From: Thermoplasmatota archaeon
GTDB taxonomy: Archaea; Thermoplasmatota; E2; UBA202; JdFR-43
Reading direction: 5' to 3'
Assembly: GCA_029259055.1 (NCBI GenBank)
Contig: JAPDJP010000017.1
Span: forward strand, 1-46,871
DNA length: 46,871 bases
This document shows positions 1 to 46,871 of the stretch, piece by piece. The notes under the pieces were generated by a model. That model saw only the letters and a program-made list of their open reading frames with translations. It was not told where the DNA came from and searched no databases. How positions within the stretch are numbered: position 1 is the stretch's first letter; each line of letters begins with the position of its first letter. A program made the translations under genes and the position numbers.

Positions 1-307
1 CTCAGAGTCCATCTCCGGGCTCCCCCTCCCAGGGCCCGTACCCGTCGTAGGCTAGTGGGGCCGTTACCCCCACTACAACCTGATAGGCCGCAGACCCATC
101 CTCGGGCTCCTTTCGGAGTTTCGGACACGGGGCCTTCCAGCACCCATGCCCTATGGGGGTTTAGCCCCAGTTTCCCGGGGTTATCCCCCTCCCGAGGGTA
201 GGTTGTCCACGTGTTACTGAGCCGTCCGCCGGTGGGCAGAGCCCCCCAAGACTCGCATGGCTTAGTCGGACTCCCATAGCAGTGGCCTCCGGCAGGATCA
301 ACCGGTG
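1..307 (-). rRNA. 16S ribosomal RNA, 5' part (runs off the window)
   Basis: Read on the minus strand, the segment ending near 307 begins CCGGTTGATCCTGCCGGAGG, the near-universal start of archaeal 16S rRNA, followed by the conserved CTAAGCCATGCGAGTC and GGCGGACGGCTCAGTAACACGTGG blocks (each seen in the reverse complement). Only the first ~307 nt are present; the rest lies beyond base 1. The exact mature 5' end (305-308) is judged from the motif only. The segment is strikingly GC-rich against the AT-rich chromosome, as expected for rRNA of a thermophile. No tRNA or 23S gene can be linked because the 3' side is outside the window. Confidence 0.97.
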
Positions 308-487
308 TTGGAATACGGTCGCAATAAAATTATCCACCAAGCGTTCCCAATAGCCAATGCTTCTGCGTTTGTCGGATTCGAGATAGCCTACCCTAATACG
401 GGTAGTTTTCTCGAATCCCCACCAAATTTGGACCCAAGCGGAACACACCCCCTCATTAAATCAGGGGTTTAGCCGAGGACTTGGGTC
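308..487 (-). other. pre-16S leader with nested hairpins
   Basis: This is the transcribed spacer between the rRNA promoter and mature 16S. Two composite hairpins are visible. The promoter-proximal one is closed by CCCAAG/CTTGGG (433-438 with 480-485) around an inner CCCCT/AGGGG stem (449-453 with 463-467). The second has a perfect 9-bp stem GATTCGAGA/TCTCGAATC (375-383 with 409-417) enclosing CTACCC/GGGTAG (388-393 with 400-405). The part nearest 16S (308-370) probably holds the 5' strand of the bulge-helix-bulge processing stem, but its partner 3' of 16S is outside the window. No protein-coding gene is supported here. Confidence 0.7.
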
Positions 488-505
488 TATATCATAATAT
501 TATGC

Positions 506-517
506 CTATTTATAAAA
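506..517 (-). promoter_or_regulatory. TATA box of the 16S rRNA promoter
   Basis: On the minus strand the sequence reads TTTTTATAAATAGGC, a near-consensus archaeal TATA box. It would place the start about 25 nt downstream, near 485, just where the first leader hairpin begins. Confidence 0.7.
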
Positions 518-548
518 ATTTTGGTAGGTTTTCTACCCATGTTTTGGC

Positions 549-586
549 TTTATTAATTTTACCAAAGTTTATTAATTTTGCCAAAG
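549..586. repeat. two tandem 19-bp repeats between rRNA and hypF promoters
   Basis: 549-567 (tttattaattttaccaaag) and 568-586 (tttattaattttgccaaag) are head-to-tail copies with one mismatch. They lie about 30-70 bp upstream of the rRNA TATA box and immediately upstream of hypF. They could be a binding site for an rRNA activator or a dimeric regulator, or a simple duplication. Confidence 0.6.
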
Positions 587-625
587 TTAACCCCAAAATA
601 ATTTAACATTATATATATTTCCCTT

Positions 626-2821
626 GTGCATGCGAAATTAAGAATAAATGGTGTTGTTCAAGGAGTAGGCTTTAGACCATTTGTCTATAGAATTGCAACT
701 CAGTTAAATCTGAAGGGATATGTATTAAATCTGGGAAATGCTGGAGTCGAAATAGAGGTTGAGGGGGAAGAATACAAAATAAAAAATTTTTTGAAACTTT
801 TAAAAGAAAAAAAACCTCCTTTAGCCCAAATAAAAGAAATTCAAGTAGAATGGGGGAAAGAAAAAGGTTATAAAAAATTTGAAATAAGGAAAAGCAAAGA
901 ATTTTCTTCAGAATCCATTTCTATCATTCCTCCTGATATCTCAATATGTGATGATTGCATTAACGATATGGAGAGAGGGAGAAGACGTAATTATTTTTTT
1001 ACTACTTGCACAAATTGTGGTCCTCGTTTTACCATAATAAAGAAATTGCCATATGATAGGGAAAATACAACTATGGATAAATTTTTAATGTGTGAAAAAT
1101 GCAATAAGGAATATACCAATCCATTAGATAGAAGATATCATGCTCAAACAATTGCTTGTAAAGAATGTGGCCCTCAAATATTTTTAAAAAAAGACAATAA
1201 AATCATTAAAGAAGGCGAGGAGGCAATATGGACTGCTTGCAATCTTTTGGAGAAAGGAGAAATCCTTGCAATAAAAGGAGTGGGAGGATATCATTTAGCA
1301 TGTATTGTAGATGTTGCTAAAAAATTAAGAAAAATTTTAGGAAGAAAGCAAAAACCATTTGCTATTATGGTAAAAGATATTAAAATGGCAAAAGAAATTG
1401 CTTTTATAAATAAAAAAGAAGAGGAAATGCTAAAAAGTTACATAAAACCAATAATCTTACTTAAAAAGAAGAAAGAAATCCCGCAGGTGGCGCCAGCCCT
1501 CCATAATTATGGTATTATGCTCCCATATACAGGTTTGCATTATCTAATTTTTAAAAAAGTTAATCGTCCCTTAATTATGACTTCTGCCAATTTTCCGGGA
1601 AAACCGATTATAAAGGATGATAAGGAAATAGGAAATATGGCTAATTACATTCTATTTTATAACAGAGAAATTTATCAAAGATGCGACGATTCAATTGTAA
1701 AATTTATAGGAAATGAACCTGTTTTAATAAGAAGAAGCAGGGGATACGTTCCATTAGCGATAAAAGTAAATAGTAAAAAAAATGTTGTTGCTTTTGGAGC
1801 TGAAGAAAATGTCACTTTGTGTTTTTTAAAAAATGGTTATGCTTTCCTAAGCCAACATATTGGAAATGTGAGCCATTACGAAACATTTGAGTTTTTAAAA
1901 GATGCTTTCAGCCATTTAAAAAATCTATTAAATTTTAAAGTAGAAACTATTGCTTGTGATTTACACCCAAATTTTAACACAACAAAATATGCAGAATCTT
2001 TTGATATGCCTTTAATCAGAATACAGCATCATCATGCACATATTGCAGGCGTGATGGCAGAACATGGAATACAGGAAGCGATAGGTATTGCAATAGATGG
2101 TATTGGATATGGGGAGGATGGAAATATATGGGGAGGAGAAATTTTATATTCAAATATAAAGGAATATAGAAGATTAGGACATTTACAATATCATAAGATG
2201 CCAGGAGGGGATTTAGCAACAAAATATCCTTTAAGAATGCTTGCATCAATTCTTGGAGAAGAAATTGCAGATTTTTTATATGAAAGAAAAGAAGTTTTTC
2301 CATATAAAGAAAAAGAAATAGAAATTATCTTAAAACAAGTAAAAAAAGAAAAGTTGAAAACAAGCAGTTGCGGAAGAGTTCTTGATGCAATTTCAGCTTT
2401 GTTGGATATATGCCATAAAATGGATTATGATGGTGAGCCCGCAATGAAATTGGAAAGTATTGCAAGAGATGGAAAAGATATTTTAAAACTTGAGCCTAAC
2501 ATAAAAAACAATGTTATAGATACGAAATTTTTAATGGAGCAACTATGGGAAAACAGAAATAAAAATAGAAAAGATTTAGCATATTCAGCAGAGGAATATA
2601 TAGCAAAATGTTTGGCAGAGCTTGCAATGCAAAAAGCAGATGAAAATGGAATAAAAAACATCGTTTTATCGGGAGGATGTGCATATAATGAGCATATAAC
2701 ACTAAAAATAAGAGAAGTAATAGAAAAAAATCAATATAAATTTTATATTAATAGAAAGGTGCCCTGTGGGGATGGGGGGATTTCATTTGGACAGGCAATT
2801 GTTGCAGCTTACAATTCATAG
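626..2821 (+). CDS. hypF: carbamoyltransferase HypF, [NiFe]-hydrogenase maturation
   Basis: HypF makes the thiocarboxamide on HypE that becomes the cyanide ligand of [NiFe] hydrogenases, starting from carbamoyl phosphate. All expected parts are present in 731 residues: acylphosphatase domain (1-90, with VQGVGFRPFVYRIA), paired zinc fingers (about 108-180, CxxC pairs such as CDDC, CTNCGP, CEKC, CKECGP), YrdC-like domain (about 200-380) and a Kae1/TobZ-like domain with HHHAH near 470. The length is close to the family norm. The start is GTG at 626; the only nearby ATG is out of frame. No other hyp or hydrogenase gene is in the window, so it stands alone. An AT-rich stretch near 597-605 could be the TATA of a leaderless message. 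It converges on the ABCE1 gene with a 13-nt 3' overlap. Confidence 0.95.
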   Translation: MHAKLRINGVVQGVGFRPFVYRIATQLNLKGYVLNLGNAGVEIEVEGEEYKIKNFLKLLKEKKPPLAQIKEIQVEWGKEKGYKKFEIRKSKEFSSESISIIPPDISICDDCINDMERGRRRNYFFTTCTNCGPRFTIIKKLPYDRENTTMDKFLMCEKCNKEYTNPLDRRYHAQTIACKECGPQIFLKKDNKIIKEGEEAIWTACNLLEKGEILAIKGVGGYHLACIVDVAKKLRKILGRKQKPFAIMVKDIKMAKEIAFINKKEEEMLKSYIKPIILLKKKKEIPQVAPALHNYGIMLPYTGLHYLIFKKVNRPLIMTSANFPGKPIIKDDKEIGNMANYILFYNREIYQRCDDSIVKFIGNEPVLIRRSRGYVPLAIKVNSKKNVVAFGAEENVTLCFLKNGYAFLSQHIGNVSHYETFEFLKDAFSHLKNLLNFKVETIACDLHPNFNTTKYAESFDMPLIRIQHHHAHIAGVMAEHGIQEAIGIAIDGIGYGEDGNIWGGEILYSNIKEYRRLGHLQYHKMPGGDLATKYPLRMLASILGEEIADFLYERKEVFPYKEKEIEIILKQVKKEKLKTSSCGRVLDAISALLDICHKMDYDGEPAMKLESIARDGKDILKLEPNIKNNVIDTKFLMEQLWENRNKNRKDLAYSAEEYIAKCLAELAMQKADENGIKNIVLSGGCAYNEHITLKIREVIEKNQYKFYINRKVPCGDGGISFGQAIVAAYNS

Positions 2822-4536
2822 TAATATTCTCCTATTGCTTTTTGTTCTCTATCTAAAGTTGAACCAATTTTATTTACCCTTGGTCTGTTACTTTCTTCAT
2901 CCCTCCTAAAAGTGATTCCTAAATCTTTTAGAAATAAGTTCATTCCCTCCCTCAAACTAAAAGGCCCTCTCGCAACCCCTTTTTTTCCTGGTATGCCTGA
3001 AAAAACCATTAAAGATTGGCTTACCATATCAATAAAATAAACATCATGTTCCACAACTAAAGCTGCCTTATTCTCCTTTTCCATAATTCTTCTTATTACT
3101 TTTGCAACTTTCATTCTCTGTTTAGCATCTAAATATGCAGATGGTTCATCAATTAGATATATATCTGCTTCAAGACTTAAAGAATAGGCTATTGCTACTG
3201 TTTGTAGCTCCCCTCCAGATAAATTCTTTAATTCATAGTCATAAAAATCCTTTATTCCTAAGGGATTAAGAATTTCCTTTTCATACAATAAATGAAATTT
3301 ATCCTTATTCTCTTCAAACAATTCTCTTACTGTTCCATTTCCAGCTTTAATATATTGTGGCTTATAACTAATCTTAACTTTTGCTTCAATATTCCCTTCA
3401 GTTGGCTCAATAACGCCCGCCAGCATTTTAACAAATGTTGTTTTTCCTATACCATTTGGGCCGACGACCCCTATAACTTCTCCCTTATAAATTTTTCCTT
3501 TTTCAACTACTAATTCAAAACCGTTATAACTTTTTCTTAAATTATCAAAAGAAATCAATGTTTCTCTTTCTCTTATTTCCCTTGGAGGATGTTTTTCAAA
3601 CTTAATTTCTTCTCCAAATCTAACATTCTCCTCCTTTAAATATCCAGAAAGATATAAATTGATACCATGCCTAACTGTTTTCGCTCCAGCAACAATTCCA
3701 TAAACTCCTTTTTTTCCATATAGTATGTGAATAATATCTGCCAGAAAATCTAAAACAGCTAAGTCATGTTCAACAACTACAACCATTTTGTTTTCCGCTA
3801 ACTCCCTTATTTTTTTAGCCATTTCCAGCCTATTCCTGATATCCAAATAGGAAGAAGGCTCATCAAAAAAGTATATATCTGCTGGTTTTTCCATGGCAAC
3901 GGTAATCGCAATTTTTTGTAATTCTCCTCCTGATATTTCATTCATTTTTTTATCCATTAATTCTTCCAGCCCTTCTCCCTTTACCCCCATTTCATCAATA
4001 AATTCTTCCACCCTCCCCTTATATAAAGACAACTTATCGATATACTGTGGTTTAAAAGAGATTTTTATATTTTCATTTGCTATTTCTCTAAAAAAATTCG
4101 CTAATTCTGTTCCTCTCCACTCTTCAATTATATCATCCCAAGTTGGTTCTTTTTCTATCCTTCCTAAATTTGGTTTTAATTTGCCAGACAAAATTTTTAA
4201 TGCAGTAGTTTTTCCTATTCCATTTTCTCCTAATAAACCAACAACTTTCCCTCTTTTTGGTAACGGTAACCTAAACAATCTAAAACCATTTTTTCCGTAT
4301 TGATGAATAACTTCCTCATGTAATTCCTCTGGTAAGTTTTCAATATGTATTGCTTTAAAAGGGCACTTATGAACACATATTCCACATCCAACACACAGTT
4401 CTTCTGATATTGTTGGCTTCTCTTCCTCCATAACTATTGCTTCAACCCCTCCTCTAACACGAGGACAATATTTAATGCATTCCAATGAACATTTTTTTGG
4501 CTGGCATCTATCCTTATTTAATACCGCAACCCTCAT
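2809..4536 (-). CDS. ribosome-recycling ATPase ABCE1 (RLI)
   Basis: ABCE1 splits ribosomes into subunits after termination. The protein (575 aa) has the diagnostic N-terminal iron-sulfur domain with eight cysteines (C11, C16, C20, C24, C48, C51, C54, C58) for two [4Fe-4S] clusters, then two ABC ATPase domains. NBD1 shows Walker A GENGIGKTT, signature SGGELQK, Walker B IYFFDEPSSYLD and H-loop VEHD; NBD2 shows GPNGIGKTT, LSGGELQT, IYLIDEPSAYLD and VEHD. The C-terminus (DREQKAIGEYYYEL) fits the family. Its ATG overlaps the stop of the upstream CoA-ligase gene by 4 nt (ATGA), so the two are co-transcribed and probably translationally coupled. Confidence 0.97.
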   Translation of the reverse strand: MRVAVLNKDRCQPKKCSLECIKYCPRVRGGVEAIVMEEEKPTISEELCVGCGICVHKCPFKAIHIENLPEELHEEVIHQYGKNGFRLFRLPLPKRGKVVGLLGENGIGKTTALKILSGKLKPNLGRIEKEPTWDDIIEEWRGTELANFFREIANENIKISFKPQYIDKLSLYKGRVEEFIDEMGVKGEGLEELMDKKMNEISGGELQKIAITVAMEKPADIYFFDEPSSYLDIRNRLEMAKKIRELAENKMVVVVEHDLAVLDFLADIIHILYGKKGVYGIVAGAKTVRHGINLYLSGYLKEENVRFGEEIKFEKHPPREIRERETLISFDNLRKSYNGFELVVEKGKIYKGEVIGVVGPNGIGKTTFVKMLAGVIEPTEGNIEAKVKISYKPQYIKAGNGTVRELFEENKDKFHLLYEKEILNPLGIKDFYDYELKNLSGGELQTVAIAYSLSLEADIYLIDEPSAYLDAKQRMKVAKVIRRIMEKENKAALVVEHDVYFIDMVSQSLMVFSGIPGKKGVARGPFSLREGMNLFLKDLGITFRRDEESNRPRVNKIGSTLDREQKAIGEYYYEL

Positions 4537-5777
4537 TTTATTTCTACAATTTTATCTATACAGTTTATTACATTTCTTGGCTCCTCAAACACTGGTATTT
4601 TTAATTTTAATAATTTTCTTTTTTGTCTTTCAACAAATCTTCCCCCTAATGTCAAAGCTAAATAAAATCTTTCTCTTTTTGCCAAACCATCATACAGTTT
4701 ATCCAAACTTTCTGCTAATGGAGCATCCTGAAAAACAAAAGTTAATAGTATAATATCTGCATTACATTCATCTATTGCATTCAAAAAATCATCAGCAGTT
4801 GCACTCCCTGTTAAATCTATGATGTCAGCAAGTTCAATATTCCTTGAATCCCCCAAAAAATCGCAAGCTAAAACGCTTGGCCCAGCACCATTTGTTATTA
4901 TTGCAAGTTTGTTTCCCTTAGGAAAACCATTTGTAGCCAATATTTTTATTATTCCAAAAAATTCCTCAAAATCATCAGCATAAATTATGTTTTTTTGTTT
5001 GCAAATCCCCTTAAAAATTTCATAATTTGTGGCCATTGCCCCAGTGTGAAGTGCTGCCGCCTTCTGCCCCAACTCGTTCCTCCCAGCTTTTAATACTATA
5101 ATTGGCTTTTTATGACGTATTTCAAAAAATTTTCTGCCAACTTCTTCAATATACATTGCTATTATTTCTGTTTCCTTGTCTCTTTCTAAAAATTTGATTA
5201 AATCAATTTCATTTATATCTGCCTTATTGCCATAAGAAACAAACTTGCTTACACCGATTCCCTCGCTTGCCAATTTTTCCAATAAAGCTATCCCGAATGT
5301 GCCAGATTGTGTTAGAATCGCAACTTTTCCATATGAAGGAAGTTCCATATTTTTTTGAAAAAATGTATTGAATTTATTCTTCCCATTAAAAACACCAATG
5401 CAATTTGGACCAATTATTCTAATTCCATATTTTTTTGCTATTTCTACCAATTTTTCTTCAAGCTCTTTATTTCCTACTTCTTTAAATCCCCCTGATATTA
5501 TTACAATTCTTCTTATACCCTTTTCTCCACATTTTTCTAATTCATCAATGCATTTTTTTGCATCGATTGCAATTACAGCCAAATCAATTTCATCTTCTAT
5601 TTCCCTTATATCTTTATAGCATTTTCTTCCCAATATTTTCTTCCTTTTTGGATTTATTGGATAAACTTTTATATTGCTTTTCAAAATATTCCTAAAAATT
5701 TCATAACCTATTTTTCCTTTTGTGCTAGATGCTCCTATTAATGCCACGTTTTTTGGAGTAAAGAATCCATCAAGCAT
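4533..5777 (-). CDS. ADP-forming acyl/acetyl-CoA synthetase, alpha subunit
   Basis: This 414-aa protein has a Rossmann CoA-binding domain (start FTPKNVALIGASSTKGKIG), a succinyl-CoA-ligase-like domain with IIGPNCIGVFN and LTQSGTFG, and the HTGAM segment holding the histidine that is phosphorylated in ADP-forming acyl-CoA synthetases. These enzymes turn acyl-CoA + ADP + Pi into acid + CoA + ATP, the archaeal way to gain ATP from acetyl-CoA. No ATP-grasp beta subunit is present here, so the partner must be encoded elsewhere. It is a little shorter than Pyrococcus alpha subunits (about 460 aa, from memory). It sits 3 nt after the PRC-barrel gene, with GAGG before the ATG, and overlaps ABCE1 by 4 nt. 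The substrate cannot be told from sequence. Confidence 0.85.
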   Translation of the reverse strand: MLDGFFTPKNVALIGASSTKGKIGYEIFRNILKSNIKVYPINPKRKKILGRKCYKDIREIEDEIDLAVIAIDAKKCIDELEKCGEKGIRRIVIISGGFKEVGNKELEEKLVEIAKKYGIRIIGPNCIGVFNGKNKFNTFFQKNMELPSYGKVAILTQSGTFGIALLEKLASEGIGVSKFVSYGNKADINEIDLIKFLERDKETEIIAMYIEEVGRKFFEIRHKKPIIVLKAGRNELGQKAAALHTGAMATNYEIFKGICKQKNIIYADDFEEFFGIIKILATNGFPKGNKLAIITNGAGPSVLACDFLGDSRNIELADIIDLTGSATADDFLNAIDECNADIILLTFVFQDAPLAESLDKLYDGLAKRERFYLALTLGGRFVERQKRKLLKLKIPVFEEPRNVINCIDKIVEIK

Positions 5778-5780
5778 AAA

Positions 5781-6020
5781 TTATTCTTCCTCTACTACTA
5801 CAACATCTTTTACAGATTTTACAGAATCGAAAGGAAAGAGAAGATAACCTTCTTCATTCTGATGATATAAACGAGGGTCAATCTTATCAGAAGGCTCTAC
5901 AACTAAATCCAATAATTTTCCCGTTCTTTCATCTACAGTAATATTTTTTATTATCCCTAAATATAATCCACTATTACTCATCAGTTTCTTGCCCCTCAAT
6001 TCATTTTCCATTATTTTCAT
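5781..6020 (-). CDS. small PRC-barrel protein
   Basis: A single PRC-barrel domain of 79 residues, with the family pattern LRGKKLMSNSGLYLGIIKNI followed by D-x-x-T-G-K-L-x-D-L and an acidic end (VVVVEEE). No membrane segment is visible. In euryarchaea, single-domain PRC-barrel proteins of this size include the CdpB proteins that join SepF/FtsZ at the division site; others are of unknown role, so that link is inference. It is the first gene of a unit with the CoA-synthetase alpha subunit and ABCE1. A TATA-like element lies about 28 nt before the first ATG. A second in-frame ATG at residue 4 is an alternative start. Confidence 0.75.
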   Translation of the reverse strand: MKIMENELRGKKLMSNSGLYLGIIKNITVDERTGKLLDLVVEPSDKIDPRLYHQNEEGYLLFPFDSVKSVKDVVVVEEE

Positions 6021-6043
6021 TTTAATCAGAATGATATGAATTA

Positions 6044-6056
6044 GTATTTTTTTAAA
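6044..6056 (-). promoter_or_regulatory. TATA box for the PRC-barrel/CoA-synthetase/ABCE1 unit
   Basis: The minus strand reads AATTTAAAAAAATAC centred about 28 nt before the ATG at 6020, fitting a leaderless message. Confidence 0.5.
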
Positions 6057-6078
6057 TTTGTGGTTTTGTTATTATGGG

Positions 6079-8317
<2,239 letters not shown>

Positions 8318-8334
8318 GCCTTTTGCTTTCTGTT

Positions 8335-9273
8335 TTAAGCTCGTGAATATCTTTTTATGAGAGCTCTTCCTATCAGAATGGCTAATATTATTCCAGAGAA
8401 AATTTTTATGGAGTATGGAAGGGATGGCTTTTCATATATTATGTTTCCAAAACTTATAAAATTGAAAACTATACCAGCAAAAATTGAAAGAATAATAATG
8501 GAAGAAAGATAGATTATAAAGCTTTTCTTTCCCAATTTATATCTAACAAATGAGAGAGTTATTGTATTTGTTGCGGGCCCAGCTATTAAAAAAATTAATG
8601 CTGCTCCTGGAGAGAATCCTTTATCAATCAATGAAACGGCTATTGGTATTGAGCCAGTAGCACATACATATAATGGCAAAGAAATGGCTAATGCAATTAT
8701 AAAATCAAATGGATATATTGGTTGCAAGTTAATAGGTATATATGATAGTATACCGCCAATAACAATACCAATAACTAACCATTTACCAATATCTTCAGCG
8801 AGCTCAAAAAATCCGTATCTTATAGCATCTTTTATTCCAAATTTCTCTTTATTTTCATATATTATTTTTTCTTCCTTATCTTCTTCCTTATCAACAAAAA
8901 AGCTTATTATTCCAGTTAAAACGCCAGCAAAAAACGCAAATAATGGGCGAAAAATAGCAAAAAGTAGGCCCAATAGAGAATAAGTAGCGAATATCGAATC
9001 AATACCAGTTGTTGGTGTTGATATCAAAAAGGAAAGAGCCGCCCCTTTAGTTGCTCCATCCTTTCTTAATGAGGAAGCTATAGGTATAACTCCGCAAGAG
9101 CAAACTGGCAGAGGCACGCCAAATAAACTTGCTTTAAATATACTTTTTATCCCTTTCCCCAGATGCTTCCTTATAAAATTTTTTCCTAAGTATATGTGTA
9201 ATAGGCCCGCTATAAACATGCCTAATAAGAGATAAGGAGACATATCTAGCCATAAATCGATTATTTTGTTCAT
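8335..9273 (-). CDS. DUF318/ArsP-like permease (SO_0444-type metal or metalloid exporter)
   Basis: A 312-aa integral membrane protein with about eight hydrophobic segments in two halves. The first half carries PVCSCGVIPIASSLRKDGA and the second PLYVCATGSIPIAVSLIDKG, the paired cysteine motifs of the PF03773 permeases, members of which export trivalent organoarsenicals (ArsP) or are linked to Cu/Zn efflux. A charged loop (DKEEDKEEKIIYENKEK) splits the halves. The ATG at 9273 overlaps the stop of the sensor gene by 4 nt (ATGA); a TTG two codons earlier is less likely. The tight coupling to a hemerythrin/PAS sensor suggests export or redox defence under that sensor. The substrate is unknown. Confidence 0.8.
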   Translation of the reverse strand: MNKIIDLWLDMSPYLLLGMFIAGLLHIYLGKNFIRKHLGKGIKSIFKASLFGVPLPVCSCGVIPIASSLRKDGATKGAALSFLISTPTTGIDSIFATYSLLGLLFAIFRPLFAFFAGVLTGIISFFVDKEEDKEEKIIYENKEKFGIKDAIRYGFFELAEDIGKWLVIGIVIGGILSYIPINLQPIYPFDFIIALAISLPLYVCATGSIPIAVSLIDKGFSPGAALIFLIAGPATNTITLSFVRYKLGKKSFIIYLSSIIILSIFAGIVFNFISFGNIIYEKPSLPYSIKIFSGIILAILIGRALIKRYSRA

Positions 9274-10388
9274 TTCCAATCAAGCAACCTTTTCTCTCCT
9301 TCTATTTTTCTTATTTTGGATATATCTTGAGTGACTTCGAGTGTGCCAATATATTCTCCATTTTTTCTCACAGCAAAATATCTAATGTATACTTTCCTTC
9401 CATCCATATCAACCCAAAATTCCGCTGAATCTCTATTTCCTTTTTTAAATTCATTTAAAATTTTATTTACTATATGGATGCTTTTTTGAGGATGACACTG
9501 TTGAACTTTTCTTCCTATAATTGCTTTTGTCCTAACAAAAATTCTATCCTTAGATTTGTTGAAATATTTAACTTCATCATTTTTATCTATAAATGTTATA
9601 TCTATGGGTAAAGTATTAAGCACAGCTTCTAACTCATCTTTAGTAAAGTTTCCCGTAGATAATACAATTTTTCCCTTTACCTCCTTTTCTTTTTCCTCCA
9701 CTTTTGGCATTTTTGTAGGAATAAAACAACAGTAACCTATTTCATCAAATTCCTTTCTTATTTTTATCCACTCTTCATTGCTTATCACTTTCAATGCTGT
9801 TGGAAATAGAATTTTATTTTCCTTGTTGTAGTGTTTTAAAAGCATTTCGTAAAGCATTTTAATTTTCTCATCAAATTTATTTTCATCTTTTTCTTTTAAA
9901 GCATTAATAATTTCTTTTTTTATCTGTCTTATTCCGTCATGCTCCGCCCACATAATGGCGGGAGGCTCCTCTATACCATGCTTTTCCAAGTATGGAAATA
10001 AAACATTTTCCTCCCTTAAATAATGCTTTTCTGCTTCCTTAAAATGTTGCGCAGTTTCCTCTAAATCCCCTCCTTCTAAATTTTTTACATGTGAAAGTAG
10101 CATTTCATGTTCTTTCATTAAAATGTAGATAGGATGCCATTCTGGTAAATCAATGCTTGTATCAAGAGCTTCCTTAAAAACTTCCATATGAATATCACAT
10201 AATTTCATTATTTCTTCCCTTGTTATACCTTCTTTTATTAATTCCTGCTCCACTTCTGCAATGTCCTTTGGTGTTAATTCTCTTAAAATTTCTTTTGCTT
10301 TCCGCCTAACTTCCTCAATATTCGCTCCTTCATGCAATTGCTTTAAAATGCTTTTCAACATTCCTTTCTTTTTTCCTAAAGCTTCCAT
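9270..10388 (-). CDS. DUF438-hemerythrin-PAS sensor protein
   Basis: Three modules in about 372 residues: an N-terminal DUF438 helical domain (ILKQLHEGANIEEVRRKAKE onward), an HHE hemerythrin domain with the expected iron ligands (H in EWHPIYILMKEHE, HYLREENVLFP, AEHDGI, LLKHYNKENKILFP) and a C-terminal PAS domain (about 260-370, beginning near LPIDITFIDKNDEVKYFNKS). Proteins with this order are thought to sense O2, NO or redox state. There is no kinase or DNA-binding output domain. I place the start at the ATG at 10388, not the TTG-like start 13 codons upstream, because a TATA box lies ~24 nt before it. It overlaps the permease gene by 4 nt, so one transcript makes both. Confidence 0.85.
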   Translation of the reverse strand: MEALGKKKGMLKSILKQLHEGANIEEVRRKAKEILRELTPKDIAEVEQELIKEGITREEIMKLCDIHMEVFKEALDTSIDLPEWHPIYILMKEHEMLLSHVKNLEGGDLEETAQHFKEAEKHYLREENVLFPYLEKHGIEEPPAIMWAEHDGIRQIKKEIINALKEKDENKFDEKIKMLYEMLLKHYNKENKILFPTALKVISNEEWIKIRKEFDEIGYCCFIPTKMPKVEEKEKEVKGKIVLSTGNFTKDELEAVLNTLPIDITFIDKNDEVKYFNKSKDRIFVRTKAIIGRKVQQCHPQKSIHIVNKILNEFKKGNRDSAEFWVDMDGRKVYIRYFAVRKNGEYIGTLEVTQDISKIRKIEGEKRLLDWK

Positions 10389-10390
10389 GA

Positions 10391-10417
10391 GTAATATTAC
10401 GGCGTAATATAAAAATT
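10391..10417 (-). promoter_or_regulatory. promoter with palindromic operator candidate for sensor/permease operon
   Basis: A TATA box (AATTTTTATATTAC, 10406-10417) lies about 24 nt before the start codon. Between it and the ATG is a perfect 10-bp palindrome GTAATATTAC (10391-10400), with a half copy overlapping the TATA box. This position would suit a repressor. Confidence 0.5.
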
Positions 10418-10445
10418 TTGTGTGCAAATTATTAACATTTCAATA

Positions 10446-10456
10446 GTTTTATATTC
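10446..10456 (+). promoter_or_regulatory. TATA box for the PolD large-subunit gene
   Basis: GTTTTATATTC lies about 24 nt before the GTG start at 10475, which supports that start and a leaderless message. Confidence 0.55.
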
Positions 10457-10474
10457 ATTTTTCATTTTTACATT

Positions 10475-13400
10475 GTGGAAGATTATTTTCATGAAATAGA
10501 AGAAAAAGCTAAAGAATGCTATGAAATTGCTACAAAAGCAAGAAAAAAAGGTTTCGACCCCAAAAAAGAAGTCGAGGTTTCTTTTGCAAAAGATTTGGCA
10601 GATAGAGTTGAAGAATTGGTCGGACCAAAAGGAATCGCAAGCAGAATCAGAAAATATTTAAAGGAGAAAGGAAGAGAAGAAACAGCTTTACAAATTGCTA
10701 TTGAAATTGCAGAGAGTATGGAAGGAAGCTTTGCAAGTATAATTGAACAGGCAGTAAGGACGGGATTAGCAATTCTAACAGAAGGTGTTTTAGTAGCACC
10801 AATAGAGGGAATTTCAGGAGTGGAAATAGGAAAAAATGATGATGGGAGCAGATATGTGGATTTATATTTCGCTGGCCCAATACGCTCCGCTGGAGGAACC
10901 GGCGAGGCAATGAGTGTTTTAATTGCTGATGTCGTTAGGAGAAGACTAGGTATTGATAGATATAAGCCAACTGAAGATGAAATTGAAAGATATAAGGAAG
11001 AAATTCCTTTATATGATAGAATAACTAATCTACAATATCTTCCAACCCCTGAAGAAATAGAAATTATTGTTAAAAATTGCCCAATTTGTATAAATGGTGA
11101 AGCAACGGAAGATAGGGAAGTGATGGGAAAAAGAGATTTGCCCAGAGTAAAAACTAATAAAATAAGAGGAGGAGCATGTTTAGTTATTGCTGAAGGACTT
11201 TGTTTAAAAGCGCCAAAATTGCTAAAACATGTCACAAATTTAAAGTTGGAAGGATGGGATTTTTTAAAGAAGTTTATTTATGAAGAAAAGGAAGAAAAAG
11301 AAATAACACCATCCGATAAGTATGTTCATGATATTATTGCTGGGCGCCCCGTTTTAAGTCATCCATCTAGGAAAGGTGGGTTTAGACTTAGATATGGGAG
11401 GGGTAGAACTTGCGGGCTTGCAGCATTAGCAATTCACCCCGCAACTATGTATTTACTAGATGAATTTATTGCAGTTGGCACTCAGCTTAAAACAGAAAGA
11501 CCGGGAAAGGGAACAATTGCAACACCTTGTGATACAATAGAAGGACCAATGGTATTGCTGGATAATGGCGATTTTATACAAGTAAATAGTTTGGAGGAAG
11601 CTAAAAAAATAAGAAATAGGGTTGTAGAAATTGTTGATTTGGGCGAAATTTTAGTTCCATTTGGAGAATTTGCTGAAAATAATGCTATCTTGCCACCAGC
11701 AAGTTTCTGTTATGAATGGTGGATTCAAGAGTTAGAAGAAAAAGCCGATTTAAAAGAAGTTATGGATAAATATGGGATAAAAGACTTTGCCAGCATTTCA
11801 GCTGATATAGCATTTAAAATATCTAAGGAATATGATGTTCCTTTACATCCATCATATACATTATTTTGGAATGATATATCAAAAGAAGATTTTTTATATC
11901 TAAGGAATGCCATTAAAAATGGAGAGTACGATGGAAAATTATATTTAAAGAAAGATAAAAAATTAAAAGAAATTTTGCTCAAACTCGGCGTTTTGCATAA
12001 GGAAGGAGAGAAATATATAATAGAAAAATATGCCCCCGTTTTATTGAAATGTTGTGGATTCGAAGTTAAGGAGAAGAAGCCAATAGAAATAAAAAATAGT
12101 CAAAAAGAGCCAATAGAAGCTATTCAGGAGATAACTGGAATTAAAATATATCCAAAAACATTTCATAGGATCGGCGCTAGGATGGGGCGCCCAGAAAAGG
12201 CAGCAGAAAGAAAAATGAAAGCTTCCCCTCACATTCTTTTTCCAGTAGGCATGGAAGGGGGGAGAGAAAGGCTTTTGAATATAGCCAGAAAAGTGGAAAC
12301 AGAAGCTGGGGAAAGAAAATGCGAGAAATGTGGGAAAATAACCTATAAAGCAAAATGCGAATGTGGAGGACATACATATTTTACTGGAAAATTGAAAAAG
12401 TTTGAAATAAGCATTGAAAATGAATTAAGGAAAGCAGAGATAAGATTGAATGTTTCACTGCCAGAAAAAGTTAAAGGAGTAATAGGATTAACATCATATA
12501 GCAAAACACCAGAATGCATAGAAAAGGGAATTCTTAGAGCAAAAAATGGTGTGTATGTTTTTAAAGACGGAACCGCGAGATTTGATATGACGAATATGCC
12601 ATTAACACATTTCAAGCCATATGAAATAGGAACAAGTATTCAGAAATTGAGAGAGCTGGGATATAAATATGATTATAAAGGAAATGAATTAAAAGATGAG
12701 AACCAGATATGCGAGCTTAAGCCACAAGATATAATACCATCAAAAAAATGTGGTGAATATCTATTGAAAGTATCAAAATTTGTTGATGAATTGTTGGTAA
12801 AATTATATGGCTTAAAACCATTTTATAATGCAAAAAAAATTGAAGATTTAATTGGGCATCTTGTTGTTGGTTTATCTCCTCATACATCAGCTGGAGTAAT
12901 AGGTAGAATTATAGGATTTGTTGATGCCAACGTATGTTGTGCACATCCATTTTTCCATGCTGCAAAGAGAAGAAATTGTGATGGAGATGAAGATGCTCTA
13001 ATGCTTTTGATGGATGTTCTATTGAATTTTTCAAAAGAATATATTCCCGAAAAAAGAGGAGGAAAAATGGATTTACCATTAGTTATTGCTACTCGTATTC
13101 ATCCAAATGAAATAGATAAAGAAGCTTTAAATATAGATTTATTGGAAAGATACCCATTAGAATTTTACAGGAAAACGCTGGAATATCCACATCCAAAGGA
13201 ACTCGAAGAAATAATGGATTTGGTTGCAAATAGAATTGGAACAGGAAGGGAATATAATGGATTTGGATTTACGCATGATACTCAAAATATAACAAATGCT
13301 CCTAAAGTATCAGCATACAAATTATTGGACAAAATGGAAGATAAATTGAACGCACAAATTTCTTTAGCAATAAAAATAAGAGCAGTTGATGAAGAAGATG

Positions 13401-13729
13401 TTGCGAGCAAAGTTATACAAACTCATTTTCTTCCAGATTTGTTGGGGAACTTAAGAGCATTTACAAGACAGCAATTTAGATGCATAAAATGCAATACAAA
13501 ATATAGAAGAGTGCCATTGAAAGGTAAATGCATAAAATGTGGTGAAAATTTGGTTTTAACTGTTCATGAAAAATCTATAAGAAAATATTTAGAACCAGCT
13601 AAACAACTCGTAAATAAATTTAATGTATCCAATTATACAAAACAAAGAATCATTTTATTTGAAAAGTTTGTTGATTCGCTATTTAAAAATGATAAAGTAA
13701 AGAAAACAAAATTAACAGATTTTTGGTAA
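10475..13729 (+). CDS. DNA polymerase D large catalytic subunit DP2
   Basis: DP2 is the catalytic subunit of the replicative family-D polymerase of most archaea other than Crenarchaeota. The 1084-aa protein has the expected N-terminal region (YFHEIEEKAKECYEIA), the DPBB core with the catalytic NCDGDEDALML motif near residue 830, and cysteine-pair zinc fingers near 615 (CEKC...CECGG) and near 1000 (CIKC...CIKCGE). The C-terminal residues KKTKLTDFW look like a PCNA-interacting peptide. No intein interrupts it, though the family often carries one. The GTG start is backed by a TATA box 24 nt upstream. The exonuclease subunit DP1 is not in the window. It converges with the RPA genes 11 nt away. 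Confidence 0.97.
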   Translation: MEDYFHEIEEKAKECYEIATKARKKGFDPKKEVEVSFAKDLADRVEELVGPKGIASRIRKYLKEKGREETALQIAIEIAESMEGSFASIIEQAVRTGLAILTEGVLVAPIEGISGVEIGKNDDGSRYVDLYFAGPIRSAGGTGEAMSVLIADVVRRRLGIDRYKPTEDEIERYKEEIPLYDRITNLQYLPTPEEIEIIVKNCPICINGEATEDREVMGKRDLPRVKTNKIRGGACLVIAEGLCLKAPKLLKHVTNLKLEGWDFLKKFIYEEKEEKEITPSDKYVHDIIAGRPVLSHPSRKGGFRLRYGRGRTCGLAALAIHPATMYLLDEFIAVGTQLKTERPGKGTIATPCDTIEGPMVLLDNGDFIQVNSLEEAKKIRNRVVEIVDLGEILVPFGEFAENNAILPPASFCYEWWIQELEEKADLKEVMDKYGIKDFASISADIAFKISKEYDVPLHPSYTLFWNDISKEDFLYLRNAIKNGEYDGKLYLKKDKKLKEILLKLGVLHKEGEKYIIEKYAPVLLKCCGFEVKEKKPIEIKNSQKEPIEAIQEITGIKIYPKTFHRIGARMGRPEKAAERKMKASPHILFPVGMEGGRERLLNIARKVETEAGERKCEKCGKITYKAKCECGGHTYFTGKLKKFEISIENELRKAEIRLNVSLPEKVKGVIGLTSYSKTPECIEKGILRAKNGVYVFKDGTARFDMTNMPLTHFKPYEIGTSIQKLRELGYKYDYKGNELKDENQICELKPQDIIPSKKCGEYLLKVSKFVDELLVKLYGLKPFYNAKKIEDLIGHLVVGLSPHTSAGVIGRIIGFVDANVCCAHPFFHAAKRRNCDGDEDALMLLMDVLLNFSKEYIPEKRGGKMDLPLVIATRIHPNEIDKEALNIDLLERYPLEFYRKTLEYPHPKELEEIMDLVANRIGTGREYNGFGFTHDTQNITNAPKVSAYKLLDKMEDKLNAQISLAIKIRAVDEEDVASKVIQTHFLPDLLGNLRAFTRQQFRCIKCNTKYRRVPLKGKCIKCGENLVLTVHEKSIRKYLEPAKQLVNKFNVSNYTKQRIILFEKFVDSLFKNDKVKKTKLTDFW

Positions 13730-13740
13730 TCTTTATTCGA

Positions 13741-14571
13741 TTACCCAACAATTCTTAATTTTCCTAATTGTGGTTCATATATTTTCCCTTTTTCCATTAA
13801 AGCGACTATAACTTCCTCGGCTATTTCCTTATCAATCCCTATATTTTCTCCTTCTTTGATAACTTCCTCCCATATGGCTCCTTCCTCTCCTTGCAATTTT
13901 TCAATTATTTCAAGTAATTTATCTTCAACCTCTCCATAATCCTTTTTATAAACTTTTTTCTTACTAGAAGTAACAAATGATAAAGCTTCTTTTAATAAAA
14001 ATTCATAGTGCTGAACATCTATATCTTTATATGTCTTAACAGCTTCCGCAACCCCTTCCGCCACCAGTGGAGGATATCCAAGTTCTTTTAATTGTCTTGC
14101 TGTTGGTTCTTTCATACTTAGAGCATCTTTTATTGCATTTATCCTAACCAACATGCTCCTACATGCTTCAATAATCCAATAATTCCTTGTTTCCTCTTTA
14201 ACTTCCTTTGCCATTTCTGCTCTTGCTGATAAATATATTACGCCTTCTTCTGGCTCATAAATTCTTACTTTTCCAACAACAGCAATATAACTTGGAATAT
14301 CCATATCAGCCAATATACTCGCCACCTCCGGCTTAAATGCTTCAGCATATACAACATGCATTCCTGTTGGGTCGGAAATTCTCGCCCTCCTTCTTATTCC
14401 TTCTTTTCCAATTTCTTCAACATCTGTTAGCACCCCCACAATATAAAGCCTATTAACTTTTGCTCCAAGCGGAGTGATTACATATTTTGGAGCCTTTTCT
14501 CCCTTCGCTTCTATTACATGGCTTGAATCGTTATATTCTGCTGCAAATATTCTCCAGGCTGGCTCCCTCAT
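13741..14571 (-). CDS. RPA-associated OB-fold protein (Rpa3-like, COG3390)
   Basis: A 276-aa protein with an OB-fold in its first ~150 residues (RLYIVGVLTDVEEIGKEG, then RISDPTGMHVVYAEAFKPEV) and a helical C-terminal part with a winged-helix-like end (LLEIIEKLQGEEGAIWEEVI onward). This layout matches the archaeal RPA-associated family encoded next to RPA, whose partners bind single-stranded DNA together. The start codon lies one nucleotide after the stop of the upstream RPA gene, so the two are made as a pair. The N-terminal MREPAWRIFAAEYN is typical of the family. Confidence 0.88.
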   Translation of the reverse strand: MREPAWRIFAAEYNDSSHVIEAKGEKAPKYVITPLGAKVNRLYIVGVLTDVEEIGKEGIRRRARISDPTGMHVVYAEAFKPEVASILADMDIPSYIAVVGKVRIYEPEEGVIYLSARAEMAKEVKEETRNYWIIEACRSMLVRINAIKDALSMKEPTARQLKELGYPPLVAEGVAEAVKTYKDIDVQHYEFLLKEALSFVTSSKKKVYKKDYGEVEDKLLEIIEKLQGEEGAIWEEVIKEGENIGIDKEIAEEVIVALMEKGKIYEPQLGKLRIVG

Positions 14572-14572
14572 T

Positions 14573-15817
14573 TCATCCCTCCAATTGCATTAGAATTTCA
14601 TCAGCTTCCTTATTTTCATCAATTGAAATAAATTCTGCGGATTTTGCAAATATAGTTACAATAAAATCGCTTTGTATCGAATCTCCTTTTATTCTTATTG
14701 GTTTTGCAATAAGTTTATCTAAAATTTCTTCATATACAATGCCATAATCCATTGCTTCCTTTGCTATATTCATATATTCTTCCAAGGTTTTTTTAAGTAA
14801 TTTTTCTGAAAGTTCTCTATTCAAAATAACATCCACAGCTCCTGTTCCATCATCTACCAATGCCCTTATTCTTAAATCTGGCATCCCTTCTACATTTCCA
14901 TCTTCCTCGCATATCCCATTTTTTATTCTCCTATTACATTTTGGACATCTAAAAATAATGCCAGAATCTTTTCTTATTTCTAATATAACCCCTTCAATAC
15001 ATAAATCAATCCCCCCACCCGCGTTCACCACTTTATATAAAGGTATTGGTTTCTCTTCTATTATAATTTCTTCATCAAGTTTCTCCACTTCTGCATTCTC
15101 ATCAAAAATTAGTTGTGGCGCCCCCCTCCATTTTCTTATGTACCCTCCTTTTATTTTTATAACATCTCCCTCATTTAATCCAAAATCTTTCCATGAAGTA
15201 AATCTTATTTTTGCTGTTTCATCTGCCAATATACCAGAAAATACTTTCTTAATTTCCCCTCCTATATTAACACTCCTTTCTTCTATAGATATAATTTTCC
15301 CTCTAACTTCAACATTGGCAATACCGGGCTTCAAATCAACTAAATTATATTTTTTAGGAGCTCTTTTTATTAAATCAATATCATAATCTAATTTTTCAAT
15401 TTCTGTCCATTCTGATAGGCTTAAGCGAGGTTGTCCTTCCCATTCGCTTGATGAAGCATTTTTTATTTTTATAACATCTCCTCTTTCCAAGCCAAAATCT
15501 TTCCATGCGGTAAATGGAATAACTGCAGTCTCATCTCCTAACAATCCTCTAAAAATTTTCTTTTTTGTATTTCTTACTTCAACTTCCCTTTCTTCAATTG
15601 CAATAATTTTTCCAACTGTACATATTCCCCTTTCATTTACTCTTATATCTTTTAATTTCTTTTCCTTTAAAATCCCCCCATATTTATTTATGATTGCTTC
15701 TTTTGCATGTTCCAAAGGAACTCCATATTCCAAAAATTTCTTCAAATCTCTTTCAACATCCTCTCTCTCCGCCTCTACAACTTCTAAGATTTCATCAACT
15801 ATTTTATCAATATCCAT
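14573..15817 (-). CDS. replication protein A, single-stranded DNA-binding, zinc-finger type
   Basis: A 414-aa single-stranded DNA-binding protein. After a helical N-terminus it has repeated OB-folds (about 70-165 and 170-265; note the near-repeated DETAVIPFTAWKDFGLERGDVIKIK and DETAKIRFTSWKDFGLNEGDVIKIK cores, each quoted in part) and a third C-terminal OB-fold interrupted by a small zinc motif CPKCNRRIKNGICEEDG near 293. Many archaeal RPAs have C-x2-C...C-x2-H there; this one has Asp where His is usual, so the metal site may be altered. It heads a two-gene unit with the Rpa3-like partner. A TATA box 26 nt before the ATG overlaps the end of the neighbouring DIPPS gene. Confidence 0.92.
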   Translation of the reverse strand: MDIDKIVDEILEVVEAEREDVERDLKKFLEYGVPLEHAKEAIINKYGGILKEKKLKDIRVNERGICTVGKIIAIEEREVEVRNTKKKIFRGLLGDETAVIPFTAWKDFGLERGDVIKIKNASSSEWEGQPRLSLSEWTEIEKLDYDIDLIKRAPKKYNLVDLKPGIANVEVRGKIISIEERSVNIGGEIKKVFSGILADETAKIRFTSWKDFGLNEGDVIKIKGGYIRKWRGAPQLIFDENAEVEKLDEEIIIEEKPIPLYKVVNAGGGIDLCIEGVILEIRKDSGIIFRCPKCNRRIKNGICEEDGNVEGMPDLRIRALVDDGTGAVDVILNRELSEKLLKKTLEEYMNIAKEAMDYGIVYEEILDKLIAKPIRIKGDSIQSDFIVTIFAKSAEFISIDENKEADEILMQLEG

Positions 15818-15837
15818 TATTATTTTAAATAAAATAG

Positions 15838-15849
15838 CCTATAAAACTT
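15838..15849 (-). promoter_or_regulatory. TATA box for the RPA pair, inside the end of the DIPPS gene
   Basis: AAGTTTTATAGG on the minus strand includes the stop codon of the upstream gene and is centred 26 nt before the RPA ATG at 15817. The RPA genes can therefore be transcribed separately from the solute operon. Confidence 0.55.
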
Positions 15850-17071
15850 TAGCCCCCATGTAAGTTGTAATTATAACTCCAAAATTCATCATTATTCCTA
15901 AAAATAACAAGGTATAGAATAAAAAATCTATATTAAAATATGATAGAATTCCTCCAATCATTATTATGAATAGTCTTACATCTCTGCCAAAAATTGACAA
16001 TCTAATATTTGTCATGTGATGTACATAACTTGGCAAAACACAACCAACCAAAGCTAATGAAAAAGCAATTAATGGAATAGTTGAAAATATTCCATATGCA
16101 TAAAACATCCCAAATACAATTAATATATCAGCATATCTATCCAGTAAGGCGTCAATAACCGCTCCAAACCTTGTTTTCATATTCTTTATTCTTGCTATTT
16201 CTCCATCACATCCATCAATAATTGAGCAGAATTGCGTCATTAAACCAGCTGGAATAAATAACTTAACCAAAAATAAGAAAGAAGAAAAAATACCTAGTAG
16301 GAAGGATATGAAGGTCATTAAATTTGGGGTAATAGAGTCATATCTTAAAAGAAATTTTGTAATTTTTGTAGATATTTTTCTATTTAAATTTCTAGATACA
16401 ATTCCATCTGTTTTTTTGATTAAAGACTTTTCAACCAATTTTTCCGCCTTTTTAAGCTCCTCCCTTGTATCTATATCTATCCAATAATCATCAACAACTT
16501 CATATGACACCTTTCCTTCTTTTGCCATTTCTTTAATAACTTCCGCAAGTTTTATTCCTTCTTTTTTCTCCTTTAATTTTTCAATAAAATCAAAAATTTC
16601 TCTTTTGCAGTAAAATAAGCCAGTATCAAAATAGTCATATTCCTTAAGTTCTTTTCCAATATCAACGACTTTATTTCCGCTTACTTTGACTTTTGTCGCT
16701 TCCACAGCATCGCTACAATGCTTGCTAACAAAAACCGTTGTCTCTTTTTTTCTTACAAAATTAAAAAATTTTTCTCCATAAAAATGATCCGCCATTAACA
16801 AAATAAAATCATCATTTATGAAATCCCTCGCCAAGTACAAACTCCATCCGTTCTCTTTGTCTGGTTGATTATTATAAACAAGTTTTATATCTGGGAATTT
16901 TTCCTTTATATAATCTGCAATTTCCTTTTTATGATATACTACAATGATTTCATATCCCTTCAATTTCCTAATAGTATGCTCTATTATTGGCAAGCCAAAC
17001 AATTTAATGAGGGGCTTAGGCTCGCCCCCCATCCTTTTTGCACAGCCCGCCGCCAGTATGACTGCTTTCAT
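15839..17071 (-). CDS. bifunctional CTP:inositol-1-phosphate cytidylyltransferase / di-myo-inositol-phosphate-phosphate synthase (IPCT-DIPPS)
   Basis: A two-domain 410-aa enzyme. Residues 1-225 form a nucleotidyltransferase (LAAGCAKRMGGEPKPLIKLF, then MADHFYG) expected to make CDP-inositol. Residues about 235-410 form a CDP-alcohol phosphotransferase with several membrane helices and the exact motif D-G-x2-A-R-x8-G-x3-D-x3-D in DGEIARIKNMKTRFGAVIDA. This fusion is the known enzyme that joins CDP-inositol to inositol-1-phosphate, giving phosphorylated di-myo-inositol phosphate (DIP), a solute of hyperthermophiles. It overlaps the inositol-phosphate synthase gene by 4 nt, which supplies its substrate. 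The final phosphatase is not in the window. A sugar-nucleotide or archaetidyl-lipid role is less likely because of the fusion and the neighbour. Confidence 0.88.
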   Translation of the reverse strand: MKAVILAAGCAKRMGGEPKPLIKLFGLPIIEHTIRKLKGYEIIVVYHKKEIADYIKEKFPDIKLVYNNQPDKENGWSLYLARDFINDDFILLMADHFYGEKFFNFVRKKETTVFVSKHCSDAVEATKVKVSGNKVVDIGKELKEYDYFDTGLFYCKREIFDFIEKLKEKKEGIKLAEVIKEMAKEGKVSYEVVDDYWIDIDTREELKKAEKLVEKSLIKKTDGIVSRNLNRKISTKITKFLLRYDSITPNLMTFISFLLGIFSSFLFLVKLFIPAGLMTQFCSIIDGCDGEIARIKNMKTRFGAVIDALLDRYADILIVFGMFYAYGIFSTIPLIAFSLALVGCVLPSYVHHMTNIRLSIFGRDVRLFIIMIGGILSYFNIDFLFYTLLFLGIMMNFGVIITTYMGAKVL

Positions 17072-18249
17072 AGATTGTTTTTAAACCAGTTAACCAGCAT
17101 TTGGAACTGTTCGTGCGTATTTATTACATTGCTTTCCATTGGGCTTTTGAAAAAGAAAGCCATTTCCTTTATAACTCCACATAATCCTTTTTTCTTTGCA
17201 AACAGCAAAAATCTTGCTATATCTATGACTATTGGGGCTGCAACGATTGCATCAATTCCATCCCATACGAAATAGAATTTCATTTTTGTTCCTAAAAATC
17301 CTTTAAAATGTATGAAATCAAAAGCTGTTTTATTGTCTATTAAGCTTGGGAAATATTCTATTTCAGTTATGCTGTATGGAGAGTAGCCTAGTATTTTTTC
17401 TAAAACGCTATCCTTTGAAATGACTTTACTTTCCTTATTTTCTTTATGACTCAAAACCTTTCCATCAAAATCTCCTAAGATATTATAGCTCATCCAACCG
17501 ATTATTTCCAAATTCCTATATAAAAACATTGGAGCAAGCGTTGTTTTAACTAATGTCTCTCCTGTTTTGCCATCATTCCCAGCATGAGGCACTCCATTTT
17601 CTATAGCAAGTTGCTTTAACGCAGGCAAAGAGGAGCCGACACTTGGAGTAAAGTTACCATATGGTATCTTGTTTTTTATTGCTGCATAGGCATACAACAT
17701 GCTTGCATTTGCATATTCCTTTTTATCCTCATCAAGCATTTCTTCAAAGCCTTCTATGCTTTCATGATATTTACTATTGATTTTAACTACTGGTTCAGTT
17801 GATGCTAAATTAATTACAACGGTTTCATCGTCCTTGAATTTCCTCATATCTTCCTCCAATCTGTTTGCTATCTCCCTTAAAGACAAGCCATCTTTTTCTA
17901 ACGATTCAATCTTACCAAATTCTTCTATTCCTGTTCCACAATTCAATGCTGTTCCTTTCTTTGCTTTTATTTTTTCTAAATCTTCTCTTACCCTTTCCAT
18001 AATGTCATTGTCAAAATGTCTATTCTTTTCCCAATGAAATTTTGCTGCATAGTAGAGACTTTTGTCCAAATCTCTTATTTCATGCCCTCCAAATTCGAAA
18101 GTAAGTTTTGCAAAATCATTTATTCCCTCAAACTGAGGAAGCTCTGAGACTAATCCCCTTTTATCAACTATCTCTCTTTCGATTGCTTTCCCCCCGACTG
18201 CTGTTGTGGTTGAAACTATACCATATGTACCAATAAGCCACAACTTCAT
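17068..18249 (-). CDS. myo-inositol-1-phosphate synthase
   Basis: NAD-dependent cyclisation of glucose-6-phosphate to L-myo-inositol-1-phosphate, the first step of DIP and inositol-lipid synthesis. The 393-aa protein shows the N-terminal nucleotide-binding loop (GTYGIVSTTTAVGG), FTPSVGSSLPALKQLA and the signature GNDGKTGETLVKTTLAPMF with catalytic lysines. The length is typical of archaeal enzymes. The ATG is preceded by a strong ribosome binding site (GGAGGTGAT, about 5 nt away), so this message has a leader. It is first in the operon with IPCT-DIPPS (4-nt overlap). A short hairpin lies in or just before the leader. In Pyrococcus the corresponding gene is reported to be heat-regulated by Phr (from memory). 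Confidence 0.95.
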   Translation of the reverse strand: MKLWLIGTYGIVSTTTAVGGKAIEREIVDKRGLVSELPQFEGINDFAKLTFEFGGHEIRDLDKSLYYAAKFHWEKNRHFDNDIMERVREDLEKIKAKKGTALNCGTGIEEFGKIESLEKDGLSLREIANRLEEDMRKFKDDETVVINLASTEPVVKINSKYHESIEGFEEMLDEDKKEYANASMLYAYAAIKNKIPYGNFTPSVGSSLPALKQLAIENGVPHAGNDGKTGETLVKTTLAPMFLYRNLEIIGWMSYNILGDFDGKVLSHKENKESKVISKDSVLEKILGYSPYSITEIEYFPSLIDNKTAFDFIHFKGFLGTKMKFYFVWDGIDAIVAAPIVIDIARFLLFAKKKGLCGVIKEMAFFFKSPMESNVINTHEQFQMLVNWFKNNL

Positions 18250-18253
18250 TTAA

Positions 18254-18308
18254 TCACCTCCATTCAAATAGCAAAGAAACCAGCTTTAGCTGGCTATCTT
18301 ATATAATA
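18254..18308 (-). promoter_or_regulatory. ribosome binding site, hairpin and TATA region of the DIP operon
   Basis: Reading the minus strand: a TATA-like TTATTATATAAGATAG (about 18296-18308; an alternative TTTTTAAATATT lies at 18320-18332), then a hairpin CCAGC-TAAA-GCTGG (18280-18293, extendable by a G-U and an A-U pair), then GGAGGTGATTA before the ATG at 18249. The hairpin could be an operator palindrome at the start site, a leader structure or the 3' end signal of ligA. Confidence 0.5.
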
Positions 18309-18336
18309 AATATTAGGAAAATATTTAAAAACTTTA

Positions 18337-20451
<2,115 letters not shown>

Positions 20452-21750
20452 CTATTTAAAATTGAATAGAACAGCTTGCTTTTCCTTCTTTTTTAGCTCC
20501 TGCGCCTCTTTATAAATTTCCTTTGCTTTCTCTCCCACCAATAAAGAAAGCTCTTCTTCATTTAAATCAAGCTTAGCAGCCAACCTTGCAGCTAAATCAT
20601 CATTACTTTTGAATAAATTTGCAAACATTGGGAGCAATTCATAAGCTTTTTTGCTTGAACAATGTATAAATTTACCTAATTTCTTTGCCAAATTCATCCT
20701 TAAATGCCTATATTGTTTACTTCTTGCCATGCTTCTTAGCCATTTAGGAAAATGATATGCAGTAAATCCTCTATATTCGTGTTTTTTTGCAATTGCTACC
20801 CCTCCAGTCATCAATTCTGTGGCATAACCCCACAGCCCATAATATTGTCGCCTCCATACCCTCCCCAAAAAAACATCAGCCCTCGATAGATATTCATAAG
20901 CTCTTGCCAAATCATCTCTATGCTTATATTCTATTGGTAAATTTTCATCAATCCAAAGCAATAAGTTATCTGGAGATTCATCCAATCTCCATGCTTCTCT
21001 AATAGCTGTTCTTAAATCATTTGCCCTCAATATTCTATGTAATCCGATAAAAATCTCTCTTTCCCTATCTCTATATCCTAAATGGGAGATTGCATCTCTT
21101 GTTATTTTCTTTTCATATGCAATTGATTGCAAATCATTAATAGCACTTCTTACATCCCCATCGCATCTCATGGCAATTGTATTTAAAACTTCTATATCTA
21201 CTTCTATACCTTCAAGCTGACAAATTTTTCTTAATAAAGCAACAATTTCTTTCTTTCCAACTTTTTTAAATTCTATCGCCTTACATATGTTTTTTAATTC
21301 TTGACCACTTCCCTTTATTAATTCATAATAATCATTGGCTATCAATACAATTGGTTGTTTTGTAACTCTAATTGTTTCAACTATTGCTCTTTTTCCTCCA
21401 TAATCTCCAGCTTTTTCATAAAGATTATCTGCTTCATCCAAAATAATCAATCTTTTTTTCCCTCCTGTTAGTGTTTCATTTATTGCTCCACTTAAAGCTA
21501 TCCTTCTTATTATTTCTCTATTTCTTTCATCGCTTGCATTCATTTCTACAATTTCCCAATTAAAATCGTTGGCAATAGCATATGCAGATGTTGTTTTTCC
21601 TACACCTGGTTTACCATATAAAATGACAGCTTTTTTAGTTGGCCTCCCTTCTTCCCACTCCTTAGCCCATTTTAATAACTCTTCCTTTGCCTTTTTGTTT
21701 CCTATAACATCTTTTAAGCTTTTAGGACGATATTTTTCAGTCCAGTTCAT
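20452..21750 (-). CDS. replication factor C large subunit (clamp loader)
   Basis: Opens and loads the PCNA ring. The 432-aa protein starts WTEKYRPKSLKDVIG, with Walker A YGKPGVGKTT, Walker B LIILDEADNL and sensor 1 IVLIANDYYEL; the small-subunit-type SRC motif is not apparent, as expected for the large subunit. The C-terminal half is the large-subunit-specific collar and helical region. The last residues KQAVLFNFK form a PCNA-interacting peptide like that of other archaeal RFC-L proteins. The ATG overlaps the stop of the coiled-coil gene by 4 nt. The small subunit is not in the window. No intein is present. Confidence 0.96.
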   Translation of the reverse strand: MNWTEKYRPKSLKDVIGNKKAKEELLKWAKEWEEGRPTKKAVILYGKPGVGKTTSAYAIANDFNWEIVEMNASDERNREIIRRIALSGAINETLTGGKKRLIILDEADNLYEKAGDYGGKRAIVETIRVTKQPIVLIANDYYELIKGSGQELKNICKAIEFKKVGKKEIVALLRKICQLEGIEVDIEVLNTIAMRCDGDVRSAINDLQSIAYEKKITRDAISHLGYRDREREIFIGLHRILRANDLRTAIREAWRLDESPDNLLLWIDENLPIEYKHRDDLARAYEYLSRADVFLGRVWRRQYYGLWGYATELMTGGVAIAKKHEYRGFTAYHFPKWLRSMARSKQYRHLRMNLAKKLGKFIHCSSKKAYELLPMFANLFKSNDDLAARLAAKLDLNEEELSLLVGEKAKEIYKEAQELKKKEKQAVLFNFK

Positions 21751-22460
21751 CTCTGCATCTCAAATTCTTTCCAATAAAAATCTTTTTTAAACTCATTTCT
21801 TATTATGTCTCCAAGTTTTGTCGGGATTTTTATTCCATACTCTTCAAATACTTCCATTCCATCCTTTGTTATATAACTTGGATTGAATGGGTCAAAATCT
21901 GGCGGAAGTTTTATTAGCTGGTATTCATATTCTCCTGTCTCAGGATTTCTTATACAAATTCTATAATTATATTTATTCAAAACAGTATAATTTCCTTGCA
22001 ACCTGCTTACCATTTCTCTATAATAAATGATGCTATTTTTTAATTCCCTAATTTCATTCTCCAATCTTTCCACTTTATGCCTATATTCCTGCAACTCTCT
22101 CCTTAATCTTTCATTTTCATATTTTAAAGCCTCTCCTTCATATGATGTTCTACTTCCTTCTAAATGAGCAAGCTTCATCTTTAAAAATTCGTTCTCTCTC
22201 CTTAAATCGCTTAGCCAGTCCAATAATCTATCATTGGAAGGCTTTTCTTCCAGTTTCTTTATTTTTTCCTCCAATTCCGCAATCATCCTCTTATATTTTT
22301 CAACTTCATCATTATTATTCATCATTTTCTCTTCCTTCCTTTCTTCTTCCTGCTCCTCCTCCGGCTTTGTTGTAAAAATCATTATACCTATCCAAATTAG
22401 TAAGAACGAGAGAATAATGAGTATTGAAGCAGTGACGTTATCGATCATGTGTAAAAACAT
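21747..22460 (-). CDS. membrane-anchored coiled-coil protein of unknown function
   Basis: I do not recognise this family. The 237-aa protein has one N-terminal membrane segment (about residues 10-30, ASILIILSFLLIWIGIMIF), an acidic stretch, a long coiled coil (about 50-155, regular Leu/Ile heptads such as YKRMIAELEEKIKKLEEK) and a compact C-terminal region (about 160-237) rich in Tyr and Pro (YNYRICIRNPETGEYEYQLI). The N-terminus is likely outside and the coil in the cytoplasm by the positive-inside rule, but the flanks are mixed. It overlaps the clamp-loader gene by 4 nt, so the pair is co-translated. A membrane tether for the replisome or a division protein are possibilities only. The upstream TATA-like element (22474-22486) is weak. 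Confidence 0.75.
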   Translation of the reverse strand: MFLHMIDNVTASILIILSFLLIWIGIMIFTTKPEEEQEEERKEEKMMNNNDEVEKYKRMIAELEEKIKKLEEKPSNDRLLDWLSDLRRENEFLKMKLAHLEGSRTSYEGEALKYENERLRRELQEYRHKVERLENEIRELKNSIIYYREMVSRLQGNYTVLNKYNYRICIRNPETGEYEYQLIKLPPDFDPFNPSYITKDGMEVFEEYGIKIPTKLGDIIRNEFKKDFYWKEFEMQR

Positions 22461-22496
22461 AATGCGTTTTTAATTTCTATACTTTTCGCTTTTTGA

Positions 22497-24410
22497 CTAA
22501 GATTTCCCTATCGCTTCCTTAATTTCTTCAACAACTTCCGGATTTCTAAGTGTTGTCAAATCCCCAAGCTCTTCTTTTCCTTCTGCAATATTTCTCAATA
22601 TCCTTCTCATTATTTTCCCGCTTCTTGTTTTCGGTAAATCACTCACAAAAATTATTTCATCTGGCTTTGCAGTTGGCCCAATTACTTTTGCGACATGTTT
22701 CTTTAATTCTTCTTTTAATTCATCACTTGCTTCATATCCTTCTTTTAGAACAACATATGCCAAAGGAACCTGACCCTTTATTTCGTGAGGCTTACCAACT
22801 ACAGCCGACTCTGCCACCGCTGGATGGCTTACCAAAGCGCTCTCTACTTCAGCTGTTCCCAAACGATGACCAGCAACATTTAGAACATCTCCTATTCTTC
22901 CAAGTAGCCAGAAGTAACCATCTTCATCAATCATTGCTCCATCTCCCGTATAAAATTTGTCATAGCCATATTTACTCCAGTATTCCTCAATATACTTGTC
23001 ATGTGCTTTATACAATCCTCTCAGCATGGAAGGCCATGGTCTTGTAATAACTAATTCTCCTTTTTGACCGGGAGGACATATTCCATTTTCGTCTCTTACT
23101 TCTGCTTTTAACCCTGGGAAAGGAAATGTTGCGGAGCCGGGCTTTAATTTTGTTATGCCAGGCAATGGAGTTATTAAAATCATGCCTGTCTCAGTCATCC
23201 ACCATGTATCAACTATTGGACACCTTTCCTTTCCTATAACCCTATAATACCATAACCAGGCTTCAGGATTAATAGGTTCTCCAACGCTCCCCAATAGTCT
23301 TAGACTGCTTAAATCATGCATATTTGGCCATTTCTCTCCCCATTTCATTGCCATTCTAATAGCGGTTGGGGCGGTATAAAAAATTGTTACCTTGTATTTT
23401 TCAACGATTTCCCACCATCTTGCTGGTGTTGGATAATCAGGTGCACCTTCATACATTATTCCAGTTACATTGTTTGCTAGAGGTCCATAAACAATATAGC
23501 TATGACCAGTTATCCATCCTATGTCGGCGGTGCACCAATAAATATCATCATCTTTTACATCAAAAATCCATTTCATTGTTGTGGCAACCCCTACCATATA
23601 GCCACCAGTAGTATGCATCACGCCTTTTGGCTTTCCTGTTGTTCCAGAAGTATACATTAGGAAAAGCAAGTCTTCGGCATCCATTATTTCTGGCTCACAT
23701 TCTGTTGGCATGTCCTTGACTAAATCATCCCACCATATATCCCTTCCTTCCTTCATATTAATATCATTTCCAGCTCTTCTAACAACAATTACTTTTTCAA
23801 CGTCTAAATTTTTCAATCCCTCATCCGTTTTTTCTTTATGATTTAAAATTTTTCCTCTTCTATAATAGCCATCGCACGTAATAATATATTTTGCCCCAGC
23901 ATCCTCAACCCTGTCTTTAAAAGCTTCTGCACTAAATCCAGCGAAAATGACGGAATGAGGCGCCCCTATTCTGGCGCATGCCAGCATAGCTATGGGTAAT
24001 TCAGGAATCATTGGTAGATATATGGATACGATATCACCCTTTTTCACTCCTATACTTTTTAAGGCATTTGCGAATTTGCAAACTTCTTCATATAACTGCT
24101 TATAGGTTAATTTTCTAACTTCTCCATCTTCTCCTTCCCAAATATATGCTATTTTATCTCCCTTACCCCTTTCAATCCATCTATCTAAACAATTATAAGA
24201 AGCATTTAATTTTCCGTTTATAAACCATTTATAATAAGGAGGATTGGCTTCAAGAACTTTATCCCATTTTTTATACCAATCAATCATTTCTTCTGCTCTT
24301 TTTTCCCAGAATTTTATATAATCCTCTCCTTCCTTATAAACGCTCTCATCTTTTATCCATGCTTTCTTTCTAAATTCCTCTGGTGGTGGAAAAATTTGTG
24401 CCTCTTTCAT
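22497..24410 (-). CDS. acs: AMP-forming acetyl-CoA synthetase
   Basis: Activates acetate to acetyl-CoA via acetyl-AMP. The 637-aa protein carries the AMP-binding P-loop [18 protein letters not shown], the WWMTETGMI and [19 protein letters not shown] core motifs, and the C-terminal [10 protein letters not shown] with the conserved catalytic lysine that is regulated by acetylation in other species. The length matches the family. It is a single gene; the 117-nt gap upstream holds divergent promoters shared with the adenosine-specific kinase gene. With the ADP-forming synthetase subunit at 4533-5777, the cell seems able both to use acetate and to conserve energy from acetyl-CoA. Confidence 0.96.
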
Positions 24411-24527
24411 GTGGGGAGTATATAAAATGAATACTTAAAATTTAGGGTGTAAGTTTGCAGTCATTTTTGTACTAAATTTAGCAACTCATGAATAACAAAA
24501 TTAAAATTTCCGATTTATATTATCATC

Positions 24528-25016
24528 ATGATTCAAGAGGTGGAGATAGAAAAGCCAAAAGAAATAAATTTTATTTTAGGACAGACACATTTCATAAAAA
24601 GTGTGGAAGATTTATATGAAGTAATGGCAAATGTTCCAAATGCAAAATTTGGAATAGCTTTTTGTGAAGCATCTGGCAAATGCTTAATAAGATATGATGG
24701 AAATGACGAAGAAATGATAAATCTGGCAATAAAAAATGCTGAAAAAATTGCTTGCGGCCATTCCTTTATAATTTTCATGAAAGATTGTTATCCAATAAAT
24801 GTATTAAATGCAATAAAAAATGTGCCAGAAGTTTGCAGAATTTATTGCGCCACCGCCAATCCAACAAAAGTTTTAATTTATGAAACAAAAAACGGGGATG
24901 AAATAGGAAGAGCAATAATTGGTGTAGTAGATGGTTATAAGAGTAAGGGAATAGAAAGCGAAGAAGATATTAAGGAAAGAAAAGAATTCTTAAGGAAAAT
25001 AGGTTATAAGAGATAA
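24528..25016 (+). CDS. adenosine-specific kinase family protein (PF04008)
   Basis: A 162-aa single-domain protein of the PF04008 family, found mainly in archaea and some thermophilic bacteria and annotated from structural work as adenosine-specific kinase. Diagnostic stretches are [51 protein letters not shown] and [13 protein letters not shown], with the C-terminal [11 protein letters not shown]. The true substrate in cells is not firmly known. The gene has its own AT-rich promoter region shared with the divergent acs gene. The ATG at 24528 begins [15 protein letters not shown], which aligns with the family start. Confidence 0.9.
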
Positions 25017-25051
25017 TAAAAAAATAATGAAGCAAAATCAACAAAATTAGC

Positions 25052-25064
25052 AAATTTATTATAG
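25052..25064 (+). promoter_or_regulatory. TATA box for the GAF/PAS histidine kinase unit
   Basis: AAATTTATTATAG is centred 26 nt before the ATG at 25084, supporting that ATG over the TTG at 25081. Confidence 0.6.
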
Positions 25065-25083
25065 ATATAATTATATAATCTTG

Positions 25084-26565
25084 ATGCAAGAAAGATTACT
25101 TGGCTTATATCAACTTTCCTCAAAACTCATTTTGGCGGGTTCTTTTGAGGAAATTTATGAAATATTTGCTTCCGCCTTGAAGAAAGTTCTTAAGTTTGAT
25201 ACATTTGCTCTGTTAATAAAACAAGGAAATGAATTAAAAATTGTTAAAACAATCGGAATCTACGAACCATCTTTTCCATTAAGGCTGGATGGAGAAAAAG
25301 GAATAACGGTAGCATGTGCAAGAGAGAAAAAAACAATTTATGTTCCAGATGTAAGCAAAGACCCAAGGTATATTGAAGCAGCTCCAAATATAGGGAGTGA
25401 GGTGGCAATCCCTATTTTATACAGAAGAGAGTTAATTGGTGTAATGGATGTTGAAAAATCAGAAAAAGATGGTTTCAGCCAAAAAGACATACAACTTTTA
25501 GAAATATTTGCAAATATATTGGCAGCATCTTTTAAAAATGTCGAATTTAAAATGAAAATAGAAGAATCGGAAAGAAAATATAGAAGCATATTTGAAAACG
25601 CTGTCGAAGGCATCTATAGGCTAGATAAGGAAGGAAAAATAATAGAAGCAAATAAGGCTCTGGAAAAATTTTTTGGTTATACATATGAAGAGCTTAAAAG
25701 AATGGATTTGAGCAAGTTATATAAAAATAAGGAGCATAGAAAAAAATTTTTTGAAATATTAGAGAGGGAGGGAGTAGTTAGGAACCATGAAGTTGAGTAT
25801 GTAAGAAAAGATGGAAAAATAGTTATAGGGAATGAATTCGCAATAAAAGTTAAAGAAGGCGAAAACGAGTATATAGATGGCATAATACATGATATAACCC
25901 AATTAAAGAAAGCCCAGCGGGAGGCGGATTTTTATAATGCTCTCCTCCGCCACGATGTTGCAAATAAATTTCAGTTAATAATTGGCTACCTCGAAATGCT
26001 CCTTGAAGAAGATTTGAAAGATGAGCATAGAGAGCTTGTTGAGTTGGCAATGAAATCCGCCTTGGCTGGGAGCAGATTGATAGAAAATATTAGGAAATTG
26101 GAGACAGTAAAAAAAGAAATGAAGAAAATAGAAATTGATTTGGATACAATGATAAATGACTTAATAAGAGAATATAGTAAAGATGCAAAAGAAATGGGAA
26201 TTAAAATAGAATATGATGAGGCAAAAAAGAAAATATTGGCAACAGAATTTATAAGAGAGGTTTTTGGAAATATAATATGGAATTCCATAATTCATTCAAA
26301 AGCAAATAAAATTAGAATATATTCTAAGGAAGATGATAAATACATAAAGGTATGTATAGAAGATAATGGAATTGGAATAGCTGATGAAATTAAAAAAGAA
26401 ATTTTTGAAATGGGTTTTAAAGGAAAGAAAAGCAAGGGAAGCGGATTGGGATTATATTTAGCAAAAAAAATTGTAGAGAGCATGGGAGGAAAAATAGAAG
26501 TAAAAGACAGAATAAAAGGAGACCATACAAAAGGAGCGCTATTTGAAATTTGTATTCCAAAATGA
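25084..26565 (+). CDS. soluble GAF-PAS sensor histidine kinase
   Basis: A cytoplasmic sensor kinase of 493 residues without membrane segments: GAF domain (about 15-160), PAS domain (about 165-275), a dimerisation helix with the phospho-acceptor histidine in NALLRHDVANKFQLI (near residue 290) and an HATPase domain with N box (NSIIHSKANKIRIYS), G1 DNGIGIADEIK and G2 GSGLGLYLAKKI. All catalytic boxes are intact. There is no response regulator in the window, so its partner is elsewhere or it signals differently. The stop codon overlaps the ATG of the following amidohydrolase gene by 4 nt. The ligand of the GAF/PAS parts is unknown. Confidence 0.92.
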   Translation: MQERLLGLYQLSSKLILAGSFEEIYEIFASALKKVLKFDTFALLIKQGNELKIVKTIGIYEPSFPLRLDGEKGITVACAREKKTIYVPDVSKDPRYIEAAPNIGSEVAIPILYRRELIGVMDVEKSEKDGFSQKDIQLLEIFANILAASFKNVEFKMKIEESERKYRSIFENAVEGIYRLDKEGKIIEANKALEKFFGYTYEELKRMDLSKLYKNKEHRKKFFEILEREGVVRNHEVEYVRKDGKIVIGNEFAIKVKEGENEYIDGIIHDITQLKKAQREADFYNALLRHDVANKFQLIIGYLEMLLEEDLKDEHRELVELAMKSALAGSRLIENIRKLETVKKEMKKIEIDLDTMINDLIREYSKDAKEMGIKIEYDEAKKKILATEFIREVFGNIIWNSIIHSKANKIRIYSKEDDKYIKVCIEDNGIGIADEIKKEIFEMGFKGKKSKGSGLGLYLAKKIVESMGGKIEVKDRIKGDHTKGALFEICIPK

Positions 26566-27392
26566 TTTTCAACTGCCACACCCACATAGGAGATGCTTTT
26601 ATTAAGCCACCAAAAAATTTGAGCTTGGAGGAAATTTTTGCCCCTCCACATGGTTACAAACATTTAATGCTTGAAAAGGCAAGCAGAGAAAAAATTATAG
26701 AAGGAATGAAAAAAGCAATTAATATTATGGAGAATTGTGGAACAAATGTTTTTATTGATTTTAGAGAAGGAGGATTGAGAGGAGTCGAAATGTTAAAAGA
26801 AGCTTTAAAAGAAAGAAAAATAAAAGCCATCATCTTAGGAAGACCAAAAAAACTTTTTTATGATGAAAAAGAAATGGAAGAGCTATTAGGTAAATGCCAT
26901 GGTATAGGAATAAGTAGTATATCTGATTGGAATGAAGAAGAATTGCAAATGGTTGTTGAACATGTAAAAGAAAAAAACAAAATTTTTGCAATGCATGCGA
27001 GTGAAAATAGAAGAGAAGATATAAATAAGATTTTAGATTTAAAGCCAGATTTTTTGGTTCATTTATGTAAGGCAACAGAAGATGATTTAAATGAAATAAA
27101 ATCAAAAAAAATCGGAGTTGTTGTTTGTCCGAGAGCAAATTCTTTTTTTAATCTTTCCCCACCTATAAAATTACTTTTAGAAAAAAATATACCAACAATG
27201 TTGGGCACAGATAATGCAATGATCGTTGAACCAAACATTATGGAAGAAGTAAAATATGTAGTAAATAAATTTAAAATTGAAAAAAAGGAAGCAATTAAAA
27301 TGGTTTCAGATATACCTAAAAAATTTTTAAGCGAAATTTTAAAAAACCATATGCATTCATTAGCCAATGAAAGTAAAGGATGTAATGGATAA
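26562..27392 (+). CDS. amidohydrolase-superfamily metal hydrolase (COG0402-like)
   Basis: A 276-aa TIM-barrel amidohydrolase. The metal-binding pattern is complete: HxH in NCHTHIGD near the start, H in FAMHASENRRED, H in FLVHLCKATEDD and D in MLGTDNAMI. COG0402 members deaminate purines and related compounds, but this one is short and the substrate cannot be read from the sequence. The ATG at 26562 overlaps the kinase stop by 4 nt; an upstream in-frame TTG at 26550 is unlikely. Its 3' end overlaps the CBS gene by 26 nt, so the run kinase-hydrolase-CBS is one transcript. A link to adenosine metabolism is suggested only by the nearby adenosine-specific kinase. Confidence 0.8.
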   Translation: MIFNCHTHIGDAFIKPPKNLSLEEIFAPPHGYKHLMLEKASREKIIEGMKKAINIMENCGTNVFIDFREGGLRGVEMLKEALKERKIKAIILGRPKKLFYDEKEMEELLGKCHGIGISSISDWNEEELQMVVEHVKEKNKIFAMHASENRREDINKILDLKPDFLVHLCKATEDDLNEIKSKKIGVVVCPRANSFFNLSPPIKLLLEKNIPTMLGTDNAMIVEPNIMEEVKYVVNKFKIEKKEAIKMVSDIPKKFLSEILKNHMHSLANESKGCNG

Positions 27393-28203
27393 AAATCCAA
27401 TTGTGGCAGAAGTCCCAGGGAGTAGAGAAGATGTTTTAAGGCTTTTTGCAAAATATGAAGTATCTGGTGTACCAGTGGTAAAAGCTGGAACAAAACAACT
27501 TGTTGGTGTTGTAACAAGAAATGATATTTTTAGAAATGCTGAGGAGGAGCAACTTGCATTAATAATGAATGATAATCCTATTACCATATCTCCAGAAGCA
27601 GATTTAAAAAAAGCTGCAAAAATATTTTATGAAAAAAGAATTCATGGAATCCCAGTTGTTAAAAGAAAGGAGTTAGTGGGGGTTATCTCTCCAACTGATA
27701 TTTTAAAAGTTATTGCTGAAAAAGGAGAAGATATTGTTGAAAATTATTTGTCGCCCATTTTCATCCCCATATATCAGGAGACTCCCTTGCCAGTTGTAAT
27801 GAAAATTTTTAAGCTAACAGATGCTTCAGCCCTGCCAGTTTTAGATGAGAATGGAAATTTGGCTGGTATTGTGGCGGATGGCGATTTATTTACTTTTTCC
27901 CATTTGCATGAAACTGTTTCAAAGTCTGATATCGGGCTGGGAGAGGATGAAGACCTTTGGACGTGGGAGGGTATAAGGGATGTTATGCGCCTTTATTATG
28001 AAACTGCAAGAATACAGCTTCCTCCAGTGCCAGTAAAGGAAGTTATGATTAAAAAAGTTATAACAACATATAAAAAAGCAAAAATATCTGATGTTGCAAA
28101 GAAAATGCTTGAAAATGATGTTGACCAGCTACCAGTATTAGATGAAAAAGATGATATAATAGGAATGGTTTATGATATAGATTTAATGAAAGCATTGTTG
28201 TGA
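27367..28203 (+). CDS. protein with four CBS domains
   Basis: A 278-aa protein made only of CBS domains: about 1-58 (VKDVMDKNPIVAEV), 62-120 (IMNDNPITISPEADLKKAA), 130-180 (LSPIFIPIYQETPLPVVMK) and 222-278 (VKEVMIKKVITTYKKAKIS). Such pairs form Bateman modules that bind adenine nucleotides such as AMP, ATP or SAM and act as energy sensors. No effector domain is fused. The ATG at 27367 lies inside the amidohydrolase gene (26-nt overlap) and gives the standard VKDVM start of a CBS domain, which supports it. Glycyl-tRNA synthetase follows after 4 nt. Confidence 0.88.
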   Translation: MKVKDVMDKNPIVAEVPGSREDVLRLFAKYEVSGVPVVKAGTKQLVGVVTRNDIFRNAEEEQLALIMNDNPITISPEADLKKAAKIFYEKRIHGIPVVKRKELVGVISPTDILKVIAEKGEDIVENYLSPIFIPIYQETPLPVVMKIFKLTDASALPVLDENGNLAGIVADGDLFTFSHLHETVSKSDIGLGEDEDLWTWEGIRDVMRLYYETARIQLPPVPVKEVMIKKVITTYKKAKISDVAKKMLENDVDQLPVLDEKDDIIGMVYDIDLMKALL

Positions 28204-28207
28204 TTAT

Positions 28208-29812
28208 ATGGATATCTACGAAAAAATAATATCACTGGCAAAAAGAAGAGGTTTCTTATATCCTTCATATGAAATTTATGGAGGGGAGGCAGGATTTTAT
28301 GATTACGGACCAATAGGAGTTTTAATGAAGAATAATATAGAGAATAGGTGGAGACAATTTTATTTAATAAAGGAAAGATTTTTTGAAATTTCAACACCTG
28401 TTATTACCCCTTACAATGTTTTAAAAGCATCTGGACATGTCGATGAATTCATTGATGAAATTGCAACTTGTCAAAAGTGCGGAGCCAGTTTTAAGATAGA
28501 GGACTTGGAAAATGAGCATTGCCCAATCTGTAAAGGGAATGTAGAAAAAGGAAAACTGAACCTAATGTTTGAAACTTTTATAGGAGCAAAGAAAAAAGAA
28601 AAAGCATTCCTCCGCCCAGAAACAGCGCAAGGCATTTTCATTAACTTTCCTTTTTTATATGAATTTTATAGGAAAAAACTACCCTTTGGAGTTATTCAAA
28701 TTGGAAAGGGGTTTAGAAATGAGGTTTCACCTCGTCAAGGTGTAATAAGACTTAGGGAATTTTCAATGGCTGAAGCAGAGATATTTTTTGAGCCAAATAA
28801 TAAAAAGCATCCGAAATTTAAAGAAATGGAGAATGAAAAATTAAAATTAATAACAGAAAAAGACGAGGAAATTTTTATTAGTATAGGAGAGGCGGTTAAT
28901 AAGAAAATTATAGGGAATGAAGCATTGGCATATTATATGGCGTTAACGAAGAAATTCTTAATAGATGTTGGAATAGATGAAAATAAAATTAGGTTTAGAC
29001 AGCATAAAAAAGATGAATTAGCCCATTATGCAAATGAGTGTTGGGATGCAGAATTATATTCAGAAAGATTTGGATGGGTCGAATGTGTTGGTATTGCAGA
29101 TAGGTCAGCTTATGATTTGAAAGCTCATATGGAATATACTGGAGTAGATATGAGGGTATTCAAGAAATATGAAATGCCAAAGAAAATTAAAAAGAAAATA
29201 ATAAAGCCAAGAATGGATAAAATTGGGAAGAAATATAAAGAAAAAACAAAAGAGATAATAAAGAAATTGAAAGAAATTGAAATCAAAGAAAAAATAGAAA
29301 AATTAAGAATAAAAATAGGAGAAGAGGAGATAGAATTAGATAAGGAATTATTTGAAATAGAAGAGGTTGAAGAAGTTATTTCTGGAGAAAAATTTATCCC
29401 ACATGTAATAGAACCATCTTATGGAATTGATAGAATTTTTTATTTTATTTTGGAACATAACTATAAAGAAATAGAGAAAGAAGGAGAAAAATATGTTATA
29501 TTAAGCTTACCAGCCAGTATTGCCCCTATTAAAGTAGGGGTATTTCCGTTGGTGAATAAAGATGGATTGCCAGAAATAGCAAAAGAAATTGAGGAAGATT
29601 TGAGAAAAAATAATATAATAGCATTTTATGATGATAAGGGTAGCATAGGGAGAAGATATGCAAGAATGGATGAAATTGGTACACCTTTTTGTGTAACTGT
29701 TGACTATCAAACGAAAAATGATGATACCGTAACCATTAGATTTAGAGATACCACAGAACAAATAAGAATAGATAGGAAAGAAGTCCCTACATGGATAGCA
29801 AACAAATTATAG
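28208..29812 (+). CDS. glyS: glycyl-tRNA synthetase, archaeal/eukaryotic dimeric type
   Basis: Charges tRNA-Gly. The 534-aa class II synthetase starts with RRGFLYPSYEIYGGEAGFYDYGP, which marks the alpha2-type enzyme, has motif 2 (GKGFRNEVSPRQGVIRLREFSMAEAE, quoted in part), the zinc-like insertion CQKCGASFKIEDLENEHCPIC and motif 3 with EPSYGIDRIFYFILEH. The C-terminal anticodon-binding domain (about 430-534, SLPASIAPIKVGVFPLVNK) is complete. It is slightly shorter than many homologues because the insertion region is compact. It follows the CBS gene by 4 nt, with a GTGAT before the ATG. Confidence 0.97.
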   Translation: MDIYEKIISLAKRRGFLYPSYEIYGGEAGFYDYGPIGVLMKNNIENRWRQFYLIKERFFEISTPVITPYNVLKASGHVDEFIDEIATCQKCGASFKIEDLENEHCPICKGNVEKGKLNLMFETFIGAKKKEKAFLRPETAQGIFINFPFLYEFYRKKLPFGVIQIGKGFRNEVSPRQGVIRLREFSMAEAEIFFEPNNKKHPKFKEMENEKLKLITEKDEEIFISIGEAVNKKIIGNEALAYYMALTKKFLIDVGIDENKIRFRQHKKDELAHYANECWDAELYSERFGWVECVGIADRSAYDLKAHMEYTGVDMRVFKKYEMPKKIKKKIIKPRMDKIGKKYKEKTKEIIKKLKEIEIKEKIEKLRIKIGEEEIELDKELFEIEEVEEVISGEKFIPHVIEPSYGIDRIFYFILEHNYKEIEKEGEKYVILSLPASIAPIKVGVFPLVNKDGLPEIAKEIEEDLRKNNIIAFYDDKGSIGRRYARMDEIGTPFCVTVDYQTKNDDTVTIRFRDTTEQIRIDRKEVPTWIANKL

Positions 29813-29817
29813 TATAA
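29803..29817 (+). promoter_or_regulatory. TATA-like box for the M28 peptidase gene
   Basis: AAATTATAGTATAAG at the end of the GlyRS gene is centred about 22-25 nt before the ATG at 29830. Confidence 0.4.
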
Positions 29818-29829
29818 GTATATAACAAT

Positions 29830-31017
29830 ATGAAAAAGTTACTGGCTATATTCATTAGTTTCATTATTTTACCCATCTTTATAAATGCGAATGATGACAA
29901 GATAAAAAATATAGTAAATGCTATTGATGAAAATACCCTTTACAATTATATAGAAACGATTCAAAATTTCGGGCCGCATCCAACAGGAAGCGAGGAATGT
30001 GAAAAAGTCTGCCAATTTATATATAGAGAATTTAGCAAATATTTAGATACAGAGTATTATGAATGGGAAAATGGAAAGTATATAGGAAAAAATGTTATAG
30101 CAACAATAAAAGGAAAAACAAATTCCAGCATAATATTATCAGCCCATTATGACAGCTATTATAATTCACCAGGCGCCGACGACGATGGCACAGGCATAGC
30201 TTGCCTTCTGATGGCTGCAAAAATATTAAGCAAATATGAATTTAAGCATAACATAAAGCTAGTTGCTTTTTCTGGAGAGGAGCAGGGTATGCTAGGAAGC
30301 GCTGATTATGTGAGACATTTATATGAAAATGGAGAAGATATTATCGCAGATATAAATGTAGATACTGTTGGATATGCTAGTAGCAGGGAAGGAGGAAAAT
30401 TAATTAGGGTTCTTACCGACGAAGCATCGATATGGGTAACTGATATTGCAGAAGAAATAAGTTATGAATATAACTTGGATATAAGTTTATATAGGCAAGG
30501 AAACTTTCCAGCTGGAGACCACCAATCCTTTATAGATTATGGATACGAAGCTGTTTTTTTCGTTGAATATGAATTTAATAAAAATATCCATACTCCTAAT
30601 GATATAATAGAATATGTGAATATTAGCTACTTAACAAAAGTTTGTAAGCTTGTTTTAGCAACTGTTGCAAAAATTGCAGATTATGAATTTCCAATAAGAG
30701 CAAAATTTGAAGAGCCAAAAATAGGAAAGATTTATATTAATGATAGAGAAATTCTTACAACGAATAAACCATATCCCATAATATTTGGGAGAACATATGC
30801 GAGAATAAATGTAATGGGAAAGGCAAAAAGAGTTGAATTTTTTATTGATGATGAATTAAAATGCATTGATGAAAATTCACCATATGAATGCATTTACAAA
30901 GATATTTTATTTTTCAAACACAAATTAAAAGCAATTGCTGTATCAATAAATGGAACAGATATTTGTAGAATGAATGCAATAATATTCAATATATTACCGC
31001 CTGGCCCTCCCCACTAA
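29830..31017 (+). CDS. secreted M28-family zinc aminopeptidase with C-terminal Ig-like module
   Basis: A signal peptide (residues 1-20, LLAIFISFIILPIFINA) precedes an M28 catalytic domain (about 25-290). Metal and catalytic residues are visible: H106 and D108 in SAHYDS, D117 in GADDDG, E150-E151 in SGEEQG, D178 in NVDTVG and the last His in NIHTPND. M28 enzymes remove N-terminal residues or short peptides. The last ~90 residues (RVEFFIDDELKCIDENSPYEC) form an Ig-like module also present in the secreted protein at 43503-44591 and in the pseudogene near 46.4 kb. It ends NILPPGPPH and meets the stop of the convergent 7TM gene with no gap. It fits a peptide-scavenging lifestyle. Confidence 0.9.
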   Translation: MKKLLAIFISFIILPIFINANDDKIKNIVNAIDENTLYNYIETIQNFGPHPTGSEECEKVCQFIYREFSKYLDTEYYEWENGKYIGKNVIATIKGKTNSSIILSAHYDSYYNSPGADDDGTGIACLLMAAKILSKYEFKHNIKLVAFSGEEQGMLGSADYVRHLYENGEDIIADINVDTVGYASSREGGKLIRVLTDEASIWVTDIAEEISYEYNLDISLYRQGNFPAGDHQSFIDYGYEAVFFVEYEFNKNIHTPNDIIEYVNISYLTKVCKLVLATVAKIADYEFPIRAKFEEPKIGKIYINDREILTTNKPYPIIFGRTYARINVMGKAKRVEFFIDDELKCIDENSPYECIYKDILFFKHKLKAIAVSINGTDICRMNAIIFNILPPGPPH

Positions 31018-32238
31018 TCATTCCTCAATTCTTCCCTTCTTAACAATATTTTTTATTACATTTTCAATTCTTTCAATTGCTCTAATAGCTCTTTCTATTT
31101 CTCCTTTATTACATTCTTCTCTTAGTAATTCTAAATAGCCTTTTGCAATGCATATAGGGTTGAGAAAATGATGAGATGTTTTTAATTTAAATTCCCTTTC
31201 TCTTTCAAAAGCTTCTCTTAATGCTTCTTCCGCCTTTATTCTTTCTGTAATATCATGCAGAATAACAAGATGTCCTAATAGATTTTTGTATTTATCATAT
31301 AGTGGTGATACATGCAGTTCATAATAAAATTTCTTATTATTTTTGTATATTGTTATTTCTTCTCTTATTTCCCTTTTACTCCTACAATATTCTGGTAAAT
31401 TTGGATGAAAATCTGCCAATGCATCGATAAATTTTCCTAATAGATTCTGAGAAAAGATTTTTTTGGCAGATGAGTTTATAACAATGATTCTATGATGTCT
31501 ATCTACTGCAATTACGCCGTCTTTCATATTTTCTATCAAGGTATGCATTGCAATTGGTCTAACATCAAACAATCTAAAATGAACGAAGCTCCAGCCTATT
31601 GCAATACCGCTTATAAGAAAGGTAAAAGGTGTCAAATCCACCGGAAAAAATTTGAAAATGTATATTGCGTTTCCTATTAAAGGAGCAAAAACTGCTAGCA
31701 ATAGCAAACTTGCTTGTTTTTGATAAAAATGATAAGAATGAAAAATTATATTTAAAAGAGAAAAAATTGCAAATAAAATCAGCAAATATGAATATGCGGT
31801 ATTTATTTTTGCCCAATCCCCATACTCAAAATCTAATAAATAAAACCTTCCATATGAAATAAGTTTGATATTTTTCCATATTAAGTAATGGTATTCATTT
31901 GTCCATGCAAGAATAATTGTTATTACTGGAATAAAAGAAAGCACTACCAAATTTCTTTTAGAAAGCCATTTTTCATTTCCCGCATATTGAAGGGCAAGAA
32001 CCAACCAGGCAAGAGGAGCAAATACTATACCAAAGTATTGTATTTTTGCCCAAAATAATTTCGCATTTAAATTATAACTTCCCAATTCCAAAGCATATCC
32101 AAGGGACCATATTGCAATTGAGAACATTAATAAAATGAAAGAAATTCTATATGATAAAGAATAATGCCAAGCGAATATAGCAAGCTGAATCGCAATGATT
32201 GCAGATGATATTAATAAAATAAAGTAAATTAAAGGCAT
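31018..32238 (-). CDS. 7TM-PAS sensor protein with a histidine-kinase dimerisation helix but no ATPase domain
   Basis: A 406-aa protein: seven or eight N-terminal membrane helices (about 1-220) of the 7TM histidine-kinase sensor type, a PAS domain (about 225-335, ENMKDGVIAVDRHHRIIVIN) and a final helix pair that looks like a HisKA segment (KTSHHFLNPICIAKGYLELL). It then stops; no N, G1 or G2 box follows, and the next base is the stop of the convergent M28 gene, so there is no room for a frameshifted ATPase. The start is the ATG at 32238, 26 nt after a TATA box; a TTG three codons earlier is less likely. It may be a signalling partner phosphorylated by another kinase, or a decayed kinase. Confidence 0.85.
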   Translation of the reverse strand: MPLIYFILLISSAIIAIQLAIFAWHYSLSYRISFILLMFSIAIWSLGYALELGSYNLNAKLFWAKIQYFGIVFAPLAWLVLALQYAGNEKWLSKRNLVVLSFIPVITIILAWTNEYHYLIWKNIKLISYGRFYLLDFEYGDWAKINTAYSYLLILFAIFSLLNIIFHSYHFYQKQASLLLLAVFAPLIGNAIYIFKFFPVDLTPFTFLISGIAIGWSFVHFRLFDVRPIAMHTLIENMKDGVIAVDRHHRIIVINSSAKKIFSQNLLGKFIDALADFHPNLPEYCRSKREIREEITIYKNNKKFYYELHVSPLYDKYKNLLGHLVILHDITERIKAEEALREAFEREREFKLKTSHHFLNPICIAKGYLELLREECNKGEIERAIRAIERIENVIKNIVKKGRIEE

Positions 32239-32255
32239 TATAGCCAAATAAATAT

Positions 32256-32270
32256 CTTTTAATATAATGC
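32256..32270 (-). promoter_or_regulatory. TATA box for the 7TM-PAS gene
   Basis: GCATTATATTAAAAG on the minus strand is centred 26 nt before the ATG at 32238. Confidence 0.6.
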
Positions 32271-32289
32271 TTTCGAAATTTTTCCTGAT

Positions 32290-32589
32290 TTATTTTATTA
32301 ATTCGTTAACTTCTTCCTCACCCCTTCTCAGTTCTTCCTTTTGTTCCTCATCATATCTAAGCAATAGAGCAAGAAATTCTCCTACATGTGTTTTCTCTTC
32401 CTTAGCAATATCCAATAAAATTTTCTTTAATTCCTCATTTTTTGTCAAATTTGCCATCTGTTCATATAAATTTATAGCATCCAACTCTGCCATTATACCG
32501 ATTCTCATTATCTCTTTATCAAGATCCTCCTCATCTATTTCTTCAAGATTTATAGGAATTTTTGATAACTTCTTATTTTCTATTTTCAT
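32290..32589 (-). CDS. ferritin-like protein of the encapsulin-associated type
   Basis: A 99-aa two-helix protein with the iron motif of short ferritin-like proteins: E-L-D-A-I-N-L-Y-E-Q in helix 1 and K-E-E-K-T-H-V-G-E-F in helix 2. A chain this short must pair to make a four-helix site. The pattern best resembles encapsulated ferritin and flavin-type ferritin-like proteins that store iron inside encapsulin shells, and the domain fused to encapsulin in Pyrococcus (from memory). No shell gene or fused shell domain is in the window. The ATG has a GGTGAT ribosome binding site about 5 nt before it. It is divergent from the C25 protease gene, with two direct repeats in between. Confidence 0.75.
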   Translation of the reverse strand: MKIENKKLSKIPINLEEIDEEDLDKEIMRIGIMAELDAINLYEQMANLTKNEELKKILLDIAKEEKTHVGEFLALLLRYDEEQKEELRRGEEEVNELIK

Positions 32590-32637
32590 TTAATCACCAA
32601 AATTAAATCCATTTTTGATATTTAAATTTTTAAAATT

Positions 32638-32672
32638 TTTTTACGATTTTCGAACAAATTTTTACGATTTTC
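32638..32672. repeat. two 14-bp direct repeats between divergent ferritin-like and C25 genes
   Basis: TTTTTACGATTTTC occurs at 32638-32651 and 32659-32672. The 21-bp period is two helical turns, placing both copies on one DNA face. Likely TATA boxes for the two genes lie on either side (about 32618-32628 minus; 32683-32694 plus). A shared operator is plausible. Confidence 0.5.
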
Positions 32673-32719
32673 TTAAATTAATGATTTATATAATGAAATA
32701 TTTTATAATGGGGAGGAAA

Positions 32720-35101
32720 ATGAAGAAGATATTGGTAGTTGTAATGATATTGTTATTTTTGAACGTAGGTATTGTAACAAATGAAAGAATTTATATTACA
32801 GAAAAAGAAGAAATAGCAAAGTATACATCATTTTCAGAGCCAGTAATAAATGGAACAACCATTTCTATCGAAAATTGCAATTCGTATTTAATTAAACCTG
32901 GATATCCTATTTTACCAAAAATGACAAAAGTTATTGAAATACCATTTGGCGCAACTAATATAAAAGTAAATGTTAATGTTAAAGATATAGAAGAATATAA
33001 TATTAAAAAAATAAAAATTGCCCGCATGCCGCCTAGAATACGCCTTTCAGACGGAAAGATAGTGGGGGAGGTTTGCAATAGCTATGAAACATTCCCATCA
33101 AATTGGTATTCTTACAATATTGGAGTAGGATTAAATGCTTATGGAGAGAGGATAATATATGTTGTTATACATATATTTCCAGTAAGATGTGTAAGAGGAG
33201 GAATCGAATTTGCCAAAAACGTTGAAATAGACGTAGATTATGATTTATCAGAAATAGAATTCCCAGATGATTATGATTTATTGATTATAGCTCCATCTGT
33301 TTTTGCTGATGATTTACAACCGCTTATTGAGCACAAAAACAACATAGGAATAAAAACAATGTTAAAAACAACAGAAGAAATTTATAGCCAGTATAATGGG
33401 AGAGATGAGCCGGAAAAAATAAAATATTGCATAAAAGATTGTATCGAAAAATATGGAATAAAATATGTATTACTTGTAGGAGGATTAAAATCAATAGTTT
33501 ATGCAAAGCCAAGAGATAATAAAAATGCTGGTGTAAGAGGATGGTATGTGCCAGTAAGATATTCAAATTGGAGATACTGGGAGGGAGATGACCCAGGTTT
33601 TATAACCGATTTGTACTATGCTGACATCTATAAGTATGAAGATGGAGAAATAAAATTTGATGACTGGGACAGCAACGGAAACGGAATTTTTGCGGAATGG
33701 ACCCAATTTAAAAAGGATTATTTAGATTTGTATCCAGATGTTTATCTTGGAAGGCTTGCCTGTAGAAATGAAAGAGAAGTTAAAGACATGGTTGCAAAAA
33801 TAATTTCATATGAAACAAAAGATAAAAGTCAATGGTTCTACAGAATAATAGGAATTACGGGAGATGGATTTTTAGACCAACAGGACTTAAATATAACATG
33901 GAATGTAAACAATGTTCCAGATGGAGAATATACTCTATATGCTCAGAGTTTTAATGATGAAGGTGATGCTGGCCCAATTGATATTACTCATTTTACCGTT
34001 AACCACAATGCAAAAACAAAACTTACATTCAATCATGACGACTATTTAATTCCAGAATTGCGGGAAGGTTATCCAGCCCCACCAATAGCAAAAATTGTTT
34101 CAATATCGAATGGAGATGTTGTTGGAAAAGATGATTATACTTATTCACCTTCAGAAAGAGAAGCATATTTAAATTCGTATCTACACTGGGCGGATGTGGA
34201 ATATGTAAATGGAATTTTGTATATAAGAGGAAAATCATATGACCCGAAGCTTTACGGAGACTATACGAATATACATGTATGGATTGAAGATAGCAATGGC
34301 AATATTGTCTTTGAAGTATGGAGAAACAATACAATACAAATTGCTGAAGGAGATTGGACTGTTGGAGAAAAGCTTTTACATGGAAGGGGAGGAGCCTTCT
34401 ATTATATGCCAGATAATTTTGAAAAAGTTTTCTTATCCACTGCAAATGGTAACTTTACTGGGAAAAAAGATGTTGTTAAGGCACTGAGCCAGGGGGCGGG
34501 TTTTGTTTTCTTCTCAGGACATGGTAGTCCTGGAGTATGGGCAAATCATTATCCAGGTATTCCTGGTAATAGGCAACACGCGGAAGTAATTGGTTTATCT
34601 GTAAGTGATTTTTATGGCCCACCATATTTCCCAATGGATAGAATAACAAATGAAGGCATGCCATTTATATGTGTTGTTGGAGGTTGTCACAATAGCCAAT
34701 TCAATATTTCAATTGCTTTAACCGCCATAGACTGGTTCAATAAAAGATATATGAATACATATGGTTATCCAGTTCCAGAATGCTGGAGCTGGTATATTGT
34801 TAAACAACCGAATAAAGGTGCTATAGCTTCCATAGGTAATACTGGATATGGTTATGGAAACTTAGGAGAGTGGTGCACTATTGGAGGAGTAGATAACTGG
34901 ATAACCACAGAATTCTTTAGAGTATATGCTGAAGAGGCATTGCCTATATTGGGGAATATATATGCAAAAACAATTAGCAATTATATTACTCATTTCCATC
35001 AATTTGTAATGCCGGGAGATGAAGGATGGGATGCAGCTGATTTAAAAACCGTTGAGCAATGGGTTTTACTTGGCGATCCTAGTTTGCAGTTGTTACGATA
35101 A
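32720..35101 (+). CDS. secreted gingipain-type C25 cysteine protease
   Basis: A 793-aa secreted peptidase. The ATG at 32720 is chosen because GGGAGG lies 4 nt upstream and it opens a signal peptide (MKKILVVVMILLFLNVGIV); the frame stays open 35 codons further up without good signals. A propeptide-like region (about 20-190) precedes the C25 domain (from DYDLLIIAPSVFADDL), with catalytic His in FFSGHGSPGVW (near 601) and Cys in VVGGCHNSQFN (near 655). Between GITGDGF (near 380) and FYYMPDNFEKVFLS (near 560) lies an extra ~170-residue block with an Ig/FN3-like part (VPDGEYTLYAQSFNDEG), not usual in gingipains. There is no C-terminal membrane anchor. It likely digests extracellular protein together with the M28 peptidase. 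Confidence 0.9.
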   Translation: MKKILVVVMILLFLNVGIVTNERIYITEKEEIAKYTSFSEPVINGTTISIENCNSYLIKPGYPILPKMTKVIEIPFGATNIKVNVNVKDIEEYNIKKIKIARMPPRIRLSDGKIVGEVCNSYETFPSNWYSYNIGVGLNAYGERIIYVVIHIFPVRCVRGGIEFAKNVEIDVDYDLSEIEFPDDYDLLIIAPSVFADDLQPLIEHKNNIGIKTMLKTTEEIYSQYNGRDEPEKIKYCIKDCIEKYGIKYVLLVGGLKSIVYAKPRDNKNAGVRGWYVPVRYSNWRYWEGDDPGFITDLYYADIYKYEDGEIKFDDWDSNGNGIFAEWTQFKKDYLDLYPDVYLGRLACRNEREVKDMVAKIISYETKDKSQWFYRIIGITGDGFLDQQDLNITWNVNNVPDGEYTLYAQSFNDEGDAGPIDITHFTVNHNAKTKLTFNHDDYLIPELREGYPAPPIAKIVSISNGDVVGKDDYTYSPSEREAYLNSYLHWADVEYVNGILYIRGKSYDPKLYGDYTNIHVWIEDSNGNIVFEVWRNNTIQIAEGDWTVGEKLLHGRGGAFYYMPDNFEKVFLSTANGNFTGKKDVVKALSQGAGFVFFSGHGSPGVWANHYPGIPGNRQHAEVIGLSVSDFYGPPYFPMDRITNEGMPFICVVGGCHNSQFNISIALTAIDWFNKRYMNTYGYPVPECWSWYIVKQPNKGAIASIGNTGYGYGNLGEWCTIGGVDNWITTEFFRVYAEEALPILGNIYAKTISNYITHFHQFVMPGDEGWDAADLKTVEQWVLLGDPSLQLLR

Positions 35102-35108
35102 GCATAAA

Positions 35109-35120
35109 TCTTATAAAACA
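35109..35120 (+). promoter_or_regulatory. TATA box for the ribosomal protein operon
   Basis: TCTTATAAAACA is centred 26 nt before the ATG of the L18e gene at 35141. Confidence 0.65.
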
Positions 35121-35140
35121 CTAACTTATACTTCCTTCTA

Positions 35141-35500
35141 ATGAGAAAGCGAAAGACGAATCCATTGCTCATAAAAACCATCAACTACCTATATAAAGCA
35201 GCGAAGAAATATAATGCGAACATATGGAAAGCTGTAGCAAAAAAGTTGGAAAAACCATCTAAAAATTGGGCAGAGGTTAATGTTGGAAAAATTGCAAAAC
35301 ATTTAAAGGAAGGAGAAATTGCTCTAGTGCCGGGTAAAGTGCTTGGTATGGGTGAGGCGGGAAAAATTGAAGTGGCTGCTTGGAAGTTCTCAAAAACGGC
35401 AAAAGAAAAAATTGAAAAGGCTGGAGGTAAATGTTATAGTTTAATCGAAATAGTTGAAAAAAATCCAAAAGGAAGCAATATCAGAATATTGGGTGGGTGA
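35141..35500 (+). CDS. rpl18e: large ribosomal subunit protein L18e (eL18)
   Basis: A 119-aa basic protein matching archaeal L18e over its whole length: MRKRKTNPLLIKTINYL, NVGKIAKHLKEGEIALVPGKVLG and the ending NPKGSNIRILGG. It opens the conserved archaeal block L18e-L13-S9-RpoN, here with 4-nt to small spacings and small overlaps, so all four are one operon. The transcript appears leaderless. There is nothing unusual in it. Confidence 0.97.
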   Translation: MRKRKTNPLLIKTINYLYKAAKKYNANIWKAVAKKLEKPSKNWAEVNVGKIAKHLKEGEIALVPGKVLGMGEAGKIEVAAWKFSKTAKEKIEKAGGKCYSLIEIVEKNPKGSNIRILGG

Positions 35501-35504
35501 TTAA

Positions 35505-35927
35505 ATGGAGACAATAATAGATGCCACTGATGCTCCAATAGGAAGGCTTGCATCAATAGTTGCAAAAAGATTGTTGAATGGTGAAAAGATTTTTATTGTC
35601 AATGCTGAGAAAGCAATTATTACCGGAAATAAAGACGAAATTAAGGAAAGATACAGGAGGAAAAGAGAAATTGGAGGAACGAAGAGAAAAGGACCATTTT
35701 TCCCGAGGATGCCACATATGATTTTAAAAAGAACAGTAAGAGGAATGCTTCCTTATCAACAACCAAAAGGTAGAAATGCATATAAAAGGCTGAAGGTATT
35801 TATAGGCGTGCCAGATGAATTAAAAGATAAAAAAATAGAGAAAATAGAATTTAAAAAATCCCTAAATTATATAACTTTAAAAGAATTATCTGAATATTTG
35901 GGAGTGAATTGGAAATGGCAGAAGTAA
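35505..35927 (+). CDS. rpl13: large ribosomal subunit protein L13 (uL13)
   Basis: A 140-aa protein with the L13 hallmarks DATDAPIGRLASIVAKRLL, the RTVRGMLPYQQPKGRNAYKRL core and the C-terminal [16 protein letters not shown]. The ATG is preceded by GGGTGATTA, a good ribosome binding site located over the end of the L18e gene. Its 3' end overlaps the S9 start by 13 nt, indicating coupled translation. Confidence 0.97.
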   Translation: METIIDATDAPIGRLASIVAKRLLNGEKIFIVNAEKAIITGNKDEIKERYRRKREIGGTKRKGPFFPRMPHMILKRTVRGMLPYQQPKGRNAYKRLKVFIGVPDELKDKKIEKIEFKKSLNYITLKELSEYLGVNWKWQK

Positions 35928-36313
35928 TTATTGCTTCTGGAAAAAGAAAAAGCGCAATTGCAAGAGCATATATAAGTAAGGGAAAAGGAATTGTTAGAGT
36001 GAATAATATTTTGTTAAATGCATATCCTGAATATTTGAGAGAAATTATACAGGAGCCTCTTGTTTTGGCTGAGAAATATAAAAACAAAGTCAATATAAAA
36101 GTAAATGTAACTGGTGGGGGGCCTGTTAGTCAAGCTGAGGCTGCAAGAACAGCAATTGCTAAAGCATTAGCAGAATTTACAAAGGATGAAGAATTAAAAA
36201 GAATGTTTATGGAATATGACAGGACTTTGTTAGTAAGTGATACGCGCCGTAAAGAGCCAAAGAAACAATTAGGAAGAGGAGCAAGAAAGAGAAGGCAGAA
36301 ATCATATAGGTGA
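35915..36313 (+). CDS. rps9: small ribosomal subunit protein S9 (uS9)
   Basis: A 132-aa protein with the S9 pattern: [19 protein letters not shown], the [21 protein letters not shown] core and the basic tail [18 protein letters not shown] that reaches the ribosomal P-site. I use the ATG at 35915 ([12 protein letters not shown]), which fits the family, and not the TTG two codons upstream. It overlaps L13 by 13 nt. Confidence 0.96.
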
Positions 36314-36317
36314 TATA

Positions 36318-36539
36318 ATGATAATGCCAGTAAGATGTTTTACTTGTGGAAAAGTCCTTGCTTCTTTATTTGAAGAATATAAAAAAAGAGTTTATATAAA
36401 TGGAGAGGAACCAAAAAAAGTTCTTGATGATTTGGGAATAAAAAGATATTGTTGTAGAAGAACTATAATTTCTCATCCAGTATTTATAAAGGGTAATGAA
36501 ATAAAAGAATTAATAGACGAGGCAGCACAATATGAATAA
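36318..36539 (+). CDS. rpoN: DNA-directed RNA polymerase subunit N (Rpb10 homologue)
   Basis: A 73-aa zinc-binding subunit of archaeal RNA polymerase (not sigma-54). It shows [19 protein letters not shown] and [13 protein letters not shown], the CxxC...CC atypical zinc-binding motif of Rpb10/RpoN. GGTGAT lies 5 nt before the ATG at 36318. A second ATG two codons later would give [10 protein letters not shown], as in many homologues, but is farther from the ribosome binding site. It is the last gene of the L18e-L13-S9 block; the RNA-gene region follows. Confidence 0.96.
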
Positions 36540-36561
36540 TTAAAAAAAAGATAAAAACTTG

Positions 36562-36611
36562 GTTCTAAAATTTGCCATAGTTCTAAAATTGTTTCATAAA
36601 ATATATATATT
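36562..36611 (+). promoter_or_regulatory. promoter of the GC-rich RNA candidate, with an 11-bp direct repeat
   Basis: GTTCTAAAATT occurs twice (36562-36572 and 36580-36590), directly upstream of a TATA box (ATAAAATATATATATTG, 36597-36611). The TATA box predicts a start near 36628-36634, where the GC-rich element begins. Confidence 0.5.
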
Positions 36612-36627
36612 GTGACTATAATATTAC

Positions 36628-36698
36628 TTGGCAAGTAAAGGGGCGAGGGTTCGAGACAACTTTTTTTCTTGCCTCCCCCTCGCCCCCGCCTCCCCTTG
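36628..36698 (+). ncRNA. candidate structured RNA, GC-rich, unknown class
   Basis: No open frame makes sense here, but the ~70 nt are sharply GC-rich in AT-rich surroundings, which in thermophile genomes often marks structured RNA. Two helices are visible: GGCAAG (36630-36635) with CTTGCC (36668-36673), and a perfect 10-bp GGGGCGAGGG (36640-36649) with CCCTCGCCCC (36677-36686). They interleave, so together they would make an H-type pseudoknot, or they are alternatives. The loop has a U-run (36661-36667); a C-rich tail CCGCCTCCCC follows. A TATA box lies about 26 nt upstream of the first helix. GGGTTCGAGAC resembles a tRNA T-loop but no T-stem partner exists. The class is unknown to me. Confidence 0.5.
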
Positions 36699-36706
36699 TA
36701 AAAATG

Positions 36707-36716
36707 TTTTTAAAAC
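36707..36716 (+). promoter_or_regulatory. TATA box for the tRNA pair
   Basis: TTTTTAAAAC is centred about 24 nt before the 5' end of tRNA-Arg at 36735. Confidence 0.45.
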
Positions 36717-36734
36717 TTTATTTATTTTTACATG

Positions 36735-36809
36735 GGGCGTGTGGCCTAGCCTGGATAGGGCGCTGGCCTTCTAAGCCAGCGGTCGCGGGTTCGAATCCCG
36801 CCACGCCCA
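36735..36809 (+). tRNA. tRNA-Arg (anticodon TCT)
   Basis: The full cloverleaf can be drawn: acceptor GGGCGTG/CACGCCC with discriminator A (36809), D-stem GCCT/GGGC, anticodon stem CTGGC/GCCAG with loop CTTCTAA (anticodon TCT at 36770-36772), variable CGGTC and T-arm GCGGG-TTCGAAT-CCCGC. There is no intron and CCA is not encoded. One nucleotide separates it from tRNA-Val. Confidence 0.97.
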
Positions 36810-36810
36810 T

Positions 36811-36883
36811 GGGCTCGTGGTCTAGTGGTTATGACGTCGCCTTCACGAGGCGAAGGTCGAGGGTTCGACTCCCTCCGAGCCCA
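36811..36883 (+). tRNA. tRNA-Val (anticodon CAC)
   Basis: Acceptor GGGCTCG/CGAGCCC with discriminator A (36883), D-arm with GTC/GAC, anticodon stem TCGCC/GGCGA with loop TTCACGA (anticodon CAC at 36844-36846), variable AGGTC and T-arm GAGGG-TTCGACT-CCCTC. There is no intron and CCA is not encoded. It lies one nucleotide after tRNA-Arg, so both are cut from one precursor. Confidence 0.96.
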
Positions 36884-36891
36884 TAAAAAAA

Positions 36892-36898
36892 TTTTTTT
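36892..36898 (+). terminator. T-run after the tRNA pair
   Basis: Seven consecutive T follow tRNA-Val by 8 nt, the usual form of an archaeal terminator. If read-through occurs, the H/ACA RNA would be on the same transcript. Confidence 0.5.
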
Positions 36899-36918
36899 AC
36901 TCATTGCTATATTAATAA

Positions 36919-37035
36919 TTGCTCCATACGAAGGCCTCTATGAACAGTGAGTAGAGGTGCAAGCATGGAGCAACAGCGGCATCTACGGGCCCCTCCGCGA
37001 TTGGATGAGCGGTAGGTCAACCCAGATGCCGCACA
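36919..37035 (+). ncRNA. two-hairpin H/ACA guide RNA with K-loops
   Basis: Guides conversion of U to pseudouridine in rRNA with Cbf5, Nop10, Gar1 and L7Ae. Hairpin 1: lower stem TTGCTCCAT/ATGGAGCAA (36919-36927 with 36965-36973), pocket, upper stem CCTCTA/TAGAGG (36935-36940 with 36952-36957), apical loop TGAACAGTGAG with UGA...GA K-loop features, then ACA at 36973-36975. Hairpin 2: lower stem GCGGCATCT/AGATGCCGC (36976-36984 with 37024-37032), upper stem CCT-CCGC/GCGG-T-AGG, loop GATTGGATGA with GA...UGA, then ACA at 37033-37035. About 15-16 nt separate the upper stem and ACA in both, the distance this class needs. The region is GC-rich in an AT-rich gap. Targets are not proven. The minus-strand PanE-like gene overlaps hairpin 2. 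Confidence 0.85.
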
Positions 37036-37912
37036 TTGCTTTTATTATATAAGTTATAAATTCATTTAGAGGGGCATTTATTCCATGTTTTTTTGCGATT
37101 CTCGCAATTTCCCCATTTATTTCATCTACTTCAGTTTTCTTTCCTTTTAATAAATCTTGCAACATTGAAGAAATATTATCAGAAGTTTTTTCAGCAACTT
37201 CAACCGTCTTCTTTACGATTTCTTCTCCTATTTCTATTCCTTCAGCTCTTGCAACTTCTATTCCTTCTATACAAATTTTCTTCAGCAATTCTTTTGCATA
37301 TCTATTTTTTAAAATATCACCATTTTTGCACTTTAGTATGGATGTAAGACCATTTATGGCAGAATTTATTATAGCCTTTTTCCATATCTCCTTTTTAATT
37401 TCTTTGCTTATTATGGTTTTTATTCCGCATTCATTAAATGCTTCCGCAATTTCTTTTATTCTTTTTGTTATTTTTCCGTTTAATTCGCCAATAATTGTAT
37501 CTCCTTCACCCGCATGAAATATTATTCCAGGTTGTAAAAAAGTAGCTCCGTGACTTGTTATACCCCCAATTGCATATTTTTTCCCGAGCATTTCAGCTAT
37601 TATTTCTTCATTCCTTAACCCATTCTGTAAACTCAAAATTGGAATTCTTCCAAATTTTTTCATTATTTGTTTTACCGCTTTTTTAGTGTCATATGATTTT
37701 GTAGTCAAAATTACTAAATCATATTTTTTCCCATCCCATTTCGTCTCAGGATAAAAAATCCCTTTTGTTTTACCTTCTATTTTCAATCCATTCTTTTCAA
37801 TTGCTTTTATATGTCTTTTTCTCCCTATCAACAATACATGATGGCGAGTGGAAAGCAAAGCACCAAATAACGAGCCCAAGGCACCCGCCCCAAATATTAT
37901 GAATCTCATCAT
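36983..37912 (-). CDS. 2-dehydropantoate 2-reductase family protein (PanE-like)
   Basis: NADPH-dependent reduction of ketopantoate in CoA synthesis, or a related 2-keto acid reductase. The ~309-aa protein has the Rossmann start FIIFGAGALGSLFGALLS, LVILTTKSYDT, LSLQNGLRNEE, GGITSHGATFLQPG, the catalytic-lysine region KEIWKKAIINSAINGLT and the C-terminal TSDNISSMLQDLLKGKKTEV block. Two tandem ATG codons follow a TTG; I use 37912. The last ~14 residues (CGIWVDLPLIQSRRGP) are unlike the family and are encoded across the antisense H/ACA RNA, so the natural end was probably lost or extended. It is a single gene; PanE function is likely but not certain. Confidence 0.85.
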   Translation of the reverse strand: MMRFIIFGAGALGSLFGALLSTRHHVLLIGRKRHIKAIEKNGLKIEGKTKGIFYPETKWDGKKYDLVILTTKSYDTKKAVKQIMKKFGRIPILSLQNGLRNEEIIAEMLGKKYAIGGITSHGATFLQPGIIFHAGEGDTIIGELNGKITKRIKEIAEAFNECGIKTIISKEIKKEIWKKAIINSAINGLTSILKCKNGDILKNRYAKELLKKICIEGIEVARAEGIEIGEEIVKKTVEVAEKTSDNISSMLQDLLKGKKTEVDEINGEIARIAKKHGINAPLNEFITYIIKAMCGIWVDLPLIQSRRGP

Positions 37913-37967
37913 CAATATAATCTATTTCCCCTTCATTTACTTTCTTCTATTCGTTTCCATTCAAAAG

Positions 37968-37977
37968 AAATAAATTT
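37968..37977 (+). promoter_or_regulatory. TATA-like box for the N-terminal-Cys hydrolase gene
   Basis: AAATAAATTT is centred 25 nt before the ATG at 37997, favouring that ATG over the one at 37982. Confidence 0.45.
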
Positions 37978-37996
37978 ACAAATGCATTTATTTTTA

Positions 37997-39721
37997 ATGA
38001 AATATCTAGCAATGCTTTCCATCATTTTACTTATTTTTCCATCTGTTTTTGCATGTAAGGATATTATTGTAATGAATAGCGCAACAGAAGGAGAATATAA
38101 CATATTAATGAAGGTTCGTGACCCATCAAGACCCGGTTTACAAGTTTTATTTATGGTAGAAAAAGGCTATAGGTATTCATATCATCACCCTTGGCTTGGT
38201 TATGAAATTCCATATGAAATAAAACATAAACTATTGGGAGTAGCAACTTTAGGAGACACCCCTCCAAATATAATAAAAGCTGGCATGCTTTTAAGTGATG
38301 CTTGTATTGCATATGGGGATGCAGATTGCCCTACGTATTATATAAATCCGTCCCGTTATGCATGGGACGATTTTGATTGGCTTAGATATGCTGCTCAAAA
38401 TGCAAGCAATGAAGATGAAGCAGTGGATTTGCTCGAAGAAGTTGTTAGAATGCACGCTCCTGGAATAGGAGAGAATCTATTTGTTGTAGGAAAAGAAAAA
38501 GCATATGTAATAGAGGCTGATGCTTTTCATTTTGTTAAAGAAGAAGTTAATGATTTTGCAGTCATGTCTAACTATCCAAAAAAGCTTTGGCAAGGGAGGC
38601 TATTCAAAAAATTAATCGCATCAGATTTTGATACACAATACGAAAAAGTCGTTAGAAAATGGCATACCGTAAGGCTTGGAGGAATTTTTGGAATAAGAGT
38701 GCTTAAAATTGGAAATGATTGGATCGTTGTTAAGCAAATACCATCAGGAGAAAAAGTTAAAATTGAGGAGGGAAAAGGAGCAAAAGTTGGTTATTTTTAT
38801 GTAAAACTTCTAGACATTCAAGGTAAAAAGGCTAGAATAAGAATATGTTATGAATACTATGAATGGGAAAGAAAAATTCTTGATATTTTAAAAAGAGGGA
38901 AAGTAAGCATTATTGATTTAATGAATATATCAAGGCTTCATTCTGAGGATTTAGAAGGATTAAGGGGTATGTGTGAAGGAGAAAGTAAAGCGACCATGAT
39001 TTTTAAGATACCAATAAATAACAATTTATGTATGGGGTGGTTCGCCCCCGACCAATGCGCATCTATATTTGTTCCTGTTCATTTATGTGATAAGGATATA
39101 TATGAGCCATATAAAAATGGAAAGGCTGCGGAGATTGCCTTAAATTTACTGAGGAAGTTTGGCAAAATTAATTTTAGCAATGTTGAAAAAGTTTTGGTAA
39201 GAGAAAATGAAAAAATGGAAAATATTGCGATAAAAAATATTGATAAAGCTAGCAGTATTTTAACAATAATAGATATGGAGATGCAAAAACAGGCCTTTCT
39301 TTTTCAGAAATTATGGCTAAATAGTAATGAAGGAGAAAGAAGCATATTAAGCAAGATCTGGAATAATAGTTATTATGATACAATATGTAATATTGAGAAA
39401 AATTTGAAAAGATTTGATAGTTATGGAAAAGAAATATTGGCGGAGATAGCATTGAGTATAGGAAAAGCGAGAACAGAAATTGAGAATATTGTAAATGGTA
39501 GCGATTTATTCAATTCCTATAGGAAAGCAGAAGATTTGATACAGATAGGAGATTATATAGGGGGAGTGAGAATAATAAAAAATATTTTAAAAGAAACAGA
39601 TAAAAATCTTTTTGGGATAGAATATGAAAAAGAGAAGAAAATAGGAGGAGGAACAATTATAACAATTTCTTTTCTTATACTGGTTACAATAGTAATTATT
39701 TTGAAGAGAAAAAGAGGATGA
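37997..39721 (+). CDS. secreted, membrane-anchored Ntn-type hydrolase (peptidase C69/C45-like), probable
   Basis: A 574-aa protein with a signal peptide of 19 residues (MKYLAMLSIILLIFPSVFA) directly followed by Cys20 in CKDIIVMNSATEGEYNILMK. A Cys at the very start of the mature chain, followed by a beta strand and a later VRDPSRPG, is the layout of N-terminal-nucleophile Cys hydrolases such as C69 dipeptidases and C45 acyltransferases; the family match is by pattern and not certain. FVVGKEKAYVIEAD and the NYPKKLWQGRLFKKL region fit that fold. A helical part follows, then a C-terminal membrane helix (TIITISFLILVTIVIIL) with a KRKRG tail, so the enzyme would face outside. The start at 37997 (not the ATG at 37982) gives a regular signal peptide and TATA spacing. 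The substrate may be peptides or amides. Confidence 0.65.
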   Translation: MKYLAMLSIILLIFPSVFACKDIIVMNSATEGEYNILMKVRDPSRPGLQVLFMVEKGYRYSYHHPWLGYEIPYEIKHKLLGVATLGDTPPNIIKAGMLLSDACIAYGDADCPTYYINPSRYAWDDFDWLRYAAQNASNEDEAVDLLEEVVRMHAPGIGENLFVVGKEKAYVIEADAFHFVKEEVNDFAVMSNYPKKLWQGRLFKKLIASDFDTQYEKVVRKWHTVRLGGIFGIRVLKIGNDWIVVKQIPSGEKVKIEEGKGAKVGYFYVKLLDIQGKKARIRICYEYYEWERKILDILKRGKVSIIDLMNISRLHSEDLEGLRGMCEGESKATMIFKIPINNNLCMGWFAPDQCASIFVPVHLCDKDIYEPYKNGKAAEIALNLLRKFGKINFSNVEKVLVRENEKMENIAIKNIDKASSILTIIDMEMQKQAFLFQKLWLNSNEGERSILSKIWNNSYYDTICNIEKNLKRFDSYGKEILAEIALSIGKARTEIENIVNGSDLFNSYRKAEDLIQIGDYIGGVRIIKNILKETDKNLFGIEYEKEKKIGGGTIITISFLILVTIVIILKRKRG

Positions 39722-39840
39722 TTAGAAAAAGATAAATGGGCCAAAAATTATGAAATACTTTTTGTATTTATAACTAAAATTAATTTTCCAACGCAAACCG
39801 CCAATACTTACCAACAATTGCATAATCTTCTTTTCTTTGC

Positions 39841-41019
39841 CTATAAATACTTCCTTGGATCCGCTATTTTTCCTTCTATGGCGCTTGCTGCCACCGTAGC
39901 CGGAGATGCTAAATAAATTTCTGCCTCTTTTGAGCCCATTCTTCCCTTGAAATTTCTATTAGTTGATGTTATCGCAACTTCATTGCTTGCCAAAATTCCT
40001 TCATGCGCTCCCAAACATGGACCGCAACCAGGATTCATAACTACACCTCCAGCTTGAATAAAGATATCAATGAGCCCTTCTTTCAAAGCTTCTCTATAAA
40101 TTTTCATTGAGGCAGGGAAAATGAGAAACCTTACATCATCTGCTATTTTTCTTCCTTCTAAAATTTTCGCAGCTATTCTTAAATCTTCAATGCGCCCATT
40201 TGTGCATGAGCCAAGTACAGCTTGATTTATTTCTTTGCCTTCAACATCTTCAATACTCTTTACGTTGTCAACACTATGAGGACAAGCTATTTGCGGGCTT
40301 AGCTCACTTACATCAAATTCAAATTCTTTTTCATATGGGCCTTCGTTATCTCCTCCAAATAAAGCAGCTTTAGCTCCCATTTCCATTGACATGTTAGCTA
40401 TGGTAATCTTATCTGCTAATGCCATTTCTTCTACAATGCCATAATACTCGCATGCTTTGTAATTTACTCCATCTGCTTTTAACTCGCCAATAATATGCAG
40501 AATTATATCCTTAGCAAAGACTCCTTTAGGCAATTCTCCAGTTATTGTTATTTTATATGTTTCTGGCACCTTAAGCCATATTTTGCCAGTTGCCCACACA
40601 GAAGCCATTTCTGTAGCTCCTATACCAGTAGAAAAAGCTCCTAAAGCTCCATAGCTAGTTGTATGGCTGTCTGTTCCAACAATTAGCATTCCCTTACTTA
40701 CATGTCCTTCTTCTATCATCACTTGATGGCATATTCCGTAGTTTATGTCATAGAAATTTTTTATTTTGTATTTTGAAACAAACTCCCTTATTCTTTTATG
40801 AGCTTCAGCAGTTTTAATTGTATTGGCTGGCACTCTATGATCCAATATTATTACGATTTTATCAGCGATTTTAAGAGGCATTCCTATCTCTTCAAAGTAT
40901 TTTATAACTAATGCTGCATTATCATGACTCATTGCTTTATCAATGCTTGCTTCAACAATATCTCCTGCTTCAGCCTTCATTCCGCTTTTCTCAGATAAAA
41001 TTTTTTCTGCTAATGTCAT
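39841..41019 (-). CDS. aconitase-family large subunit (LeuC/homoaconitase/mesaconase-like)
   Basis: A 392-aa [4Fe-4S] hydro-lyase large subunit. The cluster cysteines are in GSCTNGR and NPGCGPC; other motifs are DHRVPANTIKTAEAH, GTDSHTTSYGALGAFSTGIGA (quoted in part) and ITSTNRNFKGRMGSKEAEIYLASP. Archaeal homologues include isopropylmalate isomerase, homoaconitase and methylmalate/citraconate enzymes; the large subunit alone does not decide. No small subunit (LeuD-like) gene is in the window and the 120-nt gap downstream is too short for one. It overlaps CitF by 4 nt with GGTGA before its ATG, so it is tied to citrate- or citramalate-cleaving chemistry, perhaps as an aconitase or mesaconate/citraconate hydratase. 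It is a little shorter than most family members (about 420 aa). Confidence 0.85.
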   Translation of the reverse strand: MTLAEKILSEKSGMKAEAGDIVEASIDKAMSHDNAALVIKYFEEIGMPLKIADKIVIILDHRVPANTIKTAEAHKRIREFVSKYKIKNFYDINYGICHQVMIEEGHVSKGMLIVGTDSHTTSYGALGAFSTGIGATEMASVWATGKIWLKVPETYKITITGELPKGVFAKDIILHIIGELKADGVNYKACEYYGIVEEMALADKITIANMSMEMGAKAALFGGDNEGPYEKEFEFDVSELSPQIACPHSVDNVKSIEDVEGKEINQAVLGSCTNGRIEDLRIAAKILEGRKIADDVRFLIFPASMKIYREALKEGLIDIFIQAGGVVMNPGCGPCLGAHEGILASNEVAITSTNRNFKGRMGSKEAEIYLASPATVAASAIEGKIADPRKYL

Positions 41020-42548
41020 TCTTTCACCTTCCTTATTACATCTAAAACTGTGCCATCCCTATATTCAACAATAGCAACTATTTCTTTATCAAATTTTGGC
41101 GGTTTCGGTTCGCCAACTAAACTTTTTGCCTTCTTGTACAATTCTTCAATATCGACAATTTCCATTTTTCCTTTTACAGCCTCTATCAAATCCTCTCTTT
41201 CAGGATTTATTGCTATTCCCCTATCTGTAACAACAACATCAACGGTATGGCATGGCGTGGAAACAGTTGTAACTTCTTTCCTTATAACAGGAACTCTTCC
41301 TCTAAGCAAGGGTATAGTAATAATGGTTACATCACTTCCCGCTGCCGCATCTTGGTGGCCGCCTATTCCATGCAAAAGCAAACCATCCGAATGAGTATTG
41401 ACATTAACATTAAATTCCAAATCTACTTCTGTTGCTCCTAAAAAGCATGCATGTTGCCTATTGACAACACATCCACAGCTATGAGGATCGCCAAACATAA
41501 TGTGGCTTACTTCTACATGTCCCTCGTCTTTAGTAAGTGATTCAACAGCCCTTAAATCAAAGCTTTGTCCATCCAGTATTTTTTTAATTGTGCCATCACG
41601 TAACATATCAACAACAAATCCAGTTATTCCCCCCATAACAAAATCTCCAACAATTCCATTCTTTTTCATGTATTCATGCAAAAATTTTGTTACCGCCAGA
41701 CTTATTCCTCCCGCCCCAGCTTGGAAGGAAAAGCCATCTTTTATTATACCAGCTGTTGCTAAAAATTTGACCACATTTTTTGCTATGTTAAGGCGGGCGG
41801 GACTCCTTGTTATTCTCATTGTTCCTGTTTGAATGCCAGATGGGTCGCCAATACTTTCTACTTCAACAACATAATCAACATAAATTTGAGGAATTGAAAT
41901 AGGAGTAACTGGATATGGTTGCAAATTATCTGTTATTACAATAACATTATCAGCATGCATTGCGTCTGCATATGCAAATCCCATTGCTCCAAAAGCTGAT
42001 TTGCCAAGCATTCCATTACAATTTCCATATTCATCTGCCATGGAAGCAGCAATAAAAGCAACATCAATATGTAAATCCCCGCTTCTTACTGCCCTAGCCC
42101 TCCCCCCATGGCTACGTAACACTACAGGCTCTTTTAGGCCATGTCTCGAAACATACTCCCCCAATGGTCCGTTCAAGCTTCCTTCTATAGCTGTTATTAC
42201 CCCATTTTTTATATGCTCTATGAGTTTTTCATGAACTGGAAATAAAGCTGTAGGAGCAAGCTTTATATCCTTTATTCCCATTTTTGCAATCGTATCCACG
42301 ACCATATTTACAACATAGTCTCCATTACGCAGATGATGATGAAAAGAAACGGTCATTCCATTTTCCAGTCCTGCTTTTTTTATTGCCTCTTTTATTGAAG
42401 AAAGTAGTTTCGTCTCTCCTGGAAAAACTGCTTTTAATGGTGGAGGATGCAACCTGCCTTTTGGCCTAAAAGAAAAAGGACCATTATATGGCTTTAATTT
42501 TCTCCCATTTAATTCTTCCGGAATTTCTCTTCCAACTGCATTTAACAT
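41016..42548 (-). CDS. citF: citrate (or citramalate) lyase alpha subunit, CoA/ACP transferase
   Basis: CitF swaps the acyl group of the carrier for citrate, releasing acetate. The 510-aa protein is full length, with the CitF marks MLNAVGREIPEELNGRKLKPY, TVSFHHHLRNGDYVVNMV, SHGGRARAVRSGDLHIDVAF, FQAGAGGISLAVTKFL, FGDPHSCGCVVNRQ and GIGGHQDAAAGSD. The same family includes the alpha subunit of citramalate lyase, and the sequence cannot tell the two apart. It is the first gene of an operon with the aconitase-family subunit (4-nt overlap). The partner beta and carrier domains are fused in the gene at 44596-45720, 2 kb away on the same strand with two plus-strand genes between. No citC, citG or citX is near. 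Confidence 0.93.
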   Translation of the reverse strand: MLNAVGREIPEELNGRKLKPYNGPFSFRPKGRLHPPPLKAVFPGETKLLSSIKEAIKKAGLENGMTVSFHHHLRNGDYVVNMVVDTIAKMGIKDIKLAPTALFPVHEKLIEHIKNGVITAIEGSLNGPLGEYVSRHGLKEPVVLRSHGGRARAVRSGDLHIDVAFIAASMADEYGNCNGMLGKSAFGAMGFAYADAMHADNVIVITDNLQPYPVTPISIPQIYVDYVVEVESIGDPSGIQTGTMRITRSPARLNIAKNVVKFLATAGIIKDGFSFQAGAGGISLAVTKFLHEYMKKNGIVGDFVMGGITGFVVDMLRDGTIKKILDGQSFDLRAVESLTKDEGHVEVSHIMFGDPHSCGCVVNRQHACFLGATEVDLEFNVNVNTHSDGLLLHGIGGHQDAAAGSDVTIITIPLLRGRVPVIRKEVTTVSTPCHTVDVVVTDRGIAINPEREDLIEAVKGKMEIVDIEELYKKAKSLVGEPKPPKFDKEIVAIVEYRDGTVLDVIRKVKE

Positions 42549-42565
42549 GGTATGAAATATATATG

Positions 42566-42579
42566 CATTTTATAAGGAT
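42566..42579 (-). promoter_or_regulatory. TATA box for the citF operon
   Basis: ATCCTTATAAAATG on the minus strand is centred about 24 nt before the ATG at 42548, a leaderless layout. Confidence 0.6.
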
Positions 42580-42720
42580 ATTGGCTTTTAGATAAACAAA
42601 ATTTTAGCAATCTCAGGCTTAACCCCTATCTGCAACTATTGCTTGGAAAAGGAGTACCAAATAAATCAAAAATTTTACTCACTTCATGTTTGTATAATCT
42701 CATTAAATTGTTGTAATAAA

Positions 42721-42729
42721 GATTATATC
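42721..42729 (+). promoter_or_regulatory. TATA box for the SDR gene
   Basis: GATTATATC is centred 25 nt before the ATG at 42750. The rest of the 42549-42749 gap shows no gene. Confidence 0.5.
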
Positions 42730-42749
42730 AATAAAAATTTTTTATTAAT

Positions 42750-43463
42750 ATGCTTGCTGTAGTAACAGGAGGAGATAGAGGTATTGGAAAAGCAATAGCA
42801 AAAATGTTGGTCATGGATGGATATAAAGTAGTTTTTACATATAAACAAAATGAAGAAAAAGCAAAAGAAACATTTAAAGAGTTGAAAAATTATGGTGATG
42901 TAGAATTTTATAAGCTCGATGTAACCGACTGGTTACAAATAAGCAAATTTTTTGATAATATCGGGGAGAAATATAAGGCAATAAAAGTACTGGTTAATAA
43001 TGCTGGGGTAATAGGAAAGGAAAGCACAATTAGTAAAATAACAATTGATGACTGGAAAAATGTTATTGATGTAAATTTAACCGGAGCATTTTATTGTTGT
43101 AAATTTGCAATACCTTATTTAATAAAAGGAAAAGGATGCATCATAAATATAAGTTCAATAGCTGGAAAAATGGGGGGAACCGTTGGTTGCCATTATGCTG
43201 CCAGCAAGGCTGGGATTATAGGCTTAACATTTGCTTTAGCAAGTGAACTTGCTCCATATGGAATAAGAGTAAATGCTGTTGCCCCTGGTCCAGTTGATAC
43301 AGATTTACTTAGTCCAGAAATAAAGGAAAAATTGAAAGAACTCTGCCCATTAAAAAGAATTGCTAAGCCTGAAGAAATAGCTCATGCTGTAAAGTTTTTA
43401 ATAGAAAATGAATATGTTACTGGAGAAGTTATTGATGTAAATGGAGGTAGATATATGGACTAG
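42750..43463 (+). CDS. short-chain dehydrogenase/reductase (FabG-like)
   Basis: An NAD(P)-dependent oxidoreductase of 237 residues with the classic SDR marks: GGDRGIGKAIA (cofactor loop), NNAGVIGKES, the catalytic Ser in NISSIAGKMGG, the YxxxK pair in HYAASKAG and a C-terminal EYVTGEVIDVNGGRYMD. Asn in VIDVNLTGAFY completes the tetrad. It looks like 3-oxoacyl reductase or glucose dehydrogenase type; the substrate cannot be inferred. It is a single gene, with a TATA box 25 nt before the ATG. It lies between the two halves of the citrate-lyase-like module but on the opposite strand. Confidence 0.92.
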   Translation: MLAVVTGGDRGIGKAIAKMLVMDGYKVVFTYKQNEEKAKETFKELKNYGDVEFYKLDVTDWLQISKFFDNIGEKYKAIKVLVNNAGVIGKESTISKITIDDWKNVIDVNLTGAFYCCKFAIPYLIKGKGCIINISSIAGKMGGTVGCHYAASKAGIIGLTFALASELAPYGIRVNAVAPGPVDTDLLSPEIKEKLKELCPLKRIAKPEEIAHAVKFLIENEYVTGEVIDVNGGRYMD

Positions 43464-43502
43464 AAGGGCGATAAAATTAAAAAATTTTTTTATTATACCA
43501 GT

Positions 43503-44591
43503 ATGAAGAGGCTAATTATCGTTATGTTGGCTATTGTGTTTCTGAATACAATAATTCTATCTGCAGATGTTCCAGTATGGGCTCCAGAAGATAAATGGTA
43601 TTATGAAATGAAGATAACGGTGGAAGGAGAGAAAATGGATGGAGAATGGCTTGTCGAAAATGCTACATCAGAAATAATAAAAGTAGAAGAAAATTGGTAT
43701 GTTGTGAGAGTTTATGGAAATTTAACAGGAAATATTACTTTGCATGTTGATTCAAGCCAGCAGACAGATAAAAAACCTTTAGATTTAATTGCTGCTGTAA
43801 CAGGAAAGTATAATGCGATAAATTATGTGAGAAAAAGCGATTTGGCAACAATAAATAGTAGCATACTCATTAATGGAACAATTGCATCTGTTAAAATTTT
43901 ACCATTCTACATAAAAATACATATCAATTATGAGCCTCCATATTCAACTTTAAATTTCCCATTAGAAGTTGGTAAGGAGTGGGAGGTAACAACAAATGTT
44001 TCTGCTAAAGGAGAAATATATGTAAAAGAATGGGCAGATCCTCCAAAGGAAATAGATAAATGGAATATAACAACTGAAAGATTTAAATGCATTGAAAAGA
44101 AAAAGATAAAAGTAAAGGCTGGAGAATTTGAAGCTTATCATGTTGTAAATGAAGGGATAGATATATGGTATGCTGAAGAGGTAACAAATGTTATAAAAAG
44201 TAGCGCAAAACAAATTTCAATAAAGAATTATACTTTTAATGTTGAAATGGAATTGAAGGGCTTTGACATTAAATTGCCACCATCAATAGAGATTATTAAA
44301 CCAAGAAGTGGTTATTTATATTTATTTGATAGGGAAATTATGGAATTAGGAAACAATAAAACAATTATCATAGGAAAAATAACAGTAGAAACAAGTGTTC
44401 AAAATGAAAGTATGATGGATAGAGTTGATTTTTATTTCAATGAAGAGCTCTGCTATTCAGATAATAGCATGCCATATGAATGGGTATGCAGGAAGCACCA
44501 CATAGGAAATGCAGAAATAAAATGCATTGCATATGATGTATATGGAAAATATGGAGAGGATGAAATGAGTATCTTATTCATTCACCCATAA
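43503..44591 (+). CDS. secreted protein with C-terminal Ig-like module, unknown function
   Basis: A 362-aa exported protein: signal peptide (about 1-21, LIIVMLAIVFLNTIILSA), then a beta-rich domain (about 22-255) starting VPVWAPEDKWYYEMKITVEG with several possible N-glycosylation sites (NATS, NLTG, NITL), and a C-terminal Ig-like module (about 260-362, PSIEIIKPRSGYLYLFDRE, then DRVDFYFNEELCYSDNSMPY). The same module ends the M28 peptidase and is left in the pseudogene at 46.2-46.7 kb. The N-terminal domain resembles lipoprotein-type domains common in such archaea, but I do not recognise a named family. There is no membrane anchor. It converges with the CitD-CitE gene 4 nt away. Confidence 0.8.
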   Translation: MKRLIIVMLAIVFLNTIILSADVPVWAPEDKWYYEMKITVEGEKMDGEWLVENATSEIIKVEENWYVVRVYGNLTGNITLHVDSSQQTDKKPLDLIAAVTGKYNAINYVRKSDLATINSSILINGTIASVKILPFYIKIHINYEPPYSTLNFPLEVGKEWEVTTNVSAKGEIYVKEWADPPKEIDKWNITTERFKCIEKKKIKVKAGEFEAYHVVNEGIDIWYAEEVTNVIKSSAKQISIKNYTFNVEMELKGFDIKLPPSIEIIKPRSGYLYLFDREIMELGNNKTIIIGKITVETSVQNESMMDRVDFYFNEELCYSDNSMPYEWVCRKHHIGNAEIKCIAYDVYGKYGEDEMSILFIHP

Positions 44592-44595
44592 ATCA

Positions 44596-45720
44596 TTAAG
44601 AACCTTCAGCCAGCTTAATTGTTCTTCTTGCTTTTCTTTCTACAGGTAAATCGATCATCCTCCCATTTAAGGTAGCTACACCTCTCCCTTTTTTCTTTGC
44701 CTCTTCTATTGCTTCCAGTATTTTTCTTGCTTCTTTTATTTCTTCTTCTGTTGGTGAAAAACATTCATGAATTATTTCGATTTGACCTGGATGAATAGCC
44801 CCCTTACCATCAAAGCCCATTTCAACGATTCTCCTTGTTTCCTCTCTTAATCCATCCTCATCTTCAATATTTGGATAAACGGTATCCAAAGCTTGTATTC
44901 CTGCAGATTTTGCAGATATTAAGATTTCGAATCTGGGATAAATTAAGTTTTCCCAGTTTCTTTTTCCTCCAACATCTCTTGTATAATCTTCTGCTCCGAA
45001 AGCAATGGCGACAAGCTTATCACTTGCTTTAGCAATTTCCCTTGCATTTGCTATTCCTTTCGCTGTTTCTATTATTGGCATTAGATGACAATCTAAATTA
45101 ACTTCTTCTAGAATTTTTTCAATAACTTTTATATCTTCAACGCTCTCCACTTTTGGAATACAAATTCCGTGAGGGCTACCATATGATATTAAATTTATAT
45201 CATCTCTTGCCATCTCTTTATTTATTCTAACCCATATTTCCGCTTTGCCAAAATCCATTTCCTTTAAAGCATTTTTTACTAGATAACGAGCATCTTGCTT
45301 ATGTTCCATTATAACAGAATCTTCTAAATCTAAAATTGTGCAATCGCAACCATAAACAGCTACACTATTGATAAAGCGGGGATTATTTCCAGGAACGTAT
45401 AATCTACTTCTTCTTAACCTATCTTTAGAGGTTTTCCCCCTCCTAATTTTTTTATCTGGTAAATCAACGCCTAAAGCTTTTGCTATCGCTGATTCTAAAC
45501 GCGAGATTATTACATAATCTATTGCCCCAAATTCTTCTATTTCAACATCCGCCTGTACATCTAATTCTTCCATTCTTTTTCTGACGATTTCTTCAATATG
45601 TTCTTCAAATAAACCTTTTGTTTTACTCTTTATAAGAATATTCCCTTCTCCTTCCTTAACCTTTACCAAACAATCTCTCTCATTTGTTGTTCCAGCAAAA
45701 TATTCCCCAACGATTTTCAT
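44596..45720 (-). CDS. fused citrate lyase acyl-carrier (CitD) and beta subunit (CitE), carrier serine missing
   Basis: A 374-aa fusion. Residues 1-88 match CitD, the acyl-carrier subunit (AGT near residue 10, then the late EEFGAIDYVIISRLESAIA), and residues ~100-374 match CitE, the citryl/citramalyl lyase (RSRLYVPGNNPRFI, ILDLEDSV, WVRINKE, PIIETAKGIANAREIA, FGAEDYTRDVGG, GFDGKGAIHPGQIE). In Klebsiella CitD, Ser14 in AGTLESSD carries the phosphoribosyl-dephospho-CoA arm. Here the equivalent residue, also number 14, is Glu in AGTTNERD. The carrier arm therefore cannot be attached as known, and the enzyme may use free CoA esters. It overlaps the HD gene by 4 nt with GGGGAGG before the ATG. CitF is 3 kb upstream by coordinate on the same strand's neighbouring unit. 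Confidence 0.88.
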   Translation of the reverse strand: MKIVGEYFAGTTNERDCLVKVKEGEGNILIKSKTKGLFEEHIEEIVRKRMEELDVQADVEIEEFGAIDYVIISRLESAIAKALGVDLPDKKIRRGKTSKDRLRRSRLYVPGNNPRFINSVAVYGCDCTILDLEDSVIMEHKQDARYLVKNALKEMDFGKAEIWVRINKEMARDDINLISYGSPHGICIPKVESVEDIKVIEKILEEVNLDCHLMPIIETAKGIANAREIAKASDKLVAIAFGAEDYTRDVGGKRNWENLIYPRFEILISAKSAGIQALDTVYPNIEDEDGLREETRRIVEMGFDGKGAIHPGQIEIIHECFSPTEEEIKEARKILEAIEEAKKKGRGVATLNGRMIDLPVERKARRTIKLAEGS

Positions 45721-46229
45721 TTTCCTCCCCTCGCTATTTCAAAGTCAATAAAATCACAGTGATGAATAATAATAGCCTCATTGCATCTTTCAACAAATTC
45801 TCCCTCCTTTGAATGAGAAGCGATTATATTCACGATTCTTTTATCGAGTCCTACTTCCATGGCGATGCCCGCTCCTATAACTGGATGGCGTACATATTTA
45901 CCCAATTTGGATTTTACAATTTTCCCGTTTTCCTCCTCATACTCCAATAGTTTGCCCACATCATGCAGGAAGGCACCAGCCAACAAGATATCCATATCCA
46001 CATCTTTCCTTATTTTCCCTATATTATATGCCATCTCAGCAACATTATTGACATGTTTAACGTATGAATAAGCATTGGGAAGAAGCAAAGTAAACGGAAT
46101 ATCTTTTAATTTTTCTATTTTTCCCCATCCTCCTCTTTGAATGGCGATTTCATAACATCTTTTTACCTTCTCTCTAACTTCATCATTTTTTATTTCTTTC
46201 AATAGAGGAAATAATCTTTCTAAATCCAT
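45717..46229 (-). CDS. HD-domain metal-dependent phosphohydrolase (TIGR00295-like)
   Basis: A 170-aa HD-superfamily protein with the metal-binding set visible: H in YVKHVNNVAEMA, HD in AFLHDVGKLLEYEEE, H in YVRHPVIGAGIAME and H in IIASHSKEGEF. Archaeal members like this are uncharacterised; HD proteins usually cleave phosphomono- or diesters such as nucleotides. It is the first gene of a two-gene unit and overlaps the CitD-CitE start by 4 nt, which suggests a role tied to that enzyme, perhaps on CoA-related nucleotides (inference). A strong TATA box lies 25 nt before the ATG. Confidence 0.82.
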   Translation of the reverse strand: MDLERLFPLLKEIKNDEVREKVKRCYEIAIQRGGWGKIEKLKDIPFTLLLPNAYSYVKHVNNVAEMAYNIGKIRKDVDMDILLAGAFLHDVGKLLEYEEENGKIVKSKLGKYVRHPVIGAGIAMEVGLDKRIVNIIASHSKEGEFVERCNEAIIIHHCDFIDFEIARGGK

Positions 46230-46244
46230 TAAGAGGAATATATG

Positions 46245-46679
46245 TTATGTTTTTATAAATTTTGAGATTGCCAGGCATCTCCTAAAATATGGGGCAAAAA
46301 TCCATGCATCTATTGTTTTTATCGCTTTGTTTCCCGCTTTATCATAAGCGATTACTTTTATTTCCTTCCTTCCTATTCCTTTAATTTTATACTCTCCATT
46401 AAACGATGTCTCTTTTTCATCAATTACCATGCTTTCATCTACACCAGAAACTTCATCTAAAATTTCTGCTTTTAATGTTACATATCCTATTATAATTGTT
46501 TTCTTTAATGGCAAAATTTCCTTATCAAAAATATACAGTGCTTTTACTGGCTTTTCTATTCTTATTATTGGAGGAGATTTATCAATTTTTATTATTTTGG
46601 TTTTTATATCTTCCTTTATTCCATTGTTTATGCTATAATATTCCAGCTTATTTATTCCTTCATTGCATATAACAAATTA
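46245..46679 (-). pseudogene. remnant of a secreted Ig/OmpL47-like domain protein
   Basis: The minus-strand frame reads without ATG from a stop at about 46680 to a stop at 46245. It encodes EGINKLEYYSINNGIKED, KIDKSPPIIRIEKP and then an Ig-like module ending VIAYDKAGNKAIKT, matching the tail domains of large secreted proteins and the modules at 29830-31017 and 43503-44591. Just upstream another frame gives IFYYRIDEGNNLLYA, the normal start of the same repeat, so a frameshift broke the gene. No signal peptide or start remains. Only the C-terminal ~140 codons of a larger gene are left. A short expressed form from TTG at 46514 cannot be excluded but is unlikely. Confidence 0.65.
46250..46259 (-). 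promoter_or_regulatory. TATA box for the HD/CitD-CitE operon
   Basis: ATTTATAAAA on the minus strand is centred 25 nt before the ATG at 46229. It lies in the last codons of the pseudogene. Confidence 0.65.
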
Positions 46680-46719
46680 TTGCCTTCATCTATACGATAA
46701 TAAAAAATTTTGCGAAAAT

Positions 46720-46871
46720 CTATGTACTCAAAATTTTCTTTATCTCTTCCTTTAATATTTTATTTACTAACGCTCCATCTGCTTTCCCCCTCAATTCCTT
46801 CATTGCTATCCCCATTAAACCAGATACCGCTTTCTCTTTCCTCTCCTTGATAAATTCTATCCTTTCCATAA
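46720..46871 (-). CDS. gatE: Glu-tRNA(Gln) amidotransferase subunit E, C-terminal end (runs off the window)
   Basis: The minus strand encodes the last ~50 residues of a protein whose start is outside the window: [20 protein letters not shown], then [21 protein letters not shown] and stop. This is the YqeY-type tail that binds tRNA in GatB/GatE proteins. The RGKxDGxLV form is closer to archaeal GatE (which works with GatD) than to bacterial GatB, which usually has KGKANP there. It is too short to say more. The pseudogene remnant begins about 40 nt downstream of its stop. Confidence 0.75.

Follow-up and report, generated by a model that had tools for sequence, protein, structure and literature searches.

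A CitD-CitE fusion without the prosthetic-group serine in a Thermoplasmatota archaeon, and a probable citrate-lyase-type enzyme working on free coenzyme A esters

Introduction

Citrate lyase is the textbook example of enzymes that rely on a purpose-built carrier arm of their own; in its canonical form the arm is a derivative of 3'-dephospho-CoA. In the ATP-independent CitDEF enzyme of enterobacteria and lactic acid bacteria, encoded in citCDEFXG operons, this arm sits on a serine of CitD. The citramalate lyase of clostridial glutamate fermenters, as in Peptoclostridium acidaminophilum (L189), follows the same three-subunit plan and chemistry. Unlike the archaeal CitD described here, its CitD retains Ser14; citX, citC and genes for methylaspartate mutase are found nearby.

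Several related enzymes work with free CoA esters. MdcC, the carrier of malonate decarboxylase, also belongs to the CitD family (PF06857) and bears its arm on Ser25, at the tip of an inter-strand loop, which brings the transferase site within the arm's reach, and the MdcD-MdcE part of that enzyme also acts on malonyl-CoA (PMC5534430). MdcC has its serine and the loading enzymes MdcB and MdcG, in contrast to archaeal CitD. Free acyl-CoA is also what serves those CitE-like enzymes that have been characterised from outside the cit operon (PMC3832036). Human CLYBL, malyl-CoA lyase and the citramalyl-CoA lyase RipC are likewise users of free acyl-CoA, and have neither a CitD nor a CitF partner. Citryl-CoA lyase, which has the citrate-synthase fold and takes part in two-enzyme citrate cleavage, would split the same citryl-CoA as CitDE, to whose fold it is unrelated.

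The locus analysed here lies on a contig of a Thermoplasmatota archaeon (GCA_029259055.1, JAPDJP010000017.1), taken over its whole 46,871 nucleotides and referred to as the window. It shares with bacterial CitDEF homologous CitD, CitE and CitF, the catalytic residues of CitE, and the CitD fold with its flanking residues, but differs in that Ser14 is missing, citX and citG were not found, and CitD is fused to CitE. In place of the citC, citX and citG that stand beside bacterial CitDEF, the archaeal partners are an HD-domain protein, a LeuC-type hydro-lyase and a (homo)isocitrate-type dehydrogenase.

Results

The original prediction read the gene as a CitD-CitE fusion with Glu at position 14 within AGTTNERD, and both points hold: residues 8-81 of the 374-residue protein match the ACP/CitD family (Pfam PF06857, 50.6 bits, cut-off 25.1), residues 104-311 match the HpcH_HpaI/CitE family (PF03328, 171 bits), and the translation, which starts MKIVGEYFAGTTNERDCLV, has Glu as residue 14 (Table 1). 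The fusion stays below the NCBIfam equivalog cut-offs for both citD (42.5 against 63.5) and citE (277.5 bits against 443.4). Though under that cut-off, the CitE part is of the CitE lineage, and it scores higher with the citE model than with RipC (206 bits). An AlphaFold2 model of the fusion has a mean pLDDT of 92.6, about 90 over the CitD domain, and its closest folds in the PDB belong to CoA-ester lyases, among them malyl-CoA lyase and CoA-bound CLYBL; these two and RipC are the best structural or PDB sequence matches of the CitE part. The CitD domain by itself, used as query against the PDB sequences, gave no true relative. The catalytic residues of CitE, i.e. R165 (VRIN), E218 (IIETA) and D245 (GAEDY), align with those of E. 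coli CitE and of CLYBL and CoA-ester lyases. When 14 fusions of the order are compared in pairs, identity averages 59% for CitD and 72% for CitE; the CitD domain changes faster than CitE, yet is far from decayed. The N-terminal part is of the CitD family by fold and is without the defining feature of an acyl carrier protein, therefore this name should not apply to it, and the annotation 'citrate lyase acyl carrier protein' is misleading for these archaeal CitD genes.

Table 1. Features of the citrate-lyase-type locus, in coordinates of the window
Feature	Length	Coordinates	Strand	Remarks
CitD-CitE fusion	374 aa	44596..45720	-	CitD about residues 1-87, linker about 88-101, CitE about 102-372
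Codons 9-16 of the fusion (AGTTNERD)		45673..45696	-	Codon 14 = 45679-45681, Glu versus the arm-bearing Ser in bacterial CitD
CitF (citrate lyase alpha / family II CoA or ACP transferase)	510 aa	41016..42548	-	PF04223, 551 bits
HD-domain protein	170 aa	45717..46229	-	PF01966, 48 bits; 4-bp overlap with CitDE start
LeuC2, large subunit of aconitase/homoaconitase/isopropylmalate-isomerase family hydro-lyase	392 aa	39841..41019	-	4-bp overlap with CitF

A CitD domain is present in 20 of the 22 genomes of the order, and 44 of the 390 genomes sampled from the phylum have one. With G084, G090 and G102 left out of these 44, the comparison comprised 40 distinct archaeal CitDs with a readable loop, set against 12 bacterial controls from cit loci, which include one citramalate lyase and which, where annotated, mostly adjoin citX and/or citG. 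Ser14 is found in all 12 bacterial CitDs, e.g. in AGTLESGD of E. coli and in AGTLESSD of K. pneumoniae, the latter agreeing with the Klebsiella motif quoted in the original prediction. An alignment of archaeal CitD domains had been suggested as a check, and here none of the 40, fusions included, carries Ser14, the residue being absent from fused CitDEs and separate CitD genes alike. Position 14 is occupied by Lys (22), Glu (7), Arg (6), Ala (2), Pro, Gln or Asn (1 each); in the complete single-contig genomes G070 (1,486,778 bp) and G096 the loop reads AGTHEKGD and AGTREKGD, respectively, in place of AGTLESGD. The surrounding positions are kept, with G10, D16 and R78 in 40/40 and Thr/Ser11 in 38/40 archaeal CitDs, G10 and D16 being invariant in both the bacterial and archaeal sets, and no newly invariant nucleophile substitutes for Ser14 among the 40. 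On these alignments the loss of Ser14 is real, reproducible and, within the sample, phylum-wide. The Glu of the present fusion is thus one case of a general loss: that the serine is gone stands as predicted, while Glu is not the rule, since the residue is mostly Lys and varies over the phylum.

Two candidates for a true, Ser-bearing carrier were ruled out, namely a second CitD with Ser14, as the genome has a single PF06857 match, and the unfused CitDs of relatives, which also lack the serine. No publication on a Ser-less CitD was found in a literature search that reached little of the subscription literature. Two further positions separate the sets (E. coli numbering): Cys73, present in 12/12 bacterial CitDs, is aromatic in 39/40 archaeal ones, and a Lys has been gained at position 36 in 36/40 archaeal CitDs.

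Concerning the genes for arm synthesis and loading, none of citC, citG and citX occurs among the window proteins scanned, as the original prediction had stated for the vicinity. It also called for a genome-wide search for citG and citX, and neither was found in the archaeon's assembly, which is about 92% complete. CitG (PF01874) and CitX (PF03802) are each absent from all 41 genomes formed by the archaeon and its 40 nearest relatives, E. coli being positive as control; such MAG-based absence can be incomplete. CitG is also missing in 22 of 24 further CitD-bearing genomes, and the CitX search covered 22 of the 44 CitD-bearing genomes. The exceptions, G045 and G056, possess a CitG homologue, yet have Lys at CitD position 14; as CitG homologues occur in archaeal control genomes too, their presence in these two is no proof of an arm. 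The absence of a covalent arm at position 14 is strongly supported at the sequence level.

The loop in question, residues 11-15, lies between two strands in the AlphaFold2 model, where MdcC has its arm-bearing serine. Lys or Arg is found at position 14 or 15 in 39 of the 40 archaeal CitDs, compared with SS or SG at 14-15 in the bacterial ones, and the two positions stand in for each other (KG, KR, RE, ER, AR, PR, QR, EK etc.; Fisher p 2.4e-4, uncorrected for common ancestry). The sole CitD without a basic tip is the decayed fusion of G014. Because the canonical arm lacks it, an enzyme working with free CoA must fit an extra 3'-phosphate near the loop tip, and we propose that the basic tip contacts free CoA. 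Its near-universal presence means that CitD may grip free CoA and is not an inert scaffold, and together with the conservation of the domain it suggests an active, non-covalent role. The original prediction had the carrier domain kept as a structural part; its retention is confirmed, but a purely structural role is doubtful in view of the conserved domain and the basic residue.

CitF, given as present in the original prediction, is encoded in the window and exceeds the NCBIfam citF equivalog cut-off (TIGR01584, 618.8 bits against 501.5), aligning over its length with the solved relatives 2hj0 and 1xr4. In a tree the CitFs of the phylum split from bacterial ACP-type CitFs with support 99/97, which is consistent with a different mode of use without proving it. 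All intact full-length fusions read from the order are directly preceded by the HD gene, in most cases with an overlap of 4 bp. The arrangement recurs in further genomes of the class, and the gene is missing beside the decayed copy. HD proteins are also found at L099:6303-6818, L134:4701-5213 and L105:2500-3081; in every case CitDE, CitF or LeuCD1 is a neighbour, and the putative metal-binding His/Asp residues are kept. The CitF-LeuC2 pair is retained in most of the order; two further contigs of the genome hold related parts, G000:C13 the small subunit matching LeuC2 along with a dehydrogenase that is nearest to (homo)isocitrate dehydrogenases, and G000:C21 a second hydro-lyase pair. Compared with its relatives in L099 and L164, the window's LeuC2 lacks about 25 residues in mid-protein, and this short form of 390-397 aa is common to the order.

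In two other genomes the scattered genes come together. The cluster of G045 comprises LeuC1-LeuD1-HD, CitD-CitE-CitF and LeuC2-LeuD2-dehydrogenase, and that of G014:C24 reads LeuC1-LeuD1-HD-CitF, then a 349-aa citryl-CoA-lyase-like protein, then LeuC2-LeuD2-dehydrogenase, without CitD or CitE. This protein, of citrate synthase fold, directly follows CitF, the two together spanning 6815-9274 of L099. Occupying the CitDE slot beside CitF, it is an apparent non-homologous replacement of CitDE: a splitter of free citryl-CoA, to go by its known relatives, in place of CitD and CitE together. CitF beside such a protein without any CitD fits work on free CoA esters. G014 also has a decayed CitDE (L038:13153-14262, the same as L027), in which the Asp of GAEDY is replaced and the LEDS motif, the basic tip and the HD neighbour are lost, and an orphan CitF persists on G014:C20 despite this decay.

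The phylum also has a second operon type, aconitase-CitD-CitE-CitF, with isocitrate dehydrogenase next in G014; Ser14 is missing from its CitDs too. In L030 (G001:C23) aconitase, CitD, CitE and CitF are joined by two ATP-citrate-lyase subunits, isocitrate dehydrogenase, a pyruvate-carboxylase-like biotin protein and a biotin ligase, two different citrate-splitting enzymes thus adjoining.

The archaeon's own genome has no match to the citrate synthase family (PF00285) and no homologue of citryl-CoA lyase, nor any match to the HMGL-like family (PF00682), which comprises LeuA, CimA, homocitrate synthase and Re-citrate synthase. The order has few PF00682 matches, and the ones that were inspected or could be assigned from their surroundings are pyruvate-carboxylase-like. 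With no synthase of either family found, CitF and CitDE are the only candidate for handling the carbon-carbon bond here.

Discussion

The locus probably encodes a citrate-lyase-type enzyme that is without a covalent arm and depends on CoA, CitF and CitE working on free CoA esters with CitD retained. With both Ser14 and the genes for making and loading the arm missing, the enzyme probably uses free coenzyme A, and judging from sequence this is the likeliest consequence of the missing arm. CitF, as a CoA transferase, would convert acetyl-CoA and citrate (or a close tri- or dicarboxylate) into citryl-CoA and acetate, and the CitE part, with Mg2+, would split citryl-CoA into oxaloacetate and acetyl-CoA; since CitE would regenerate it, acetyl-CoA would act as a freely diffusing catalytic carrier in place of the arm on CitD. 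CitD itself would tether CitF to CitE and hold the complex together, while the Lys/Arg of its loop tip, at the former arm site, would probably touch free CoA, e.g. at the 3'-phosphate; were tethering its only role, its retention would be odd. Because family II transferases proceed through a ternary complex with no covalent enzyme adduct (PMC5534430), and because CitE-like enzymes already use free acyl-CoA and MdcD-MdcE malonyl-CoA, the proposed step would be chemically conservative.

The LeuCD hydro-lyases and the (homo)isocitrate-type dehydrogenase would tie substrate or product to isocitrate-type chemistry. At millimolar concentrations citrate breakdown to acetate and oxaloacetate is favoured, and cleavage is thermodynamically the easier direction; a reductive route from 2-oxoglutarate through isocitrate and citrate to oxaloacetate and acetate would therefore be easier than synthesis. 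The larger picture, with a former citrate lyase as the CoA-dependent entry to or exit from an isocitrate-type pathway and its carrier domain as an electrostatic clamp on free CoA, in a lineage where neither citrate nor HMGL-type synthase was found, is speculative and, taken as a whole, unlikely.

Across the phylum sample the carrier domain has been kept, the attachment residue has been lost, and loading genes are missing from nearly all genomes tested for them. This would show how an arm can be abandoned or, if the Ser-less forms were the older ones, how it was acquired. It also offers a candidate route by which archaea without recognisable citrate synthase, LeuA-type or Re-type enzymes could make or break the carbon-carbon bond, and the complete genomes G070 and G096, with their Lys14 form, make the question directly testable.

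Several other readings of the missing serine were weighed. An artefact at codon 14, be it a wrong start, a frameshift or a sequencing error, has practically no chance of being right, since the same loss in 40 distinct CitDs from many genomes, the complete single-contig G070 and G096 included, excludes chance and sequencing error. The idea of a degenerating fusion devoid of lyase activity finds a precedent in the G014 copy, where the GAEDY Asp and the LEDS motif have gone; all other fusions keep their catalytic residues, the 72% identity in CitE, the HD operon overlap and a conserved CitF, which makes decay highly improbable. Somewhat more room is left for a hidden arm on another CitD residue, such as Cys17 or Thr11, modified by an unrelated loading system, although we regard it as quite unlikely. 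The CitD fold is retained in the model, Cys17 is present in 21/21 fused CitDs and Thr/Ser11 in nearly all archaeal ones; however, Cys17 occurs in just 6 of 19 separate CitDs, E. coli having Val there, Ser14-bearing bacteria also have Thr/Ser at 11, the otherwise intact fusion of G006 has Arg11, and citG was not found in the order. Since most separate CitDs lack it, Cys17 is ruled out as an acceptor that generally takes the place of Ser14.

A different question is whether the same CoA-dependent chemistry serves another substrate, the enzyme being a lyase or synthase of the citramalate, homocitrate or methylcitrate type that feeds both LeuCD hydro-lyases and the one dehydrogenase. This is possible, if the less likely case. 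G004 (L101) and G002 (L105) carry the CitF/LeuC pair together with aconitase, ATP-citrate lyase and a second dehydrogenase, so that the LeuCD set there may handle another acid, e.g. homocitrate. LeuC2 and the dehydrogenase match best, though under cut-off, with models of methanogen homoaconitase and homoisocitrate dehydrogenase, the dehydrogenase also matches Thermus homoisocitrate dehydrogenase (3asj), and the LeuD2 loop reads YLEI against YLVY or YLRT in characterised subunits. Against this, citrate is indicated by the citryl-CoA-lyase-like protein that stands in for CitDE in the same cluster, and the other CitDEF operon type adjoins aconitase and isocitrate dehydrogenase (L028, L030); for these two reasons citrate is the favoured candidate substrate of the proposed enzyme. 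For citramalate in particular, no methylaspartate ammonia-lyase was found over cut-off in the order, PF07476 giving weak sub-cut-off matches that are probably enolases, and the known glutamate-to-citramalate (methylaspartate) route therefore looks absent and was rejected.

The small subunits at L163:6511-7044 and L164:6424-6939 have YLEI and YLHI at the loop where solved subunits show YLVY (isopropylmalate/citramalate isomerase) or YLRT (homoaconitase). Elsewhere in the window, the reverse strand encodes two CoA-ligase-like proteins that would link acetate and acetyl-CoA. The one at 22497-24410 resembles AMP-forming acetyl-CoA synthetase; the other, at 4533-5777, is a succinyl-CoA-ligase-like/CoA-binding subunit that possibly belongs to an ADP-forming acetyl-CoA synthetase.
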